A stretch of 64,000 nt of DNA. It comes from Chalara sp. BL73. Taxonomy: Eukaryota; Ascomycota; Leotiomycetes; Helotiales. Under the pieces are notes generated by a model that was given only the letters and a program-made list of their open reading frames with translations, was not told where the DNA came from and did not search any database. Location: contig CAKJVC010000016.1 of NCBI GenBank assembly GCA_918026815.1, positions 62,001 through 126,000 on the forward strand. Direction: 5' to 3'. This document shows, one piece after another, positions 1-64,000 of the stretch (its first letter is position 1; every line of letters begins with the position of its first letter). The position numbers were made by a program, and so were the translations under genes.

Positions 1-866
1 GTTGCTGCCAGAAAGATGTGGCATACAAGGAAGGTCTCATAGAAGGCGTGTCTGATCGGAGAAGGAGAGTGGAGGAATATGATGATTAGAGCGACGGTTC
101 CTACCGTGCCCAAGCCAATGAAAGGATCTTCTTTGACCATCTTTCCAATGCCACTCCAGCCAGTGGCTGCGAATTTCACATAACCCCACGCGAGCGTATG
201 CACGACTGCTTCCCATACCACGATTCGGCCCATTGATCTATGGATGAGGTTATACGTGTCGAAGCTGATCTGGAGCCACGAAATCAACGGGTTGTTTCGG
301 CCGGCGAGGATAATCAGAGGAATCATGTTGATGAGAGATAGGTAACCAGATCTTCCTCGTAGCTCTGCTACAACCTCATATTTGTTCCTCTTGCGATAAT
401 CCATGATAACGCAAGCTATAATGTTGCTCAGTATGTACAAGCTGAGCATGATTGAATGCAATCTGGAGGGTAGAGTCCCGATGTTGACAACACCAGAGAG
501 TTGGATCTCTCGGTTATGACGCTTGTTCCAGAGAGGAGCATAGATAATGTGCTTCTTGAATTTCCACCAGCTTGTCGTGTTCTTAGACCAATACTTCTGG
601 TTCGCGGCAGGTAAAGACATTGCTGCAAGATGTCTATAGTGTTTTGATGCTCTTTCGGCAAATCTAGTGATGAAGAGAGCTGCGGTCAGAACACCCAGGC
701 TTCCCCACAAGATAGTCATGAACAATTCATTTCGTCCTTGGTTGACCCCATTGAGTGCGGTTGCGAATGGCGCTATCGTCGAAGCGGCGTCAGCTGCTGA
801 GGCTTTAGATGAGCTTGGAATGGTCTCCATGCGCCGAAGCAGCACGTTGAATGTAGGAGTTGGCAT
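1..866 (-). CDS. Ferric-chelate reductase (FRE family), 3' part cut off by window edge
   Basis: The frame is open from an ATG at 866 to the window edge, giving about 288 residues of the N-terminal half. Several hydrophobic segments are visible, and the ferric reductase transmembrane core starts with the heme-ligand pair in NLIHRSMGRIVVWEAVVHTL, two histidines separated by 13 residues. The RHAFYETFLVCH segment next to it is the usual start of the second heme helix. The family moves electrons from cytosolic NADPH through two hemes to reduce extracellular Fe(III)/Cu(II) chelates at the plasma membrane. The FAD/NAD-binding half should lie beyond base 1. The frame stays open upstream of 866 without another ATG nearby, so an extra 5' exon carrying a signal peptide is possible. 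Family call is firm; the start is not. Confidence 0.85.
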   Translation of the reverse strand, partial: MPTPTFNVLLRRMETIPSSSKASAADAASTIAPFATALNGVNQGRNELFMTILWGSLGVLTAALFITRFAERASKHYRHLAAMSLPAANQKYWSKNTTSWWKFKKHIIYAPLWNKRHNREIQLSGVVNIGTLPSRLHSIMLSLYILSNIIACVIMDYRKRNKYEVVAELRGRSGYLSLINMIPLIILAGRNNPLISWLQISFDTYNLIHRSMGRIVVWEAVVHTLAWGYVKFAATGWSGIGKMVKEDPFIGLGTVGTVALIIIFLHSPSPIRHAFYETFLVCHIFLAA

Positions 867-3612
867 CGCCGTGGTAGATGTGTAGGTATAGCAGTAGATA
901 GTTTGAAAGAATGTAGTTGATGCCCGAGATGACAGTTCTAAAAACGCGTAAGAATGTACGCCTTAAAAACTAAACAGAATATTCACGGGATGTTTTGGTG
1001 TTAATTTTATGGGGATGGCGAAACTTACGTTTCGAGGACAATAGCTTTATTTCAATAATCTCGATTCTATTGTTCGGTTTGGCAGAACAACAAGTTGATA
1101 ATGTGACCCAAGCGCATCGTCGGCGAAATCTTTGTGTTTGTTGTAAGCGAATGTTTGTTTGATAGCTCGTCAAAGACTGAAATGAATGGAATTGTCTCCA
1201 GGACGTTTGTTGTCTGGTTGTTGTAGTCAATAGGGAGTGTGTGAGGTTGTGACTGGTATTTTCCTAGCAAGGGAGAAATGCAGTATTGAGATCCTGGGCG
1301 AGGAATTTGACTCTAACTAATACTGCTGGACGCTGACTCCGCTGGCTATGATGAAGTGAATGAATAATACCACTTCACGCCTATCTCTCTATTCACTCAA
1401 ATAACCTCGTGAAGGGTGAAAAATCTACGGTTTGATGTCCGGGGGGGCAGAAAGAGGGCGGGGACGAATAATTCTTGACGAATCTTAGATGTATCAAAGC
1501 AATCACAATACTGGCTGACCAGAACCAGTATAAGAATAGTAACGAATGTGAAAGGCTCAACTTTCAGGACAGAGAAGCATAAGCGTAAAATGATGATTGA
1601 CAAGAAGACAGTGAAATGGGATGCCGATCGTGGAGTATTATGTGCCCAGCACGCCAGCAACCACCAACGCAGCCAGGTCCCGACCTCTCCCCAATGGTCG
1701 GATCATGGCTTGCCCCCTGACCAGCGTACCTCTGGACGAACCACTGTGAGCCAATCCGTCGGTTTGTTGTTCATGTACAAAGTGGGTGCTGAGGCCAAAA
1801 ATTGGTGAGGGGCAGGAAAGATATCAGGGGCCGTGGCTGATGATAGGCTTTCAATCACGCACACTTGGTGGCGTTGACGGGCGGTGGATCTCACAAATGC
1901 TGGGCAACAGCTGTTTCCAGCGATATCACTGGGTGCATGGTGGTTCGTTGTTTCGAAACGCTGACAATCACAGGGGTCTCGCTGGGATTTACAGGTCAGA
2001 TTATGTTCGGCCGATACCGAAAGATTCGAGAGCCTCAAGGGGGGGCAAAGGGGGGAGATCATCCAAGGGGCTCCAATGGTTTTGTCAGGTGAAATATGAA
2101 CTCCAGGGTCAAGATGGATGGATGGATGCAGGTGATACAGGATTCTCGACCCATTCAGCTGATATTTTCTCTCCCGTCATACGAGGTTTGCAAGAGTTTG
2201 TTTCTGTTGGCAAACGGGCGATTCAAGCAACAAAGGGACCCCCGCGTGTTTCGAACATAGTAACTGGAGGATGACAGCCAAGGCTTCGGACGCATGAAGG
2301 GCAAAATAGAACCAACACCCCAATTTTATCCAATCTGACAACGTATCTATTCCAAACCTCTAGGATTATGACTTCAATATATTTTCCCGTGCGAAAGCCT
2401 TCGAGATCGAACCGAGAATCTGCTCATGGCCTGTCCGTTATCTGGCCGGTTCATATAGTTCCGTCCGAGCGCTGGACTTGTGGTCCTCCAAAAGGTTACA
2501 ACGAATACCCTCATGCTTAGAAGATGTGAGCAAGATCCGTCAGGTAGCTCGCTGACGGCGGTAAGCAGGCACATAGCCTCGGGGAATTCGTATAGCAGTA
2601 CCAGATGGATACGTAGTGCTTCTCCATCTCAGTCTGGTAAAATCTGGCTGCAATCCTACTTGACCAGGTAACAGTTGGCAACAGACATCCCTAGTGTGAA
2701 GTAGGAGAAATAAATTCAGTCCTTAAGAATATGGGATCATTAAACCCATGCTCCTCAACGCCATGGTCCTATTGTGGATATGATTGTGACCTCGCTGTAA
2801 AGTATTCTTCGCAAAATCCTTCCCCACACGTCATATCCCATCCGTTGATTCTCAGCAACAGAGTGCACTTGACCTAATGGCAAATTAACCCAAAGTATTA
2901 ATCAGGCATCCAATTCGCGTTTTCGAAATATTTGACAGATGAAAATGATGTGACACAGCGTAACCTGATGATCCTGCGAATCGAGCCTTGTGGTGTGGCC
3001 ATACCAGTGACATCAGTACAACAGTTTGGAACCGTGCACAAAAGAAAGGGAAACATTATGCAAGGGAGATGGATATCAACCCCTAACATCCCGCTCAATT
3101 CCCAAGTAAGACGAGAAAGCGGATGAATGGTAGAGGAGTGTGTTATTGGTAACAAGGAGATTGGATAGCGCTGCTCCACCCCGTCCTTTCGTCTTTGGGG
3201 AGCTACAATTAGCAAGATTGAGCATAAATTAACCTAGGTGATTTAAAAAAAAATCATATTCCTATAGATAAAGTGACGATGGTGTTGCAATCATGGACAA
3301 ATGTTTGCACATTATGTTAAGCCTGCTTGCAGATGGATCCCATGTAGGCAGCAACAATAAGCTATGCAAAACAGTGAATACGGTTCAATTTTTCAAGATC
3401 CTTAAGTCATAGCTAAGTGCAATTAACGAGAAACATAACAATCAAATTGGTGTTCGTACAAATAGCTGAAATTCGAAGCATATCAAAGACAAGTGTCGAC
3501 GGTCCGCGAGTTGTTCCGAAGGCTTGGCTCCAGCATCCAAGAACATCAAAATTCAAGCTTCCATCAACCTCTCAAACAAAACCTGCAATTGTCGCCTCAC
3601 AACTGCCCAAAC
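867..3612. other. Long intergenic region, no supported gene
   Basis: About 2.7 kb between the ferric reductase start and MIC19. Short open frames exist on both strands but none shows family resemblance, a plausible spliced extension or compositional bias toward coding. A (GGAT)3-like run occurs near 2118. It presumably holds the reductase promoter. I saw no convincing match to the iron-regulator GATA consensus ATCWGATAA; the nearest is GCCAGATAA read on the minus strand near 2443. Confidence 0.5.
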
Positions 3613-4256
3613 ATGGGATCTAATACCTCCAAACCTGCGGCACCGCCCGCGACTCAGACATGGACTAGGTATGATCCTCTATGATCCCATGATATCACCA
3701 CAAAACTTACCATGAGAAACAGCGACCAACCCGTCCGGTTCTCACAAGAGCTGATTGATTCCCTGCAAGCCAGCACCGAGGTACGCATTTCTAACAATGG
3801 GATGTAAGGCATTATGCTGATGCTTAACAGAGCGATTCCACCCGCGCCAAAACCCTGGAACTGCACATCCAATCGCGCGTTCAAGCCGAGCTCGCGGCCC
3901 TCCAAGCGAAAGCGTCCAAAGACTTCGAAGAGCTGTCCGCCAAAATCTCTGCTCTGGAATCCGAATCCCCCTCGAAGTCAAAAGATCAGAGCGCGGGCGA
4001 CAAGCTGCGCGACTTGGGAAGGGAGAGCGTGCAGAGCGAGCTAGAAGAGCTGAAGAAGAAGTTGAAGGAGAGGAGGGTGGTGAAGGAGGAGGATGAGGGC
4101 GTTGCGAAGGCGAAGAGCGAGGTGGTGAGGTGCTTGCGACTTAATGATAGACGGCCGTTGGATTGCTGGAGGGAAGTCGAGGCGTTTAAGGAGGAGGTTA
4201 GGAGGTTGGAGGTTAGGAGGTTGGAGGGCCAATGGGTAGAAGGTGTTATGAGGTGA
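3613..4256 (+). CDS. MIC19: MICOS complex subunit MIC19
   Basis: Exons 3613-3668, 3723-3780 and 3831-4256 give 179 residues. The protein begins MGSNTSKP, a good N-myristoylation signal, followed by a long charged coiled coil (about residues 40-120). Near the C-terminus a CHCH-like segment reads CLRLNDRRPLDCW, a CX10C pair followed by EVEAFKEEVRRLE. This is the layout of fungal MIC19/AIM13, a peripheral inner-membrane protein of the mitochondrial contact site and cristae organising system. The CX10C pair is expected to be oxidised in the intermembrane space. Introns are 54 and 50 nt with regular GT/AG ends and a GCTGA-type branch point in the second. The gene converges with TYW3, whose stop is 226 bp away. 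The C-terminus carries a small tandem repeat of VRRLE. Confidence 0.88.
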
Positions 4257-4481
4257 GCCTCGAAGGGATATTCCTACTAGCAGAAGTTGGGAAGTTCTGG
4301 CCTTGTACACATATGTAATAGACCGCAATCAATGCATGAGAGAATGAAATAGCAATCAGAAGACTCATTCCGGCTTTCAAGTGATCTCCATCACAAAGAC
4401 ACATGAGGCTCGAAGCTTCCCCATGGCATTAGCACCAAACCGCCTCCGAAAGTCTCAGCCGGAGATCATGATGCGCGAAAA

Positions 4482-5514
4482 TCATGTATTTTTTTCTAGC
4501 GATTCCAAGTCTGGGCTTTCTTCCGGTTCAGATGGCCCACCTTGTTTGGCCTCTTGTGCGAATTGGCTTTTTCGTAACCCTTCAGCCCTTTTCCTCTCCC
4601 TTCTGACAACTGGATCTTCCCATGCTCCACCATCTCCTCCTTTCCGCTTCTCTTTCCCAGCATCCATACCATTGTCGACCTTCTTCAGAAGCTCCCTAAA
4701 CCTCTCTATCCTTTTCGTGTTCTCCTTGAATCGTTCATTTGAGATTTCAAGCAAGGTCCTCAGGTCCTCTTCATGCACCGTACACATCGCCTCCTCATCT
4801 TGCCACTCCCCAACCAGACTCTCCAATGAGAGTCCCATGGATCTAACACCCACGATAGGCGTAGCTTGTTCCTTCACGGATCCAATCAGATTCAAAGCGC
4901 CAGACTCACGAAACCCGGCTTGAATTGCACAGGACAATAAAGTTTGTGCATGAGTCGGTGATGCTGTTAAGATATGAAGTATCTACTCTTGTGAGATCGA
5001 GACGACTCATGAATGGGAGAGAAACGGAACATACCATAGGCTCGAACTTAAAATGCACAAACCTCCTCGCCCCAACATTATTACCTATACTCTTTCTACC
5101 TTTCCTTTCCGTTCTCCTCACTAACCCCAACTTCTCCACCAAGTCACGTCCTTCCTCTCCGTCCTGCGCGAAGGGGATCGGATCATGGCTAACAAAAAGC
5201 CATCTTCCGCCACCACCTTTCCCTCCCACTCCTGCTTTAGTTCTTTCTCCATCCTCCACTTCTCCCTCACCCCCTTTCCCTTCTCCTACATCTAGACTCC
5301 TCTTCCCTTCCAAAAATACGCTAATCCGCCCAGCACAGCTACTAGTAGTCACCCACCCCTCCCTTCCGTTGATATCATCGATCAACTCCCGAATCCCCTC
5401 ATCCACAGAACCCTTTGGCGATAGATCGTCATACTCTTCTGTTGGGACGGCCAGAGAGGATATTATCTTTGCTTTCTTGGAGAGGAAGGATTGCGGAAGT
5501 GACTTTGAAGTCAT
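4482..5514 (-). CDS. TYW3: tRNA wybutosine-synthesising protein 3 (TYW3)
   Basis: Exons 5035-5514 and 4482-4982 (52-nt intron with GTATGT..TAG) give 326 residues. TYW3 is the SAM-dependent methyltransferase that N4-methylates the yW precursor at position 37 of tRNA-Phe. Diagnostic motifs are TTSSCAGRISVF (about residue 57), RWLFVSHDP (about 103), VHFKFEPM at the end of exon 1 joined to ILHILTASP at the start of exon 2, and AGFRESG. A low-complexity Gly/Glu-rich insert separates the first two motifs. After the core, residues from about 225 form a charged helical tail. The acceptor was chosen at the TAG before ATACTT because only that junction restores the conserved FEPMILHIL run; the later CAG would break the frame. 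It lies tail to tail with MIC19. Confidence 0.9.
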
Positions 5515-6378
5515 GGTTGTCTAATGGGAAGAGAAGTCAAATATGTGATTGGACGACAGGAGAAATGTGGGGTGAGAAAGAATTTTTTCTTGGCGGGAGG
5601 TTAAGCAGACTACTAGTACTTCTTATCCTATCACAGCTCAATGGGAAAATCCAAGGTCTTGTCTACCTCTGATTGTGTAATGCTCTTCTGCTTTGGCGTA
5701 CTTCAGTGTTTCATATCAGTTCTTGAGCTTATTTTCATCTGATTTGTCAGTATGCCCTTGCGAAAGAGAAGGGCCCATGCTTCTCTTTCGATGCATGTCT
5801 TCCCCAGTGAATCTTCTCCAAACCAGCAATAGGGACCCTGAAATTGTATGAAGGAGGTTCTCACTATTTGTATCAACTAAGTCGAGTATATTATGTTACT
5901 TTAGCAAAGTGCGGCCTCATTCGCTGTTCACAAATAGAGTAACGCAGAGTATTATCAATAAATTTTCATTCCGTTGGATGAATCTAGACTAGCATCGAGA
6001 TTCACCACATAAGTATCTCAACGATGACCCATTAGCAGTGTCTTATATACCATCAATGCTCCAAAACTACCCATGGCAGTGCTCCGTCAAATGTGTAGTT
6101 GCAGTTGACGACCCGTCCAGATATTCCGGGCCATACGTAAAAGCATCAATAAACGCACCAAGGAAACTCATCAAAAAAAAAGGAAGTATAAGACAAGGGA
6201 TTAGGGGCGTTCCTCCTAAGGATGGAAAAGAATCCACGAAGCATATATCTCAATTGCAAAACATCAGGATGAGGTGGGACCATGTGGTTCCGAGACTTAA
6301 CCTCTGCTGAGACTGCGATAGACAAATGCAAGAAAAGGAAAATTGGGGGACAGAACACAGATGCCGAGCAATCGGCAT
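5515..6378. other. Intergenic region, no supported gene
   Basis: About 860 bp, AT-rich, holding the TYW3 upstream region and the 3' region of the RRM gene. No coding signal seen. Confidence 0.5.
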
Positions 6379-9300
6379 TCAGTATCTACCTTCAATTGCA
6401 GGTGTCAAGGCTCGTCGAAGAAGAAGCTCGATGGCAGCCCACTCCTTTTGCGCAACTTGAGCAAGAGTCATATGAGCAAGCTCCTTGGAATCATGTCCGA
6501 TGTACTTTCGAATATCGCCGAAGAGTTTTATTTCCTTGCTGACATCGCCAGAGGCGGCTTGCTCCGCAAGCGAAAGTGTTTTCTTCTCAGTCTCAGTTGC
6601 CTCACGAATGAGGGTGACATACCACTACAAGCATGTTAGTTGAAGCCAGGCTGTTATCAACGTTGAAGCTTACCAAGACAAGGTCAGACGGCGTGTTAGG
6701 CTTAGCACCGATGGTCCAGAGGTCCTTCCAGTAAGAGGCATATGGTGCGATACCAATCTCTTGAGCGAAGCTCTCATCAATACTGCACGTACAGACAATA
6801 TTATCCTTCATAGTTGGGGTGAAACCACAGCACTTTAGAGCAGCACGCCAAACACGCTTCAAAAGCATGTTGTTGAGGTTAAGGGGGTCGGTGTTGTTGT
6901 TGATACGCTCCATTAGGAGGTTCAACAAAGCCATAGTAGCGTTGTATAACAGGTTACGGTCTTCGATGGTGATGTTATCGACCATATACCATGGATACTT
7001 AGGGAGATTAGCATGTAAGACACATTGAGCACAGTTTAAGACTTGCCTTTTGCAATGTGCTGATCAAACACTCGAACGGACGTTGAGGACATTCCTTGGA
7101 GAACGGCGACTAGACTGTCAGCTACCGTGTTCTGCATCCGTGTTAGGTAGCACTCACGCGTTGTGGAGCCTCAACATGCTTAACCAGCATAACAAGTTCC
7201 TCGCGGCTTACAAAACCAACAAACCCAGAGTTGTACTTGTCATTGAAGTCACGGGGAATGATCTTTGGTCGGCCACCCTTCCAAACGACATTCTTAGCCT
7301 TGGGAAACAGATCGGCCATCAAATTCTCTTGTGTAGAAAGCTCCACATCCACATGGCGCTGGCCAAGACGACCACCGCGGCCGTTAATGCGGTTGTTCTC
7401 AAAGCGATTGACAGCAGCAACTGCCTCGCTGAAGTTGACGAACTCGATATAGCAGTCCAGAGTCTTGCTGGTCACGCGCTCCATGATGATATGAACAGCC
7501 TCGCCGTCTTGCTCGGCGACGAGTCTAGCATTTCGACCGAGGAAGGCAAGGATCTCCTGGCGATTGACTGAGTATGGGATCTACTTAATGTTAGCTCAGT
7601 CTACAATCGTTGGAGCCGGTTTGCCCACATTCTTAATCTTAATGACGCCCCAGTCATCCGCCTTAGCCAAACGGCAGAACTCACTGAATGGAAGGTTGCG
7701 ACCGTCAAGGGCTTCAGCAGCGCTAGGCTTGACAGTCGCTCCTCGAGTGAGAAGTGCAAGCTCCTTACTCATACCCCCACGGGTCATAATCGTTGCCTTG
7801 AATGGGGTGTTATATGGAGTTGGGTTGAACGTGGTGACAGCAGAACTACCGAAGGGGTCGCTTTGTTCCGTCAAAGACTTTTTGATAGCTGAGCTGTTGC
7901 CCGTGTACAATTGTATCATCCGAGGGGGGGATCCCTAGTTTATTATCAATTTTCCTGAACAAGTCGTCTGTTCTTGATACTGTATTTTCTAAAATTTGGA
8001 GAATACTTACAACGCGTTTGATCGTCTCAGGTGTGTTGATACCGAGCTGGTTGGGGCCTGAGAGACCGGTCGGAGTGTTTTCAAGCCAGGAGGTGATATT
8101 CTGCTTCCGAGCAGGGTCAGTGATGGCCGATGTCAAAGAGGCAGCTCGAGTTGCTTGGAGCATCGGAGTTGTGAGACTGCGCTTTTCAGAGTTAAAGTTG
8201 ACAGAAAGACCGCGTTTGTGATTTTTAGGAGTCATGACCTTGAATGAAGTTAGTATACAAAAAGTCTCGATTAATACAGCAGGTGACGACGCCTCGTGGC
8301 GAGGCGTGGTTGGCACTTTGGTGAATATAGCAGGCTTTTTTTACTTACTTGACTGGCCTTAATCGGAGTTTCGCAACTGCTAGAACTTTCCAAAGACTGA
8401 GCATTAGAAGATTGATGTCGTGCCGTAGCAGCACCTCTCTCAGGGCTCGCAGACATTTCAGGGAAAGGGTTAGAAGCAGGAAGAATTGGACCTCCAAGCT
8501 TGCCGTCCTTCAACTTCATTCTATTAAGGGCATTGTTAAGTATACTCAGAGCGTCGGAACCTGCAGGTCCAAATGGGTCATTCTTCTTCGAGTTCGCCTT
8601 CTTACGCTTCTTTCCACGACCAAGATTTGAACCAGAACTAACGCTTTGAACATCTGAAATGCCACCAGCAGAGTGCGCTCCACGGACGTCACCATCTTGG
8701 ACAGCAGTTGTGGCCTGGTTATTGGTGTATGGAAATGAGTTGCTGAAGTTATTTCCATGAAGACTGCCCCATTGGTTGCTGATAGCAGCATTTCCAGCTC
8801 CAGCATTATAGGGCAAGGCCTGGTGGCTCATCACAGGGCTGATAGTCGTCGTATATGTCATAGTGGGAGAACCTTGCCCGACGGAAAATGGCCGCATGGT
8901 ATTAGCACCACCATATTGACCGTAATCGTTTGTGCCCGAAATCCCAAAATTGCCATTCTGAACACCGAGACCAACTCCACCGTAGTTGCTTCCATTGTCA
9001 TAAGCAGCCTGTGAAGGGTATTGCTGTGCTTGGGTGGTATATGGCTGCTGATCTGCATACTGCTGTTGTCCATATTGAGGACCAATAGCTGGACCGCCTG
9101 GAACACCGAAGTTGGTAGACAGGCCGCCTTGAAATCCTAGCTGATAGTTCTGTGTGCTACCATTTGGGACCCATAAACCGTTATTCTGAAGTATACCCAT
9201 GCTAGACTGATGATAGGGATTGGCTGAGCCTCCAGTATTATAGCTACCAAAAGCAGGTTGGGTGCCTCTAATTTGCCCTTGATATTCATTCTGCGCGTTG

Positions 9301-9629
9301 ATGCTCATGTCGTTCTGCTCATATCCGGGATAGTAGGTTGGGGAGCGAGGATTCAGCGAGAGGCGGCCAATACCAGGTTGACGAGGCGGCAAAGGCGGCA
9401 TGGTCGGATCTTGGGTGATGTTAGGTGTAATGTATGGATCAGCTCTAGGAACGAAGCCAGCAGGTTGCTGGTATTGAGGCGGTTGGTGGAAGGGAAGAGG
9501 CACCTGTGTCATCATTGATTCGACGCTGCTTGTTGAGTCTGTTGAGATGTGGTGTTGTTGAGCAAGCTGACGTCCTGTTCGTCCTGGAGGGCCTCTCTCA
9601 ACTGGAAGTTGAGCACGAGATTGATCCAT
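6379..9629 (-). CDS. Large RNA-binding protein with Q/N/P-rich N-terminus and RRM domains
   Basis: Seven exons (8349-9629, 8011-8238, 7629-7934, 7158-7580, 7047-7109, 6674-6997, 6379-6624) give 956 residues. Residues 1-340 are a low-complexity tract rich in Gln, Asn, Gly, Pro and Tyr, typical of proteins that enter RNP condensates. A basic stretch GRGKKRKKANSKK (about 340-352) is a likely nuclear signal. An RRM begins near residue 600 (VIKIKNIPYSVNRQEI .. CYIEFVNFSEAVAAVNRF), and a second RRM-like unit follows (RHVDVELS .. FVGFVSREELV). The C-terminal 200 residues are a helical, conserved-looking domain (QRPFECLISTLQKYPW onward) that I cannot name. Six introns are short; the fifth starts with GC rather than GT. 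Function is inferred only as RNA binding; target and process are unknown. Exon junctions are well supported by frame and motif continuity. Confidence 0.85.
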
Positions 9630-12600
9630 GATGGCGATGTAAGAGATCGATCTCCCGAGAGCTCTATGCGAGAAGCCGTAGATTATTATTCGGTCTGTGA
9701 GCGAAGATGATCTTGTTGGAGACTGCTAGGTAGAGATCGAAAGAGCGAACTTGATCATCCACGAGGCTGGATGAGTGCCTCTCGAGCAATTAGAGGAAGC
9801 AAGCGAAAGAGGAATTGCCTATAATGGTTGTAGTGGAGATAGAACCTCACCTTGCTGCTGCTCTTTGGATGAGATAGTTGGGTTTGCCTGTGAATATAAA
9901 ACTGAGTGCTTGGTTCCGTGTTGGATCGGCTAGTGAGTGAATGAACGGAGTACCTGGACTCCGTTGCAGTTCTCAATTCCAAGATTGTGAGTGGTTCGCT
10001 CCTCAGAAAGCTTTCTCCACAATTAGATCTTCTCCAGATGGCTTGCGACGTCTCTAAACAAAAGCTTGAATTCGAGGTATTCCTTCAAGTCGTCTGATTT
10101 GCTTCTCAGTTCCCTTCCTGGAGCCGCGTTAAGAATGGGTATTTCTCTAGGAAGTATTAGCGCGATATATCGAATAATAGACGCTATCGTTTGCCAATGT
10201 AGGCGCCAATCGACGATAGGCGTTAGTTTGGTCCAGAAGCAAGCATTAGACTACCGTTGTACATTGGCTAGGACGTGTAAACGATTGCTCAGGTTTCTTA
10301 CAAGCTTCCACAATATTCACCTTATCTAAGGTAGCTCTACATGGCATAGATTAGTAGTATATTGAGATCAAGCCCCATTCTGAATTTACTGCGACTCGTC
10401 ACACAACAAAGAGCCCTATATAAATGCTAGAATTTCAGGAACATAGTATATTATACACGTATCATGGTTTACTTCGCATCCAAAGGTAGGGACAGAGTTT
10501 ATTGTCCAAAAACCGGAGGACCCTTCGTGATTTGGCCATTTCATATATCAAGAAATAATTCAGCTTACCATGACCAACACATTGCGAGATATTTTGAATT
10601 CCCTTGCGTATGCGAGTATTGAATCCACACATTAGGATGTTTCGTTCAAAATCCAGCCCCAAACAAAGCCAACGAGTTTCACTGGGGATCTTCATAATTG
10701 ACGAATTGAGCATTGCTCCAAGTTATGGGTTGGATATCTCTTCATGTATTTCTGCGGATTAGTTGGACTGAACACATTCAGATTGTGAGCATTTAAGCGA
10801 ATGTAAATTCTGCCTGGATTACAGATCCGGGAGGTTAAATCAGTTTAGTAATCATTTCAGAAATCAAGGTATTAACTTGTTAATCAAATCCGAAGTTGCC
10901 CTTTCATTTCTTTAGCAGTCGCTACTGGCTAACCCCTTTATTTCTCGCTTAGACATACCCTCACAACATATCTTTGCTGCGACCAGATCCTAAGAATAAC
11001 CACCGTATCTACTGAACAACACCGGACATATTATTTCCAGTGGAAAACGTAATTTCCAAGGAGATTAATAAAATCTTTAGTTCTGCCAGATTTACATTGA
11101 TAAGCCATGAGCGACGTCAAGGAATGAGTAGATGTAAGGATAATTGGCTTAACACTATTGACCTACCGTCACACTTTCTGATAATATTCATAACTAGAAC
11201 ATACTTTTTTGTTTTGAAGCGTAAGTGTGTGGCACGACTGAACTTAGTGTTTACTTAGCATACTATAGTGCCAAAGCGGACTTAAACTAGTCCTCTAGCG
11301 GCCTTCCACTGGATAGTAAAGACCCCTTCTCCCACAATCACACATTTCTTCCGTCACGTAACGAAAAGTTTTAAGTTACGGCCTCAGCCCAGAATATCTC
11401 TGTAGATTACTCGAAGAAGGCTAGAGAAGACAAGAACGTTAATCATTACCACTTCGAAAGTTTGTACAGTACAAGCGAAATCGACATACTTTGGTTATAG
11501 CTAATCTCTGTACAACTACGCTATGGATTTATTTGTCCCATTCTTTCTTAAATATTTCTTAAATAATTTGAATGCTGATATGCAACCAAAAATGATTTCC
11601 AGAAGATCATACTTGTGGTTGGGTGAAATGGTACGGTAGTGGAAAGACGACTTGGTTAGTAGAAACGAATGTGGCCAATGGGAATGCTCCTTCAAGGTTT
11701 AAGATTCAACTATTGATAATGGTTAATTGGAATATTTTCTAGGTTGCGCTATCCCTCATCCAATACCAAAAAATCCTTGTTTGGTAATGACCAGGTTCTA
11801 AGACAGCAAAACGAAACGACATTTCATCTCGAGCTCTGAATTATTGTACCCTCAGGTTTCTTACTCCATGGAAGTAATGAGGAAGAGTGAGCTATGACTA
11901 CGAGCATTGAAAAGAACACAACATATTGCATCTATGTCTCTTTACATTTCGTCCTTCCAGCCACCAGGTTTGGCCATCCTCTCAAAACAAACTCTTCAAT
12001 AATTCAAATGCTGATCTGCAACGGAGGACATCATTTCACAATGAAATGAACGTGATTGGTTGTAATATGGAAGCTATTAAATTGGTCTTCACAAGCGGCC
12101 AATACCACCACTCTCCCAAATTCCAGAACATCGACTAAATACAACCGCCAAGCCATCTTATTTCTAGTTTCATTTATCTATTTACAAAGGGAATGTCTTC
12201 AAATCACACCTGTTCCTCGGGGACATGGAAAGGAGGGTACGATCGTGCTTGCTAATGATTAGGAGAATTGCGACAATGCTGATCTTTACATTTTCGTCCT
12301 TACGAATTTTTACGCAAGGCCATAATACATCATCCAATGATGACGCGCAACAAAAACTATACCTTGATCTGGAGCAACAAGGTTGATTGGCTACTGGGTT
12401 AGTCGAAATACTAATGTTTTAGCATCAATGAAGTGCCCAATGGTCTTGCTGGCATGATTTCTCTAGAAATGAAATAGCTACCTTAATTTCAATATAAGAA
12501 GATATGAAAAGTCTTCAAAATTTAAAAATTTTTTGGGGAAAGAGATATAATGATTTTTTTCTTTTTGAAATCCAATTGCAGTTCTATCTTGGTATTCAAC

Positions 12601-12827
12601 CAACAAGAAACTCCCCACCCAACTCCGCCGAATGGATCACAAAGCCATCCCACACCAATTATACCTTGACGCCTATTACCTCGCCGCCTCTCTGATTATG
12701 CAATACTACAAAAGAAATGCCGACTGGCTGAAAGTGTACGCATATACAATATACTATGTATCCTATTTCCAATGCATCACTAGCTCCTTATGCTGGCTCG
12801 TTTATTCATGTTCTCATATCAGGGCAT
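9630..12827. other. Gene-free AT-rich region with upstream leader of the RRM gene
   Basis: About 3.2 kb. The first 400 bases are probably promoter and 5' leader of the RRM gene. From about 10050 the DNA is AT-rich, with only short open frames and no family resemblance. It contains diverged internal repeats, annotated separately. It ends at the stop codon of the NIMA kinase gene. Confidence 0.5.
11563..12303. repeat. Diverged direct repeats in an AT-rich gene-free stretch
   Basis: A 24-base unit at 11563-11586 recurs at 11999-12022 with 21 of 24 identical bases (core AATGCTGATNTGCAAC). The core AATGCTGATCT appears a third time at 12275-12285. A second shared string, TTACATTT(T)CGTCCTT, occurs at about 11942 and about 12286. 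The copies are embedded in longer similar-looking AT-rich text. This could be a decayed repeat or transposon relic; no terminal repeats or transposase frame were found. Confidence 0.35.
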
Positions 12828-15422
12828 CTATCTTATTATCTTCCGGCTTCGCACGATGAATGGACTTGGCATTTCATCTGTTTCTGGATCCCAGACCGGG
12901 GCTGCAGAAGTTTCTTTATTCTTTTCTGCCATTCTTGCCTATATATGCATTAGTATTTGTGGCGGAAGAACGGCCTGAAGAGTTTGAAGACATACAGCAA
13001 AGGCTCTCCCTTTGGGCTCTGGGCTTTTAGTCCCATCAGAGATCACGACTGGTCGACCACCAGCTCTGGCTTGTGCCAGCTCAACTAATGTCTTCCCTCT
13101 AGGAGGGCCAACGGCAACGTTGGCTTTCGCCATGGTGTTCTTTATTGCCACCTTGTTGAGATCGTCACTTCCGCCCTTGCCTTTTGTGAGACTAGGTTTT
13201 CGTGTCGGCGATAATGGTGCATTTTCTTGGCTCGTCAAGTTTGCCGAGCTGGGAATCTTAGACTACTGAACGTTAGTTCTGTTATAGGGGCCATATTTTA
13301 AAAGCATGCCACAGTCATACGTACCAGTCGTCGGTTTGGTGAAGTACTGCGTTCCCTTAATGCAGCATTGCTAGGCTGAGATCGCAGATCTGGAACGTTT
13401 CCAAGCGTAGGTAAAGCAGGCGCCGTTGCTGTTTTGAAGATGTTTGGGTGAGAACCTTGCTTTGGGATTGGAGCCGTCTTCTGTGAGATCAAGGTAGGCC
13501 GTGCGGCGCCGAATTTGTTGAAGGGATTAGTTTTAGATTGCTTAGGGCGTGTTGGGGAAGGTAGAACTGGAGTATCATCGTCGTCATCTTCCTCGTCATC
13601 AGAATTCAGAAGAGTAGGTTGCCTGCCAGATTAAGTTAGCATACTTCAAGTCCCAAAATTCTTAACTTGAATATACATACCATCGGGCTTCTGCCTCTGC
13701 AGCTTTTTCAAAGATATTACCGCTTCTGGCTGGCGCTTTGCCTCCATTTCGGCGAGGTGAGAGAGACAGAGAAGCAATGGACATAGGCGAAGGCTCTCCC
13801 ATTTCCACATCCATAGGTGTGCCGGGAGGAGGAAGTTGTTGCCCTGCAAAGGTTTGGGCACGGGCAAACCCGCTTCTTGCGCTTCTCTTCATTGGTTTTA
13901 TAGGTTCCGGTGAATCCATTGAGTATTCAGTCAGATCAGTAGATGAAGGAAACTCAGTATCGCCATTCGTGCTGACTGAGCATAAGAGAATATCATTGAT
14001 AACTGATCCAGAGCCTATATAATCCGTCAGTATGGCACGTGTATAGGAAATAAATGCGTCTCAGAAACACGCACCAGAAAATTCCTTGGATGATGCGCTT
14101 TGTGTGCTTGATCGTCTCTGCAGTTCTGCATCAACCTTCTCTTGAACTTCCTGTTCGAACCTGGATCACCAATGTTAGTATGGTCCTGTTGTGCGCAAAT
14201 CAACTGCGAAAAAGCCTACTTTTTTTGTAACCTCTCAATCTCAGCCTGAACAAGGCGGTTGATCTCTAACTGAGCCTTTACCTCCCACTCTCTACGCAAT
14301 GATGCCTCAATCTCTTGACGCATTTGTGACTTATCTGCATCTAATTTTTGGATCTTCTCTTCGGCCTCTCGAAGACGCCGTACAGTAGCCTCTTCTTTGG
14401 TTCGAAGTAGTCGCCCGAGCTCTACAACCTCTTTCTCTTTTCGCATCAACTTGACCGTTGGGAGATTGAGCAATGCAACAGTGTCTGGGCGCTTGTCAGG
14501 GTTGACCCTCAGACAATCTCGGATGATCGCATTCAACTCCGGAGAGTATACATTCGGAAGCTGTGACACCTTTCCTTCCTTGATCTTTTGTACCAATTGA
14601 AAGTGGGATTTTGCATTGAAGGGTGGTTCTCTAGAACAAAGCTCATATATTATGCATCCCAATGACCAAATATCTGACTTCAGGGTGTATCTTTCCGCGG
14701 CGCAGATTTCAGGAGACATATAGAACGGCGTGCCAACGTATGTTGAAGCAAAATCGTGAGATTGCATGATTTTGGAAAGACCGAAGTCGCCTAGTTTCAC
14801 TGAATTGTCTTCTCCCAAGAATACTATTTTTTTTTAGCGAAGGACGGCCTAGGCATGCGCATCGCTACTTACCATTCTCAGGTTTAAGGTCACGATGGAG
14901 AATCATAACATTGCTGGCAGGCTGGCGCGGCTTTGCAGAGTTCCCCAGCCCCATAACGTTGCTCCCAACCTCAGGAGGGTCAACGCCATAGTGGCACCTG
15001 TATAGAGCTGTGACCAGTTGTGCAAACATGCTCCAGACGAAACCTTCCTCTGCATATTGATTCTTGGCCTGAAGATCTTTGATGACGCGCCCTAGATCGC
15101 CATTTCCACAGTACTCCATGTACAAATGTAGATCCATGGTAGCTTTTAAGTGCTCGCGATGGTAGTACCCTACAATGTTGGGGTGTCGAAGGGAGGACAA
15201 AATCGCAAACTCGGCATGCAACTGTTCCCGCTCTTTTTGCGACATGCGTATGTAGTTGATCTCTTTCCGGCAGAGAATTTGACCATCCGCCTTCCTGCGC
15301 ACCTTTCTTATGACACCAAAGGAGCCGTGACCTATGATTGTTAGTGACTGACCAGGTTACAGTAAACTGCAGCGGCACTTACCTATCTTCTCTAGTATTT
15401 CATACCTATCTGCTTCCGCCAT
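12828..15422 (-). CDS. nimA: G2/M-specific serine/threonine kinase NIMA (NEK family)
   Basis: Eight exons (15383-15422, 14873-15331, 14220-14823, 14075-14160, 13681-14014, 13325-13622, 12996-13262, 12828-12938) give 732 residues, close to Aspergillus NIMA (about 700). The kinase domain spans about 7-295: glycine loop GHGSFG, VAIK-equivalent RKEI, catalytic ILHRDLKPEN, LGDFGLSK and activation segment GTPFYMSPE. A coiled coil follows (about 300-390), as expected for NEK dimerisation. The tail is Ser/Pro-rich with many SP/TP sites and an acidic DDEEDDDDD patch. It carries KTLVELAQARAGGRP and ends in VWDPETDEMPSPF, both typical of the fungal family. NIMA drives mitotic entry. The last exon was found by searching past an apparent stop for this C-terminal signature. 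Divergent from the ankyrin/BTB gene. Confidence 0.93.
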
Positions 15423-15979
15423 TGTTTCTTATTGCTAGCTGTAGTGAGTGTCGGTTAATTATATGTTGGCGAAAGCGAGTGCCATGAGGCGACGGTGAAA
15501 TTTGCTGTGTTGGTGAGTTGTCGACTTTGTGGTTGATATTCTTGATCAGGCGTTGTGGAAGAGCCCAAATCCGAATTTGTTTATGACTGCCTGCCTAGCA
15601 ACGAAGCCCGGGGGGCAACGGGGGTTTACCCCTGTCCTTGGCGAGCATCGTCACAATGGTGGATCGCCAGTTCATGATTCAGTTGTCGGTTGGAATTAAT
15701 ATCATATTAACATTCATGAAATAGCAAATATTGCGCTATAAAATGCATACTTTGACACAGTTGCCTGAAAGCTAGACAATGTCAATACAGCGGAATGACG
15801 TTTGAAGGCTGGGTTGATGATGTATGGGTAGCTAACTACTACCCCACTTTACTCACCTGCTCTACCCATAATAAGTTTTATCGCCGATAACGAATCTAAA
15901 GTCCGCTTGCCGCAATATGTCATGATTGCTGCAACTTTTCCTTCCTAAACTACACTTATTCTTAACATTAATATTGATC
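15423..15979. promoter_or_regulatory. Shared divergent promoter of nimA and the ankyrin/BTB gene
   Basis: 557 bp separate the two start codons, which face away from each other. The interval contains a G/C-rich patch (about 15605-15640) in an otherwise AT-rich sequence. No specific factor site is claimed. Confidence 0.55.
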
Positions 15980-18008
15980 ATGGTTGTGGCCAAAGGCGAT
16001 CTGGAATGGCAACTCAAGAATGAGCATGACCTTATCAAAGACGGAGTTCTGAAAGATGATTCGCCGCTCGACACAAGTACCGATTTTCAGCAGCTATGTA
16101 TTGCATGTCGCATTGGAGATTTGAAGTCCTGTCAGGAAGCTATTGCCACCGGAGTCAACATCAATGCTCGCGATGCCTTTGACTATACTCCGTTGATTCT
16201 GGTACGCACGTCGGAAACTCGAACCGAACATGAATGGCTGATAATAACAAGGCTAGTCTCTGCGGTCATTATGAAGTAGTACAACTACTCTTGGAGTCCG
16301 GCGCTCTTTGCGAACGAGATACCTTTCAGGGCGAGCGATGCTTATACAATGCTTTAAATAACCGAATACGAAATCTGCTGCTGCAATATGATTACTCCAA
16401 AAGCACAAATCCTCTTCAACCACTTGCCTCGCATCTTACATCTTTGCTCTCGCGGCAGACCCCTCAAACTGCAGACATATGCCTGACTGCAGGTTCGGAG
16501 TCCTGGAATTTACACAAGTTTATACTGTCAGCAAGGTCGCCATATTTCTATAATAAGCTGGCCACCAGTCCTGAGACAGCAACATGGAGATTGGCACATT
16601 CAATACCGGCCGAAGCATTCCAGATTGCTCTACGATATCTATATCTTGGAGAAATTCCTTCGGATCTTGGACTTAGTAACAAAGCCTTTGTATCTGAGGA
16701 TGAGGTGTTGAAGGGTCTGGACAAAATAAGCAAACAGTTGGAGATCGAGTCGTTATGGGAGGCGATATTATCAGGCGGCGATCGTCGCATAGCGAGACAA
16801 AGGCATCAAGACGAGATTTCGAGGGCTAGGGATCAACTTGAAACGTGGTATCGGGATAATGTGCTAAAGCACAAAGTACCAGTTCCCACAAATAAAGCCA
16901 CAGAAGTTAAATGGACTCGAGAAAATGCCATTTTCGCAGATATTCTACTACGAGCTGACGAGGAGTTGAAAGAAGATGATATAGAGTCTGGGCAAGAGAC
17001 TCCTAAGGTTAGGGCTATACTCGGACTATTGAATGGAATTCCAATAGGTCCTTCATCAGCTAACCGCTCTCGTTCAACCTCCAGAAAGCCTGGCCAGTCT
17101 ACCCTGTATCCTGCCCATCGAGCAATGCTCATTAGAAGCGAGTACTTCCAAACTATGTTTACATCTCAATTCCTAGAAAGCCAACTTGGGGAATTCCTTC
17201 ATATTGTGAAGGTGGACTGTAAACCTGCGGTCCTGGAGATTGTATTAAATTTTATCTACACTGAAACTGCCGATATTCCGATACATTTGGCGCTGGACGT
17301 CTTATACGCGGCTGATATGCTGTTCGTTGAGAAGTTGAAGACCAAGGCTGCTATTATTATCTCGACAATCGGTAATGGTACAACGAACTTAGTCGACCGC
17401 ACACATGTTGAGCAAGAAGATGTAGAAGTAGAGCCTATTAATGTTTATGACGTCATTAGAGCGGCGTGGGATCTGAAAGTACAAAGGTTAGAAACTTTTA
17501 CTGCTCGGTATCTGGCATATAGGCTCGAAGACTACATCGGCGAGGACGACTTCAAAGACCTGATCAAAGAATCTGCCGAACGAATTGAGAAAAGGCAGGA
17601 GACGGACAGTATCGAGTTACTTGATGAGTATGTATTTCCTCCATTACAGGCAGTGGTTTCTAACTTCTAGCCAGCATACGGTACTACCTTTCTGAACGAT
17701 TTCAACTGCGATTCGAGGACTCTGGTTTAGATGAGATTATGGATGAAAACGGCGAAATCGATGCCGAAACTGCGGAGGTTATCGCTAATGCTACAGCACC
17801 AATAGACGAAGCCATAGATACTAACGGCCCCGAGGCTGCTATAGATTCTGAAGTGAAGGATCTGACATCGGTTGCGTTTGTAGATGGGCAAATTAGAACA
17901 CTGGATGGAGATATTGCTGATGATGTCTTCGCTGCGGATGCAGTAAATTATCAGATACTCCTCGGTAAGATTGATACATTGTTGGAAGGATTAAAACTAG
18001 ACGCATAA
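15980..18008 (+). CDS. Ankyrin-repeat protein with two BTB/POZ domains (ABTB1/Btb3-like)
   Basis: Exons 15980-16201, 16252-17627 and 17675-18008 give 643 residues. Residues about 35-105 hold two ankyrin repeats (QQLCIACRIGDLKSC .. YTPLILASLCGHYEVVQLLLESGA). A first BTB domain lies at about 147-215 (TADICLTAG .. HKFILSARSPYF) and a second at about 355-445 (AHRAMLIRSEYFQTMF .. FIYTETADI). The C-terminus is acidic. Proteins of this design are substrate adaptors for CUL3 ubiquitin ligases; fission yeast Btb3 has the same ankyrin-BTB-BTB order. The last acceptor was set at GCCAG, not the earlier TAG, because it yields ELLDDIRYYLSERFQLRF in frame. The third-exon acceptor has a CTAAC branch site 10 bases upstream. 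Confidence 0.88.
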
Positions 18009-18155
18009 GAAGCGAGTATATGCATAGACAAAATACATAATTAAATACTGATAATACATTTTTACAAGTGCTACGCCACTTTTTCCCGCACTCTCGCGCT
18101 CCTTTAAGCAATGGCCAATAAAGTTCTGGCATATGGTGCGACTTTTGCAGCATCC

Positions 18156-18211
18156 CTTTGTGATGCTTTGTCCAAATTGCACTGCTCGCCTCAATTTGGA
18201 CGATCACAAAG
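18156..18211. repeat. Composite inverted repeat across the hydrophobin stop codon
   Basis: CTTTGTGAT (18156-18164) pairs with ATCACAAAG (18103 offset partner at 18203-18211), and TCCAAATTG (18171-18179) pairs with CAATTTGGA (18192-18200). Together they form 18 perfect base pairs with a 6/2-base internal loop and a 12-base apex. The structure covers the end of the hydrophobin coding region and the beginning of its 3' region. Confidence 0.7.
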
Positions 18212-18647
18212 CAGGCCGACCCTCAACTAATCACCACATCAGTTTTTGTCCAGTCATCTTGTCACTATCAGTTTGAAAGAAGAACACTCACTACAACCCC
18301 GGAACAACAATAATAGTACAATCCTCTGTCCGCGCAGTATTCCTTGAACTGCTCCTTCGAATCCAGCTTGATTGGAACTGAGCATATGTCAGCCTTAGAC
18401 TTGTTACCGCTGAAGTGTAGACTAGAACGGGGAGGGAGTAAAATAACAGACCAACTTCGCAGTATAGCCCTGTGAGGGTAATGACATCCGTGTCACAGCA
18501 TACTTTGAGATTTCGCGAAATGGGACATAATTGGATTTTTCCAGCGTTGGCTTCAACCTCCTTTGGGGTTCCTTGCTTTATGGCCTGTGGGTGCGCACGC
18601 GTAGTTGCCATGAGCCCCCCAAGCAGGAGCGTAAGTGAAAGATGCAT
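18191..18647 (-). CDS. Class II hydrophobin
   Basis: Exons 18452-18647, 18292-18377 and 18191-18226 give 105 residues. The first about 18 residues (MHLSLTLLLGGLMATTRA) are a secretion signal. The eight cysteines have spacing C-8-CC-11-C-16-C-8-CC-10-C; all but the first gap fit the cerato-ulmin/class II pattern exactly (the first gap is usually 9-10). The eighth cysteine is in a 36-base last exon ending GLLCDRPN; without it the protein would look truncated. Class II hydrophobins self-assemble at air-water interfaces and coat hyphae or spores. Introns are 74 and 65 nt. An alternative upstream in-frame ATG would destroy the signal peptide, so the start at 18647 is preferred. Confidence 0.9.
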
Positions 18648-19756
18648 AGTGGTTGTTGACCGGAACTTCGAATGAACGTACACTGGTCAGTGGCAGGTCT
18701 AAGGTTTATGAACTTCTGAGAGACGATCGGTTCCTTTGCTCCGCTTTGGATCTCGTCATTGCGGATCGTCGTTTTACATGTGCATGTTGACTTTGAGAAA
18801 GGTAATCTAGAAGTCTAAATGAGCAGGGACTGAAGTTAAATCCTTCAGGTTCATTGTAGGTAGATAGCAGCTTCAAATAAAATTGCGGAATTGAGGTAAG
18901 TTCACAGATTCAGCACAATTGTCAAACAAGACAGTGTAATTATTGACAACGGAGTGATTCAAAGGCATTATATACGAAGCCTGGTGGCTATTAACGAGAC
19001 ATGAAGCATTTAAACATTGGGAGAAGGTTAAGATCCTCTCCAGTTAACCTTCACTTGAGAAGGACTATTCAACCCTGTTTTGACTCTCAGCTAACGTAAA
19101 TGATCTTCACTTGACTGTCTTCACTTGACCCTTACTTTTTGACCTGTGTTGCGTCATAGGAGAAATAATTGTACTGATGCTCTGAAACCAAGAGCTCAAA
19201 GACTGTCTTGTGTGCCTGTTTCAATTTGGATAGACAGAAATACTGGCATTATGAGAGTCTTCCAATGGCAGTAAGTTACGTAGACATCGGAAGCTGAAGT
19301 CGCATGTTGTTCCGGATTGCGCACCGGTTAATGGTTTACTAATATGCTTGGCGGAAATCATCTAACGGTTCTGTTATCCGAGCCGACTTGGCATTCTCAT
19401 TCAACTTCAAAAAGCAATGGAGATAGGATCACCTGCCTCCTCAGCACCAGATGCAAAATCTTGTCCGAACGATCAGTTGTTGCTTGCAGATTGGATGCGG
19501 CGAGAAGATAGTCAAGTCCTGATCCCAGACACCTGAAATTCTATGCACGATGCCTATGCCTAAAATATGCTGTGTGATTGGACCGTTCGAGCATGCTTAC
19601 CGGTACATACTTGCCTGGACCTCCGACTACGTCCACGTAACCTTAAGAATTTGTCTCTGCTGATCATTTGATTCTGTGCCGCGGCTTAGCGTATACGATA
19701 TCTAGCTATGGATAGAATCAAAATTGTACAATGACAATACTGTTCAGCCAACCACG
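18648..19756. other. Intergenic region between hydrophobin and Zn2Cys6 regulator
   Basis: About 1.1 kb with no coding signal, upstream of both genes, which are divergent. It holds three copies of CTTCACTTGA and a CCGG-N8-CCGG pair at 19312-19327. Confidence 0.5.
19049..19128. repeat. Three direct copies of CTTCACTTGA
   Basis: Identical 10-mers at 19049-19058, 19105-19114 and 19119-19128. The last two start 14 bases apart. They lie in the divergent hydrophobin/regulator upstream region, so they could be factor-binding sites; this is only inferred from copy number and position. Confidence 0.5.
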
Positions 19757-21886
19757 ATGAAAGGGACAACAAGCAGAGACGCCTTGAAAAGGAGCCAACA
19801 GGCATGCACGTCATGTAGGCAGGCAAAGGTCAAGTATTACCAAGCAATAAATTTCCAAAGACAAAGGCTAACTCCTGAGTAGGCTCGCTGTGATGGGTTA
19901 GAGAATTTCCCAGCAGCCTGCTCTAGATGCAAAAAGAAAATGCTTGAGTGTCGGACGGACCCAAGCTTCAAGCGAGTTCGTACGAGATAGTAAGTACCGT
20001 AAACTTTTCCCTCTCGCGTGCCCACATTCTTATTGAACTCAGTCGATTGGAGGAAGTGACCAATCAGTTGAACGCTATTCAAAGAAGTCTCGGCATCCGC
20101 CCATCGAGTTCTAGTACTGAGCCAGAAGAGGGTTCCTCATCAAATGACCTGCTTTCGAGCCATCAGCCAATTTCACCCGCTATCTCCGAGAAAAATTACA
20201 GCAACACAGAGCTAAACGGATATGATTTTTACCAGACTTCTCATACTGAACATTTACGGGAGTCTTCATTTTCTCTTGGAGAAATAACTTTAGATAGCCG
20301 TCAAGTAACGGATCTCTTTCAACAGTAAGTTTTACTTGGCGATAGTGAGGCTGCCGCTCATGGTATATAGTTTTAAACATCAGTACTATCGACATTGCCC
20401 CATTCTAGAGTGTAGTATCCCAGTGGCAGACCTCTATCTACATTCGCCATTCTTGTTCTGGACTATTACAATCATTTCAATTCGGGCACATCCATCACTG
20501 TCTTTTCTGTATCATAAGATAGAGGACCCGTATAAGGTCCTGCTTGGAACTGTGCTCACTGGTCCGATCCTCGAATTATCGAGGTTACAAGGTATATCTC
20601 TTTTGTGCTTTTGGCCTCTTCCTGTTGAAAAACAAATCTATGATATAACATGGAATCTTTGTGGCATACTCACGAATTCTGCTTTGCAAATGGGTCTACA
20701 TAATTCTGGTCGCGGCAAAAACGTTAACATGAACAGACCGGAAAGAGATCGAAGGATCCGGTCGAAAATCTGGATGGCTTGTATTCAAATCAATGCATCG
20801 TAAGCCTTGCTCCTTCCAAATGCATTTTGCAGATCTAACAATCGCAGTTATTCCTGGAACCATGGTCTTGCTGTATCAGCTGAGCTAACGCAGAAGGTGG
20901 CTTTCCTGCACAACCCATCCACCTTGGAGTTAGACTTCCAACTCAAAACGGTGCTGCAGCAACAATCCGCTAAATCTGCAATGATTATGGCCAGCATCAC
21001 CAGCACTATGAATGATCTGCAATTTGCGCAAGGCATATGCAGAGGTTTGGAAAACTTGAAGGTCGTACATTCCGAGGCCTGGTCGGATGAGACCGAAATC
21101 ATGCTTCTTGTATCTCAAATCAAGGTGTATGCATTTCAGCTACAAAAGACTTTGGGCCGTGGTCAAAAAGTGCTAATTGGGGTCAACATGAGCCCCGATC
21201 TGGATGTTTCCGTAAAGGCAATGTTGCACTGTGGATTTACGGCTGCTGTTCGACTAGTGCACACTTTTTCTGAGCTTCTTACGGTCCCAAAAACAGACCC
21301 AAGCATCTCAAACTCTGAGCCAGGCATCGATAATCAGTTTCTTCAACGTTATCTTCCAAAGCACTACTATAATTCACTTTTTAACGCCTGCGCTTTTATC
21401 TTCAAATGGATGGCAATCTATGCTACGGAAAATTCTTCCTCAGATGGTGGGATCGCGCGGAGTCATATTCAGCTTACTCATAAAATCCTATCATCCATTT
21501 CAATGTCGCCCATGGATGAGGCCGACCGAACAGCAAGGGTTATAGAGAGGCTTTCACGTAAGAGAGATCTTTCTCGCCTCAATACTATTGAGCAAGAACC
21601 AGACCAGGAATCAAGGCTCCATCTGTTGCAGGACGTAGTGAATACAGCAGATGAAATACGTAAAGAAAGCTCCAAGAGGGAAGGCAACTCAAATGGAGAA
21701 CCCGCGCAGGAAAATTTGCCACAATCACCATTTCAAGATGCCTTCCAGGTCGGCACCTCTCAATATACTGGAAGCTCAAGAATTCAGGAAGAACTAAATA
21801 ATGAATTCGCGCTGGATTTCATGCACGATTTTGATTGGGACGGTTTTGGAGAGTCAATGGGCGAGTATCCTCTCTTCGGCGCTTAA
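19757..21886 (+). CDS. Zn2Cys6 fungal transcription factor
   Basis: Exons 19757-19828, 19883-19989, 20043-20324, 20371-20799 and 20848-21886 give 642 residues. The binuclear zinc cluster lies at about residues 17-47: ACTSCRQAKARCDG followed by CSRCKKKMLEC, split by a 54-nt intron exactly in the cluster. A short coiled coil (LEEVTNQLNAIQRSLG) follows and would support dimer binding. The middle region (LFQHFKHQYYRHCPIL .. PFLFWTI) resembles the Leu3/PrtT/War1 type of regulatory region. The acidic, aromatic C-terminus (FDWDGFGESMGEY) looks like an activation region. It stands next to an MFS transporter and an AtuA-DUF4387 gene, so control of those genes is a reasonable inference. The inducer is unknown. 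Confidence 0.88.
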
Positions 21887-22003
21887 CCATTTTTAGCTGC
21901 GATACATCTTTGAGATTGGAATTTCCGGGTGTTATTCTTCTCAGTGCATATATAGAGGAGAATATTATGGTGTGTAGAAGAAGTCTGGGAAATTGGTCAG
22001 TAA

Positions 22004-23875
22004 TCACTTCTTTTCACCGAACCACTTGGGTAGGTGAGCTGTTTTAGACGGACCTGGATGTTTGTCACCAACATCATGAATAGTCCTGAGCCTCAGCACA
22101 TTGGACTCCTCAGAAAATTGCTCCCGCCTCTTTTGGATGTTCAAACGCTTGAAGTAGAAGCTAGTCAGAATAGCAGCAATTGCGCTTAGAGCCTGCATGC
22201 CCAAGGCAGAAGCGTTACCTTTTTTGTCTATGAAATGGTCAGTCAGGTTATCTAGACAGGTAAACTGTGACCCTAGACTTACAGTACGGCGGATCACGGT
22301 ATGCCTGATTGCCCGCAATGGAGAATAATTGCGCTGCCATGTTGATGAAGGCTAGGGAGGAAGCGCTAAATTACCGTCAATACGTGGAAACTCGAACGTC
22401 CGCGGAAACCTGACCGCTTCGTATAACCAACAATGCTCATGGAAAGCCATGATAAGGTCAATACCGTATTCGCATAAGCGCCAAAAGCAACAATGCATGT
22501 ACCAGCTAGCCGGCCTTTGGTGTTTGTCAATCCAATCAGAAGAGCATACCCCAGAGCGGTTGTGGCGCTTGATGCTGCGAGCACAGCTCCTCGAGCATTT
22601 GTGATGTCGGCGAGTCGGGCCCAGAGAAGCATACCCACGAATGCGCAGGCATAGACCACAACTGTCATAAGCTGGGACTTGACAATGTCATAGCCAAACC
22701 CAAGGATTATATCAGGCAAGAAATTTCCTAACGACGAGATACAGTAGTGACCGCTGCACGCCATAATTGTCAGTAGCCAGAAATGCATATCTTTCAAGCC
22801 CAGCAGTGCCTTTCTCCACTCTAGCTTCGCTTCGGGATCGTTATGAGAGCGAGCCGCTCTTCTAGCTGCTAGCTCTTTTTCTGCGGCGCTGAAACCAAAT
22901 CTTGCAGTCTCGGGTGTTGGCGGCACAAAGATCATGACAATAAAACTGCCAGCCATGGGTAAGATTCCCTCAATGAGGAAGATCCATCGCCACGCCCTCC
23001 AGCCGTTATGGCCATCTAGGTCTTTCGTGATGGCATAGGCAATTAAGCCATTAAAAGCACTAGCAACAGACGATGTGGAGTAAAATATTGCGCCACGAGT
23101 AGCCAGCTCTCTATATGTATACCAAAATGAAAGATCTTTATACTGTCAGAAGTTTTCGTAAAGAAACACTTGCATAGATGGGAGAACACTGCCGAACAGC
23201 CAAGCTGAAAACTTACAGAGGAGAGTACCCTGAATAAAACCTTCCGCGCAGCCTATGAGGAATCGATATGCAAGCAAAGAGCCAGTACCAGATATCAGTA
23301 CACTCAATGCAGTGAAAAGGCCCCACTACCATGTTAAGTCATAGTTCCATTCCAGTGTATGCATTGACAGGATCTTGTAGGAGTCTATTGAAAGTGCTCA
23401 AATGCTTACCATAAGCATCGCGCCACCAAACTGCCAGTTAGGCCCTATGATCTTGATCAACAACGTACCCGGTAACTGCATACTAATGTACCCGACAAGG
23501 AATATAGTAGCAGCATTCGAGTAATTTGAGGGCGAAAGCCGAAGCTCTTCAGCCATCCCGGAGATTTTGGCATTCCCCAGATCAGACCGTCCCTGTGACG
23601 CGTCAACTAGAAAATACGTGCCGGCTGGGTGGAAGACTCACCATCGATGCGAATAGGTAAATCATTGACATCAACGGCAATATTATCAAATCCAGTTTCA
23701 GCTTGAGCGTTTTCTCCAAGCGCCGCGTTTCTGGATCCACCGGAATCCCTCGAGCGTCGAGTTCCGTGGTTGCATCTGCTTTACGCACAGGAAGGCTCTC
23801 GACGAGCTCAACATCTGGGCCGGTGATCTTAGAGGAACTTTTTGTATCTTCTGTGTGGGTATTCGTGGTTACCAT
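22004..23875 (-). CDS. MFS transporter of the Dal5/TNA1 anion:cation symporter family
   Basis: Six exons (23642-23875, 23410-23592, 23217-23325, 22415-23135, 22283-22365, 22004-22227) give 517 residues with about 12 hydrophobic segments. Family features: a charged N-terminus, KLDLIILPLMSMIYLFASM as helix 1, RSDLGNAKISG in the following loop, WGLFTALSVL, CAEGFIQGTLLYLSFWYTYREL around helix 4-5, and a cytosolic loop with PETARFGFSAAEKELAARR. Relatives carry allantoate, nicotinate, pantothenate and other carboxylates across the plasma membrane. The substrate here cannot be read from sequence. The fourth-exon donor (GTCAGG) was chosen to give GYTKRASSLAFINMAAQLFS; the third-intron acceptor is AAAG. 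It is tail to tail with the regulator (117 bp) and divergent from the AtuA gene. Confidence 0.87.
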
Positions 23876-24423
23876 ATTGCTCTAATTGTTCCGTAAAAAT
23901 TGGTGTCTATTGAAGGACGGATGGGGGTGTCTCTCGAGCCTAGTATAAGCAGATCAACGCTGCGAGAGAGCTTTTGTAGGAGAACTCTCCTAGATATAGC
24001 CTTTGATTAGAAGCCAGCAGCTGAGATATTCACGTAAAAACGAAATGAAATCTACGGCCGCGTTCACGCGGTTGCCGGAACGGGTCCGCATGCTGAAGCT
24101 TTTACGGCCCGGTAAGCGTAATGCGGCTGCAACCACAACGGCCTACACATGACGCCCTGGCTGCGAATCTCATTGCCATTATCGGCAGACACAATATTTT
24201 ATTTTGAATCCATGGGCCGCTCCACCTATCAGTGGATAAAATGGAGAAATGATCATACCATCGGGCGCCAGCCCCAGCACAACCAAAGCATCGGATCTCT
24301 CTACCCTGGCATCGATTTAGATATTTAAAGGCCAGGACAGCTTCTTCAAAGTGGACATGCTTGTTTTCTTCAAGAATTACTTTCAAAGAAACTCGAGATC
24401 TATAACTCGGTTGCACAATCGCC
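23876..24423. promoter_or_regulatory. Shared divergent promoter of the MFS transporter and AtuA-DUF4387 genes
   Basis: 548 bp between divergent starts. It contains an inverted CGG-N3-CCG at 24069-24077, followed by CGG (24076-24078), CGG (24081-24083) and CCG (24086-24088). Such triplet pairs are the general recognition pattern of Zn2Cys6 dimers, one of which is encoded 2 kb away. That the regulator binds here is an inference. Confidence 0.45.
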
Positions 24424-26559
24424 ATGGCACCAATGCTTCTCAGCGAACCTGACCTAGAGCTGGTCTCCACTGACAACGTCCTCACCGAAAGCAACAACGC
24501 CGAGCGAAAACCATTATGCAATATCATCACTCCAGTCGGCATGCTTGGCTACGGCTTTGATGTACAGCTGAACCGCGCTGCTCTGCAAGAGCTGGCCTGG
24601 CACGAAGCGCCAACAGCCATCATTCTTGACTCCGGGTCTACCGACTCTGGCCCGGACAAGCTTGCGCTCGGCGCTATGACAGCACCGAGATCTAGCTACG
24701 TGAGGGATCTCAGGAATCTGCTTGCTCTCAGTCGTGAATTCCACGTCCCGGTCATTGTTGGCTCTGCCGGCGGTAGTGGGACCGATGCTCACGTTGATGA
24801 GTTCTTGAAGATCATCAAGGAGATATCGGACGAAGAGGGAAATAGGTAGGTGATCGGTAACCCTTCATAGGTCGGCATGGATCAAGCTTATATGACGTAT
24901 AGTGACTACTACTTCAAGGTTTTGGGTATCTATAGCAATGTCAGCAAAGCAAGGGTCCTTGAATCTCTGGCTTCGAAGGAGGTAAAAGGGTGCGGTGTCT
25001 TTGTCCCTGAGCTGTCAGAAAGTGATGTGGATGACGCAGTCGAAATTGTTGCACAGATGGGTCCGGAGCCATTTCTAGACGCTATGATGGCAGAGCCAGA
25101 CTTTGACATTATTATCGGGGGAAGGTGCTACGATCCCAGCCCCTACATTGCCTGGGCTGCTCATCAGGCAGGCGTGAAAGAAGACCTGTCCTTGAAGGCT
25201 TTGACTCGGGGACAACTTGGAGGATTTGCTTTCATGGGCAAACTGATGGAGTGTGGTGCCCAATGTGGAACGCCGAAGACTTCCTCCAGCCAAGCGATAG
25301 TTTATCAGGATGGCACTTTTGATATCAAGCCTCTTGATACGAAGGCTCGCTGTGTGCCACATTCCGTGGCCGCGCATTCGCTGTATGAAAAGGCCCGGCC
25401 AAGTCCTCTTCCGGGACCAGGGGGAAATCTCGTGCTATCCAAGTCAAAGTACCAACAAATGCCTGATGGTCGATCAGTCCGAGTCACGGGTGGAGACTTT
25501 AAGCTTTCCAGAGACCATAACCTTCCTTACACCGTCAAGCTCGAAGCGGCAAAAGTCATTGGTTTCCGAAGCATTATTATGGGAGGCATTCGAGATCCAA
25601 TCCTGATCAAACAGATTGACTCACTCACTGAGATTGCAAAAAACTATGCTACGCAACAGCACAAAGATGTCACAAGCCCTTGGAAGGTCGACTTCCATGT
25701 CTATGGTGCGCATGGAATCATGGAGTCTTTAGAACCAGGAGACAACTCATACCAGCCTCGGGAAGTCTTCTTGGTTGGGGAGGCATTGGCGTCTACCCAA
25801 GAACTTGCTAATTCCATCGCAAGCGCTGCCCGGATTGCGTGCATGCATGCCCCATATCCAGGCCAGCGTGGCACCGCCGGTAATTTCGCTTTCGGTGTCG
25901 GTGGAAAGTTGTGCATCGAGATGGGGCCGTGTACCGAATTCTGCATTTACCATCTTCTACCCCTCCAGAATGGCGAGGAACATGCAGCTCCGAAACAGAA
26001 TGCTGATGGCCAATCGAATCAGCAAGTCAAGCCGCTGTTCTCGTGGAAGGCAGTAGATATCGGGAATGGTGAACGGGACGTCTCCTTCGCTCGCAACATC
26101 AAGGCTAATCAAGTCATTCCTCTAGTGCCAACAACCCCATCCACAGTATCAACGTCCTCCAAATCATCGTCAACGCTCAATCTCGCTTCTCCTCTCACCC
26201 TCTGCGACATCGCGCCCGTGATCCGCTCCAAGAATTCTGGGCCCTACGAAATCACGCTTGACATCCTCTTCTCGCACCCAGCGATCTACGAGCTCGTCAA
26301 GGCCTCCGACCTGCTTACCCGCGACATCATTGCCAACTTGTATCATCTCGCTGATGAAGAGATCGTGTATTTCGGCTTCTATGACCCCGCGTTGGGGTTC
26401 AAGGCAACGATCCCAAGGAAGAGGGCTGGGAGGAATGCCATCAGCGGCGGGTTCATGGAGACGGATGTTCATGGAAGCCAACAGTATGCTGGGTTGTTGG
26501 GATTGCAGCTGGGCGAAGAACTCAGGAAAAGGATTGTAGGGTTGGGTCTGGAAGAGTGA
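24424..26559 (+). CDS. AtuA-like protein (DUF1446) fused to a C-terminal DUF4387 domain
   Basis: Exons 24424-24845 and 24903-26559 give 692 residues. Residues about 30-470 match the acyclic terpene utilisation AtuA family: ILDSGSTDSGPDKL, VGSAGGSGTDAHVDEF, DIIIGGRCYDPSPY, GTPKTSSSQAIVY, VTGGDFKLSRD and PYPGQRGTAGNFAFGVGG. After a linker rich in Ser/Thr, residues about 585-680 (LTLCDIAPVIRSKNSGPYE .. KATIPRKRAG) match DUF4387. In bacteria these are usually two adjacent genes; here they form one polypeptide. Pseudomonas AtuA belongs to the citronellol/geraniol catabolic operon, but its reaction is not established, so no enzyme activity is assigned. No signal peptide is seen; cytosolic or peroxisomal location is open. 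Shares its promoter with the MFS transporter. Confidence 0.87.
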
Positions 26560-26756
26560 GATTCTCCTCAATAGGAGATTTAGTTGATGATGGTTCGGAG
26601 GTGGGATATTGAGTCGGCGTTAGGGGAGCTTTCTTAGGATACACGTATATATAATTGCTTACTCTCCGCTCGGCGCTCTGATGTAGTAAAATTCGGCGCT
26701 CGGCTTCAAAGAGCAGCTTAGTCGCGTCTCGATGCTCTCTTTGATATGGCGTATCC

Positions 26757-26779
26757 TTCCTTCCTTCCTTCCTTCCTTC
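26757..26779. repeat. (TTCC)n microsatellite
   Basis: Five to six uninterrupted TTCC units within a pyrimidine-rich patch. Confidence 0.9.
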
Positions 26780-27263
26780 ATCCCTCCTATTCCTTCATGA
26801 GCACGACCGCTCGCAATTAATATCCATCCAAGACCACCACAAGCAACCACCCTCCTCTCCCTTTCTCGTAAGGCATGCGGGAATCGCATTCAAAGTCCAA
26901 CGTGCCATCAACCTGCTCTTTCCCTAAGTAGTCTCTCCCGCAGCGAGACAGGTAACTCTTCCACTCCTATCAAAAGCCGAAATCATACTTTCTCATATCC
27001 TGCATCTTCTTGGCCTTGTGTGCTTCACCATGCGGAAGAAATCGATGTCGTCAGCGCGTGAAATAGAAATATCGCCCTCTGGCTCCCTGCCCCTGGCATC
27101 TGGTGGTTTGCGCGAGGGCCGGCTCTTGATATAAAAGCCTGGACATGGCATTTAATAGCTGTTTCGTGGTGTGTGTAGGACGGCAAATATGTAGAGTATG
27201 TAGGGAAGGGTATCGGCTCTGGTAGAATTATGCTCGGGCTGCTGAAGAGCTGGCTCTCTGGAG

Positions 27264-27282
27264 TATATATATATATATATAT
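27264..27282. repeat. (TA)n microsatellite
   Basis: About nine uninterrupted TA units followed by a T-rich run. Confidence 0.9.
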
Positions 27283-28117
27283 TTTTAATTCTTGTCCTGA
27301 TTCTAGTTTTGGTTTCGAGTATGGGCCTGATGTATGAAATGCAGGTGGTTCACAGCGAGCGATGAGGCGCCGGCTCATGTAAATATAGGGAGAGGCTGCC
27401 TGACGACTTGTATTGTATCTCTTCTGGGTTGCTGCTAGTATTGGCGATGGCAGCTTGAGTCTGTAGAGGAATGCACGTTAAAATTGAGGCTTGGTGCGCT
27501 GGAGGATGTAAGATCTTTCTAGATGACCATTGGTGCTTCAGATATTCGAGTGGTGCTGAGTAGATGTCGTCGCCGCATTTACGAGTGCGTCAGGGTGTCG
27601 GTTGGGAAAGCGGAGCTAGGTCAGGCATGGTGTTACATATCTAGGAATTTTTACAGGCAGAGTTAGAAAAGGATAGTATGCATCTTCAAATTCTCTAAGA
27701 GTCTCTGTATTAAGGCGTAGACGGCAGCTTGGAAGGTTGGAAGTGTCGTTGCTAGCTGTCACTGGCGTGTAACTACACTTGCTCATTTGAAACTATCACC
27801 CATGTTTGAAAATATTCAGGAGGTTTGGTTCTAGAAGTAGATGGCATATGGGGTTTCTTTATTGCGTTTTAATGTTTAATATAATGGATGTGGTGTTCTA
27901 TTGGAAGGTGTTGGCCTGTGGATGTTGTATCATGTCACGACAGGAGCAGGAAAGATGTTAAGACAGAAAATAAAAACTGGGTTTGTTTCACTCGCAGATA
28001 TCACAATTTTGTACATGGTATTGCTGAATGAAATCCATTTGCCACTAACATGAAGCAAAGCTATCTAATCCCATTCTGCAACTCATCCCGCGTCAACCAC
28101 CAACATCACTAAATAAT

Positions 28118-30052
<1,935 letters not shown>

Positions 30053-30420
30053 GATGACGGTTTTTGGTTATTGACGGTTTGTGTGAAGGGGTATTGTATG
30101 AAAGTTTTCTGCAAGAGAGGATGTCAGCAGAGAGGAAGTGGATGAGATATGCCGGATGGCAGTAGGAGGAGTTAATGACTTACTACACAGAGTGATTGCT
30201 CGAATCAAGGTATGTGCAGACAAAGTTCAAAAGGAAGAAGAAGAGAAGAAGATTTTGCAGGAGGGGTTGTTTTGTAACGCTCTGCAAGAGAGTGGGCGCT
30301 AACGCCAACGCTAAGCGAGCCAAGAAGCGGCCCCCAATGAAAGTTGATGATTGGCCGAATGATTCACCATGTCACGCCTGAGGCCCCACCGTCAGGCTCC
30401 ACAGCAACCAAAGAGGCCTG
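30053..30420 (-). promoter_or_regulatory. tef1 promoter and 5' leader with a probable leader intron
   Basis: On the minus strand a GTAAGT donor at 30183 and a TTGCAG acceptor ending at 30109 frame a 75-nt pyrimidine-rich candidate intron in the 5' untranslated leader, about 55 bases before the start codon. Leader introns are common in fungal tef1 genes. Upstream, 30200-30300 is purine-rich on the plus strand, i.e. a CT-rich tract in the transcript direction, common in highly expressed fungal genes. Confidence 0.55.
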
Positions 30421-32122
30421 AAGAGGGTCTGTCTGTTTAGTGGGTGAATGAGGTCAGTAAAAAATAATAGTAAGAAAAAACTAGCCCTACACTCTAGTTT
30501 GAGTCAGGCCGAGATCCAAAAACCCTCAAGGTAAATATGGATGCCATTTATTAATACACTAACTTTATCCTTTGCTCATTAAAGTCTATTACCACCACCG
30601 TCACAGTACAAATTTGAGGGAATAATAGTCTGCCTCCGTTCAGATGAGGGGCAAGGCTCGGAACCCTCCAGACAAGGCTGTGTTGGCGGGGTGCGTACAG
30701 CCAAACTATTTTTTTTTTTAATTTCATTTAACGATGCATACAATGAAACACAGGGGAGTGTTGTATCTGTTTCAACCTCGTGTATCCCGCGCTTAAATTC
30801 CTATAATTACTCTAGCGAATTGATCTCTCTTGCGCTCTTTCCAGCGTTACCATCTAGATATCAGAACTTGCAGCGTCCCAGAAAATCTGCCCAACATCCC
30901 TTGACGATGCGTACCCACGCCGCTGCAGATGCTAGCATTTTCTTTTCTGCATATCCGTAGTCCCTATGCCATGCCTTTGCAGCCCCGAAGCATGCCTATT
31001 TTGCCACTCTGGGTGCTTCCGTATTGGGCAGGTCGAGATAGTTGACTGCTGGTGCACAGAAACTCACCTGAAAGTTATTCAGGAGAGGCTACCTATCTAC
31101 ACAAGATCCTTTCCATTTTCTCACATGCCTTTTAAACATGTTCACTAACCAAAGGCGGCCCGAGAATTTGGGAAACACTTCTATATGCGGACAGAGCTTA
31201 CGAAGGAATGGAAGCAGCAAGCTTGGAGAACATAATCTACGATATTGAGGGCACTTTATATCAGTAGCAAACACTCTCGAGTCCTCCCCAAACCCTTTCT
31301 CGGGAATCAAACTAACAGTTCTGCAGCCTTCTGAAACTCAGATCCTAATAACCAAGCTCTTCCTCTTATCCGCAGCAAAACACCACCGACAGCTGCTGCG
31401 GAAAGTCTTCTAAAGTACCACGCTGCGGACACCGAGCGTTGCATAAACATTCTGCCCTCGATAACCCCTACAACGAGTTAACCTATACAAAGTGGGTTTC
31501 AATGTAATACAAGATAGCATGAACCTGAGAAGCAAAGACGATCAAAAAAGATAGTTCCGCGTAAGCTGCGGGACTGTTTCGACCACAACATCAACACGAG
31601 TAGGAATCTCAATTCAACTGTTTGGTGAGCTACATCAAAGCCTAAAAGCTGTATATCGTAGTGCTATGCCTGACTCCTGGCGGCATTTACTCAGGAACTT
31701 CCACGCAGCGCCGCGTCTGGTCTAATCGGCATATGAGCTGGACGTCGGCACCAGCTCCGAAGCTCGACCGTACGTCTACCACCGGAGATACCTCCGGCGG
31801 CCTGCCGCTTCCTTCCGAGCACAAAGAGAGGATATAGCTCGAAGCGTCAGGATCCTCGATAGCACCAAATCACCAGAAACAAATGTCTGGGGTGGGTGGA
31901 CTAGAGGTCATCAACGGTGGGCTTGGTTTCATTACCGAAATTAGACATCTAAAGTCGAAAATGTAAATAGTTGGTTAAAAAAATGGATTATGTTCAATCA
32001 AAGAGCAACCGTATCATGCATTTCAGCCCCATGCTCCGGTCTATGCGATCCCATCCAAATATTACAGTTGATATACAGTTATTGATATACAATTATCCTT
32101 GTGATAATGCCTCTTCGTTCTC
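30421..32122. other. Intergenic region, no supported gene
   Basis: About 1.7 kb between the tef1 promoter and the stop codon of SLS1. Only short open frames with no recognisable features. No RNA gene signature was found by eye. Confidence 0.5.
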
Positions 32123-35068
32123 CTATTCTGGCTTGGCTGTATCCATTGCAGCAAGGTCTGTGGTTTGGTCTGCGTCGGTACCTTCGGACAATACCTCTTT
32201 AGGGTCTCGTTGAGTGGAGATTTGCCCTGCAGCAGGTTCCTCATTAGCGAACGCTGCTATGCGTTCTCCTCTAGGCTCTCGATCTTCTGTTCCTGTAGCA
32301 AGATTGACATGGACATGCGCACTATAAACCGGATCAACACCTTTTGAAATGATTCTGTCAGTATTCATCGTCACGGGGTGCTGAAAGACCGTTTTGGACT
32401 TATTTTCAAGCCACTTTGTCTTGTGTTGTTTCACATAACCCTCAGGCATAGCTCCCCTATCTAGCGCCTCTGCAACCTGGAATGCTGTCTGAACGTATTC
32501 CTCCTCAGTTAGGGTGCCTTCGGAGCCAGGAGTCTTATGTGGCCATAGCGACAACTCTCCCCTTCTTCCACCTGCACGACCAGCTTCGATTGATGTATAC
32601 CGGAGATTCCAGCCATTGAAGGTGTGCATTTCGACTGTATTATGGATTTCCAGACCCGCAAACAGATACTCAACTTCAAACGATTTCAAGCCAGGGTCCT
32701 CTATTCCCAAAGACTTGAAGTTGGGATCCTTGCAAAGATGCCCTTTCAGAGGCATCATTAGCTTGGCTGGTGTTTCCAGTCTTCCCCATCCAAGGTGCAG
32801 ATTGGACTTTGCCAGGAAACCGGTGATGCCAGATGGTAAAGCCTGTGGCCTAAGATGGGGCGGTGGTAGATGCAGTTCGAACTCTGCCTTTTGTTGGAAG
32901 CGCATGTCAACACTCAATTCTGGGAGCATGATATCTGCATTGTCAACCGACAAAATAGCGCGAACTGATTCGAGCTCTAACCGGCCACTTTTAGGTTCTA
33001 CAGAAAAGCGCATTTCAATGGGGGGAAACATGGATTGCGACTTGGCTCCTAGATTCTGGCGTGGGTTGGATTTGTGGATCTGGATGAAAGGATTTGGAAG
33101 GAATCGCATTTTCACTGTGGAAACAGGTTCGGAATCTGAAAATTGTGTAGGTTCAGAAGTAGCCAATCGAGACAGATTGGGGACTGTGGTGGTGAAAGTT
33201 CTGGGAATTGGTGAAAGAGCAGACGGCTTTAGCGATTTGACAGATAATATGTCAGGTGGACTTTCGTGGCCGAAAAGGACGTTACCAAACATGATAGATG
33301 AACTCGTGGAATGGTAATTCGACCAATGCGCCGTTTCCTGCTCGTGCCTGGTTTTAGGTTCAACTTCGGCAGGCTTTGACAGAACAGCTTCCGGATGGAG
33401 TTCATCTTGCCTGGGTCTTCGTATTGATAGGTCCTCTGAAGCCGAAGTCATTTGAGTATCTCCTGGAGGCTTGATTTCCTTGGGTATTGGACACGACCAC
33501 CTTGTCCAGTTACGCAGTCGATCACGCCATGAGAGAACATCATTTGACACCGGATATTGAAGGAACATTCCAGCTGGCGATCCTCTGTAGCCCAGAAAAT
33601 TTTGTGTCCTGTCTGGATACTCTACAGACGTTAAGAGAAGGCGCATGGCCGCATCTGTTCTCCAACTAAGGCCTTTAGAGTTCTCTTCGATTCCTGATAT
33701 CGAGATCTGCATAATTAGCAATGCCACCGAATACATGCGTGCCTACATACTGATTTCCCTCTGTTTGAAGTTGAGATGGCTGTCCTAGTCATTTTGCCCA
33801 GAGCATCGAGAACGTGCTCATCAAAATGTGCATCTGTCCATTTCTTCACTTCGGGCAATTTAGGCTTCTTTACCAAGGTCATCAGATCCTCAACCTCTAT
33901 CTTTCGTCGTTGAATCCTCAGTATCGCATTCTGGATTTCTTCAGAGATCAATTGGCTTTTGGCCCTTGTCGTTTTGATACGTAGATAGTTATGCGAACGG
34001 AAAACCTCAATGCTCTCATCTTTGCTGGTTATATACTTAGAGCTAATTTTAGCTAACGTAGATACCTCGGATTGCGGACCTGTCTTCGTTTCCCCTTGAC
34101 GCTCTTTAGTAAATTATGTTTTTCTCACGATGGTGCTACATACCAAGTAGGATTTCAAAGTCGCGTGGCCGCAACTCTACCTCAAACTCTCCAATACCCT
34201 GCTCAAGTTCTGTTACATCCAAATTCCAAAGGTTCCGCAGGAGCGTTAGGACTAGTTTTTGTTTCGCTGTGTAGGAAATTGGCGCGAAAGCATTGATAGA
34301 ATGGTTGTTATCGGTCTGAGGAGATTCTGCAGTCTGTGGAGTCCAAGGAGATACTCGGAAGAGGAAGGGGCCTTGTTCAGGCTTGTTGCTTCGATCATCT
34401 TGCCCTTTCTTCTCACCCATAACTTTCATATATCGATTTAACTGAGCTTTTGTGAAACTAGACTGCAATTTTTGGACCAGCTCGTTGAATTCCTCCCAAC
34501 TTTTAGGCTCCTTTCCCTCCTCCGGGCGAAAAGCCTGGATATTCTTGTAGACCTGCTCGTGCCCTACTAGGCCTCTTTCCTTCGCTAGAGCTTCCAGGAT
34601 GTCACCAGGCGCCATCTTCCCATCTGTAGTCTCAACCTTTGCGAAAAGCTTTGGCTTGTAGTACGTAACTTTCGAGTCCTTCAAAACAATAACATCCGAT
34701 GCTTCCCCAAGAGACTCCACATCCAAGTGCTCATGAGTTTGGCGTTTTAGTGTTCCTGTATGTCCAAATACTCTTTGCATTGGTCGATGGGACAGACACT
34801 GGGTGTCCGGTCCCCTCATATCCCTGCGATCTGCCGCTCCATCTTCATGACCGGTACTATGCCTATCTTTAAAGTCGGGTAAAGGTTCACGATGTCGCCC
34901 TCTTGGGCTTCGTACCCATTTGGGTTCTTCTGCGTCGCTCAGGGAACTCTCTGGACGTTCTTGCGGCCAAGTCGGCGTGGAAATGGAGGCAACTTGACTT
35001 TTCGAAAGAAATAAACATCGTGACAGTCGTAGCTGACATCTCAGGCACACATGTGGACGAACAATCAT
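32123..35068 (-). CDS. SLS1: Mitochondrial inner-membrane protein SLS1 homologue
   Basis: Exons 34144-35068, 33751-34079 and 32123-33706 give 945 residues. The N-terminus (MIVRPHVCLRCQLRLSRCLF) is basic and amphipathic, a likely mitochondrial presequence. The family-typical segment HEHLDVESLGEASDVIVLKDSK lies at about residue 112, followed by GDILEALAKERGLVG and a helical SWEEFNELVQKLQSSFTKAQLNRY unit. In yeast, Sls1 is a matrix-facing inner-membrane protein that couples mitochondrial transcription to translation of membrane-inserted respiratory subunits. The middle and C-terminal parts are poorly conserved; the C-terminus is acidic and polar. Its promoter is shared with NSE3. Both introns are short (64 and 44 nt). 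Function is by homology only. Confidence 0.82.
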
Positions 35069-35283
35069 GAATGCGGCTGGTTAACATGCTGTGTCTATAC
35101 ATCACCTGGGCCACAAAAGTTATGTTCAGTCCGGACGCGGCAAAACTTACTTCCGTGAGTCGCGTAAAACGCGTCTCCGAAACTCTGCATTCGATTTAAG
35201 AAATATTTGGAGGGTACATATCAATAATTTAAAGCTTACAGCGATTCAAGAAGCGAACTATTCTAAGGGGTCTTACTCTAAAC
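35069..35283. promoter_or_regulatory. Compact divergent promoter of SLS1 and NSE3
   Basis: Only 215 bp separate the two divergent start codons. No specific site is claimed. Confidence 0.55.
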
Positions 35284-36390
35284 ATGCCATCAGCAAGGAG
35301 ACGTAGGGCTGTAAGTTGTGAGCTGCTATGATCGACATCCACTAAACTTAAGTCTAGGTTGCGGACGATGATGAAAGTTCACAGGAAGATTCAAGGCCTA
35401 CCCAGCGCAGGCGTCGATCGCCCTCTGATGGTGAAGGAGATCAGGACTTAGAAAATGCAGACGCGATAGACGAGGGGCAGGAAGGCGACGAGCAGGCTGT
35501 AAAGAAGTTTGTTCGCTATGCTTTAGCTTGCGAATATCAGAGGAAACCAATTAGGAGAGCAGACATCACAGAGAAAGGTTAGTGGATATTCGATCACCAT
35601 ATTATGACTGACGGAAACAAGTATTTATGAAAAGGCGCATTCCTTTCAAACGCATATTCGATTTGGCGCAGGGTCAGCTCCGTGAGAAATTTGGTATGAT
35701 GATGGTTGAATTACCAACCAAGGAGAAAATTACAATGAAGGAGAAGAGGGGTAAATTCGCCCAGCGTCTCCCAAACTGCATTAGCTAATCACTACAGCTG
35801 CGCAAAAATCAAAAGGAGGATCAATATCTTCCTCGTCTTATATCCTTACCACCATTCTTCCCCTCGAATACAGAACAGCTGCGATAATTCCCCCTTCTAA
35901 TGTTATCTCCACGATTGATGAGGCTTCTTATGTCGCTTTATGCACAATGGTGGTTTCTCTTATAGCCTTGAGCCCACAAGGACAGTGCTTAGAAGCTAAG
36001 CTACTGCGTTATTTGGGAGAGCTAAACATAGACGAGAATATGTTAGGAGAAAAGACGCCTTTGATGCTGAAGAGAATGGCCAATCAAGGCTACATACACA
36101 GGGTGGTAGAGAAAACGAGTGACGACGAAACTGTCAATTATGTCGTAGGTCCGCGTGGAAAAGTGGAGGTGGGCAACCATGGCACAATTGGGCTCGTAAA
36201 TGAAGTCTATGGGGAAGCAGCGCCAAATGATCTTGAAGAAAGATTGCGGCGTAGCTTACAAATGGAAGTGGGAAAGGCGAATAGGCTAGCGAAAGGAGAG
36301 AGGAAGGTGGAGCTTGAGCAAGAAGAGGAAGAGGACAACGGCGGCCCTAGCCCAAATACGGAGGGGCGGAGATCAGGTCGTCAACGCTGA
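35284..36390 (+). CDS. NSE3: SMC5/6 complex subunit NSE3 (MAGE domain)
   Basis: Exons 35284-35310, 35358-35577, 35622-35750 and 35798-36390 give 322 residues. A basic, acidic, disordered N-terminus (about 1-55) precedes a MAGE homology domain at about 60-265. Visible landmarks are VKKFVRYALACEYQRKPIRRADI, FKRIFDLAQGQLREKFGMMMVEL, SSYILTTILP and GQCLEAKLLRYLGELNIDE. NSE3 forms a subcomplex with NSE1 and NSE4 and bridges the SMC5/6 heads in DNA repair and replication-fork maintenance. The C-terminal 50 residues are charged and low-complexity. All four exons join in frame with short introns of 44-47 nt. Confidence 0.88.
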
Positions 36391-36798
36391 TCATGGGAAA
36401 TGGTATAGTATGATTTTATGATCCTGTCACGAATTAATAATGGGAGGGTGATTAAAAGGGGCAAGTGCTGCAGAGCTCGGCGTTGGAACATTACTTCTAT
36501 GGAGTTTTATTGTTTGTAAACTATCCGCTAGAAGGACACAGCAAGCTCTATCACCAAGGAGGATAGATTGAGAGCAATATCATGAGGTTTCTAGCACAAT
36601 TCATGCTCTCACTTGCGCTGAATTTCCTTTCTGCCACGACAAGCAGGTAGCAGCCGTCTTACTAGACAGATATCCATTCCCAACCTATGTATATTATTTC
36701 GGAGTCACACCCTCATGAGAGTTTATGCGCCTATACGCCATGATAACCACTAAATGTACGTCCCAACCCCAATTCACCATATCTATGCCTATGACCTC
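36391..36798. other. Intergenic 3' region between convergent NSE3 and SF3B5
   Basis: About 410 bp, no coding signal. Confidence 0.5.
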
Positions 36799-37163
36799 TC
36801 ATTCTTGTACCTCTGGCGGTTTCCCAACAGGTTGTATCATCTTCTGTCAGATACATTATTAGCAGGCTCTTCCATCGCAATCGCAGAACTGAACAGCATA
36901 CCTCAATCATCTGCGACCTAACTTTCTCTCTGCACTCCCCCATACCCACGGCCATATAGCTTAGCAAGGGTGGATGTCCGATGTAACTAGCATAGCTGTC
37001 GCGCTGGATGTTGGAGGTCCATTCAAATTTTGTGGTGTCGGCATGGCCTGTTCCTACATATCGAGCTTGTAACTGTTCAAGCTGCTGCTGTGCGCGAAGT
37101 TTGTCTGCCTAGGGGTATTGTTAGTCGGTGCGTCTCATATGAGTTGCCATGTGAACTTACCAT
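36799..37163 (-). CDS. SF3B5: Splicing factor 3B subunit 5 (SF3b10/Ysf3)
   Basis: Exons 37161-37163, 36902-37108 and 36799-36843 give 84 residues; human SF3B5 has 86. Hallmarks are DKLRAQQQLEQLQARYVGTGHADTT split here as LQARYVGTGHADTTKFEW, then RDSYASYIGHPPLLSYMAVG, CREKVRSQMIEKMIQPVG. The protein is a small structural subunit of the SF3b part of U2 snRNP, which recognises the intron branch point. The first exon is exactly the start codon ATG, followed at once by GTAAGT; exon 2 begins with GCA (Ala). The last exon is 45 bases. Divergent from the cysteine-rich gene. Confidence 0.93.
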
Positions 37164-37399
37164 GGTGATTATGTGTTTAGAACAAACTTTGAAAGTTGCA
37201 GCGCAACACAAATGTTGGCTGTAGGGGCCGGATCGGAAAAACCTGGATGTCGATGGCTTATATAAGCGCTGCGAGTCTTGACGCTTCGCTTCAGACGACT
37301 CAATCAATTAAATTTACATGAGTGTAAGTCTTTCATATGCCTGGCGACGACCCAGAATTTTGTCACTATAATATCTGAAGAGATTACTTTATCATAAGC
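37164..37399. promoter_or_regulatory. Compact divergent promoter of SF3B5 and the cysteine-rich gene
   Basis: 236 bp between divergent start codons, AT-rich, no specific factor site claimed. Confidence 0.5.
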
Positions 37400-39005
37400 A
37401 TGGAGTAAGTTGCAATTCATGGAGTCTACGTATTGACACGTGACTGCTGGTGTTATCCTCTTAAAAGAAATGATACAGGAATGGCTGTCTTAAGACCTTG
37501 CTGTGGACAGTTGAATGTACTATGTTTAGATTATGCCTATGTACTAATAGAATCTAGGGGTATAGAGTTCCAAATTCGTACTCTCCGAAGGCCAAGCTTT
37601 ACTCCTTTCGTGGACCATCGTTATCCGCTCTCCATAGAACAGAGAATACAGCAAAGTGATCAGTTCAATCGATCAAAAAGAGATCTTGCCACCACATTAG
37701 CTAGTTTAGAAGATTCTTTCTCTACCAGCCGAGCAGGCCCTCACACGGGAGGACCAAAATGCGAACAGTGTACTGCTAAAAAGGAGAAGACATGGCAAGC
37801 CTACCATGACTTCTACCTCGGGAATGAGAGTGGACGCTGGGATGCAGGCTTGACTACGTACAGGAAGGATATTTCAAGTATGTTTACTGGTCCTGACAAG
37901 CCCAATTTGGAAGTCATTCATTCGCGGTTTGAGAAAGAGCTGAGAGACCATCTCAGAAAGGATCTGTGTACTTTTCAAGAACGCATAGATCCACCTGCTG
38001 CAATTGAGCATAAGAAGGCAATCCAGGCTCAGTTTGATGAAGGAGTGCCGACCAAGAGCATTCTACAAAATATCCTTATCGCAGAGCAAGATTTGTCTGC
38101 ACTTTATTCTGAAGAAGAGATCATCTTCCTCGACTCATTGGAAAAATCCCAAACAGCCCAAGAGCGAACTAAGATATATGCGAGATACTATTGCTCCTCC
38201 TCATATAATGATACGCCACAGCAAAAGAACATTAAAGCCAAATATGAGCGCCTCTTTGAGAATGGCGTTCCTCATGATGAGGTTTTATCATTATGGAGAC
38301 AGGAAGCTGTTGAATTACAGAGACAAGAAATATCCAGGCTGAAGCATAGATTAGCGGAGTTACGATTGGCGCAGAGCGCACATCTGAAAGATAAGGCAAA
38401 AAAGGCCGAAAAGGATCACCAAATGCAGGAGCTTCCACAGAAGAAGTCTGCGCGATGTAATCTTCGAGACTGTGGCACGGAACTTGACTTGGAAGATGAA
38501 GATGGTGTACTGCAATGTGCGCTTTGCGATTGGCTTACGAATAAAGTACAACCAGATGATGAGACGAAGGGGCGTGCTTACTACTGCAGTGCACGGCATG
38601 CGGAAGAAGATTTCGTAAGTCTTGTTCTGCCGAAAATGACTGTCAAAGCAGACTTTAATGTTAATTAGGACGACCATGACCATTATGAACATCGCTGCAC
38701 GATGCACGGAGAGTGCATCCACGACGGCGGTCCTATCCCTGTGGATACTTCCTTTTCGGGCATATGTCGAGACTGTTTACAGGCAGGCTCGATTAGCTAT
38801 TTCTGCTCACAGGAGTGCTGGAATGCGAATATGGTACGTCTTATAGTTGACATGTCCTGATTGGTATAAACTAACAACAGATACGCAGGAGCACCATCGA
38901 GAAGAGTTCCATGATGAACGGAATGAGGATCATGCTCAGGAATTAGAATTATTTCAACCGGAACCAGATCTAGAGATCAGTCCCTCTTCACCAATGGAGG
39001 CATGA
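37400..39005 (+). CDS. Unrecognised cysteine/histidine-rich, coiled-coil protein
   Basis: Preferred exons 37400-37404, 37558-38614, 38669-38833 and 38889-39005 give 447 residues. I do not recognise the family. An N-terminal CEQCTAKK pair (about residue 68) is followed by a helical region with a coiled coil (about 285-315). Residues about 318-410 are a Cys/His-rich region: RCNLRDCGTEL, LQCALCDW, YYCSARHAEEDF, HRCTMHGECIH, GICRDCL and YFCSQECW; the last resembles a MYND-like knuckle. The C-terminus is acidic. The start is uncertain. The spliced start uses GTAAGT, a TACTAAT branch site and TCTAG; an unspliced alternative would start at the ATG at 37482. Zinc binding is inferred. Confidence 0.7.
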
Positions 39006-39264
39006 TGTTACCAAATGATATGCTTACCTATCATCTACACTGATACCCATATATAGTAGCAAATCGAGTACACTAATAGCCCAAGCCTCCGATTTTCTTT
39101 ATATTTTTTGAGCTTGATAGCCTTCATAGAGCATTCTCCATTCCCAATCCCCATCAGGCTATAAGCGATGCCTCAAGGTATTTCCACCAAATCGACCACA
39201 TCTTCTAGCGTGTGAAATTACTCAACTATTTTGTCCCTCGGTGGGTGTTACCTTAAGGAAACCT

Positions 39265-39310
39265 CATACCATTTTATACCAGCTTTGGTAACCTGGTACA
39301 ATGTGGTATG
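39265..39310. repeat. Imperfect inverted repeat, 18-base arms
   Basis: Arms 39265-39282 and 39293-39310 pair at 15 of 18 positions around a 10-base loop. The outer seven pairs (CATACCA/TGGTATG) and the inner six (ATACCAG side) are the strongest. It lies in a gene-free stretch, so it could be a miniature element relic or a 3'-end structure. Confidence 0.6.
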
Positions 39311-39914
39311 AAATTAGCTTACGCTGGAAAGAAGGGGGCCTATTAGCGTTCAGGCCCTGCCATCCGTAATTGAAGTTCAGCCTTGTCTATTTGGCCAGTG
39401 TGCCATATCTTGTCGCTGCGAGCTATGAGATGGAGCTGGCGTTCGAAATCAAATCACCAAAGCACTGTAATGCCTGTGGTTCTTCTTGCTCCTTTCCCTC
39501 TATAGACTTTGTAAGCTAACGTCTGCTTCATGCTACCAAAATGATGCGATGTCTCAGGATTGTGAACATCCTGAAGATAGCTCAGAAATCTACTCACCAT
39601 CTGACCAATAATGAATTGAATATCCACCTCTTTGGTCCATAATAACATTTAATCTAAAATCAAGGGCCTGCAGGGGGGATCTTGCTTCAACTTTTCTGGC
39701 ACAAATATCTCGGTTCCATTCAACCCCACGTTAGAATATCGAACGACCCAGAAGTTGCATTATCATGTCTTGAAACAACCTCACAGCCGCCAGTCCCTCC
39801 TCCTCCAACATCCACCGATCATTGGGAAGGCATATTGTGGCTGTAACGGCCTCGCTTCTATGCTCTCACAAGAACATATTAGGCACACAATCCAAAGCTC
39901 AATCGAAGGCAAAG

Positions 39915-40121
39915 ATGGCTTCTAATTCCGCCACCCTTCCACCCTCAGCCTCAACCATGATCTCGGCTTCCAATCCCATTCCAACTTCAATTGCTACCCT
40001 TACTCAAAACCTTGAAGAGTTCGTTGGCTCCTCAAAACTACACACAGAGCTCGGACTCCAAGTGTGGAAGCTTTTGCCAAGTAGCAGTATGATTGGGATC
40101 AAATTTAACAGGGAAACATAA
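39915..40121 (+). pseudogene. Possible remnant of a 2EXR-domain gene
   Basis: A 68-residue frame starts MASNSATLPPSAS and contains SKLHTELGLQVWKLL followed by GIKFNRE. This resembles the beginning of fungal 2EXR domains (F..LP.ELRL.IW.L). A stop follows at once, and downstream text cannot be spliced into a plausible continuation. The whole is probably a decayed copy of a family common in Helotiales and Sordariomycetes; it could equally be chance. Confidence 0.3.
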
Positions 40122-41019
40122 TATGTAGTTCATCTTCAATGTCTATGCTTTAGAAGGTAAATGCGCATTCGCAGTCTGTTCCCTCCCAGCATATTTTCTC
40201 CTATTATCCTCCACATTCCCACAAATCACAACCGGACGCTTTAACGACTTACGAAGCCATGCACAGCATTTGTTTGAAGATATTTGGCATCAGGGAAAAT
40301 TTATAATAAGCCAACCTCGGAAGTACGTATGTATATCGATCAGGGTGCGACACGATGATTCTCCCTCCACTCTATGCATCACACCATTACGTAGTCGGCT
40401 TGTGCTCTATTCTACTTGCTGCACCGGGGCTTCCATCACTGAAGGAACTCATCTTTATATGCAGCGCTCCCGGAACGTCGGAAAGGACGGTACGCTAAAG
40501 TATAAACGGCTAATATAGACCAAATATGGCACGGCCGCTTGCCTAAAGCGATTACGTGACCTACAAGCAGAAGGTCTACTCTCACTGCTGGTTCTAAATC
40601 AATAAGTTATTAAGAATTAAATTGCATGTATACATGCCGCTCTGCAGAGCAACATAGAGATTTTTTTGGGGGAATTCAGCTAGAGCCGCGCGAAAATTGT
40701 GGAGGAGGAAAGTAGATTCATAGAGAAGCCTGCATATCTTGACTCATTGGAGTTGATTGCGGAAGAAGAGATGATAGCTTGAAAAGCATCTAAACTTTTG
40801 GATTGATGCGCCACTTGTTTAGCGATGAAGCAGCAGTGAAGCTTGATAAAGAGCATTTCTTATTGAACGGGATGATTCTTCATAACCGGTAATCCAGAAT
40901 AAAATCTTGACATGAGACTTTCCATTACTGTTTTCAGAGTCAGCTGTTGCTGCTATAGCCTAACTAATGAGTGACCCTCAAGTCAATAGGAAGAGACATT
41001 TAGTCTCTTTACCCAATAT

Positions 41020-42940
41020 CTAGCGGATGATGAAAGTCTTTTTTTTAACAACACCATTCTTGTACATATCGCCGGTAAGCTCACCATCCATGATGCCAGA
41101 AACATATGCTGCGCATACCATACTGTAGGAAACACCCCTAGGCCGCAGTATAATGGGAAATAATTCTCCAAACAAAATGGTAACGCTGTCATTCTTACGG
41201 ACTCTTTCCATGGCAACACCACAAAACCCCATAGAGGTAATAAAAAAATACCGGCCCGAGAGCCTACGGCTTATTACATGTGCGATGGAGGAAGCTGTCT
41301 CTTGTAGTTGGGGAGAGGATTCAGCCCCCCCTGAGAGATCATCATAATGTTCTCTAAAAATTACCATATCCTCGTCAGATCTCCCTGTAACTGCCTGAAT
41401 TATACCTTCTGACTTTTTGAGCTTCTGGAAGCAGGGATTAATGCCCTTCGGCAAAATCTTATCAACTCCTTGTTGCGCAAGACGCTCTAGTTCAGGTAAC
41501 TGGAGTATCAATAGATCTTTGTTGCCTTTCAGTTCGACGGCTATGTCGATAGTATCAAATGGGCTCCCTGCTATCGATAAAGCTCTGTTATCACCTTTGA
41601 ACGACACATCCCTCTGCCCGTGGACAAGAAGAGTTTTACTACCTAACCCCAGACCCGGGTTCGACGGGCTCATTGTTTCCAGTGCAGCGTAGTCGGGGAC
41701 CCAGGAAGGAAGCGCTTTATGAAGCATGCCTCCGCTCTTGGAGGCAGAAAATACAGAGTAGAAGATTTGAGGAGAACGTTCTAGAAGATACTTGGTGACC
41801 TCGAGGTAAACGAGCTGTGTTGGTTTCTGGTAATCTGGCCTTATAGCTTCACGCTCTTCCTTACTCGCTAAACCAAGACAGCCATAAACTTTGTCATGAG
41901 GGTCCGTAGCTTGGAAGTCTTGGGTATACAACAGGAGACTACCTAGATCTATAGCAGCTTCAGTGGAATTCAGGGGGTCCATTCGACATCGGTACTCTTG
42001 TCGCAAAGAGAACAGCCACAATGATTGAACAACGCGTCTTCTTCTATGTTGATCATCTGATTCATATATCTTGCCCAAATCCCCCGCCTGACACCCACTC
42101 ATGAAAATTTCCCAAGGCAAGCAACTAGAGCCGCACATCATGATAGGGTCCGATTTAGCCAGAACTACCTCTTGAACGATCCACAAGCGACCCCACCAAT
42201 CTCGATCGATTAAAGAATCGTAAATGAGATCTCTTAATCTTGACAAGCCTTCCTCGGTCCTGGCCAATTGTTGACCCGCTGCTAACTGCTTGAGTCTCTT
42301 CATCGCAATGTCACTACTACCTCGGGCTTCCCCAAGCCATACCAGAACCTGTTTTGCAGCCGAGTATACACGGTTCATCAAGAAAACCTGATGGCTCCGT
42401 TCGTCTAGGTCCGCCTGGTTGATGCAAACCGTGTCGATCCAAAGGATGCGGCAAGAATCAATGTATCGTAGATGTCGAAGAGCAGCATGCAAATTGTGGG
42501 TAACCATCAAACGTAATCCATTGACAAAGATAGGCTCCACTTGTGTCCGATTACCCCATGTATATGATAATGCCTCAAAATCTGGGCAGTCGTCTAGTTG
42601 ATATGTTCCAAGAGTACAATGAAGTTCGTCCACTCCTTGGCCAGGCTGAAGACTCAAGATCCGTATCTCGTTTGTTTGTCGTTCCAATTCATAATAGGGA
42701 CTAACATCTTGCTTGCCTCGATGATTTTGCTTGCCTGCGGCTTGCACCAATTAGTCGCATTCACCTCTCATTCCCATTATATATGGGAGAGCAATCAATC
42801 TACACACCTGTCTTTCGTCGGGAGGCTGAACGGAGACGATAGGACCGAGGCTTCAAGTTGACCAGACTTGAGCGCTGCCGCTGCCTCTTTCGTGGTCGTT
42901 CCCCTTGAAGGTTATCAGGACGATGTTTGATCGAAGTCAT
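41020..42940 (-). CDS. Heterokaryon-incompatibility (HET) domain protein
   Basis: Exons 42808-42940 and 41020-42740 (67-nt intron) give 617 residues. A basic N-terminus rich in Arg precedes the HET domain (about residues 99-255). Signatures: FEALSYTWG, VNGLRLMVTHNLHAALRHLR, ILWIDTVCINQADLDERSHQV and VYSAAKQVLVWLGEA. After it comes the usual DPHDKVYGCLGLA stretch. HET-domain proteins trigger cell death on nonself recognition; the domain is TIR-related in fold. No NACHT or WD repeats are attached, so it is of the stand-alone class with unknown partner. An upstream in-frame ATG at 42991 could add 17 residues. Confidence 0.88.
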
Positions 42941-43617
42941 TATTACGGGCCGTCGAGTCTGGCATAAAGTTAAGTTTCTAGATGTTCTCATTCAAGAGTT
43001 GTGTCGATTGCACAGCCATAAATTAGGCACCAAACAAGTTCTCGGTGAGCGATTCTAAAGTTGTATTCTGATGGCTTCAGGATTTCAGCATGTCTATAAA
43101 TGAAGATTTTCTGCCTAATACACCTCTTTCGATACAAGTTATGGCGTAAAATCTCATGAGGGTTAATATATTAACAAGGTAGGGATTCATTAAGGTTACT
43201 CCTGGTAGTTGATGTTGATATTGCCTTGGCCCATAGCCAATGGGGGAACATTTGCTTATAAGCAGGGACTCTTCAGCCGCACCTTCAGCCCCACCCCCGC
43301 ACGAATGATCTGGCAATCATGGGTCTATACTGGGTTTGACCTCTTTAAGCGAGAAATGGAAGAAACCCTTACTCTACCCATGCTTTTAGCCAATCAAATG
43401 GCTGTATTACCTTGTTCAAAATCTAAAAACATGGCGTTACAAAGAGCCATTTCGGCTGGATATAGCCACGACTGTGGGTCTACTCACATACAAATTATAC
43501 AATGTCACCAACTTTTGATGCAAGATTATTCGGAGTAGGGGGATATAGTAAGCACCCACATGGTCGTAGGTTAAGGCAGAGCAAAAACTTGTTGCAAACG
43601 GGCTAGCTTACAACATA
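42941..43617. other. Intergenic region, no supported gene
   Basis: About 680 bp between the HET gene start and the end of the DUF2235 gene. A 109-codon plus-strand frame exists here but shows no domain, signal peptide or splice extension. Confidence 0.5.
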
Positions 43618-45541
43618 TCAGTTCCGTTTCTTGCCCATCACACTCTTAGTCCGTTTAGTCATCATTCTACCTTCAGACTTTCCAGCTACGGCCGTTATCA
43701 TCACTGTTTGATAGTCCTTAGCCTCATCCTCACGCAACCACTCGCTTGAGAGCCAAGCCTGCAAACTTTCTGGATCATCCTTTAATGGTCTAGGATACTC
43801 TCTTAATGTGCGTTCAGGTTTGATTTTGCCATCCTTCCCTCGGAGCACCCATTCTCTTCGTTCTGCGTCAAATTCATAGTTTCTCATAGATATGGAAGGG
43901 GGGGTCTTTTTCTCAGTGCATAGCTCGCAGTTGGGCAAATTGTTGCGGCGCAGCTTTGCCTGAGCGCAATAATCATGTCAGCCCAGTCTTGTAATAATAT
44001 TTTTATAACCCATAGCTATATGATATATGAGTATATGCTTAGTACATACCAATTCAGTCATTTTCTCGCGCAAGCTATAATGAATATATTCGTATGTTCT
44101 ATTATCTGTCAGGAAAAAAAAATGGCAAACCATGTAAAAGTACTTACTTCGACCTTACGGTGACAGGTGAAGCTCCAAGAGGAACCGGCTCTCTTCCAGG
44201 TCTACGTACACGCGATCCGAGTAGACTCCAAAGAGCATTTGAGATGAGGCCAGCCGTGAAAGGATCTCTATTCGTTGTCCAGCATCTAGATTGATTACGC
44301 GTCTTTTGGGTTTGCTCTTTGAGATATTCCATATCAAACTGGAGAAGCCCTCTGCTTTGGCATTGGTCAACCATCCATGCTAAAGCGTTATTGGCCGTTT
44401 TGTGCTCTGCGTCGTCGCCACCAACATCGTTGTGATGACCCGGAAACCAACATTGTATCAGCATAGGCTCAATGACGTCTCCACTAGAATCATATATAGC
44501 CTGTGCTTTGGGATCTAAATGCCATATTGTGGGATAAAAAGAAGATCGATGTTCATCCCTAGATTTATGAGTTTGATAAGATCTTTGTGCTAGAGAATAT
44601 CTACAGCCAGAAAACTACCTACAGTGCAAGTGCTTGGAATGCATATTCGACACGCGGGGGTAGTTGAATGTCGAGAAAGTTATACTTGTCGTTTAAACCA
44701 AGCCAGTCGAAGATGGCCGTCTTTGGGACTATGAAAGAAAGCTGTGGTCAGTAATACCGTATCTTACAGTGTGTGAAATATAAAAGCACTTGAATCACAT
44801 ACCTCCAAGAGCACCAACCGTTTCCCAACAACCAACGACTTTGATGACCACTTCCGCAGGTGGTGTCCGCCATTGAAATTCATCGAGCTTGTTTATTCGT
44901 ATAAACTCTTCCACACTTAGGTCCCATTGCTTATCAGTTTTGGCGTTCTTGTATAGCTCGTAAATAGATTTGTAAAACTCCATTCCACTTGGATTCAAGA
45001 CACCGATTGCTCCAACTATATCGGAATTCAACAAGAGATCTTTGTGCACGGAGGAAGAAGGAACCTACTGAAAGCAGCGATCGTGCGTGCCGTATAAGCA
45101 CCACGGGAGAACCCGAATAGAAATATCTCGTCTCCCTTCTTGTAGTTATCCGTGATGAACATGTACGCTTCTCTTGAGTGATCTTCTAAACCTGAACCAG
45201 TCGATCCTCATATTCATTGTCAGCTGGGCTGTATAGACCATTCAAAATATGCTACCAACCTACGAACATGTGCCGCAAAGGGGGTATGGTTGTTTCGCTG
45301 CCCACGCCAGATTGGTGAAAGACAATCTGCTTACGCTTTCTTCTATTTCCCTGCCTTACATCATGGGAAATAAGTGCACGACAGAAATGTGTCTATATTA
45401 TCAGCTTGAAAGGTTGATGCCCAGGCAGCAGAGATCGAGACTCACCACGCTAGTTGTTTCGGCGGGAGGTCCAGTCGATGCTGACTGCCATGTACCGTCG
45501 CATGCGACGATTAGTCGTGTACCTATGTCTCCTTTAACCAT
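43618..45541 (-). CDS. DUF2235 alpha/beta-hydrolase (T6SS phospholipase-like fold)
   Basis: Eight exons (45446-45541, 45260-45392, 45069-45206, 44803-45015, 44623-44728, 44148-44558, 44050-44074, 43618-43959) give 487 residues. The family start LIVACDGTWQ lies near residue 11. The nucleophile elbow is FGFSRGAYTART (Ser in GFSRG). ALDEHRSSFYPTIW and WFPGHHNDVGG, with the catalytic His/Asp region, follow. DUF2235 proteins are serine hydrolases related to Tle1 phospholipases; the fungal members have no established substrate. No signal peptide. Junctions were set so that AAFIGAIGVL and ALDEHRSSF, both family-typical, are continuous. Exon 7 is only 25 nt, the least certain part. An in-frame ATG further upstream could extend the N-terminus. 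Confidence 0.8.
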
Positions 45542-46753
45542 TTGGAATAATAATGATAGCAGATTTCTAGGACGATGAAAATTCATGTAATAAAAGGTTT
45601 TGGTATGGATACAAATACGTTGTAGGATTTGGAGACAGTAGAAGAAGGTGCACACGATGAGAACTGACCATAGATTCGGTCTAGGCCCTTACAAATCTAT
45701 TTATTGGCAAGAGCATGTGGTTAAGGTTCTTCGCCAGATGATATCCACTCCATAGTATCTCGGCAAGGAGCACATATTTGTCTCGCGACTTCCAAAATTA
45801 TACTCATGCCTATCAAGATAGTTCCCCATTACGAAAATAGCCGAGACTCCGTGAACAGAAGGCCTTGAGAATGAAGTTAAGTAGAATATTCCTAGAGCTG
45901 CATGCTAGCTTGGACAATGACTCCGATAGCTGGAGTTAGATGATTATTGTTCTCTCTGACAAGTGCATTCTTACGATATGCTTATCTAAGGCAGGTTCTT
46001 TGCACGAACGCCTTATTGAGCATTTAAGCTCGGCGGTAAATGTGGATAATTATTCCATGGAATCTTTTGCCTGGAAGCCGGAAGCTCAAACTCTCGCCTG
46101 TCCACTTTTCAGGGTAGGCTGGTCTTTAATATGTTCATATGTCTAGAACCGGATTTAAGAGAGACACTGGTGATTCTTGGGCCAGTTAAACAGTATTGTG
46201 AAACATTTAACAGCGAATCTTCCTTCAAAGGTGAAAACCTGGCGGGCATTCCATCTCCAAGGTCGTAGCCATAAGTACTGAGGACTCTCTAGAACCCCTT
46301 CCCATCAATCGGCCATCGATTGCATCCGGGTCAGATTACACAACGATGTATATTATTACTGTATCTTAAAATAGCCCTTTTACTTAGGCACGAAGATCAT
46401 ATGTGCCTTATACGAGCCGCAGATATGGTCGATGGCGTCCACAAATCAACATTATCTGTACTGAAACAATCTGTAAGATTACTGAAATGAGTTTAAAGCG
46501 CATATGTAATATTTTAAGCTGATAACGAATGTAGATTATACTATTTCAATCAAATGCTTCCATGCCTAACACTCCTCCCCACATACTAAATGAGTGTGTG
46601 CTTGGCTTATCCCAAAAACTCCAATCATTAATCATTTTCGCATGCCAAAACATGAATCAACTCTCCTTCATGCAGAGACTCTTGATGACGCCTACTCTTC
46701 TGACATGGTCTTGGACGATGTCTTCAAGTCGAAAGAATCAACGATTGACGGTA
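45542..46753. other. Intergenic region, no supported gene
   Basis: About 1.2 kb, AT-rich, between the DUF2235 start and the end of the small secreted protein gene. No coding or RNA signal seen. Confidence 0.5.
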
Positions 46754-47469
46754 TTACAAGGTGTGATATTGCCAGCACTGGATGCTCTTGATAGTCTGAG
46801 GAGGACCCACGGCCCAAGTATCTGGAGCGATCTTAACAAGCGCAGCCTTGCCGTCCACATACTGAATGTTGCAGTAAGGGAGATCAACATAAGTGGTAAC
46901 GATGGTAGAGATGGACAACACGTTATCTAAGAAACAATTAGCTCATGTTGCATCAACAAAGAAGAACGTAACACACTAGTTGGGATAAGATCTCCATTAA
47001 GCGGGACGGTTAAAGAGTATTTAGCATCCGCGGCCCCATTGAACTGAATCGAGACAGTGGGGACAGGTGAGTTTTGGCCGTTGGCACTTGTGCAGGCGAT
47101 AGATGTCACAGTCTGAGGTGGTCCAACTTGCCAGCTACCAGGGGGCCCTTCGACGAGTGCGGGCGGGTAGTCGACGGTTTTGAGGGTGCATTGCTTAGCG
47201 ACGTTGATGCTCGATGAGACCCTTGAGATACTTAAGACGTTGTCTGTCAGGTCAGGTTAGTACAAGCATGTCTAAATTACGGGAGCAAGTTGAAGGGACC
47301 ACTACTCACTTGTTAGAACTGCGGAACCGTCGAGAGGTACACTCAGGGTATATTTGGCATCTGCAGCACCGTAGAATGTTACATCCACGGCGACTGTCCT
47401 TTTCTCAGTGGGAAGAGAGTGGACGAAGGCAAAGAAAGCAGCGACACTAAGAATGTTTGAAATCTGCAT
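46754..47469 (-). CDS. Small secreted protein with two tandem homologous domains
   Basis: Exons 47310-47469, 46977-47243 and 46754-46926 give 199 residues. Residues 1-18 form a signal peptide (MQISNILSVAAFFAFVHS) and a Lys-Arg pair follows (LPTEKR), a likely Kex2-type site. The rest is two copies of one domain of about 85-90 residues. Matching segments are GAADAKYTLSVPLDG and GAADAKYSLTVPLNG, TNNVLSIS in both, and VGPPQTVTSIAC and VGPPQTIKSIQC. Both introns interrupt the same Asn codon of the TNNVLSIS motif in the same phase, so the intron was copied along with the domain. Four cysteines pair up between equivalent positions of the two copies. The family is not recognised; secretion and small size make an effector or cell-surface role possible. 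Confidence 0.85.
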
Positions 47470-48799
47470 TTTGAGGTTTGTAGAGGCGAAGAATTAACTA
47501 ATGTGAGAATTATCGGTATTGAATATGCTTCAGATATTGATTTGAGGCGAGTTGGAAGTGCTATGATTATGGACTGAAGATGTGCTAGAGATTTATATAG
47601 CTTTCAATCAACTCTAACTCGAAAAAGAGGTTCGTATTGAGGCGGCGGCATTTTCGGCCATCTCTCAGCATCTTCCATCATCTTACTTAGCAGAAGGTCT
47701 AATGACTTCGTATATTGACGATCTGTTGCGGTCAAGAGATTGATCTGAATGCCTGAAACGAAGATGAGGAGAGATGGCGGCGGCTCAGCCTTCCAACTTT
47801 CACGTTCTGTATCTGATAGCTGATGACCTTCTGTCGGTCATAGCGATAATGATATTAACAGAGCCGCATTATAGATGCAACATGCGAATAAACCAACAAC
47901 TGAGCATCGCAGCTCTGTTAGATATGAGCTGGATGTTTGTGTCAGCAAGCATGAAACAGCTTACTTTCCATAAGGCTGAATGCGTCGCTGTACGCTTTTA
48001 GAAAAGCTTAGGCTTTCCCAAACTCCAAAACTTGGTACTGGGTACACAGCCGATCCAAGATGTCCAGGGATGTGCATGGGTAGTAACAGCAATGGTATGG
48101 AGAAATACGACGTGAGATTGTAAGATGCCAAGACCCATGATGATAGCTGAGCAACCAAATGATGAAGCACCTTGCATTGCGAATTTTTATCCTACTGGAT
48201 AAAGCAACCCGAGCCCTTAAAACCCTCTCTTAACTCAAAATAAGCATCACACCGACACTTGTAGCGGAAGATGGAGGTACGAGTCGTTGTGAAAGTCAAG
48301 TGACCTTGCCGTGGTTCGTATATGGGTAGGTCACGAGAGGCATTCTGACTCAAATACGGAAAATCCCTCTCGAAGCTATGGAAGGCAGATACGAAACCTT
48401 AGCCTTCGAGGAAGGCCTGAACGTCATCGTGTTTTCATGGTTTGGAACGAAAAAATTAGTCTGCTGTCGGGGTTGGGATGATGGAAGGCTTTGGTGAGGC
48501 CCAATGTTACAGCATTACTGATATACCCTGAAAGGAAACGACATTGCCCTCAAGAGCATAGTGCAAACTAAAGCATTGTCGGGGCTTTCACTCGTAATAT
48601 ATCTGGCACAGCTATATTTTGAACCACGAGACTGGTCATACAGAAATGACGCACTGAACTACAGGGCGTAAGATTGGATGAGTTAGAACAACAGACTAAG
48701 CAACATACGTAGCACTTCTACTCAAAATTATCTAACAATTAATACAGTGTATCTTAGTATCGAAAAGCCCATCTATCTTACCATCTGACAAAACGTATG
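47470..48799. other. Intergenic region, no supported gene
   Basis: About 1.3 kb upstream of the secreted-protein gene and downstream of the thioesterase gene. Only short open frames. Confidence 0.5.
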
Positions 48800-49964
48800 T
48801 CAGAGCTTTGGCTTTGCGGGAATGCGCTCCTCTTTCAATCTGACTACGCCCTGTATCTGTAGTTAGTGCGACACGTGTGAAATTATGCAAGGCTAGCCTA
48901 CCTCTTGAAAGCAAGTAGCTATCAAAGTTCCATCCTTTGTAAAAATATGCTGGGTGACAACACCCCTGCCATCACCACTCCAAGGACTCGACATCTCTGC
49001 GAACATCCACTCATCTGCTCTAAACTTTCTGGGTTCGTGGAAGTAGATGCTATGATCCAAACTGACCATCATGCCAACCTCGGGCCTTTTCAAAGCGTTC
49101 TCCAAATCATCCCCGTATCCTTCTTGTGTTTTTAATAACTTCATATATTTTTCGCGTAGCGCAATCTCGTCATCCCCAGTCTCAATGGCTTTTGATTTGG
49201 CATTTGTTGGTGCCCCAAATCGCCACAGGTCGTGAATGCGTGACACCGTACCAATAAAGTAAGAGTCGGACATGTATGCGAGCGCAGAGAGGTGGGCTTC
49301 GTGCCCGCCCTCCGGACTGATCCTCCCTCGGGCTCTGATCCATTGTCTCGTCTTTTTGGCATGTGGCGACTTACTGTCCTTATTCAACATTTCAACCCGC
49401 TGGCTCACGAACGGACTGCCACCATTAAACCTCTTCTCCAACGGGTCTTGTTCCCTGTCCTCTGCTGGCACTACTATGTTTGTCGGTAATGGCACAGCGT
49501 GGCTGACAGTACTTGATCCTCCAGAGTTCTCCCGTACGAAGGACATCGTGGTTGTAAATATGCACTTCCCACGCTGGCGTGCCTGCACTGTGCGTGTAGC
49601 ATATGATTTTCCTTCTCGGACATGCTCGACATAATACATAACAGGTATTTCGGAGTCGCCTGCGAGAACGAAGTAGCAATGCATGCTATGAACTGTGAAG
49701 TTTGAGGGTACGGTACGTTGTGCTGCGGAAAGACATTGAGCTATGACAGCACCGCCATAAATACCACGAGCTCCAGGCGGGTGCCAGAGCGGGCGTGTAT
49801 TCGTGAAGATATCCTAATTCTATATTAGATGATTGCTTCAGAACGAGCAACACGTCGCATACCGGAGCGATTGCACTTAATTCTGTGAGCTCTAGGACAT
49901 TTTCTATCGCCGATTTTGAGGGATCAATGGGAGGCGGCCGAACAAGTGTGGGATGGTCAGCCAT
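48800..49964 (-). CDS. Acyl-CoA thioesterase II (TesB-like, double hot-dog)
   Basis: Exons 49863-49964, 48902-49813 and 48800-48850 give 354 residues. The start MADHPTLVRPPPIDPSKSAIENVLEL is broken here as RPPPIDPSKSAIENVLELT. The first hot-dog repeat carries IYGGAVIAQCLSAAQRTVP, HSMHCYFVLAG and YATRTVQARQRG. The second carries LAYMSDSYFIGTV, VSLDHSIYFHEPRKFRADEWM and GRGVVTQHIFTKDG. The enzyme hydrolyses acyl-CoA to free acid and CoA, usually in peroxisomes. The C-terminus ends ..AKPKL; PKL is a weak, non-canonical PTS1, so peroxisomal location is plausible but not certain. Codon 1 was set at the only ATG before the conserved RPPPIDPSKS. Confidence 0.9.
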
Positions 49965-51455
49965 CTTGAACCAGGCTGGTGATTTGATCTGAGCTGCTGC
50001 CTTAGAGTTTGGGAGAAAGGAAGAGGAGGGAATGCTTTTGAACACTGTAGTCCTATTATCTGGCTAGAGAATAGTTTCCGCCAGGGACAAAGATGTATCT
50101 TATGCCATTGAAAAATGACTCTTTGCAATTGATCAGTAAGGCAACCTAGCTTTACATTACCGAGGCACGGCGTTTTACACCAAACGAGGCCCGATGCTCC
50201 ACAACCACGTGAAATCCTTGAGCATTGCTTGGCACAAATCCTAGACATGTTCAGATCCCACTTTATCCTTCAACATCAAGGTATTTGGGTAGGCAGTTGA
50301 GCTTCTGTTAGACAGCAGTCTATATAGTAGCTGAATGTTACTTTTGCACGTAGCGTAGACGCGACAACGATCAGCAATGAGTGAAATACTCTATCAGTGT
50401 TATGTACAGGCTTATGCCATATAATAATTCGGCTGCCGAAGAACTAGTCCTTATTATGAAGGACCTACTGCCTCGGGCTAACATAGTGTTGAACAATGGT
50501 AATGAGGCTTGAGTTATAATTTCAAAGACATTATGCTCGACTTCACATTCTCGTTTCCTTACTCAGTCAGAAAAGTAGACCCCCATCAATACAACTAGAT
50601 CACTATCATTCAGGTAGTTGGCTTGATCGGAAGCCAAGACCATGGCGTTAGCAATTTCAAACGACTCGCCGATACGACCAATAGGCATAGTCTTATTGCT
50701 CTTCTTGATTTTCCTGTGCCGCTATATTTTCAAAGTATAAATGTGTGGCCGTTCAGATTCATTTTGAGTACACCGACCAGAATTAAACACATAACAGCAG
50801 CGAATCAGGTACCTCAGCGTAATCATCCATCTAGACGATTTTCAAAGAACGTTTCTTGACTGAAGTGCTGAAAGTCTTTATTCTATCAATACAGCACTGT
50901 GAGATGGTAAGCATCACTTCTTCCAGTATCAAGTTCTCTGGTTGAATATCTTCTCTTCTATATTCCTGGTGTGAGGCAGAGCTTTCTTGGGACCGGCTTC
51001 TCGTTGATGATAAGTCTAAATGTCGGTACCAGCCTCCGAATCTAGGTTACCAAGCTGTAGCTATTGCACAGGTTTCGGGCTAACCCTGGCGCTTCACGGA
51101 GATGATCGAACAATGTTGTATCTCTCAGCAGCTTCTATTACAAGGAGAGATAGTTCTATTAAAGTTTCAGAAACGAGATTTTTCTATTCTGGAAGTTGCA
51201 AGAGACACCGTTGTTAGATGAACTGCGCGATATACTTCGCAAGAGCATCGTTTATCTGATCGGCACGAAGATGTCTGAAAGTGCTAGGGGCAATTAGATC
51301 ATATAACTTGATCTAATTGGCTTGCTAGGCGAAAAATAGGCTGCACGAGTGAAGTTCGTTACGGTAGCAATGAACTTGCAAGCAAGGTTCTTCTTTTAAT
51401 GTGAGTACACAGATTTTGGTTGCTAGCGTATCTATATCTATTCGTTTACGGCTGC
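49965..51455. other. Intergenic region, no supported gene
   Basis: About 1.5 kb between the thioesterase start and the gasdermin-like stop. Contains a perfect hairpin at 51291-51319, otherwise only short frames. Confidence 0.5.
51291..51319. repeat. Perfect 11-bp inverted repeat with 7-base loop
   Basis: CAATTAGATCA (51291-51301) and TGATCTAATTG (51309-51319) are exact reverse complements. The hairpin lies about 140 bases past the stop codon of the gasdermin-like gene, so it may sit in its 3' region. Confidence 0.75.
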
Positions 51456-52331
51456 TCAATTAGCGACTACAAGAAACTCTTGCAAACCTTCAGAACTCTC
51501 TAGTCCTTGACTCAAATTCCCGAGTTTCCAAGAAATTTCATCGTCGTCGTCGTCATCGTCATCGTCATCTTCATCATCTTCTTCTTGCTGTTGATGATTG
51601 CCAAAGAACCTACCCCCCCTAACCTTCTCTACCGTCGGTCCCAAGCCTAATGCCTCTCCACCCCACCTACTCTTACAAACCTTCATATACTCTACACCCC
51701 AGATCTCTACTCCGACACTCCGAGACTCACTCCCGGTTCCGTTTCCTACCATCCTGCCAGCCCCAACTCCAACCCCAAGATCAATGGGCAACGCTCCCGC
51801 GATAAGGCCCAGAGGCACACTTGCGTCGGCTCCGAGCTCTACAGTCCTCTCACTGTCCCGTCTAATGGCTGCATCCGTCGCAATCACAAGCCCAACAATA
51901 AAATATGCCTGTGGCTTCCTCAAGCTACGCGCCACCCTGTTCGTCATCAATTGCACCAGTTCATCCTTTACTCCTGGTTGCTCTAGAGTTCTCGCAAAAA
52001 CAGCGGATGGGTTCACAAGCCTTAGTTTTTGGAGCTTGGGCGAGATGATAGTGTAAGATTCATTTGAACCACGAGATGAAGAGATAGAGAACACCGGCTG
52101 CAGGTCGACGTTAAATGAGATTGAGGAGGAGATGCTGAAGGAAAATATCCCCGGTGCTTCAGTCGTGGTGAGCGTTGAGTCTGGTGTTATGACATCGGCG
52201 AGCAAAGATGAGTCGCCAGGGACGGTTGCAGAGCTTAATGGGGAGAGGGGTGTACTAGTTATCAGGCCCAGGAGATTTTTTGAGGCTGGGATACGGTGTG
52301 GCAGTAGTAAGAAAGTTTTTACCTCTGACAT
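51456..52331 (-). CDS. Candidate fungal gasdermin-like protein (RCD-1/HET-Q1 type)
   Basis: A single exon of 291 residues without signal peptide or transmembrane segment. The first about 230 residues alternate polar and hydrophobic residues in beta-like fashion, with an amphipathic helical stretch around 110-145 (SAVFARTLEQPGVKDELVQL, then AYFIVGLVIATDAAI). A Gly-rich segment (LGVGVGAGRMVGNGTGS) follows. An extreme acidic tract (about residues 250-265) links to a 26-residue tail ending in LQEFLVVAN. Length and the short C-terminal tail match fungal gasdermins, which are freed from autoinhibition by proteolysis of a tail of about 40 residues and then form plasma-membrane pores that kill the cell. 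The divergent neighbour encodes a CHAT protease of NLR type. The family call is an inference from resemblance and context; an unrelated lineage-specific protein remains possible. Confidence 0.55.
   Translation of the reverse strand: MSEVKTFLLLPHRIPASKNLLGLITSTPLSPLSSATVPGDSSLLADVITPDSTLTTTEAPGIFSFSISSSISFNVDLQPVFSISSSRGSNESYTIISPKLQKLRLVNPSAVFARTLEQPGVKDELVQLMTNRVARSLRKPQAYFIVGLVIATDAAIRRDSERTVELGADASVPLGLIAGALPIDLGVGVGAGRMVGNGTGSESRSVGVEIWGVEYMKVCKSRWGGEALGLGPTVEKVRGGRFFGNHQQQEEDDEDDDDDDDDDDEISWKLGNLSQGLESSEGLQEFLVVAN
51538..51600. repeat. Trinucleotide microsatellite coding for a poly-Asp/Glu/Gln tract
   Basis: GTC/ATC and TTC units (GAC/GAT/GAA on the coding minus strand) repeat in the gene and encode an uninterrupted acidic run of about 15 residues preceded by three glutamines. 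Such tracts change length easily between strains. Confidence 0.85.
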
Positions 52332-52850
52332 TGTGAAGCTTTGTGTTGGTGTTGTTGAGCGGAAACTTTGGAATATTGCTGTTTTACTGTCACGTTTACA
52401 GCTTGGCGCTCGTGCATTGTTTCATTGATTGTCCCGAAATCAGCCACATCTTTGTGAACTATTGCTTTTTTTCAGCTCTACATCCATGCGATCGCGTCCT
52501 GCTTTTGGTGGCGTCCAATGAAAATCAGCTTCACCTAGCACCCGATCTTCTTTTGGGCAAATCTAGGCGTTGTCATGTACTATTCGTAACACACAACTAC
52601 CTGTGGTTCCAGCTCCGTGCAACCAAATTTTGTTAAATTTTTTTTTTTTGGATATTGGGCTGGAATAAATACACGGTATAAAGCGACTTGGGTAGGTTCC
52701 AGGTTAAACCTAATCTTTGAAGTTCACCTTCTGGGACAGCTCGAAATCCACTCTCTTTCTCTCAATTGAATTAGTGTTCTGAGTATTTCCTTTTTTTCTT
52801 TTTTTTTTCTCTTTTTTTTCGTAATTCTTGTTTGAGTTGAGTATTGGCAA
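52332..52850. promoter_or_regulatory. Shared divergent promoter of the gasdermin-like and CHAT-NLR genes
   Basis: 519 bp between divergent start codons. The half next to the CHAT gene has strong T/CT-rich runs at about 52634-52650 and 52787-52820, typical of fungal core promoters just upstream of transcription starts. Sharing one promoter would keep the two products co-expressed; this is an inference. Confidence 0.5.
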
Positions 52851-55800
52851 ATGTCTATCCTCTGTCTCCACATCCGGGAGCTGGAGCCTGCGCCAGGCGA
52901 GACCGAAGGATTTGAAATCGAATTATCTAGCGGAGATATAACAGATATTATTTCGTTCATAAATCCTTTTGACGATGTAACTGAAAAAGAACTCACCTGG
53001 TTCCTTGAAGGATATCCGAAGTCTCCGTTTTCCGTTTCCCGAGCAGAAAAAATCGCCAGAAGACTAGACAGCTATGCAAGCCAAATCGCGCAGCAGCTGG
53101 TAGACAGTAAAGTTGGTCAACAACTATGCAAAGCAGATAGCGCGACGAACGTTTTAGAGTTATGTATAGAGCCTTTCGTGGATGGTAGCGTGAAGGCGTT
53201 GAGCAGTTTTCACCAGGTCCACTGGGAGGCACTTGAAAACCGCGATATTTGGGGGATCCCCGGGCTTCCCTTTAGTGCAATTCAGGTCGTGCGACAAGTT
53301 CGTAGCAGCGCATGTCGGGTAATATGTCCAGCTCCCATAGCAGCATTGCATAACGGCAAGATTCGTCTCCTGTTCGTTTGTGCAAGACAATCGCTGGATG
53401 AGTCGGTCGATATCTCTTCCCGACTGATCATGCAACCTGTATTCGAAGCCATCGAGAAATGTAAAGCCAACGGAAAGGTCGAAAGTGCTGAAGTATTGCG
53501 TCCAGCTACGTGGGAGTCGTTACAGCTTAAATTAAGAAGCAAACCTAGAGGGTGGTTCTCCGAAGTACATTTTGATTGCCATGGAGAGGTGATAGATGGA
53601 ACAGCTTCTCTTCTTCTAGATTCTTCCTCGAAAAAAGGAAATGAGAAAGTAGCAGCCTCTTTGATAGCCGGTGCTTTGATTGACTCGGGTGTCTCGTTGG
53701 CCAACTTGAATGCCTGCTCAACCGCTATGGCAGCAGCAAGGAATCTCGATTCGAATTTAGCCATCACGTTCGCGAAGGCAGGGGTTCCAATCACGATTGC
53801 AATGTCATATGATGTCCTTGATTCTGCTTCTTGTAATTTTGAGAAAGAATTCTATCGTTCTTGGTTGTCGGTTTCTGGTGACCAGCCCGTCAAGAAGTCT
53901 GTTCTGCATCGATTGAAGGGGCGATTTCGGTCCGTCGAGCAGATTCCATACGAGTCTTTGTCTGATTCAGTATGTAGAGCTGCCAGAGAAGGTCGTGCAG
54001 CACTTAGAAACGAAGGAGATAGGCTTGGTATGGGCGGGTGGCAAGTTCGTGTACGAGACGACATTGTCCCGGTCGTCTACATGTCGAAGTTCGAAGAGTA
54101 TGACATTTCGGAAATTTTGCCGAGTGCCAAGGTTGAACCAAGAAGCGCAGAGCCACTGGAAGACAATCGGTGGGCGAATGATCTTTTGGAGGCGATGAAA
54201 GAGGCTTTCAAAAGTCCTTCACCTGACTCCTCGTCCACGTCTACGGCGAAGATCCTAAGACCAGATTCGAAGCAGCCTTCCAAGGACCAATTATTCTATT
54301 CATCACTTTTGCCGAAAGGCTTCCGTTTCGGATCAATCGATCCCCCAATTGAGGGTAGAGATTCTGCTATCAGTCAACTTGAACAACTGATGGAGCAACC
54401 AAACAAAAATTTCTGCTTTATACAAGAAAGAGCTGGGAGTGGCAAAAGTTTGTTTGTGCGGCATATCTGTGACTGGTGGAGATCGACGGGTTTTATCCAA
54501 GATATATTCTACATTGACTGTAGGAAAGTTGCCATGCCAGAAGGCGCCCATGAAGGCTTGCCTTGCACTGCAGCGAAGCCGGACTTCATCGGTCAAGCTC
54601 TACTCTTCGTTTTCAAAGCTTTATGGCCAAACAAATTATCCCAGCCTTGGTACCGTAGTAAAAAGTCATTGACTGCGGAGCAGAAAGTCGAGTTGAAAGA
54701 CGAATTGCGTGCGGGTCGCTACCTCATTGTGTTTGATAACGCAGACTTCCCTTTGTGCATGAAGGAAAATAAGATTACTCCTACCGTGGTTATGACTGCA
54801 GGATCTACACTCATGTGTAGAGATTCATTGATTGCATCCTCTATGGCTATGTATGCACTTGGCGATTTCATTGGCCAGATCTCCAAAGGGAAGAGCAAGA
54901 TTATGGTAACAAGCCGCTATCGAACTTGGTTTACAGATACATTCCCAGACCAAGAGCCACTCTGGTTTCATCTTCCACGCCTCTCATTATCAACGGCCTT
55001 GAAAATTGGGGAACGAAAATTGCATTTAATGAAAGCTGACAAAAGGAGGTACGAATATTCTGGGGCAAAAGCAGATCTCTCTGCTCTCATAGACCTTCTT
55101 CAATTCAATCCACTGGCCATAGAGGTTTGCTACGGAGCAATGGTAAAAGAAGCCCTATCTCCGCCAGATGCTTATCGGAAAACGTGCATTTCAGGATTCG
55201 TAATGGATGAGGAAGATTCTTCACTAGCTTTTAGTGGCGGTGGCAGATTCATTTCGGAACTGCAGAAGTTAGCGAGTTTGGACTGGAATGGAGGTGCTGA
55301 CGAGAGCAGACGCCCTTTCTCAATGTTTTGGGTGTCGGGCTGTCTTGGGTATTTACCTGCAACAAATGAATGTAGCTTCTGGTATCAGTTGATCCTTTTA
55401 CTCTACCAAAAGTGGAACGGCACTTTGACACCATTTGAACTGGCTCTCCAGATGGACGAGAGCGAGATATGCAGGATGATGAGCGCACAATTGACCACAC
55501 AAAATCAATATGATGAACTGGTAGAAGCTCTCAATCTTAGAAAGCATGTCAGCGACCTTTGTAAAACTATGGAAGAGGCTGGAGTTATCCAAGTCGAGAG
55601 GCCAGATCAGGAGCCAAGCTTTGCTAATGTTACGGAAGCTCTAGAGAGTTCCGACTCAAATCAGTGTTATCAGATACACCCATTGTTTACACTCATTTCG
55701 CGCATTTCAAATTGGGGCTATGATGACGAGGAGCATTATAACAATATGTGCTCCTTGAGGCGGTGCGTGTCTGCAGTATATAACTTATCAAGATGCACAG

Positions 55801-58072
55801 CTTTGTTCCTGAAAAAATTTATCGGCGGGCTTAGAGCATCAGAGATGTGGGAATCCGGTTTGCTACAAGTACCAACATCTGAAAAGCGATCCGAGGTTAT
55901 GGGGGTTCTACAAAGAACATTTAAAGATATTCCGTCGCTAGTTGATGCACTCTCCTGGATGTCAACAGATCAGCCCATGGTGGAAGCGAATGCTAAATTC
56001 TGGCAGTTAATGCCACAACTTTTCGGCGGAGCCATCCATCTAGTTGCTGCTGTCTTTGAAATAAGGAAAGAGGCATTGTATCCGGCTAGTGATGCTCTGA
56101 ATGGTTTATATCAAAAGTGCCTGCCGTTCACACATGAAACTCCGACGCTTCTTGACGCTCCTAGCTTCGTATACATAGTAGTGTTTCAGGCCGCCGCCTT
56201 GGCCCGTATGTCATCTCATCGAAAGGGCTTGCCCGATCCTCTCATTTATCTCAGTGAGGCAAGAGATTTGATCGAGAGGCACCGTGATCGGCTCCGAGAA
56301 GGAGTCAAGCTCGAAACAGCTATCGAGAGTATTTTGAGGAATATGTATGCTTTTGAAGCGAACTTGCATTTCCTGAGAGGTGATCGAGAGAAGTCGCATG
56401 CCATGCAACTGGCTGCTCTCTCTGCACCGCCATCAACACACCTCCCCAAGGACGTCCGCCGGTCATTTCTCATCCCAACCCTGTTTCAGTGGCTTACCCA
56501 ATGCAAAGTGCGCAATAACAGCTTCCCGACGGTTCATCAACTCACCCAGATGAAAAAGTCGATCCTTGATATCCTTATAGAATATGATATGTGGGACGGA
56601 AGCGAGGCCATGACGTTTAATGAAGACGTGCAGTTCCTGCTCCGTAACTCGGTCTACGAGCTCACAAAGTCCGCAACATACCTTCCTGTTCCACCTCGCA
56701 ACAAACAATTCGACTCCAGGTTTCTGCAAGTATATGGCGGAGCGGGCGGCGAAACATTGGTCACGGGCATGGGTACGGTTGAGCTAACAAAAGACATTAG
56801 CGAAGAGACGGAAGCCTCGCTGTTAAAGACATTCCTTATGCAATCTGACGTCGCAGGGAGCAGCGGTCTAGCCTCAGTGCATATGCGAACCGCGCAGATG
56901 CTCATAGGCAGTCGCAAATGGATTGAGGCTTTGCGTCACCTGAAGGCCTACGCATCGTTGCCCATGCCACAAGAAGACCTACAGAGTCCACCTTTGAGAT
57001 CTCAGAATTCTCTTCTCGCCTGTCTATGTTTCTCGAAACTAGAATGCTGGAAAGAGGCACGGCAGCATGCATTCAAGGCAGTTGAAGAAGCCGTAGATGC
57101 CCGCGACGACGGTCAATCGCTTACACAAGCTCTTGGAGCCCTTGCCGGTGTCGAGGCCGGAAGGGTTGGGGCTTACACACTCACTGCAAAATTATTAATT
57201 GTGTTAGCAGCCGCAGCCGTATATGCACCCAATCGACCAGGCCATGATAGTGGAGGACCTTCGGAGTTTCAAAAGAAATACAGGAATGGTTGGCTTTTTA
57301 AATTGATGACGACACTAGGAAACCTCATCCCCAAAAATGGTGGCTCACATCATCCCGTGTTCTTGCCGCTTATGACTGCACAGCGTGCTGAAGAGCGAGA
57401 AGAGAAGAGCGAAGTGTCTGTTCCTGGATTCGAGATTTTTGAAGCTAGTATGGATGCAACGGTACTTATGCTAAGTCTGAGCGTCAATCGGAAAAAGGAT
57501 GAAGCCAGAGGAGAAAGGATGTTCTGGGTGGACAAGAATTTGGAAAACGAGCTTTATGCCGAGGTGGAACAAGTCGCCTTTGGCTGCGAGGAACTAGTTT
57601 TGAGTCATTTTACTGAGTTCGATTGGGTAGGCATGGTAGGCATATCTGCAACCGATTTAGGCTCGATCATTAGTTTATTGCGCAATAGTATCAAGAGTGT
57701 CGTCTCAATATCCAAGGGCCATGTGTTCTGCTCAAAGACGAGGATAAACTGCAATTGGACGCTCTTAAAAATATGCTCAACCTCTCTGATGAACCGCTCT
57801 CATTTGATGTTCCAGAGAACATTATAAAGAAGGCCAAGGAAAGGAGCGCGAGGCGAGGGGCCGACTCAGACTCAGATAGCGACTCAGGAAGCGATAGCCC
57901 GGACACAGACTTTGATAAGCCAGTGAACGGTTACTTAAAGTGGAAGATATTTTGCGATGAATTCACTGATCATTTAGTTGCAAAAGAGTTGCGGAAGGCT
58001 CCTATATCAAAGGAAGTTTGGGGGGAAGTTGAGAAGATGTTTGAAAATATGGAAAGAGACCGGCATAATTGA
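52851..58072 (+). CDS. NLR-like protein: N-terminal CHAT protease, P-loop NTPase, helical repeats
   Basis: Exons 52851-57626 and 57689-58072 give 1719 residues. Residues about 100-420 form a CHAT (caspase-HetF-associated) protease domain: HWEALENRD, VRQVRS, then catalytic His244 in VHFDCHGEV and Cys289 in LNACSTA, followed by ITIAMSYDVLDSAS. The NTPase begins near 500 with Walker A RAGSGKS (527-533), Walker B YLIVFDNAD (Asp629) and a VTSRYRTWF sensor motif (about 685). The remaining 900 residues are helical; from about 1100 on they look like degenerate TPR-type repeats. The C-terminus has a Ser/Asp-rich run and a final helical segment. Exon 2 was placed because the first frame ends out of register; GTAGGC..ATAG restores it. 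By analogy with fungal NLRs, ligand sensing would trigger oligomerisation and activate the CHAT domain, whose likely substrate is the adjacent gasdermin-like protein. Confidence 0.85.
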
Positions 58073-58489
58073 ATGTAAGAATCTTTCGAATTCGATGGGC
58101 GATTCTTGAAGCATTTCGAAGTATTTCCACATTTCTATTGATAGCTCATTCATAAATCAACGGCCTGAAAGAGAATTGCAACTGCTGGTTCTGTAGAATA
58201 ATGACGATCTGAGAGTGTGATGTTGTACTTGAGACCTACCAATTTCAAAATTATGATGTTCTCGTGTAGTTTGAAGTTAAAACCCCTAAAGGTTTAGCGA
58301 TACAACCCCTGAATTTAGCGATGCATTGCCACTGGCACGCTAACGCAAGTGGGCCGGTACCTAAGAAAACGTTTCGCTTCCATCAACCACCACGACAATA
58401 TTAGTATCAAAACCAGTTGATCCATTCTATGTTCAAACTCATCACAATTTAGGTACATACTCGACAACTCTTATATTATAGCCATCGTC
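58073..58489. other. Intergenic region, no supported gene
   Basis: About 420 bp, AT-rich, between two genes on the same strand. Confidence 0.5.
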
Positions 58490-59317
58490 ATGCCTCCCCA
58501 CTTCCCCAACTTCCAAAATTCCACGACCTTTCCCTCCTTCGCCGACCTCCCACACAGCACAGAAGCACCCAAAGACCCCAAGTACGCTCGTTTTTAATCT
58601 AGTCGATCGTAGAGACATAACCATTTTTCGAGCGTCGCTAACAAGCAAACAGGCATTATCTCGTTGCCACAATTCATGAAAACATGACCTTCTCCGACAC
58701 AGCCACATTTATCTGCAAAGACCGCACTGACACGTCCTTCGCACTGAAAATCCATATCCCGGGCCCCTCTTCATTCAATGTAAAGAAGCTGAAGAAGGGG
58801 GTGACCGTCGTGGTCAAGGGTGCAGAGCGAGATGGGGTCAAGGACGGGAAGCAAGGGTTCGTCGGTGCTTTAGCTGATGAAATTAACGTATGTCTTCCTT
58901 TCTCACTGCAGTATTATGCATGCTTGGACTCCGAGACGATCAAGAGATGAACGGCGGCTGATGAAAGTATAGATTATCCCCACCAGCCTAGGAAATCTAA
59001 TTTTCATGAGTGGAAACCCGCTTATTGTCGCGACGACGAAGGATGGGGATGAGGAGAAGGGCTTTTGTGATGGTTGTGGGGAGGAGAAGAGCGCCAAAGA
59101 TTTGGCGAGGTGTAAAGGGTGCGAGAGTGCGAGGTATTGTGGAAAGGTGTGTTTTGTATATTTGAAAGCGTTATATTGGACGCTGGAACTGGAAGCTAAT
59201 GATGTGTAGGAATGTCAGAAGAAGGGGTGGGTTGAAGGTGGTCATAAGGCAGATTGCAAGGTGATGAAGGCCGTTAGCGATCTAGATTTAGGTGACAGAG
59301 GTTGGGGGACGGAATAA
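58490..59317 (+). CDS. MYND-type zinc-finger protein
   Basis: Exons 58490-58581, 58653-58887, 58973-59146 and 59210-59317 give 202 residues. The N-terminal about 130 residues are a small beta-rich domain (YLVATIHENMTFSD, ATFICKDRTDTSFALKIHIP, LKKGVTVVVKGAERDGVKDG) that I cannot name. The MYND finger lies at about 138-185: FCDGCGEEKSAKDLARCKGC, SARYCGKECQKKGWVEGGHK and DCK, with the C-C-C-C-C-C-H-C pattern complete across the last intron. MYND fingers mediate protein-protein contacts. Partners are unknown. Confidence 0.85.
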
Positions 59318-59487
59318 ATCACAATGCATTATTTTAGACTCAAAATACTTCTAACAACCAGTATGGAGTGGTAAGCACACTGAGATACGACGCTTAGATA
59401 TATTGAAAGTAGTCACGTGATAACAAGAACAGATTGAGAATATCCATTATACATAACCAAGAAGAAGAGTACTTGACTTCCTCCACA

Positions 59488-60492
59488 CTATTTTACTATG
59501 GTATTGCTTGTAGAAACGTCCAACCCATCAACCTCAATGCCAAACTCACTTACCCTTGTCTTCGTCTTCCCAGCTACCTCACTGATCAAAGCAGCAACAG
59601 CCACCAAGCCCGCACCGACAAAGATCCCCCACTGCCCAACCTCATACATTTTCTCCTCTTCCAGTATCCCTTTCCCATAATTCCTCAAAAGAAACATCTC
59701 ATTAATTACCAATGTCGGTACGAACATCAACGGCGTCAGAGACAAGACAACTTTCCTTAGCTGCACAAATGCATTTTGGACGGATGAGAAGATCGGAAGG
59801 CGACCAGTCTGCTCATGTTCAATGCTGGTGATTGGTGGATTGGTGTATACAAGTCTGGCTCGTTGAATTTGGCGTGGCTGGGAGGAGTTGATCGCAAAGA
59901 GACAGCTAATGGCCCCAAATACCAATGGCATCATAACCAGCCCAGCGACCCTCTCAACAATCAAGCCATAGAAATACCCAAAGACCGGCTCCGAAGTCGC
60001 GATATGCGCGTCTCCCGGATCTCTCAATTTCAGCTTCGGCGGATCATTGTCTGCCCAACAGCGCTCCGAATGCCAGTCTTCTCCTCCGCTCAGCTTGACG
60101 GCTTCCTTTGAACGGAGCAGCAGGACGTATATGCATATCGTAGCGGCGATGACCAGGGCGCCCCATATCCGGATAATCGGCCTTGCATTGCTACGCAGAT
60201 TTTTCGTCCATTGAAGGAGAGGCAGTGCCAGGACTGAGGCAGTTGAGAGAACAGCCCACAGACCGAATATATCGAGGTTGATCACGTGGTTTGTTGGAAG
60301 CGCGATGATGAGAATAGCGTATATTGCCGCGGTGGAGGAGTATGTGAGCGAGAATGCGAATGCGCCTTTCACGAGCGGTGGAGGCGTGGGGTATAGGACG
60401 GAGATTATGATGGAGAGGTAGTATAAGTAGCGATGGAACGGAAGATAGGTGGGTGACAAAGGGTATACGCAGATATGGGTGGGTACGGACAT
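59488..60492 (-). CDS. Orphan polytopic membrane protein
   Basis: A single exon of 334 residues with about six to seven hydrophobic segments, for example LYYLSIIISVLY, AAIYAILIIALP, VINLDIFGLWAVLST, WGALVIAATICIYVLLL, VAGLVMMPLVFGAISCLFA, LTPLMFVPTLVI and WGIFVGAGLVAVAALI. The polar loop between about 125 and 165 is the longest. I do not recognise the family or any catalytic motif. The gene ends about 170 bp from the MYND gene in convergent orientation. Confidence 0.7.
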   Translation of the reverse strand: MSVPTHICVYPLSPTYLPFHRYLYYLSIIISVLYPTPPPLVKGAFAFSLTYSSTAAIYAILIIALPTNHVINLDIFGLWAVLSTASVLALPLLQWTKNLRSNARPIIRIWGALVIAATICIYVLLLRSKEAVKLSGGEDWHSERCWADNDPPKLKLRDPGDAHIATSEPVFGYFYGLIVERVAGLVMMPLVFGAISCLFAINSSQPRQIQRARLVYTNPPITSIEHEQTGRLPIFSSVQNAFVQLRKVVLSLTPLMFVPTLVINEMFLLRNYGKGILEEEKMYEVGQWGIFVGAGLVAVAALISEVAGKTKTRVSEFGIEVDGLDVSTSNTIVK

Positions 60493-62565
60493 CGTTCGGG
60501 TGTGTTGCTCTCTTGAATCAATTAATAAGCAGAGACACGAAAAATACCCAAAATGTTTTGATCGAAGTATTTGATAGCTTTATAAAAACATTGATTGCCT
60601 GGCCTGCACCTGTTGTTCAGAAAGTTGCCTCCCGTTGCTGAGTTCTGCCTTGCTGGTGCCAAGAGGGCTGAATCTGATGGACGGGATGGCAAACCTCGGC
60701 AGCGAGTGGGTTGAGACGATCTAAGCATATGAAAGGCTTCTTAACAATAGTTATGATTGTCAAGGTGATATTTTTGGTGGCCGTAATAGATGGTGCTTCA
60801 CGAACTTGCTCTCAATTATGCCCAAGAAAGTCACACGTCATGATCGACTCTGCAGAATGGGTGTTGTGTGTGGTCTTGGCACATTTACTGGTCCCACTCT
60901 AGCCTTATCACAACCACTGGCTCAGCTCAAAATCATGTGCCTGTCAATGATTCTGAAGGATAAAAGGCGTCCAATGATCATGTCTTGGCTTCTAAAAAGG
61001 CTTTAAATCTCCGCGGTTCGAAAGCCACATCCTTTGAGTAGGGTAGATATAATGGCCCAGTATATGGCAGTCTTGAAAGCTGCGGAGATGCGTCACTCAC
61101 TCACCGAGAATAGCTCATTTTTAGTGAAAGGTTAGATATTGTGGGTTCTACCACCTTGACAACCTCACGAGAAGCCCGCCCGTGCTTAGACAGCCTCAAG
61201 GTATGCTTATAGTAAAGACCTAGGCGGTAAGGAGCTGAAGTGGTTTCAATCGATATCACACATTTCGAGCAGAGACGTCCAAGAGAGAAACTTAAAAGTT
61301 TAGCCTACGTCCTCGCCCTTAGGTATATCATACATGCAGGCGTAGTCCTGAAAAAACCTTTCAAATTTGGATTGTACAGCACGTCTTTTCCATGTACTTT
61401 TCAGGATTTCCGCCCCTCCATCCCATTGCTCCTCGCCGTCCTCGCCCTTTGCACCATCGCCGCAGAGAAATCTGTAGATTTCTCTCGAATATAATTTCTT
61501 GTACCTGTGCCATCTCTCTATGCCTCGATATCCTTTTCAGTGTTGTTCATTTCCTGGCGAGACTTGTCATAACGTTTCCTTAGGCATCAGTTCGCTTGTT
61601 TTTATGATGGATACCGACACTAAGGCTGGCAAATGCCTCTTGCAATGCTGCCAAGATAATTTTGGCCTCCAGTTCGGTCTATGGACTCCATGTGGTTCCC
61701 CTATTCACCCTTTGTGGATTGAACGCCATCGTTGTCTTTCATTGCGATCCACGGCGAAAAATGGAGAGACCTGGAACCAAGAGTTACGTCGCGAGCAGCT
61801 AGAACAACCCTGGAGAGGATGGTGATGAACGTTGTAGCACACTTCCTTGAGGACCAAGAATTTACTAACAGACGGGAATTGCAGATCCTGTAAGTTGGCG
61901 AGCTTAATTGAATGAAGTCCACTATCATGACGATAATATTTTTCGTCATAGTCTGCGGTGTGTCAGAGCCGTCATGAATAGACCGTAGTTTTGCAAGCAA
62001 GCTGTACCAACGGATATGGCAAGATCCTTTGCTATAACGCCGCCTCCCTTCAATTCATGAAATGCACTTCAACACCTGCGGTGTTTGATTTAGCTGAAGC
62101 TGCTACGCCAAATCTTGCAAACTTCTTCAGATCATCTCTAATGATTTCGAGGCACTTTCTGTTACTATGAATCTGTCATCCGGCTTTCCAAATCCACTGG
62201 ACGCTGCTTGATCCCCTTTTCGAATTCTTCCTGCACATTGGCTTTGATGCGCTTCATGATGAGTTGCAATTCTGGGCAGCGAAGGTTTCCTGGGCTTCTT
62301 GGTCCAAGCATAACATTATTTGAAAGATCTGCCTCACTTGCCACTGTCTTTCCTACTTAAGCAGCAACTGCACTAAACAGGCTTCGAGCTGTTATGCAAG
62401 CCTTCTCCTCTAGACTCAACGAAATCGCTTGTTGACCAAGGAGTTAACCGTTGCCTAGATACTGCATTTGCTGATATACTCAAGGTTCGGTTCTCAACCC
62501 TGATCTACAACAGAATACTGACGAGCTCCAGTTGGTTTCAACAAAGGGCTATTGTTTCGTAAATT
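60493..62565. other. Intergenic region, no supported gene
   Basis: About 2.1 kb, with short open frames on both strands that show no domain, signal peptide or splice continuity. A GGTTCGAA string near 61016 is not part of a foldable tRNA. Confidence 0.5.
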
Positions 62566-63189
62566 TCAAGAGCCGTTTGCTGCCGTGCCATTCATCGACA
62601 CGCCATTCAGTCCGGTTCCTGCCCTCTTGACCGGCGAAATGAAAGGTAAAGGCTGTTCTTTCCCCGTCCTAGCTGGCATGGCAATGACTTTCGCAAAAGC
62701 TTCAGAGCTGGCCTCATGGTCCCGCATGCGCCGCTCATGCGCTTTTAGTCTCTCCTGATGCTTCCGAATTTCTTCCTGGTGCGCTCTCACTTCTTCCGTG
62801 TGCCTCAAGGCTTCTGCTCGGTAATACTGCTCCATTTCATATTCTTCCTGCGCAATTCTCTCTGCTTCTCTCTCGATTACAACCATCTCCTCTTGCATTT
62901 TGGCTCTTTCTTCGTCCATTCGTTCTTGTTCTTTTGCTCTTTCCTCGGCTTGCCGTTCGTATTCAAGCATCTGCGGAGTCCTTGTTCCCATGATAAGTCG
63001 ACGAGGCTGCGACATCGTCGAAGATGTTGGGCTGGGCATTATTATCTGCTTGAAATCTTTGCTCTGGTTCTCATACGGCGGGCTTGGTAGGGGTGCCGGC
63101 ACAGTTGCTACGGAGGGTACTATCTCACGCGGTTTTGATTTAGAATTCGACCTGAACACTCGATCAAGCGGTATCCGTGACAGTGACAT
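62566..63189 (-). CDS. Coiled-coil protein of unknown function
   Basis: A single exon of 207 residues. Residues 1-70 are Ser/Pro-rich and disordered. Residues about 75-165 are a highly charged heptad-rich coiled coil (EYERQAEERAKEQERMDEER .. HQEEIRKHQERLKAHERRMR). The tail is Gly/Asn-rich. No family recognised; could be a short cytoskeletal or scaffold protein. It is single-exon and flanked by long gene-free DNA, so a spurious call cannot be fully excluded. Confidence 0.6.
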   Translation of the reverse strand: MSLSRIPLDRVFRSNSKSKPREIVPSVATVPAPLPSPPYENQSKDFKQIIMPSPTSSTMSQPRRLIMGTRTPQMLEYERQAEERAKEQERMDEERAKMQEEMVVIEREAERIAQEEYEMEQYYRAEALRHTEEVRAHQEEIRKHQERLKAHERRMRDHEASSEAFAKVIAMPARTGKEQPLPFISPVKRAGTGLNGVSMNGTAANGS

Positions 63190-64000
63190 TGATTGATGGG
63201 CTCATACTTCTTATCTGGCAACTGTGGTAACATCGATGTCTCTGCACTCATTCTCGGAATCTGCGGGTCGTCACATATTAAGGTGCAAAGGACGTCCGTG
63301 AGCGACGACTAGTTGACTGAAAATAAAGTTCCTGTATGAAGTTCACAAGGATGTTTCTCGTTTGGAAGACTATCTTGATTGGTTTCTTGACATTTATTGG
63401 TCAGCCGAGGATGTGGGTATGGGGAAGTGAGACAACATGTGTATCATTTTGGTCTGACCCCACGCCGGAAATATTATTTTCCCGAGAGATTTTCTCTATG
63501 TTGAATTGCTTAGGCGAGATCTAGACACTGGGAAAAGGAGAAACTTTTGTACAATAGGCCATGGCAAAGACTCTCCCTTAGAGGCGTACTCATTGGCCCA
63601 ACAATTGAGGGTGGTGAATTAAGAGTCTTGATACCTGGGCAATAAGTTGGTCTTCCTTCCCGCCACTGGCCGTTTCCACACTTTTTCATCCCAAGTCATA
63701 TGTTGCAGGAGCCAATATTTCTGAGGAGGAATTGAAGGGTTAAGAAGTCATGATGCGTCTGAGCGCGAAACATGGTGGCGGTAACCCCTGAACAAATTCC
63801 AAACAATGGACGACTCGGCTTGTGAAGGAGATTTTATGGGTTTGATTGGACGGAGAACTGAAAATTCCAGAATGAGATAAGGTAACTTAGAGTTTAGAGA
63901 AAGCGTTGACACCTGCAGCTAAAGTGATTAAAAAGTTTAGTTGTACTTGGGGAAAGAATAGGCTCTGCTGACTAATGGGGCGGATCCCGGCTGACCGGAG
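63190..64000. other. Intergenic region to window edge
   Basis: About 810 bp upstream of the coiled-coil gene; one 62-codon frame at 63336 has a hydrophobic start but no further support. Confidence 0.45.

Follow-up and report, generated by a model that had tools for sequence, protein, structure and literature searches.

An animal inflammasome is composed of an NLR, caspase-1, and GSDMD. In the fungus Podospora anserina, a two-gene cluster of a TPR-CHAT protease and a gasdermin was reportedly described by Clave et al. in 2022. One source (PMC10197012) counts approximately 1,900 fungal gasdermins, of which about 80% cluster with protease genes and 19% have a CHAT gene no more than 10 kb away. 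The partners include dozens of NLRs or NLR-like proteins that bear CHAT, and two-gene clusters of a gasdermin and a CHAT-NLR are termed “contracted pyroptotic-like pathways” in the same source (PMC10197012). Likewise, excerpts of a second source state that NLRs with an N-terminal CHAT domain adjoin gasdermin genes (PMC9815663). Excerpts of a third report that a TPR-bearing CHAT protease of Podospora activates its gasdermin, that HET-Q1 and HET-Q2 occupy a single locus as idiomorphs, and that RCD-1 is activated on meeting an antagonistic allelic variant and not by proteolysis (PMC12881547). This last point corrects an earlier note on the DNA examined herein, which had counted RCD-1 among the gasdermins activated by proteolysis.

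We examined a window of 64,000 nucleotides from Chalara sp. BL73 (contig CAKJVC010000016.1, positions 62,001 to 126,000), in which a gasdermin gene lies head to head with a gene for a CHAT receptor-like protein. We estimate a probability of roughly 80% that the two genes form a cell-death switch, wherein the triggered receptor would cut the tail of the gasdermin. Because gasdermin-protease pairs, some of them with CHAT-NLRs, appear in these sources (PMC10197012, PMC9815663, PMC12881547), this kind of system is known. Clearly, then, the locus adds a member with a divergent gasdermin to the gasdermin-protease pairs, including those with CHAT-NLRs, that have already been recognized. The one-locus parallel to the inflammasome drawn in the earlier note is not new, given that CHAT-NLR/gasdermin clusters had been described before (PMC10197012).

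Comparisons with these systems reveal both shared and distinct features. As in Podospora anserina, a gasdermin gene sits beside a CHAT gene, and the genome examined here also carries a TPR-CHAT pair of that type (C2). In the window, however, the CHAT domain is N-terminal and is followed by P-loop NTPase motifs, whereas the C2 protein begins with TPRs and ends with CHAT. The fungal CHAT-NLRs beside gasdermins are similar in principle, as they combine an N-terminal CHAT domain, an NTPase, a long C-terminal region, and a gasdermin neighbor. In contrast to these, the window protein has a divergent NTPase (NACHT below the cut-off) and no recognized repeats, and its gasdermin partner belongs to a divergent subfamily. 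HET-Q1/HET-Q2 (a gasdermin and an S8 subtilase) likewise combines a member of the gasdermin family, a C-terminal piece of ~5 kDa, and a protease partner, but the protease in the window is CHAT rather than S8; pairs of the S8 type occur at three other loci of the genome (C77, C133, and C84). RCD-1 of Neurospora crassa differs from the window pair in that an allelic partner activates it with no protease. The animal inflammasome shares the logic of a sensor, a caspase-like protease, and a gasdermin, although in the window the protease is fused to the sensor, the tail is only ~5 kDa, and the protease is CHAT and not a caspase.

The gasdermin gene (positions 51456..52331, minus strand) is a single exon encoding 291 amino acids, and is called on the basis of its open reading frame, six homologs, a profile match to RCD-1, hhalign, and predicted fold. 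The receptor-like gene begins on the plus strand with an open frame of 1658 amino acids (52851..57827), supported by Pfam. The starts of the divergent genes are separated by a shared upstream region of 519 bp (52332..52850), so that a protease gene lies less than 10 kb from that of the gasdermin. Thus, the ORF map contains both the 291-residue minus-strand frame and the large divergent CHAT protein named in the earlier note. That note gave the receptor 1719 residues. The 1658-residue frame is evident; the exact length of 1719 would require an intron leading into a second frame (57755..58072, plus strand), a probable last exon with an acidic C-terminus. A scan of introns of 39-160 nt yielded 45 possible GT-AG choices that keep the frame open, none of which is singled out; two of these, both 62 nt, give 1719 amino acids, and the 43 others are also open.

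Single-sequence searches of Pfam, NCBIfam, PADLOC, and the PDB with the 291-residue protein returned nothing meaningful. Six homologs, 35-56% identical to it, retain its core motifs, and the four that cover the N-terminus share its start methionine. None of the six (0/6) is an NCBI-named relative, although the database includes NCBI fungal proteins. A profile of the window family, searched against the PDB at E<=10, matched a single entry, the Neurospora gasdermin RCD-1-1 (E=4.5e-4); the same match was obtained with a seven-sequence profile of the family (E=3.2e-3). The family profile was also used in a bridge search of 4,224 ORF pieces no shorter than 30 amino acids. These pieces came from the window together with 15 genomic stretches, of which 14 lie round CHAT or CHAT-like loci and one round the best match to an RCD-1 piece. 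The search recovered a 285-residue protein at C2 (E=8e-6) and a 282-residue protein at C77, the latter with weaker support (0.017). With the addition of these two proteins, a joint search gathered 165 proteins, the best 120 of which constitute our comparison set. The profile of this set matches both RCD-1 (1.9e-13) and HET-Q1 (1.7e-4) in the PDB, and the set therefore consists of fungal gasdermins.

Profile-profile alignment by hhalign of the window family with the 120 fungal gasdermins gave E=4.8e-13 and a probability of 97.9% over profile positions 2-228, and E=5.2e-13 with the roles swapped. Using hmmsearch, the set without the window family matched the window ORF at E=1.1e-9, with no reversed piece below 1. 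The structure prediction that the earlier note had proposed as a check likewise produced a model with the gasdermin N-domain fold, whose well-predicted parts fall within approximately residues 1-228 and whose global TM-scores are low. An initial AlphaFold model built from four sequences (pLDDT 39) was set aside. Among the structures compared, 6vie_D and 8gtj_A derive from complexes and were taken as gasdermin chains by their aligned ranges; HET-Q1 (9uv9) is absent from the listed matches, beyond which unlisted families are still possible. Together with hhalign positions 2-228, the well-predicted parts delimit a predicted pore-forming domain of approximately residues 1-228 (51648..52331, minus strand). 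The animal Gasdermin family (PF04598) has no matches in this genome, and no relative of the gasdermin family was found in viral contigs. The proposal that a gasdermin neighbors a receptor with a CHAT protease is thus upheld by profile-profile comparison, by predicted fold, and by comparable pairs at other loci of the genome. The identity of the 291-residue protein as a gasdermin is close to certain, and it belongs to a divergent gasdermin subfamily.

Following the pore-forming domain, the window family carries a conserved GG(R/K/M)FF, then an acidic run, and then a short tail. The acidic linker (approximately residues 250-265; 51537..51584, minus strand) was delimited from sequence and charge count, and the tail (residues 266-291; 51459..51536, minus strand), which may be autoinhibitory, from alignment A2. 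In that alignment, five of the six homologs have the tail, with W (F in P0002), L, L, and F positions kept, and P0004 terminates at the acidic linker without a tail. The short, acidic-linked tail reported previously is therefore present. In the swapped profile alignment, GGRFFG lies opposite KaAfLsdd, a motif that other fungal gasdermins carry, from which we infer a cut near F242-F243-G244 (51600..51608, minus strand). From residue 244 on, the protein accounts for 5.4 kDa, and HET-Q1 is reported to shed ~5 kDa through a cut likely at F238 (PMC12881547, as excerpted). Among the matches listed, a late acidic patch is present in 98 of 117 gasdermins of at least 240 amino acids; in the genome examined here, it is missing from C77 among the five firm gasdermins.

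The receptor-like protein has a CHAT caspase-like protease domain at residues 200-343 (53448..53879, plus strand), which matches Pfam PF12770 with E=1.6e-10 and 41.4 bits versus a cut-off of 24, spanning profile positions 112-252 of 289. The putative catalytic residues are His244 in HFDCHG (53580..53582) and Cys289 in NACST (53715..53717), both on the plus strand, and are positioned as in other CHAT proteases. The curated match and the two motifs agree with the earlier description of this domain. The dyad is spaced by 45 residues, compared to 44 in the TPR-CHAT protein of C2, and lines up with the corresponding residues of the C169 and C164 paralogs described below. Downstream lie a P-loop, RAGSGKS (residues 527-533; 54429..54449, plus strand), a Walker B-like LIVFDNAD (residues 625-632; 54723..54746, plus strand), and KIMVTSR (residues 683-689), a sensor motif; together, the three outline an NTPase core.

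On the P-loop, Pfam places NACHT (E=0.0047, 17.2 bits) under its curated cut-off of 26.7 and ATPase_2 (E=0.0066) under its own. No NACHT or NB-ARC domain above its curated cut-off was found in the receptor by Pfam, such that the Walker A/B NTPase holds at the level of motifs, and its NACHT assignment does not reach the curated level. The helical repeats proposed for this protein were not recovered, in that Pfam detects no TPR, ANK, WD40, or other repeat family at E<=10 in the receptor, where diverged repeats are possible. The only PADLOC match, SAVED_CHAT (E=1.2e-5), is to the receptor, and the receptor has no match in the PDB. Given a CHAT domain over its cut-off, NTPase motifs, and no recognized repeats, we classify the large protein, from its sequence, as a CHAT-NTPase receptor-like protein, and apply the label NLR on motifs and architecture, without a curated domain.

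Five firm gasdermin genes were found in the genome, at C2, C77, C133, C84, and the window (C13). At C2, the gasdermin is head to head with the TPR-CHAT protein (CHAT E=5.3e-37), with 491 bp between first methionines. The C2 gasdermin shares 94% identity with a Bisporella sp. PMI_857 protein; Bisporella belongs to the Helotiales, Leotiomycetes. At C77, the gasdermin and an S8 subtilase (3.5e-13) are arranged tail to tail. At C133, an S8 gene lies upstream of the gasdermin on the same strand (1.2e-10), and at C84 an S8 gene (2.2e-19) is ~2.4 kb from the gasdermin, whose other flank carries a NACHT protein (7.6e-8). C2 was found by a search beside CHAT genes and so provides no unbiased link. Genome-wide searches yielded the loci at C77, C133, and C84, each of which (3/3) has a protease gene no more than 3 kb away. 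C80 carries an additional, split gasdermin copy (pieces at E=5.9e-5 and 0.057, with a TAG inside), and C129 has a weak match (0.51). The lack of an NCBI-named relative of the window gasdermin, though the database includes at least one protein of that Bisporella, hints that this gene is patchily present.

A tree was constructed from 77 gasdermins (68 of the 120 listed, P0001-P0004, and the five from this genome), with rows cut to the first 250-260 residues and with the fragments P0005 and P0006 and the C169 candidate left out. The window family forms one clade (100/99) that groups with the TPR-CHAT-linked clade (99/95), away from the three S8-linked genes of the genome. The two clades have long stems, the analysis flagged two of the S8-linked rows for branch length, and the partner is known for only five of the genes. 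For these reasons, the tree is no more than suggestive that the window lineage joins the CHAT-linked rather than the S8-linked gasdermins.

Besides that of the window, the genome carries at least 13 further CHAT loci (two C9 rows counted as one). We surveyed 15 loci, consisting of 14 CHAT loci with that of the window included (again with the C9 rows as one) and C169, for ~5 kb on each side. Firm gasdermins are near two of the 15 (the window and C2) and candidates near another two (C164 and C169); the remaining 11 have no gasdermin by these profiles within that distance. C169 (tblastn E=1.4e-16) and C164 (tblastn 3.9e-10) are the nearest paralogs of the window receptor. The CHAT match of C169 falls under the Pfam cut-off (E=0.049, 13.5 bits versus 24), and its kinship is therefore drawn from tblastn with the window receptor. 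C164 is a CHAT locus with an in-frame TAG and split frames, and a P-loop stretch resembling that of the window receptor (E=0.021) comes after its CHAT in the same order.

Both paralogs have divergent upstream ORFs that resemble gasdermins below significance. The start of the 305-residue ORF at C169 is gasdermin-like by eye, but we rejected it as a firm gasdermin since its hhalign score (E=0.0071) is scarcely separated from the next-best decoy (0.0088); hmmsearch gave 1.5-1.7 with A7 and 0.024 with A8, and the ORF is missing from the N-terminal profile match list. Similarly, the gasdermin-like pieces at C164 (0.016 and 0.17 with A7; 0.044 and 0.024 with A8) were not accepted as firm, and the first of them scored 0.081 or 0.013 with N-terminal profiles. 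On sequence, these upstream ORFs are weak candidates only.

It is very likely that the pairing in the window is functional, and the CHAT domain of the receptor would likely cleave the gasdermin tail. In such a mechanism, the NTPase and C-terminal region of the receptor would sense a cue and oligomerize, whereupon CHAT would become active and cut near F242-G244, removing the acidic-linked tail. Once released, the N-terminal domain would oligomerize in the membrane, and the resulting pores would kill the cell. The role of the switch would probably be non-self recognition or defense.

An unlikely alternative is that the protein is a real gasdermin activated without this CHAT protein, either by an allelic partner or by another protease, and that the CHAT gene is a mere neighbor. 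RCD-1 offers a precedent for activation by allelic partners and not proteolysis (PMC12881547, as excerpted), and the further CHAT loci, together with S8 proteases beside other gasdermins, are consistent with this explanation. However, a chance neighbor fits poorly with the head-to-head arrangement at 519 bp and its recurrence at C2, with the retention of an acidic-linked tail, and with a lineage that joins the CHAT-linked gasdermin and not the S8-linked ones. It is considerably less probable that, as one copy in a birth-and-death family, the pair has become inactive or is decaying. The broken CHAT locus at C164 illustrates such decay in a paralog, and a patchy accessory gene would be expected to have no NCBI-named gasdermin relative; yet both window genes retain long open frames, the receptor retains its catalytic dyad motif, and the core motifs of the gasdermin are kept at 35-56% identity. 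That the 291-residue protein is not a gasdermin and merely resembles one through chance composition, as its poor single-sequence Pfam, NCBIfam, and PDB results and low global TM-scores might suggest, is scarcely credible in view of the RCD-1 profile match, hhalign, hmmsearch, and fold, with reversed and ORF decoys as control.

A broader interpretation of the switch is tentative, and we consider it somewhat more doubtful than probable. The window pair (intact), C169 (candidate), and C164 (broken) might belong to a lineage of one-protein inflammasomes, a family in which head-to-head CHAT-NTPase receptor/gasdermin loci both expand and decay. Receptor, cleavage site, and tail would change in concert, and each locus would on that account have its own gasdermin, too diverged for single-sequence recognition. 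If true, the gasdermin lineage would track protease class and each pair would have a private cleavage specificity, as expected of an arms race in non-self recognition. Regardless of this possibility, the locus adds a clear pair to the pyroptosis-like systems of fungi, where a single protein combines sensor and caspase-like protease. Since single-sequence Pfam and PDB searches miss this subfamily, counts of fungal gasdermins may be too low. Moreover, the presence of CHAT-linked and S8-linked gasdermins in one genome makes partner specificity directly testable.

On contig C84, three genes lie near one another within the fetched stretch L038 (coordinates are local to each stretch): an S8 subtilase gene (41-1189, minus strand), the gasdermin gene (3565-4425, plus strand), whose product has no Pfam match, and a gene for a NACHT-containing protein that also carries DUF7791 (4860-7625, minus strand). 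On contig C77 (L015), a DUF7580 domain (2489-3550, plus strand; PF24476, E=2.6e-24) is located immediately upstream of the S8 stretch, and the two possibly belong to a single gene. An ORF that appears HET-like by eye is found downstream (6286-8709).

On contig C169, the CHAT-like paralogue of the window's receptor (L016 3998-5691, minus strand; tblastn E=1.4e-16) and a 305-aa ORF (6569-7483, plus strand) are in head-to-head orientation. Although the start of this ORF resembles a gasdermin by eye, it failed the tests for assignment as one. The same layout is seen on contig C164 (L017), where gasdermin-like pieces (6499-7178, plus strand) face a CHAT-NTPase paralogue of the receptor that carries an in-frame TAG (4259-5753, minus strand). 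This locus is possibly a decayed copy of the window-type locus.

Neighbors of the window's pair include an ordinary acyl-CoA thioesterase gene (48893-49813, minus strand) and, 8.7 kb from the gasdermin gene, a HET-domain (heterokaryon incompatibility) gene (41020-42750, minus strand; PF06985, E=3.6e-32). It is possible that the cell-death genes here constitute a small cluster.
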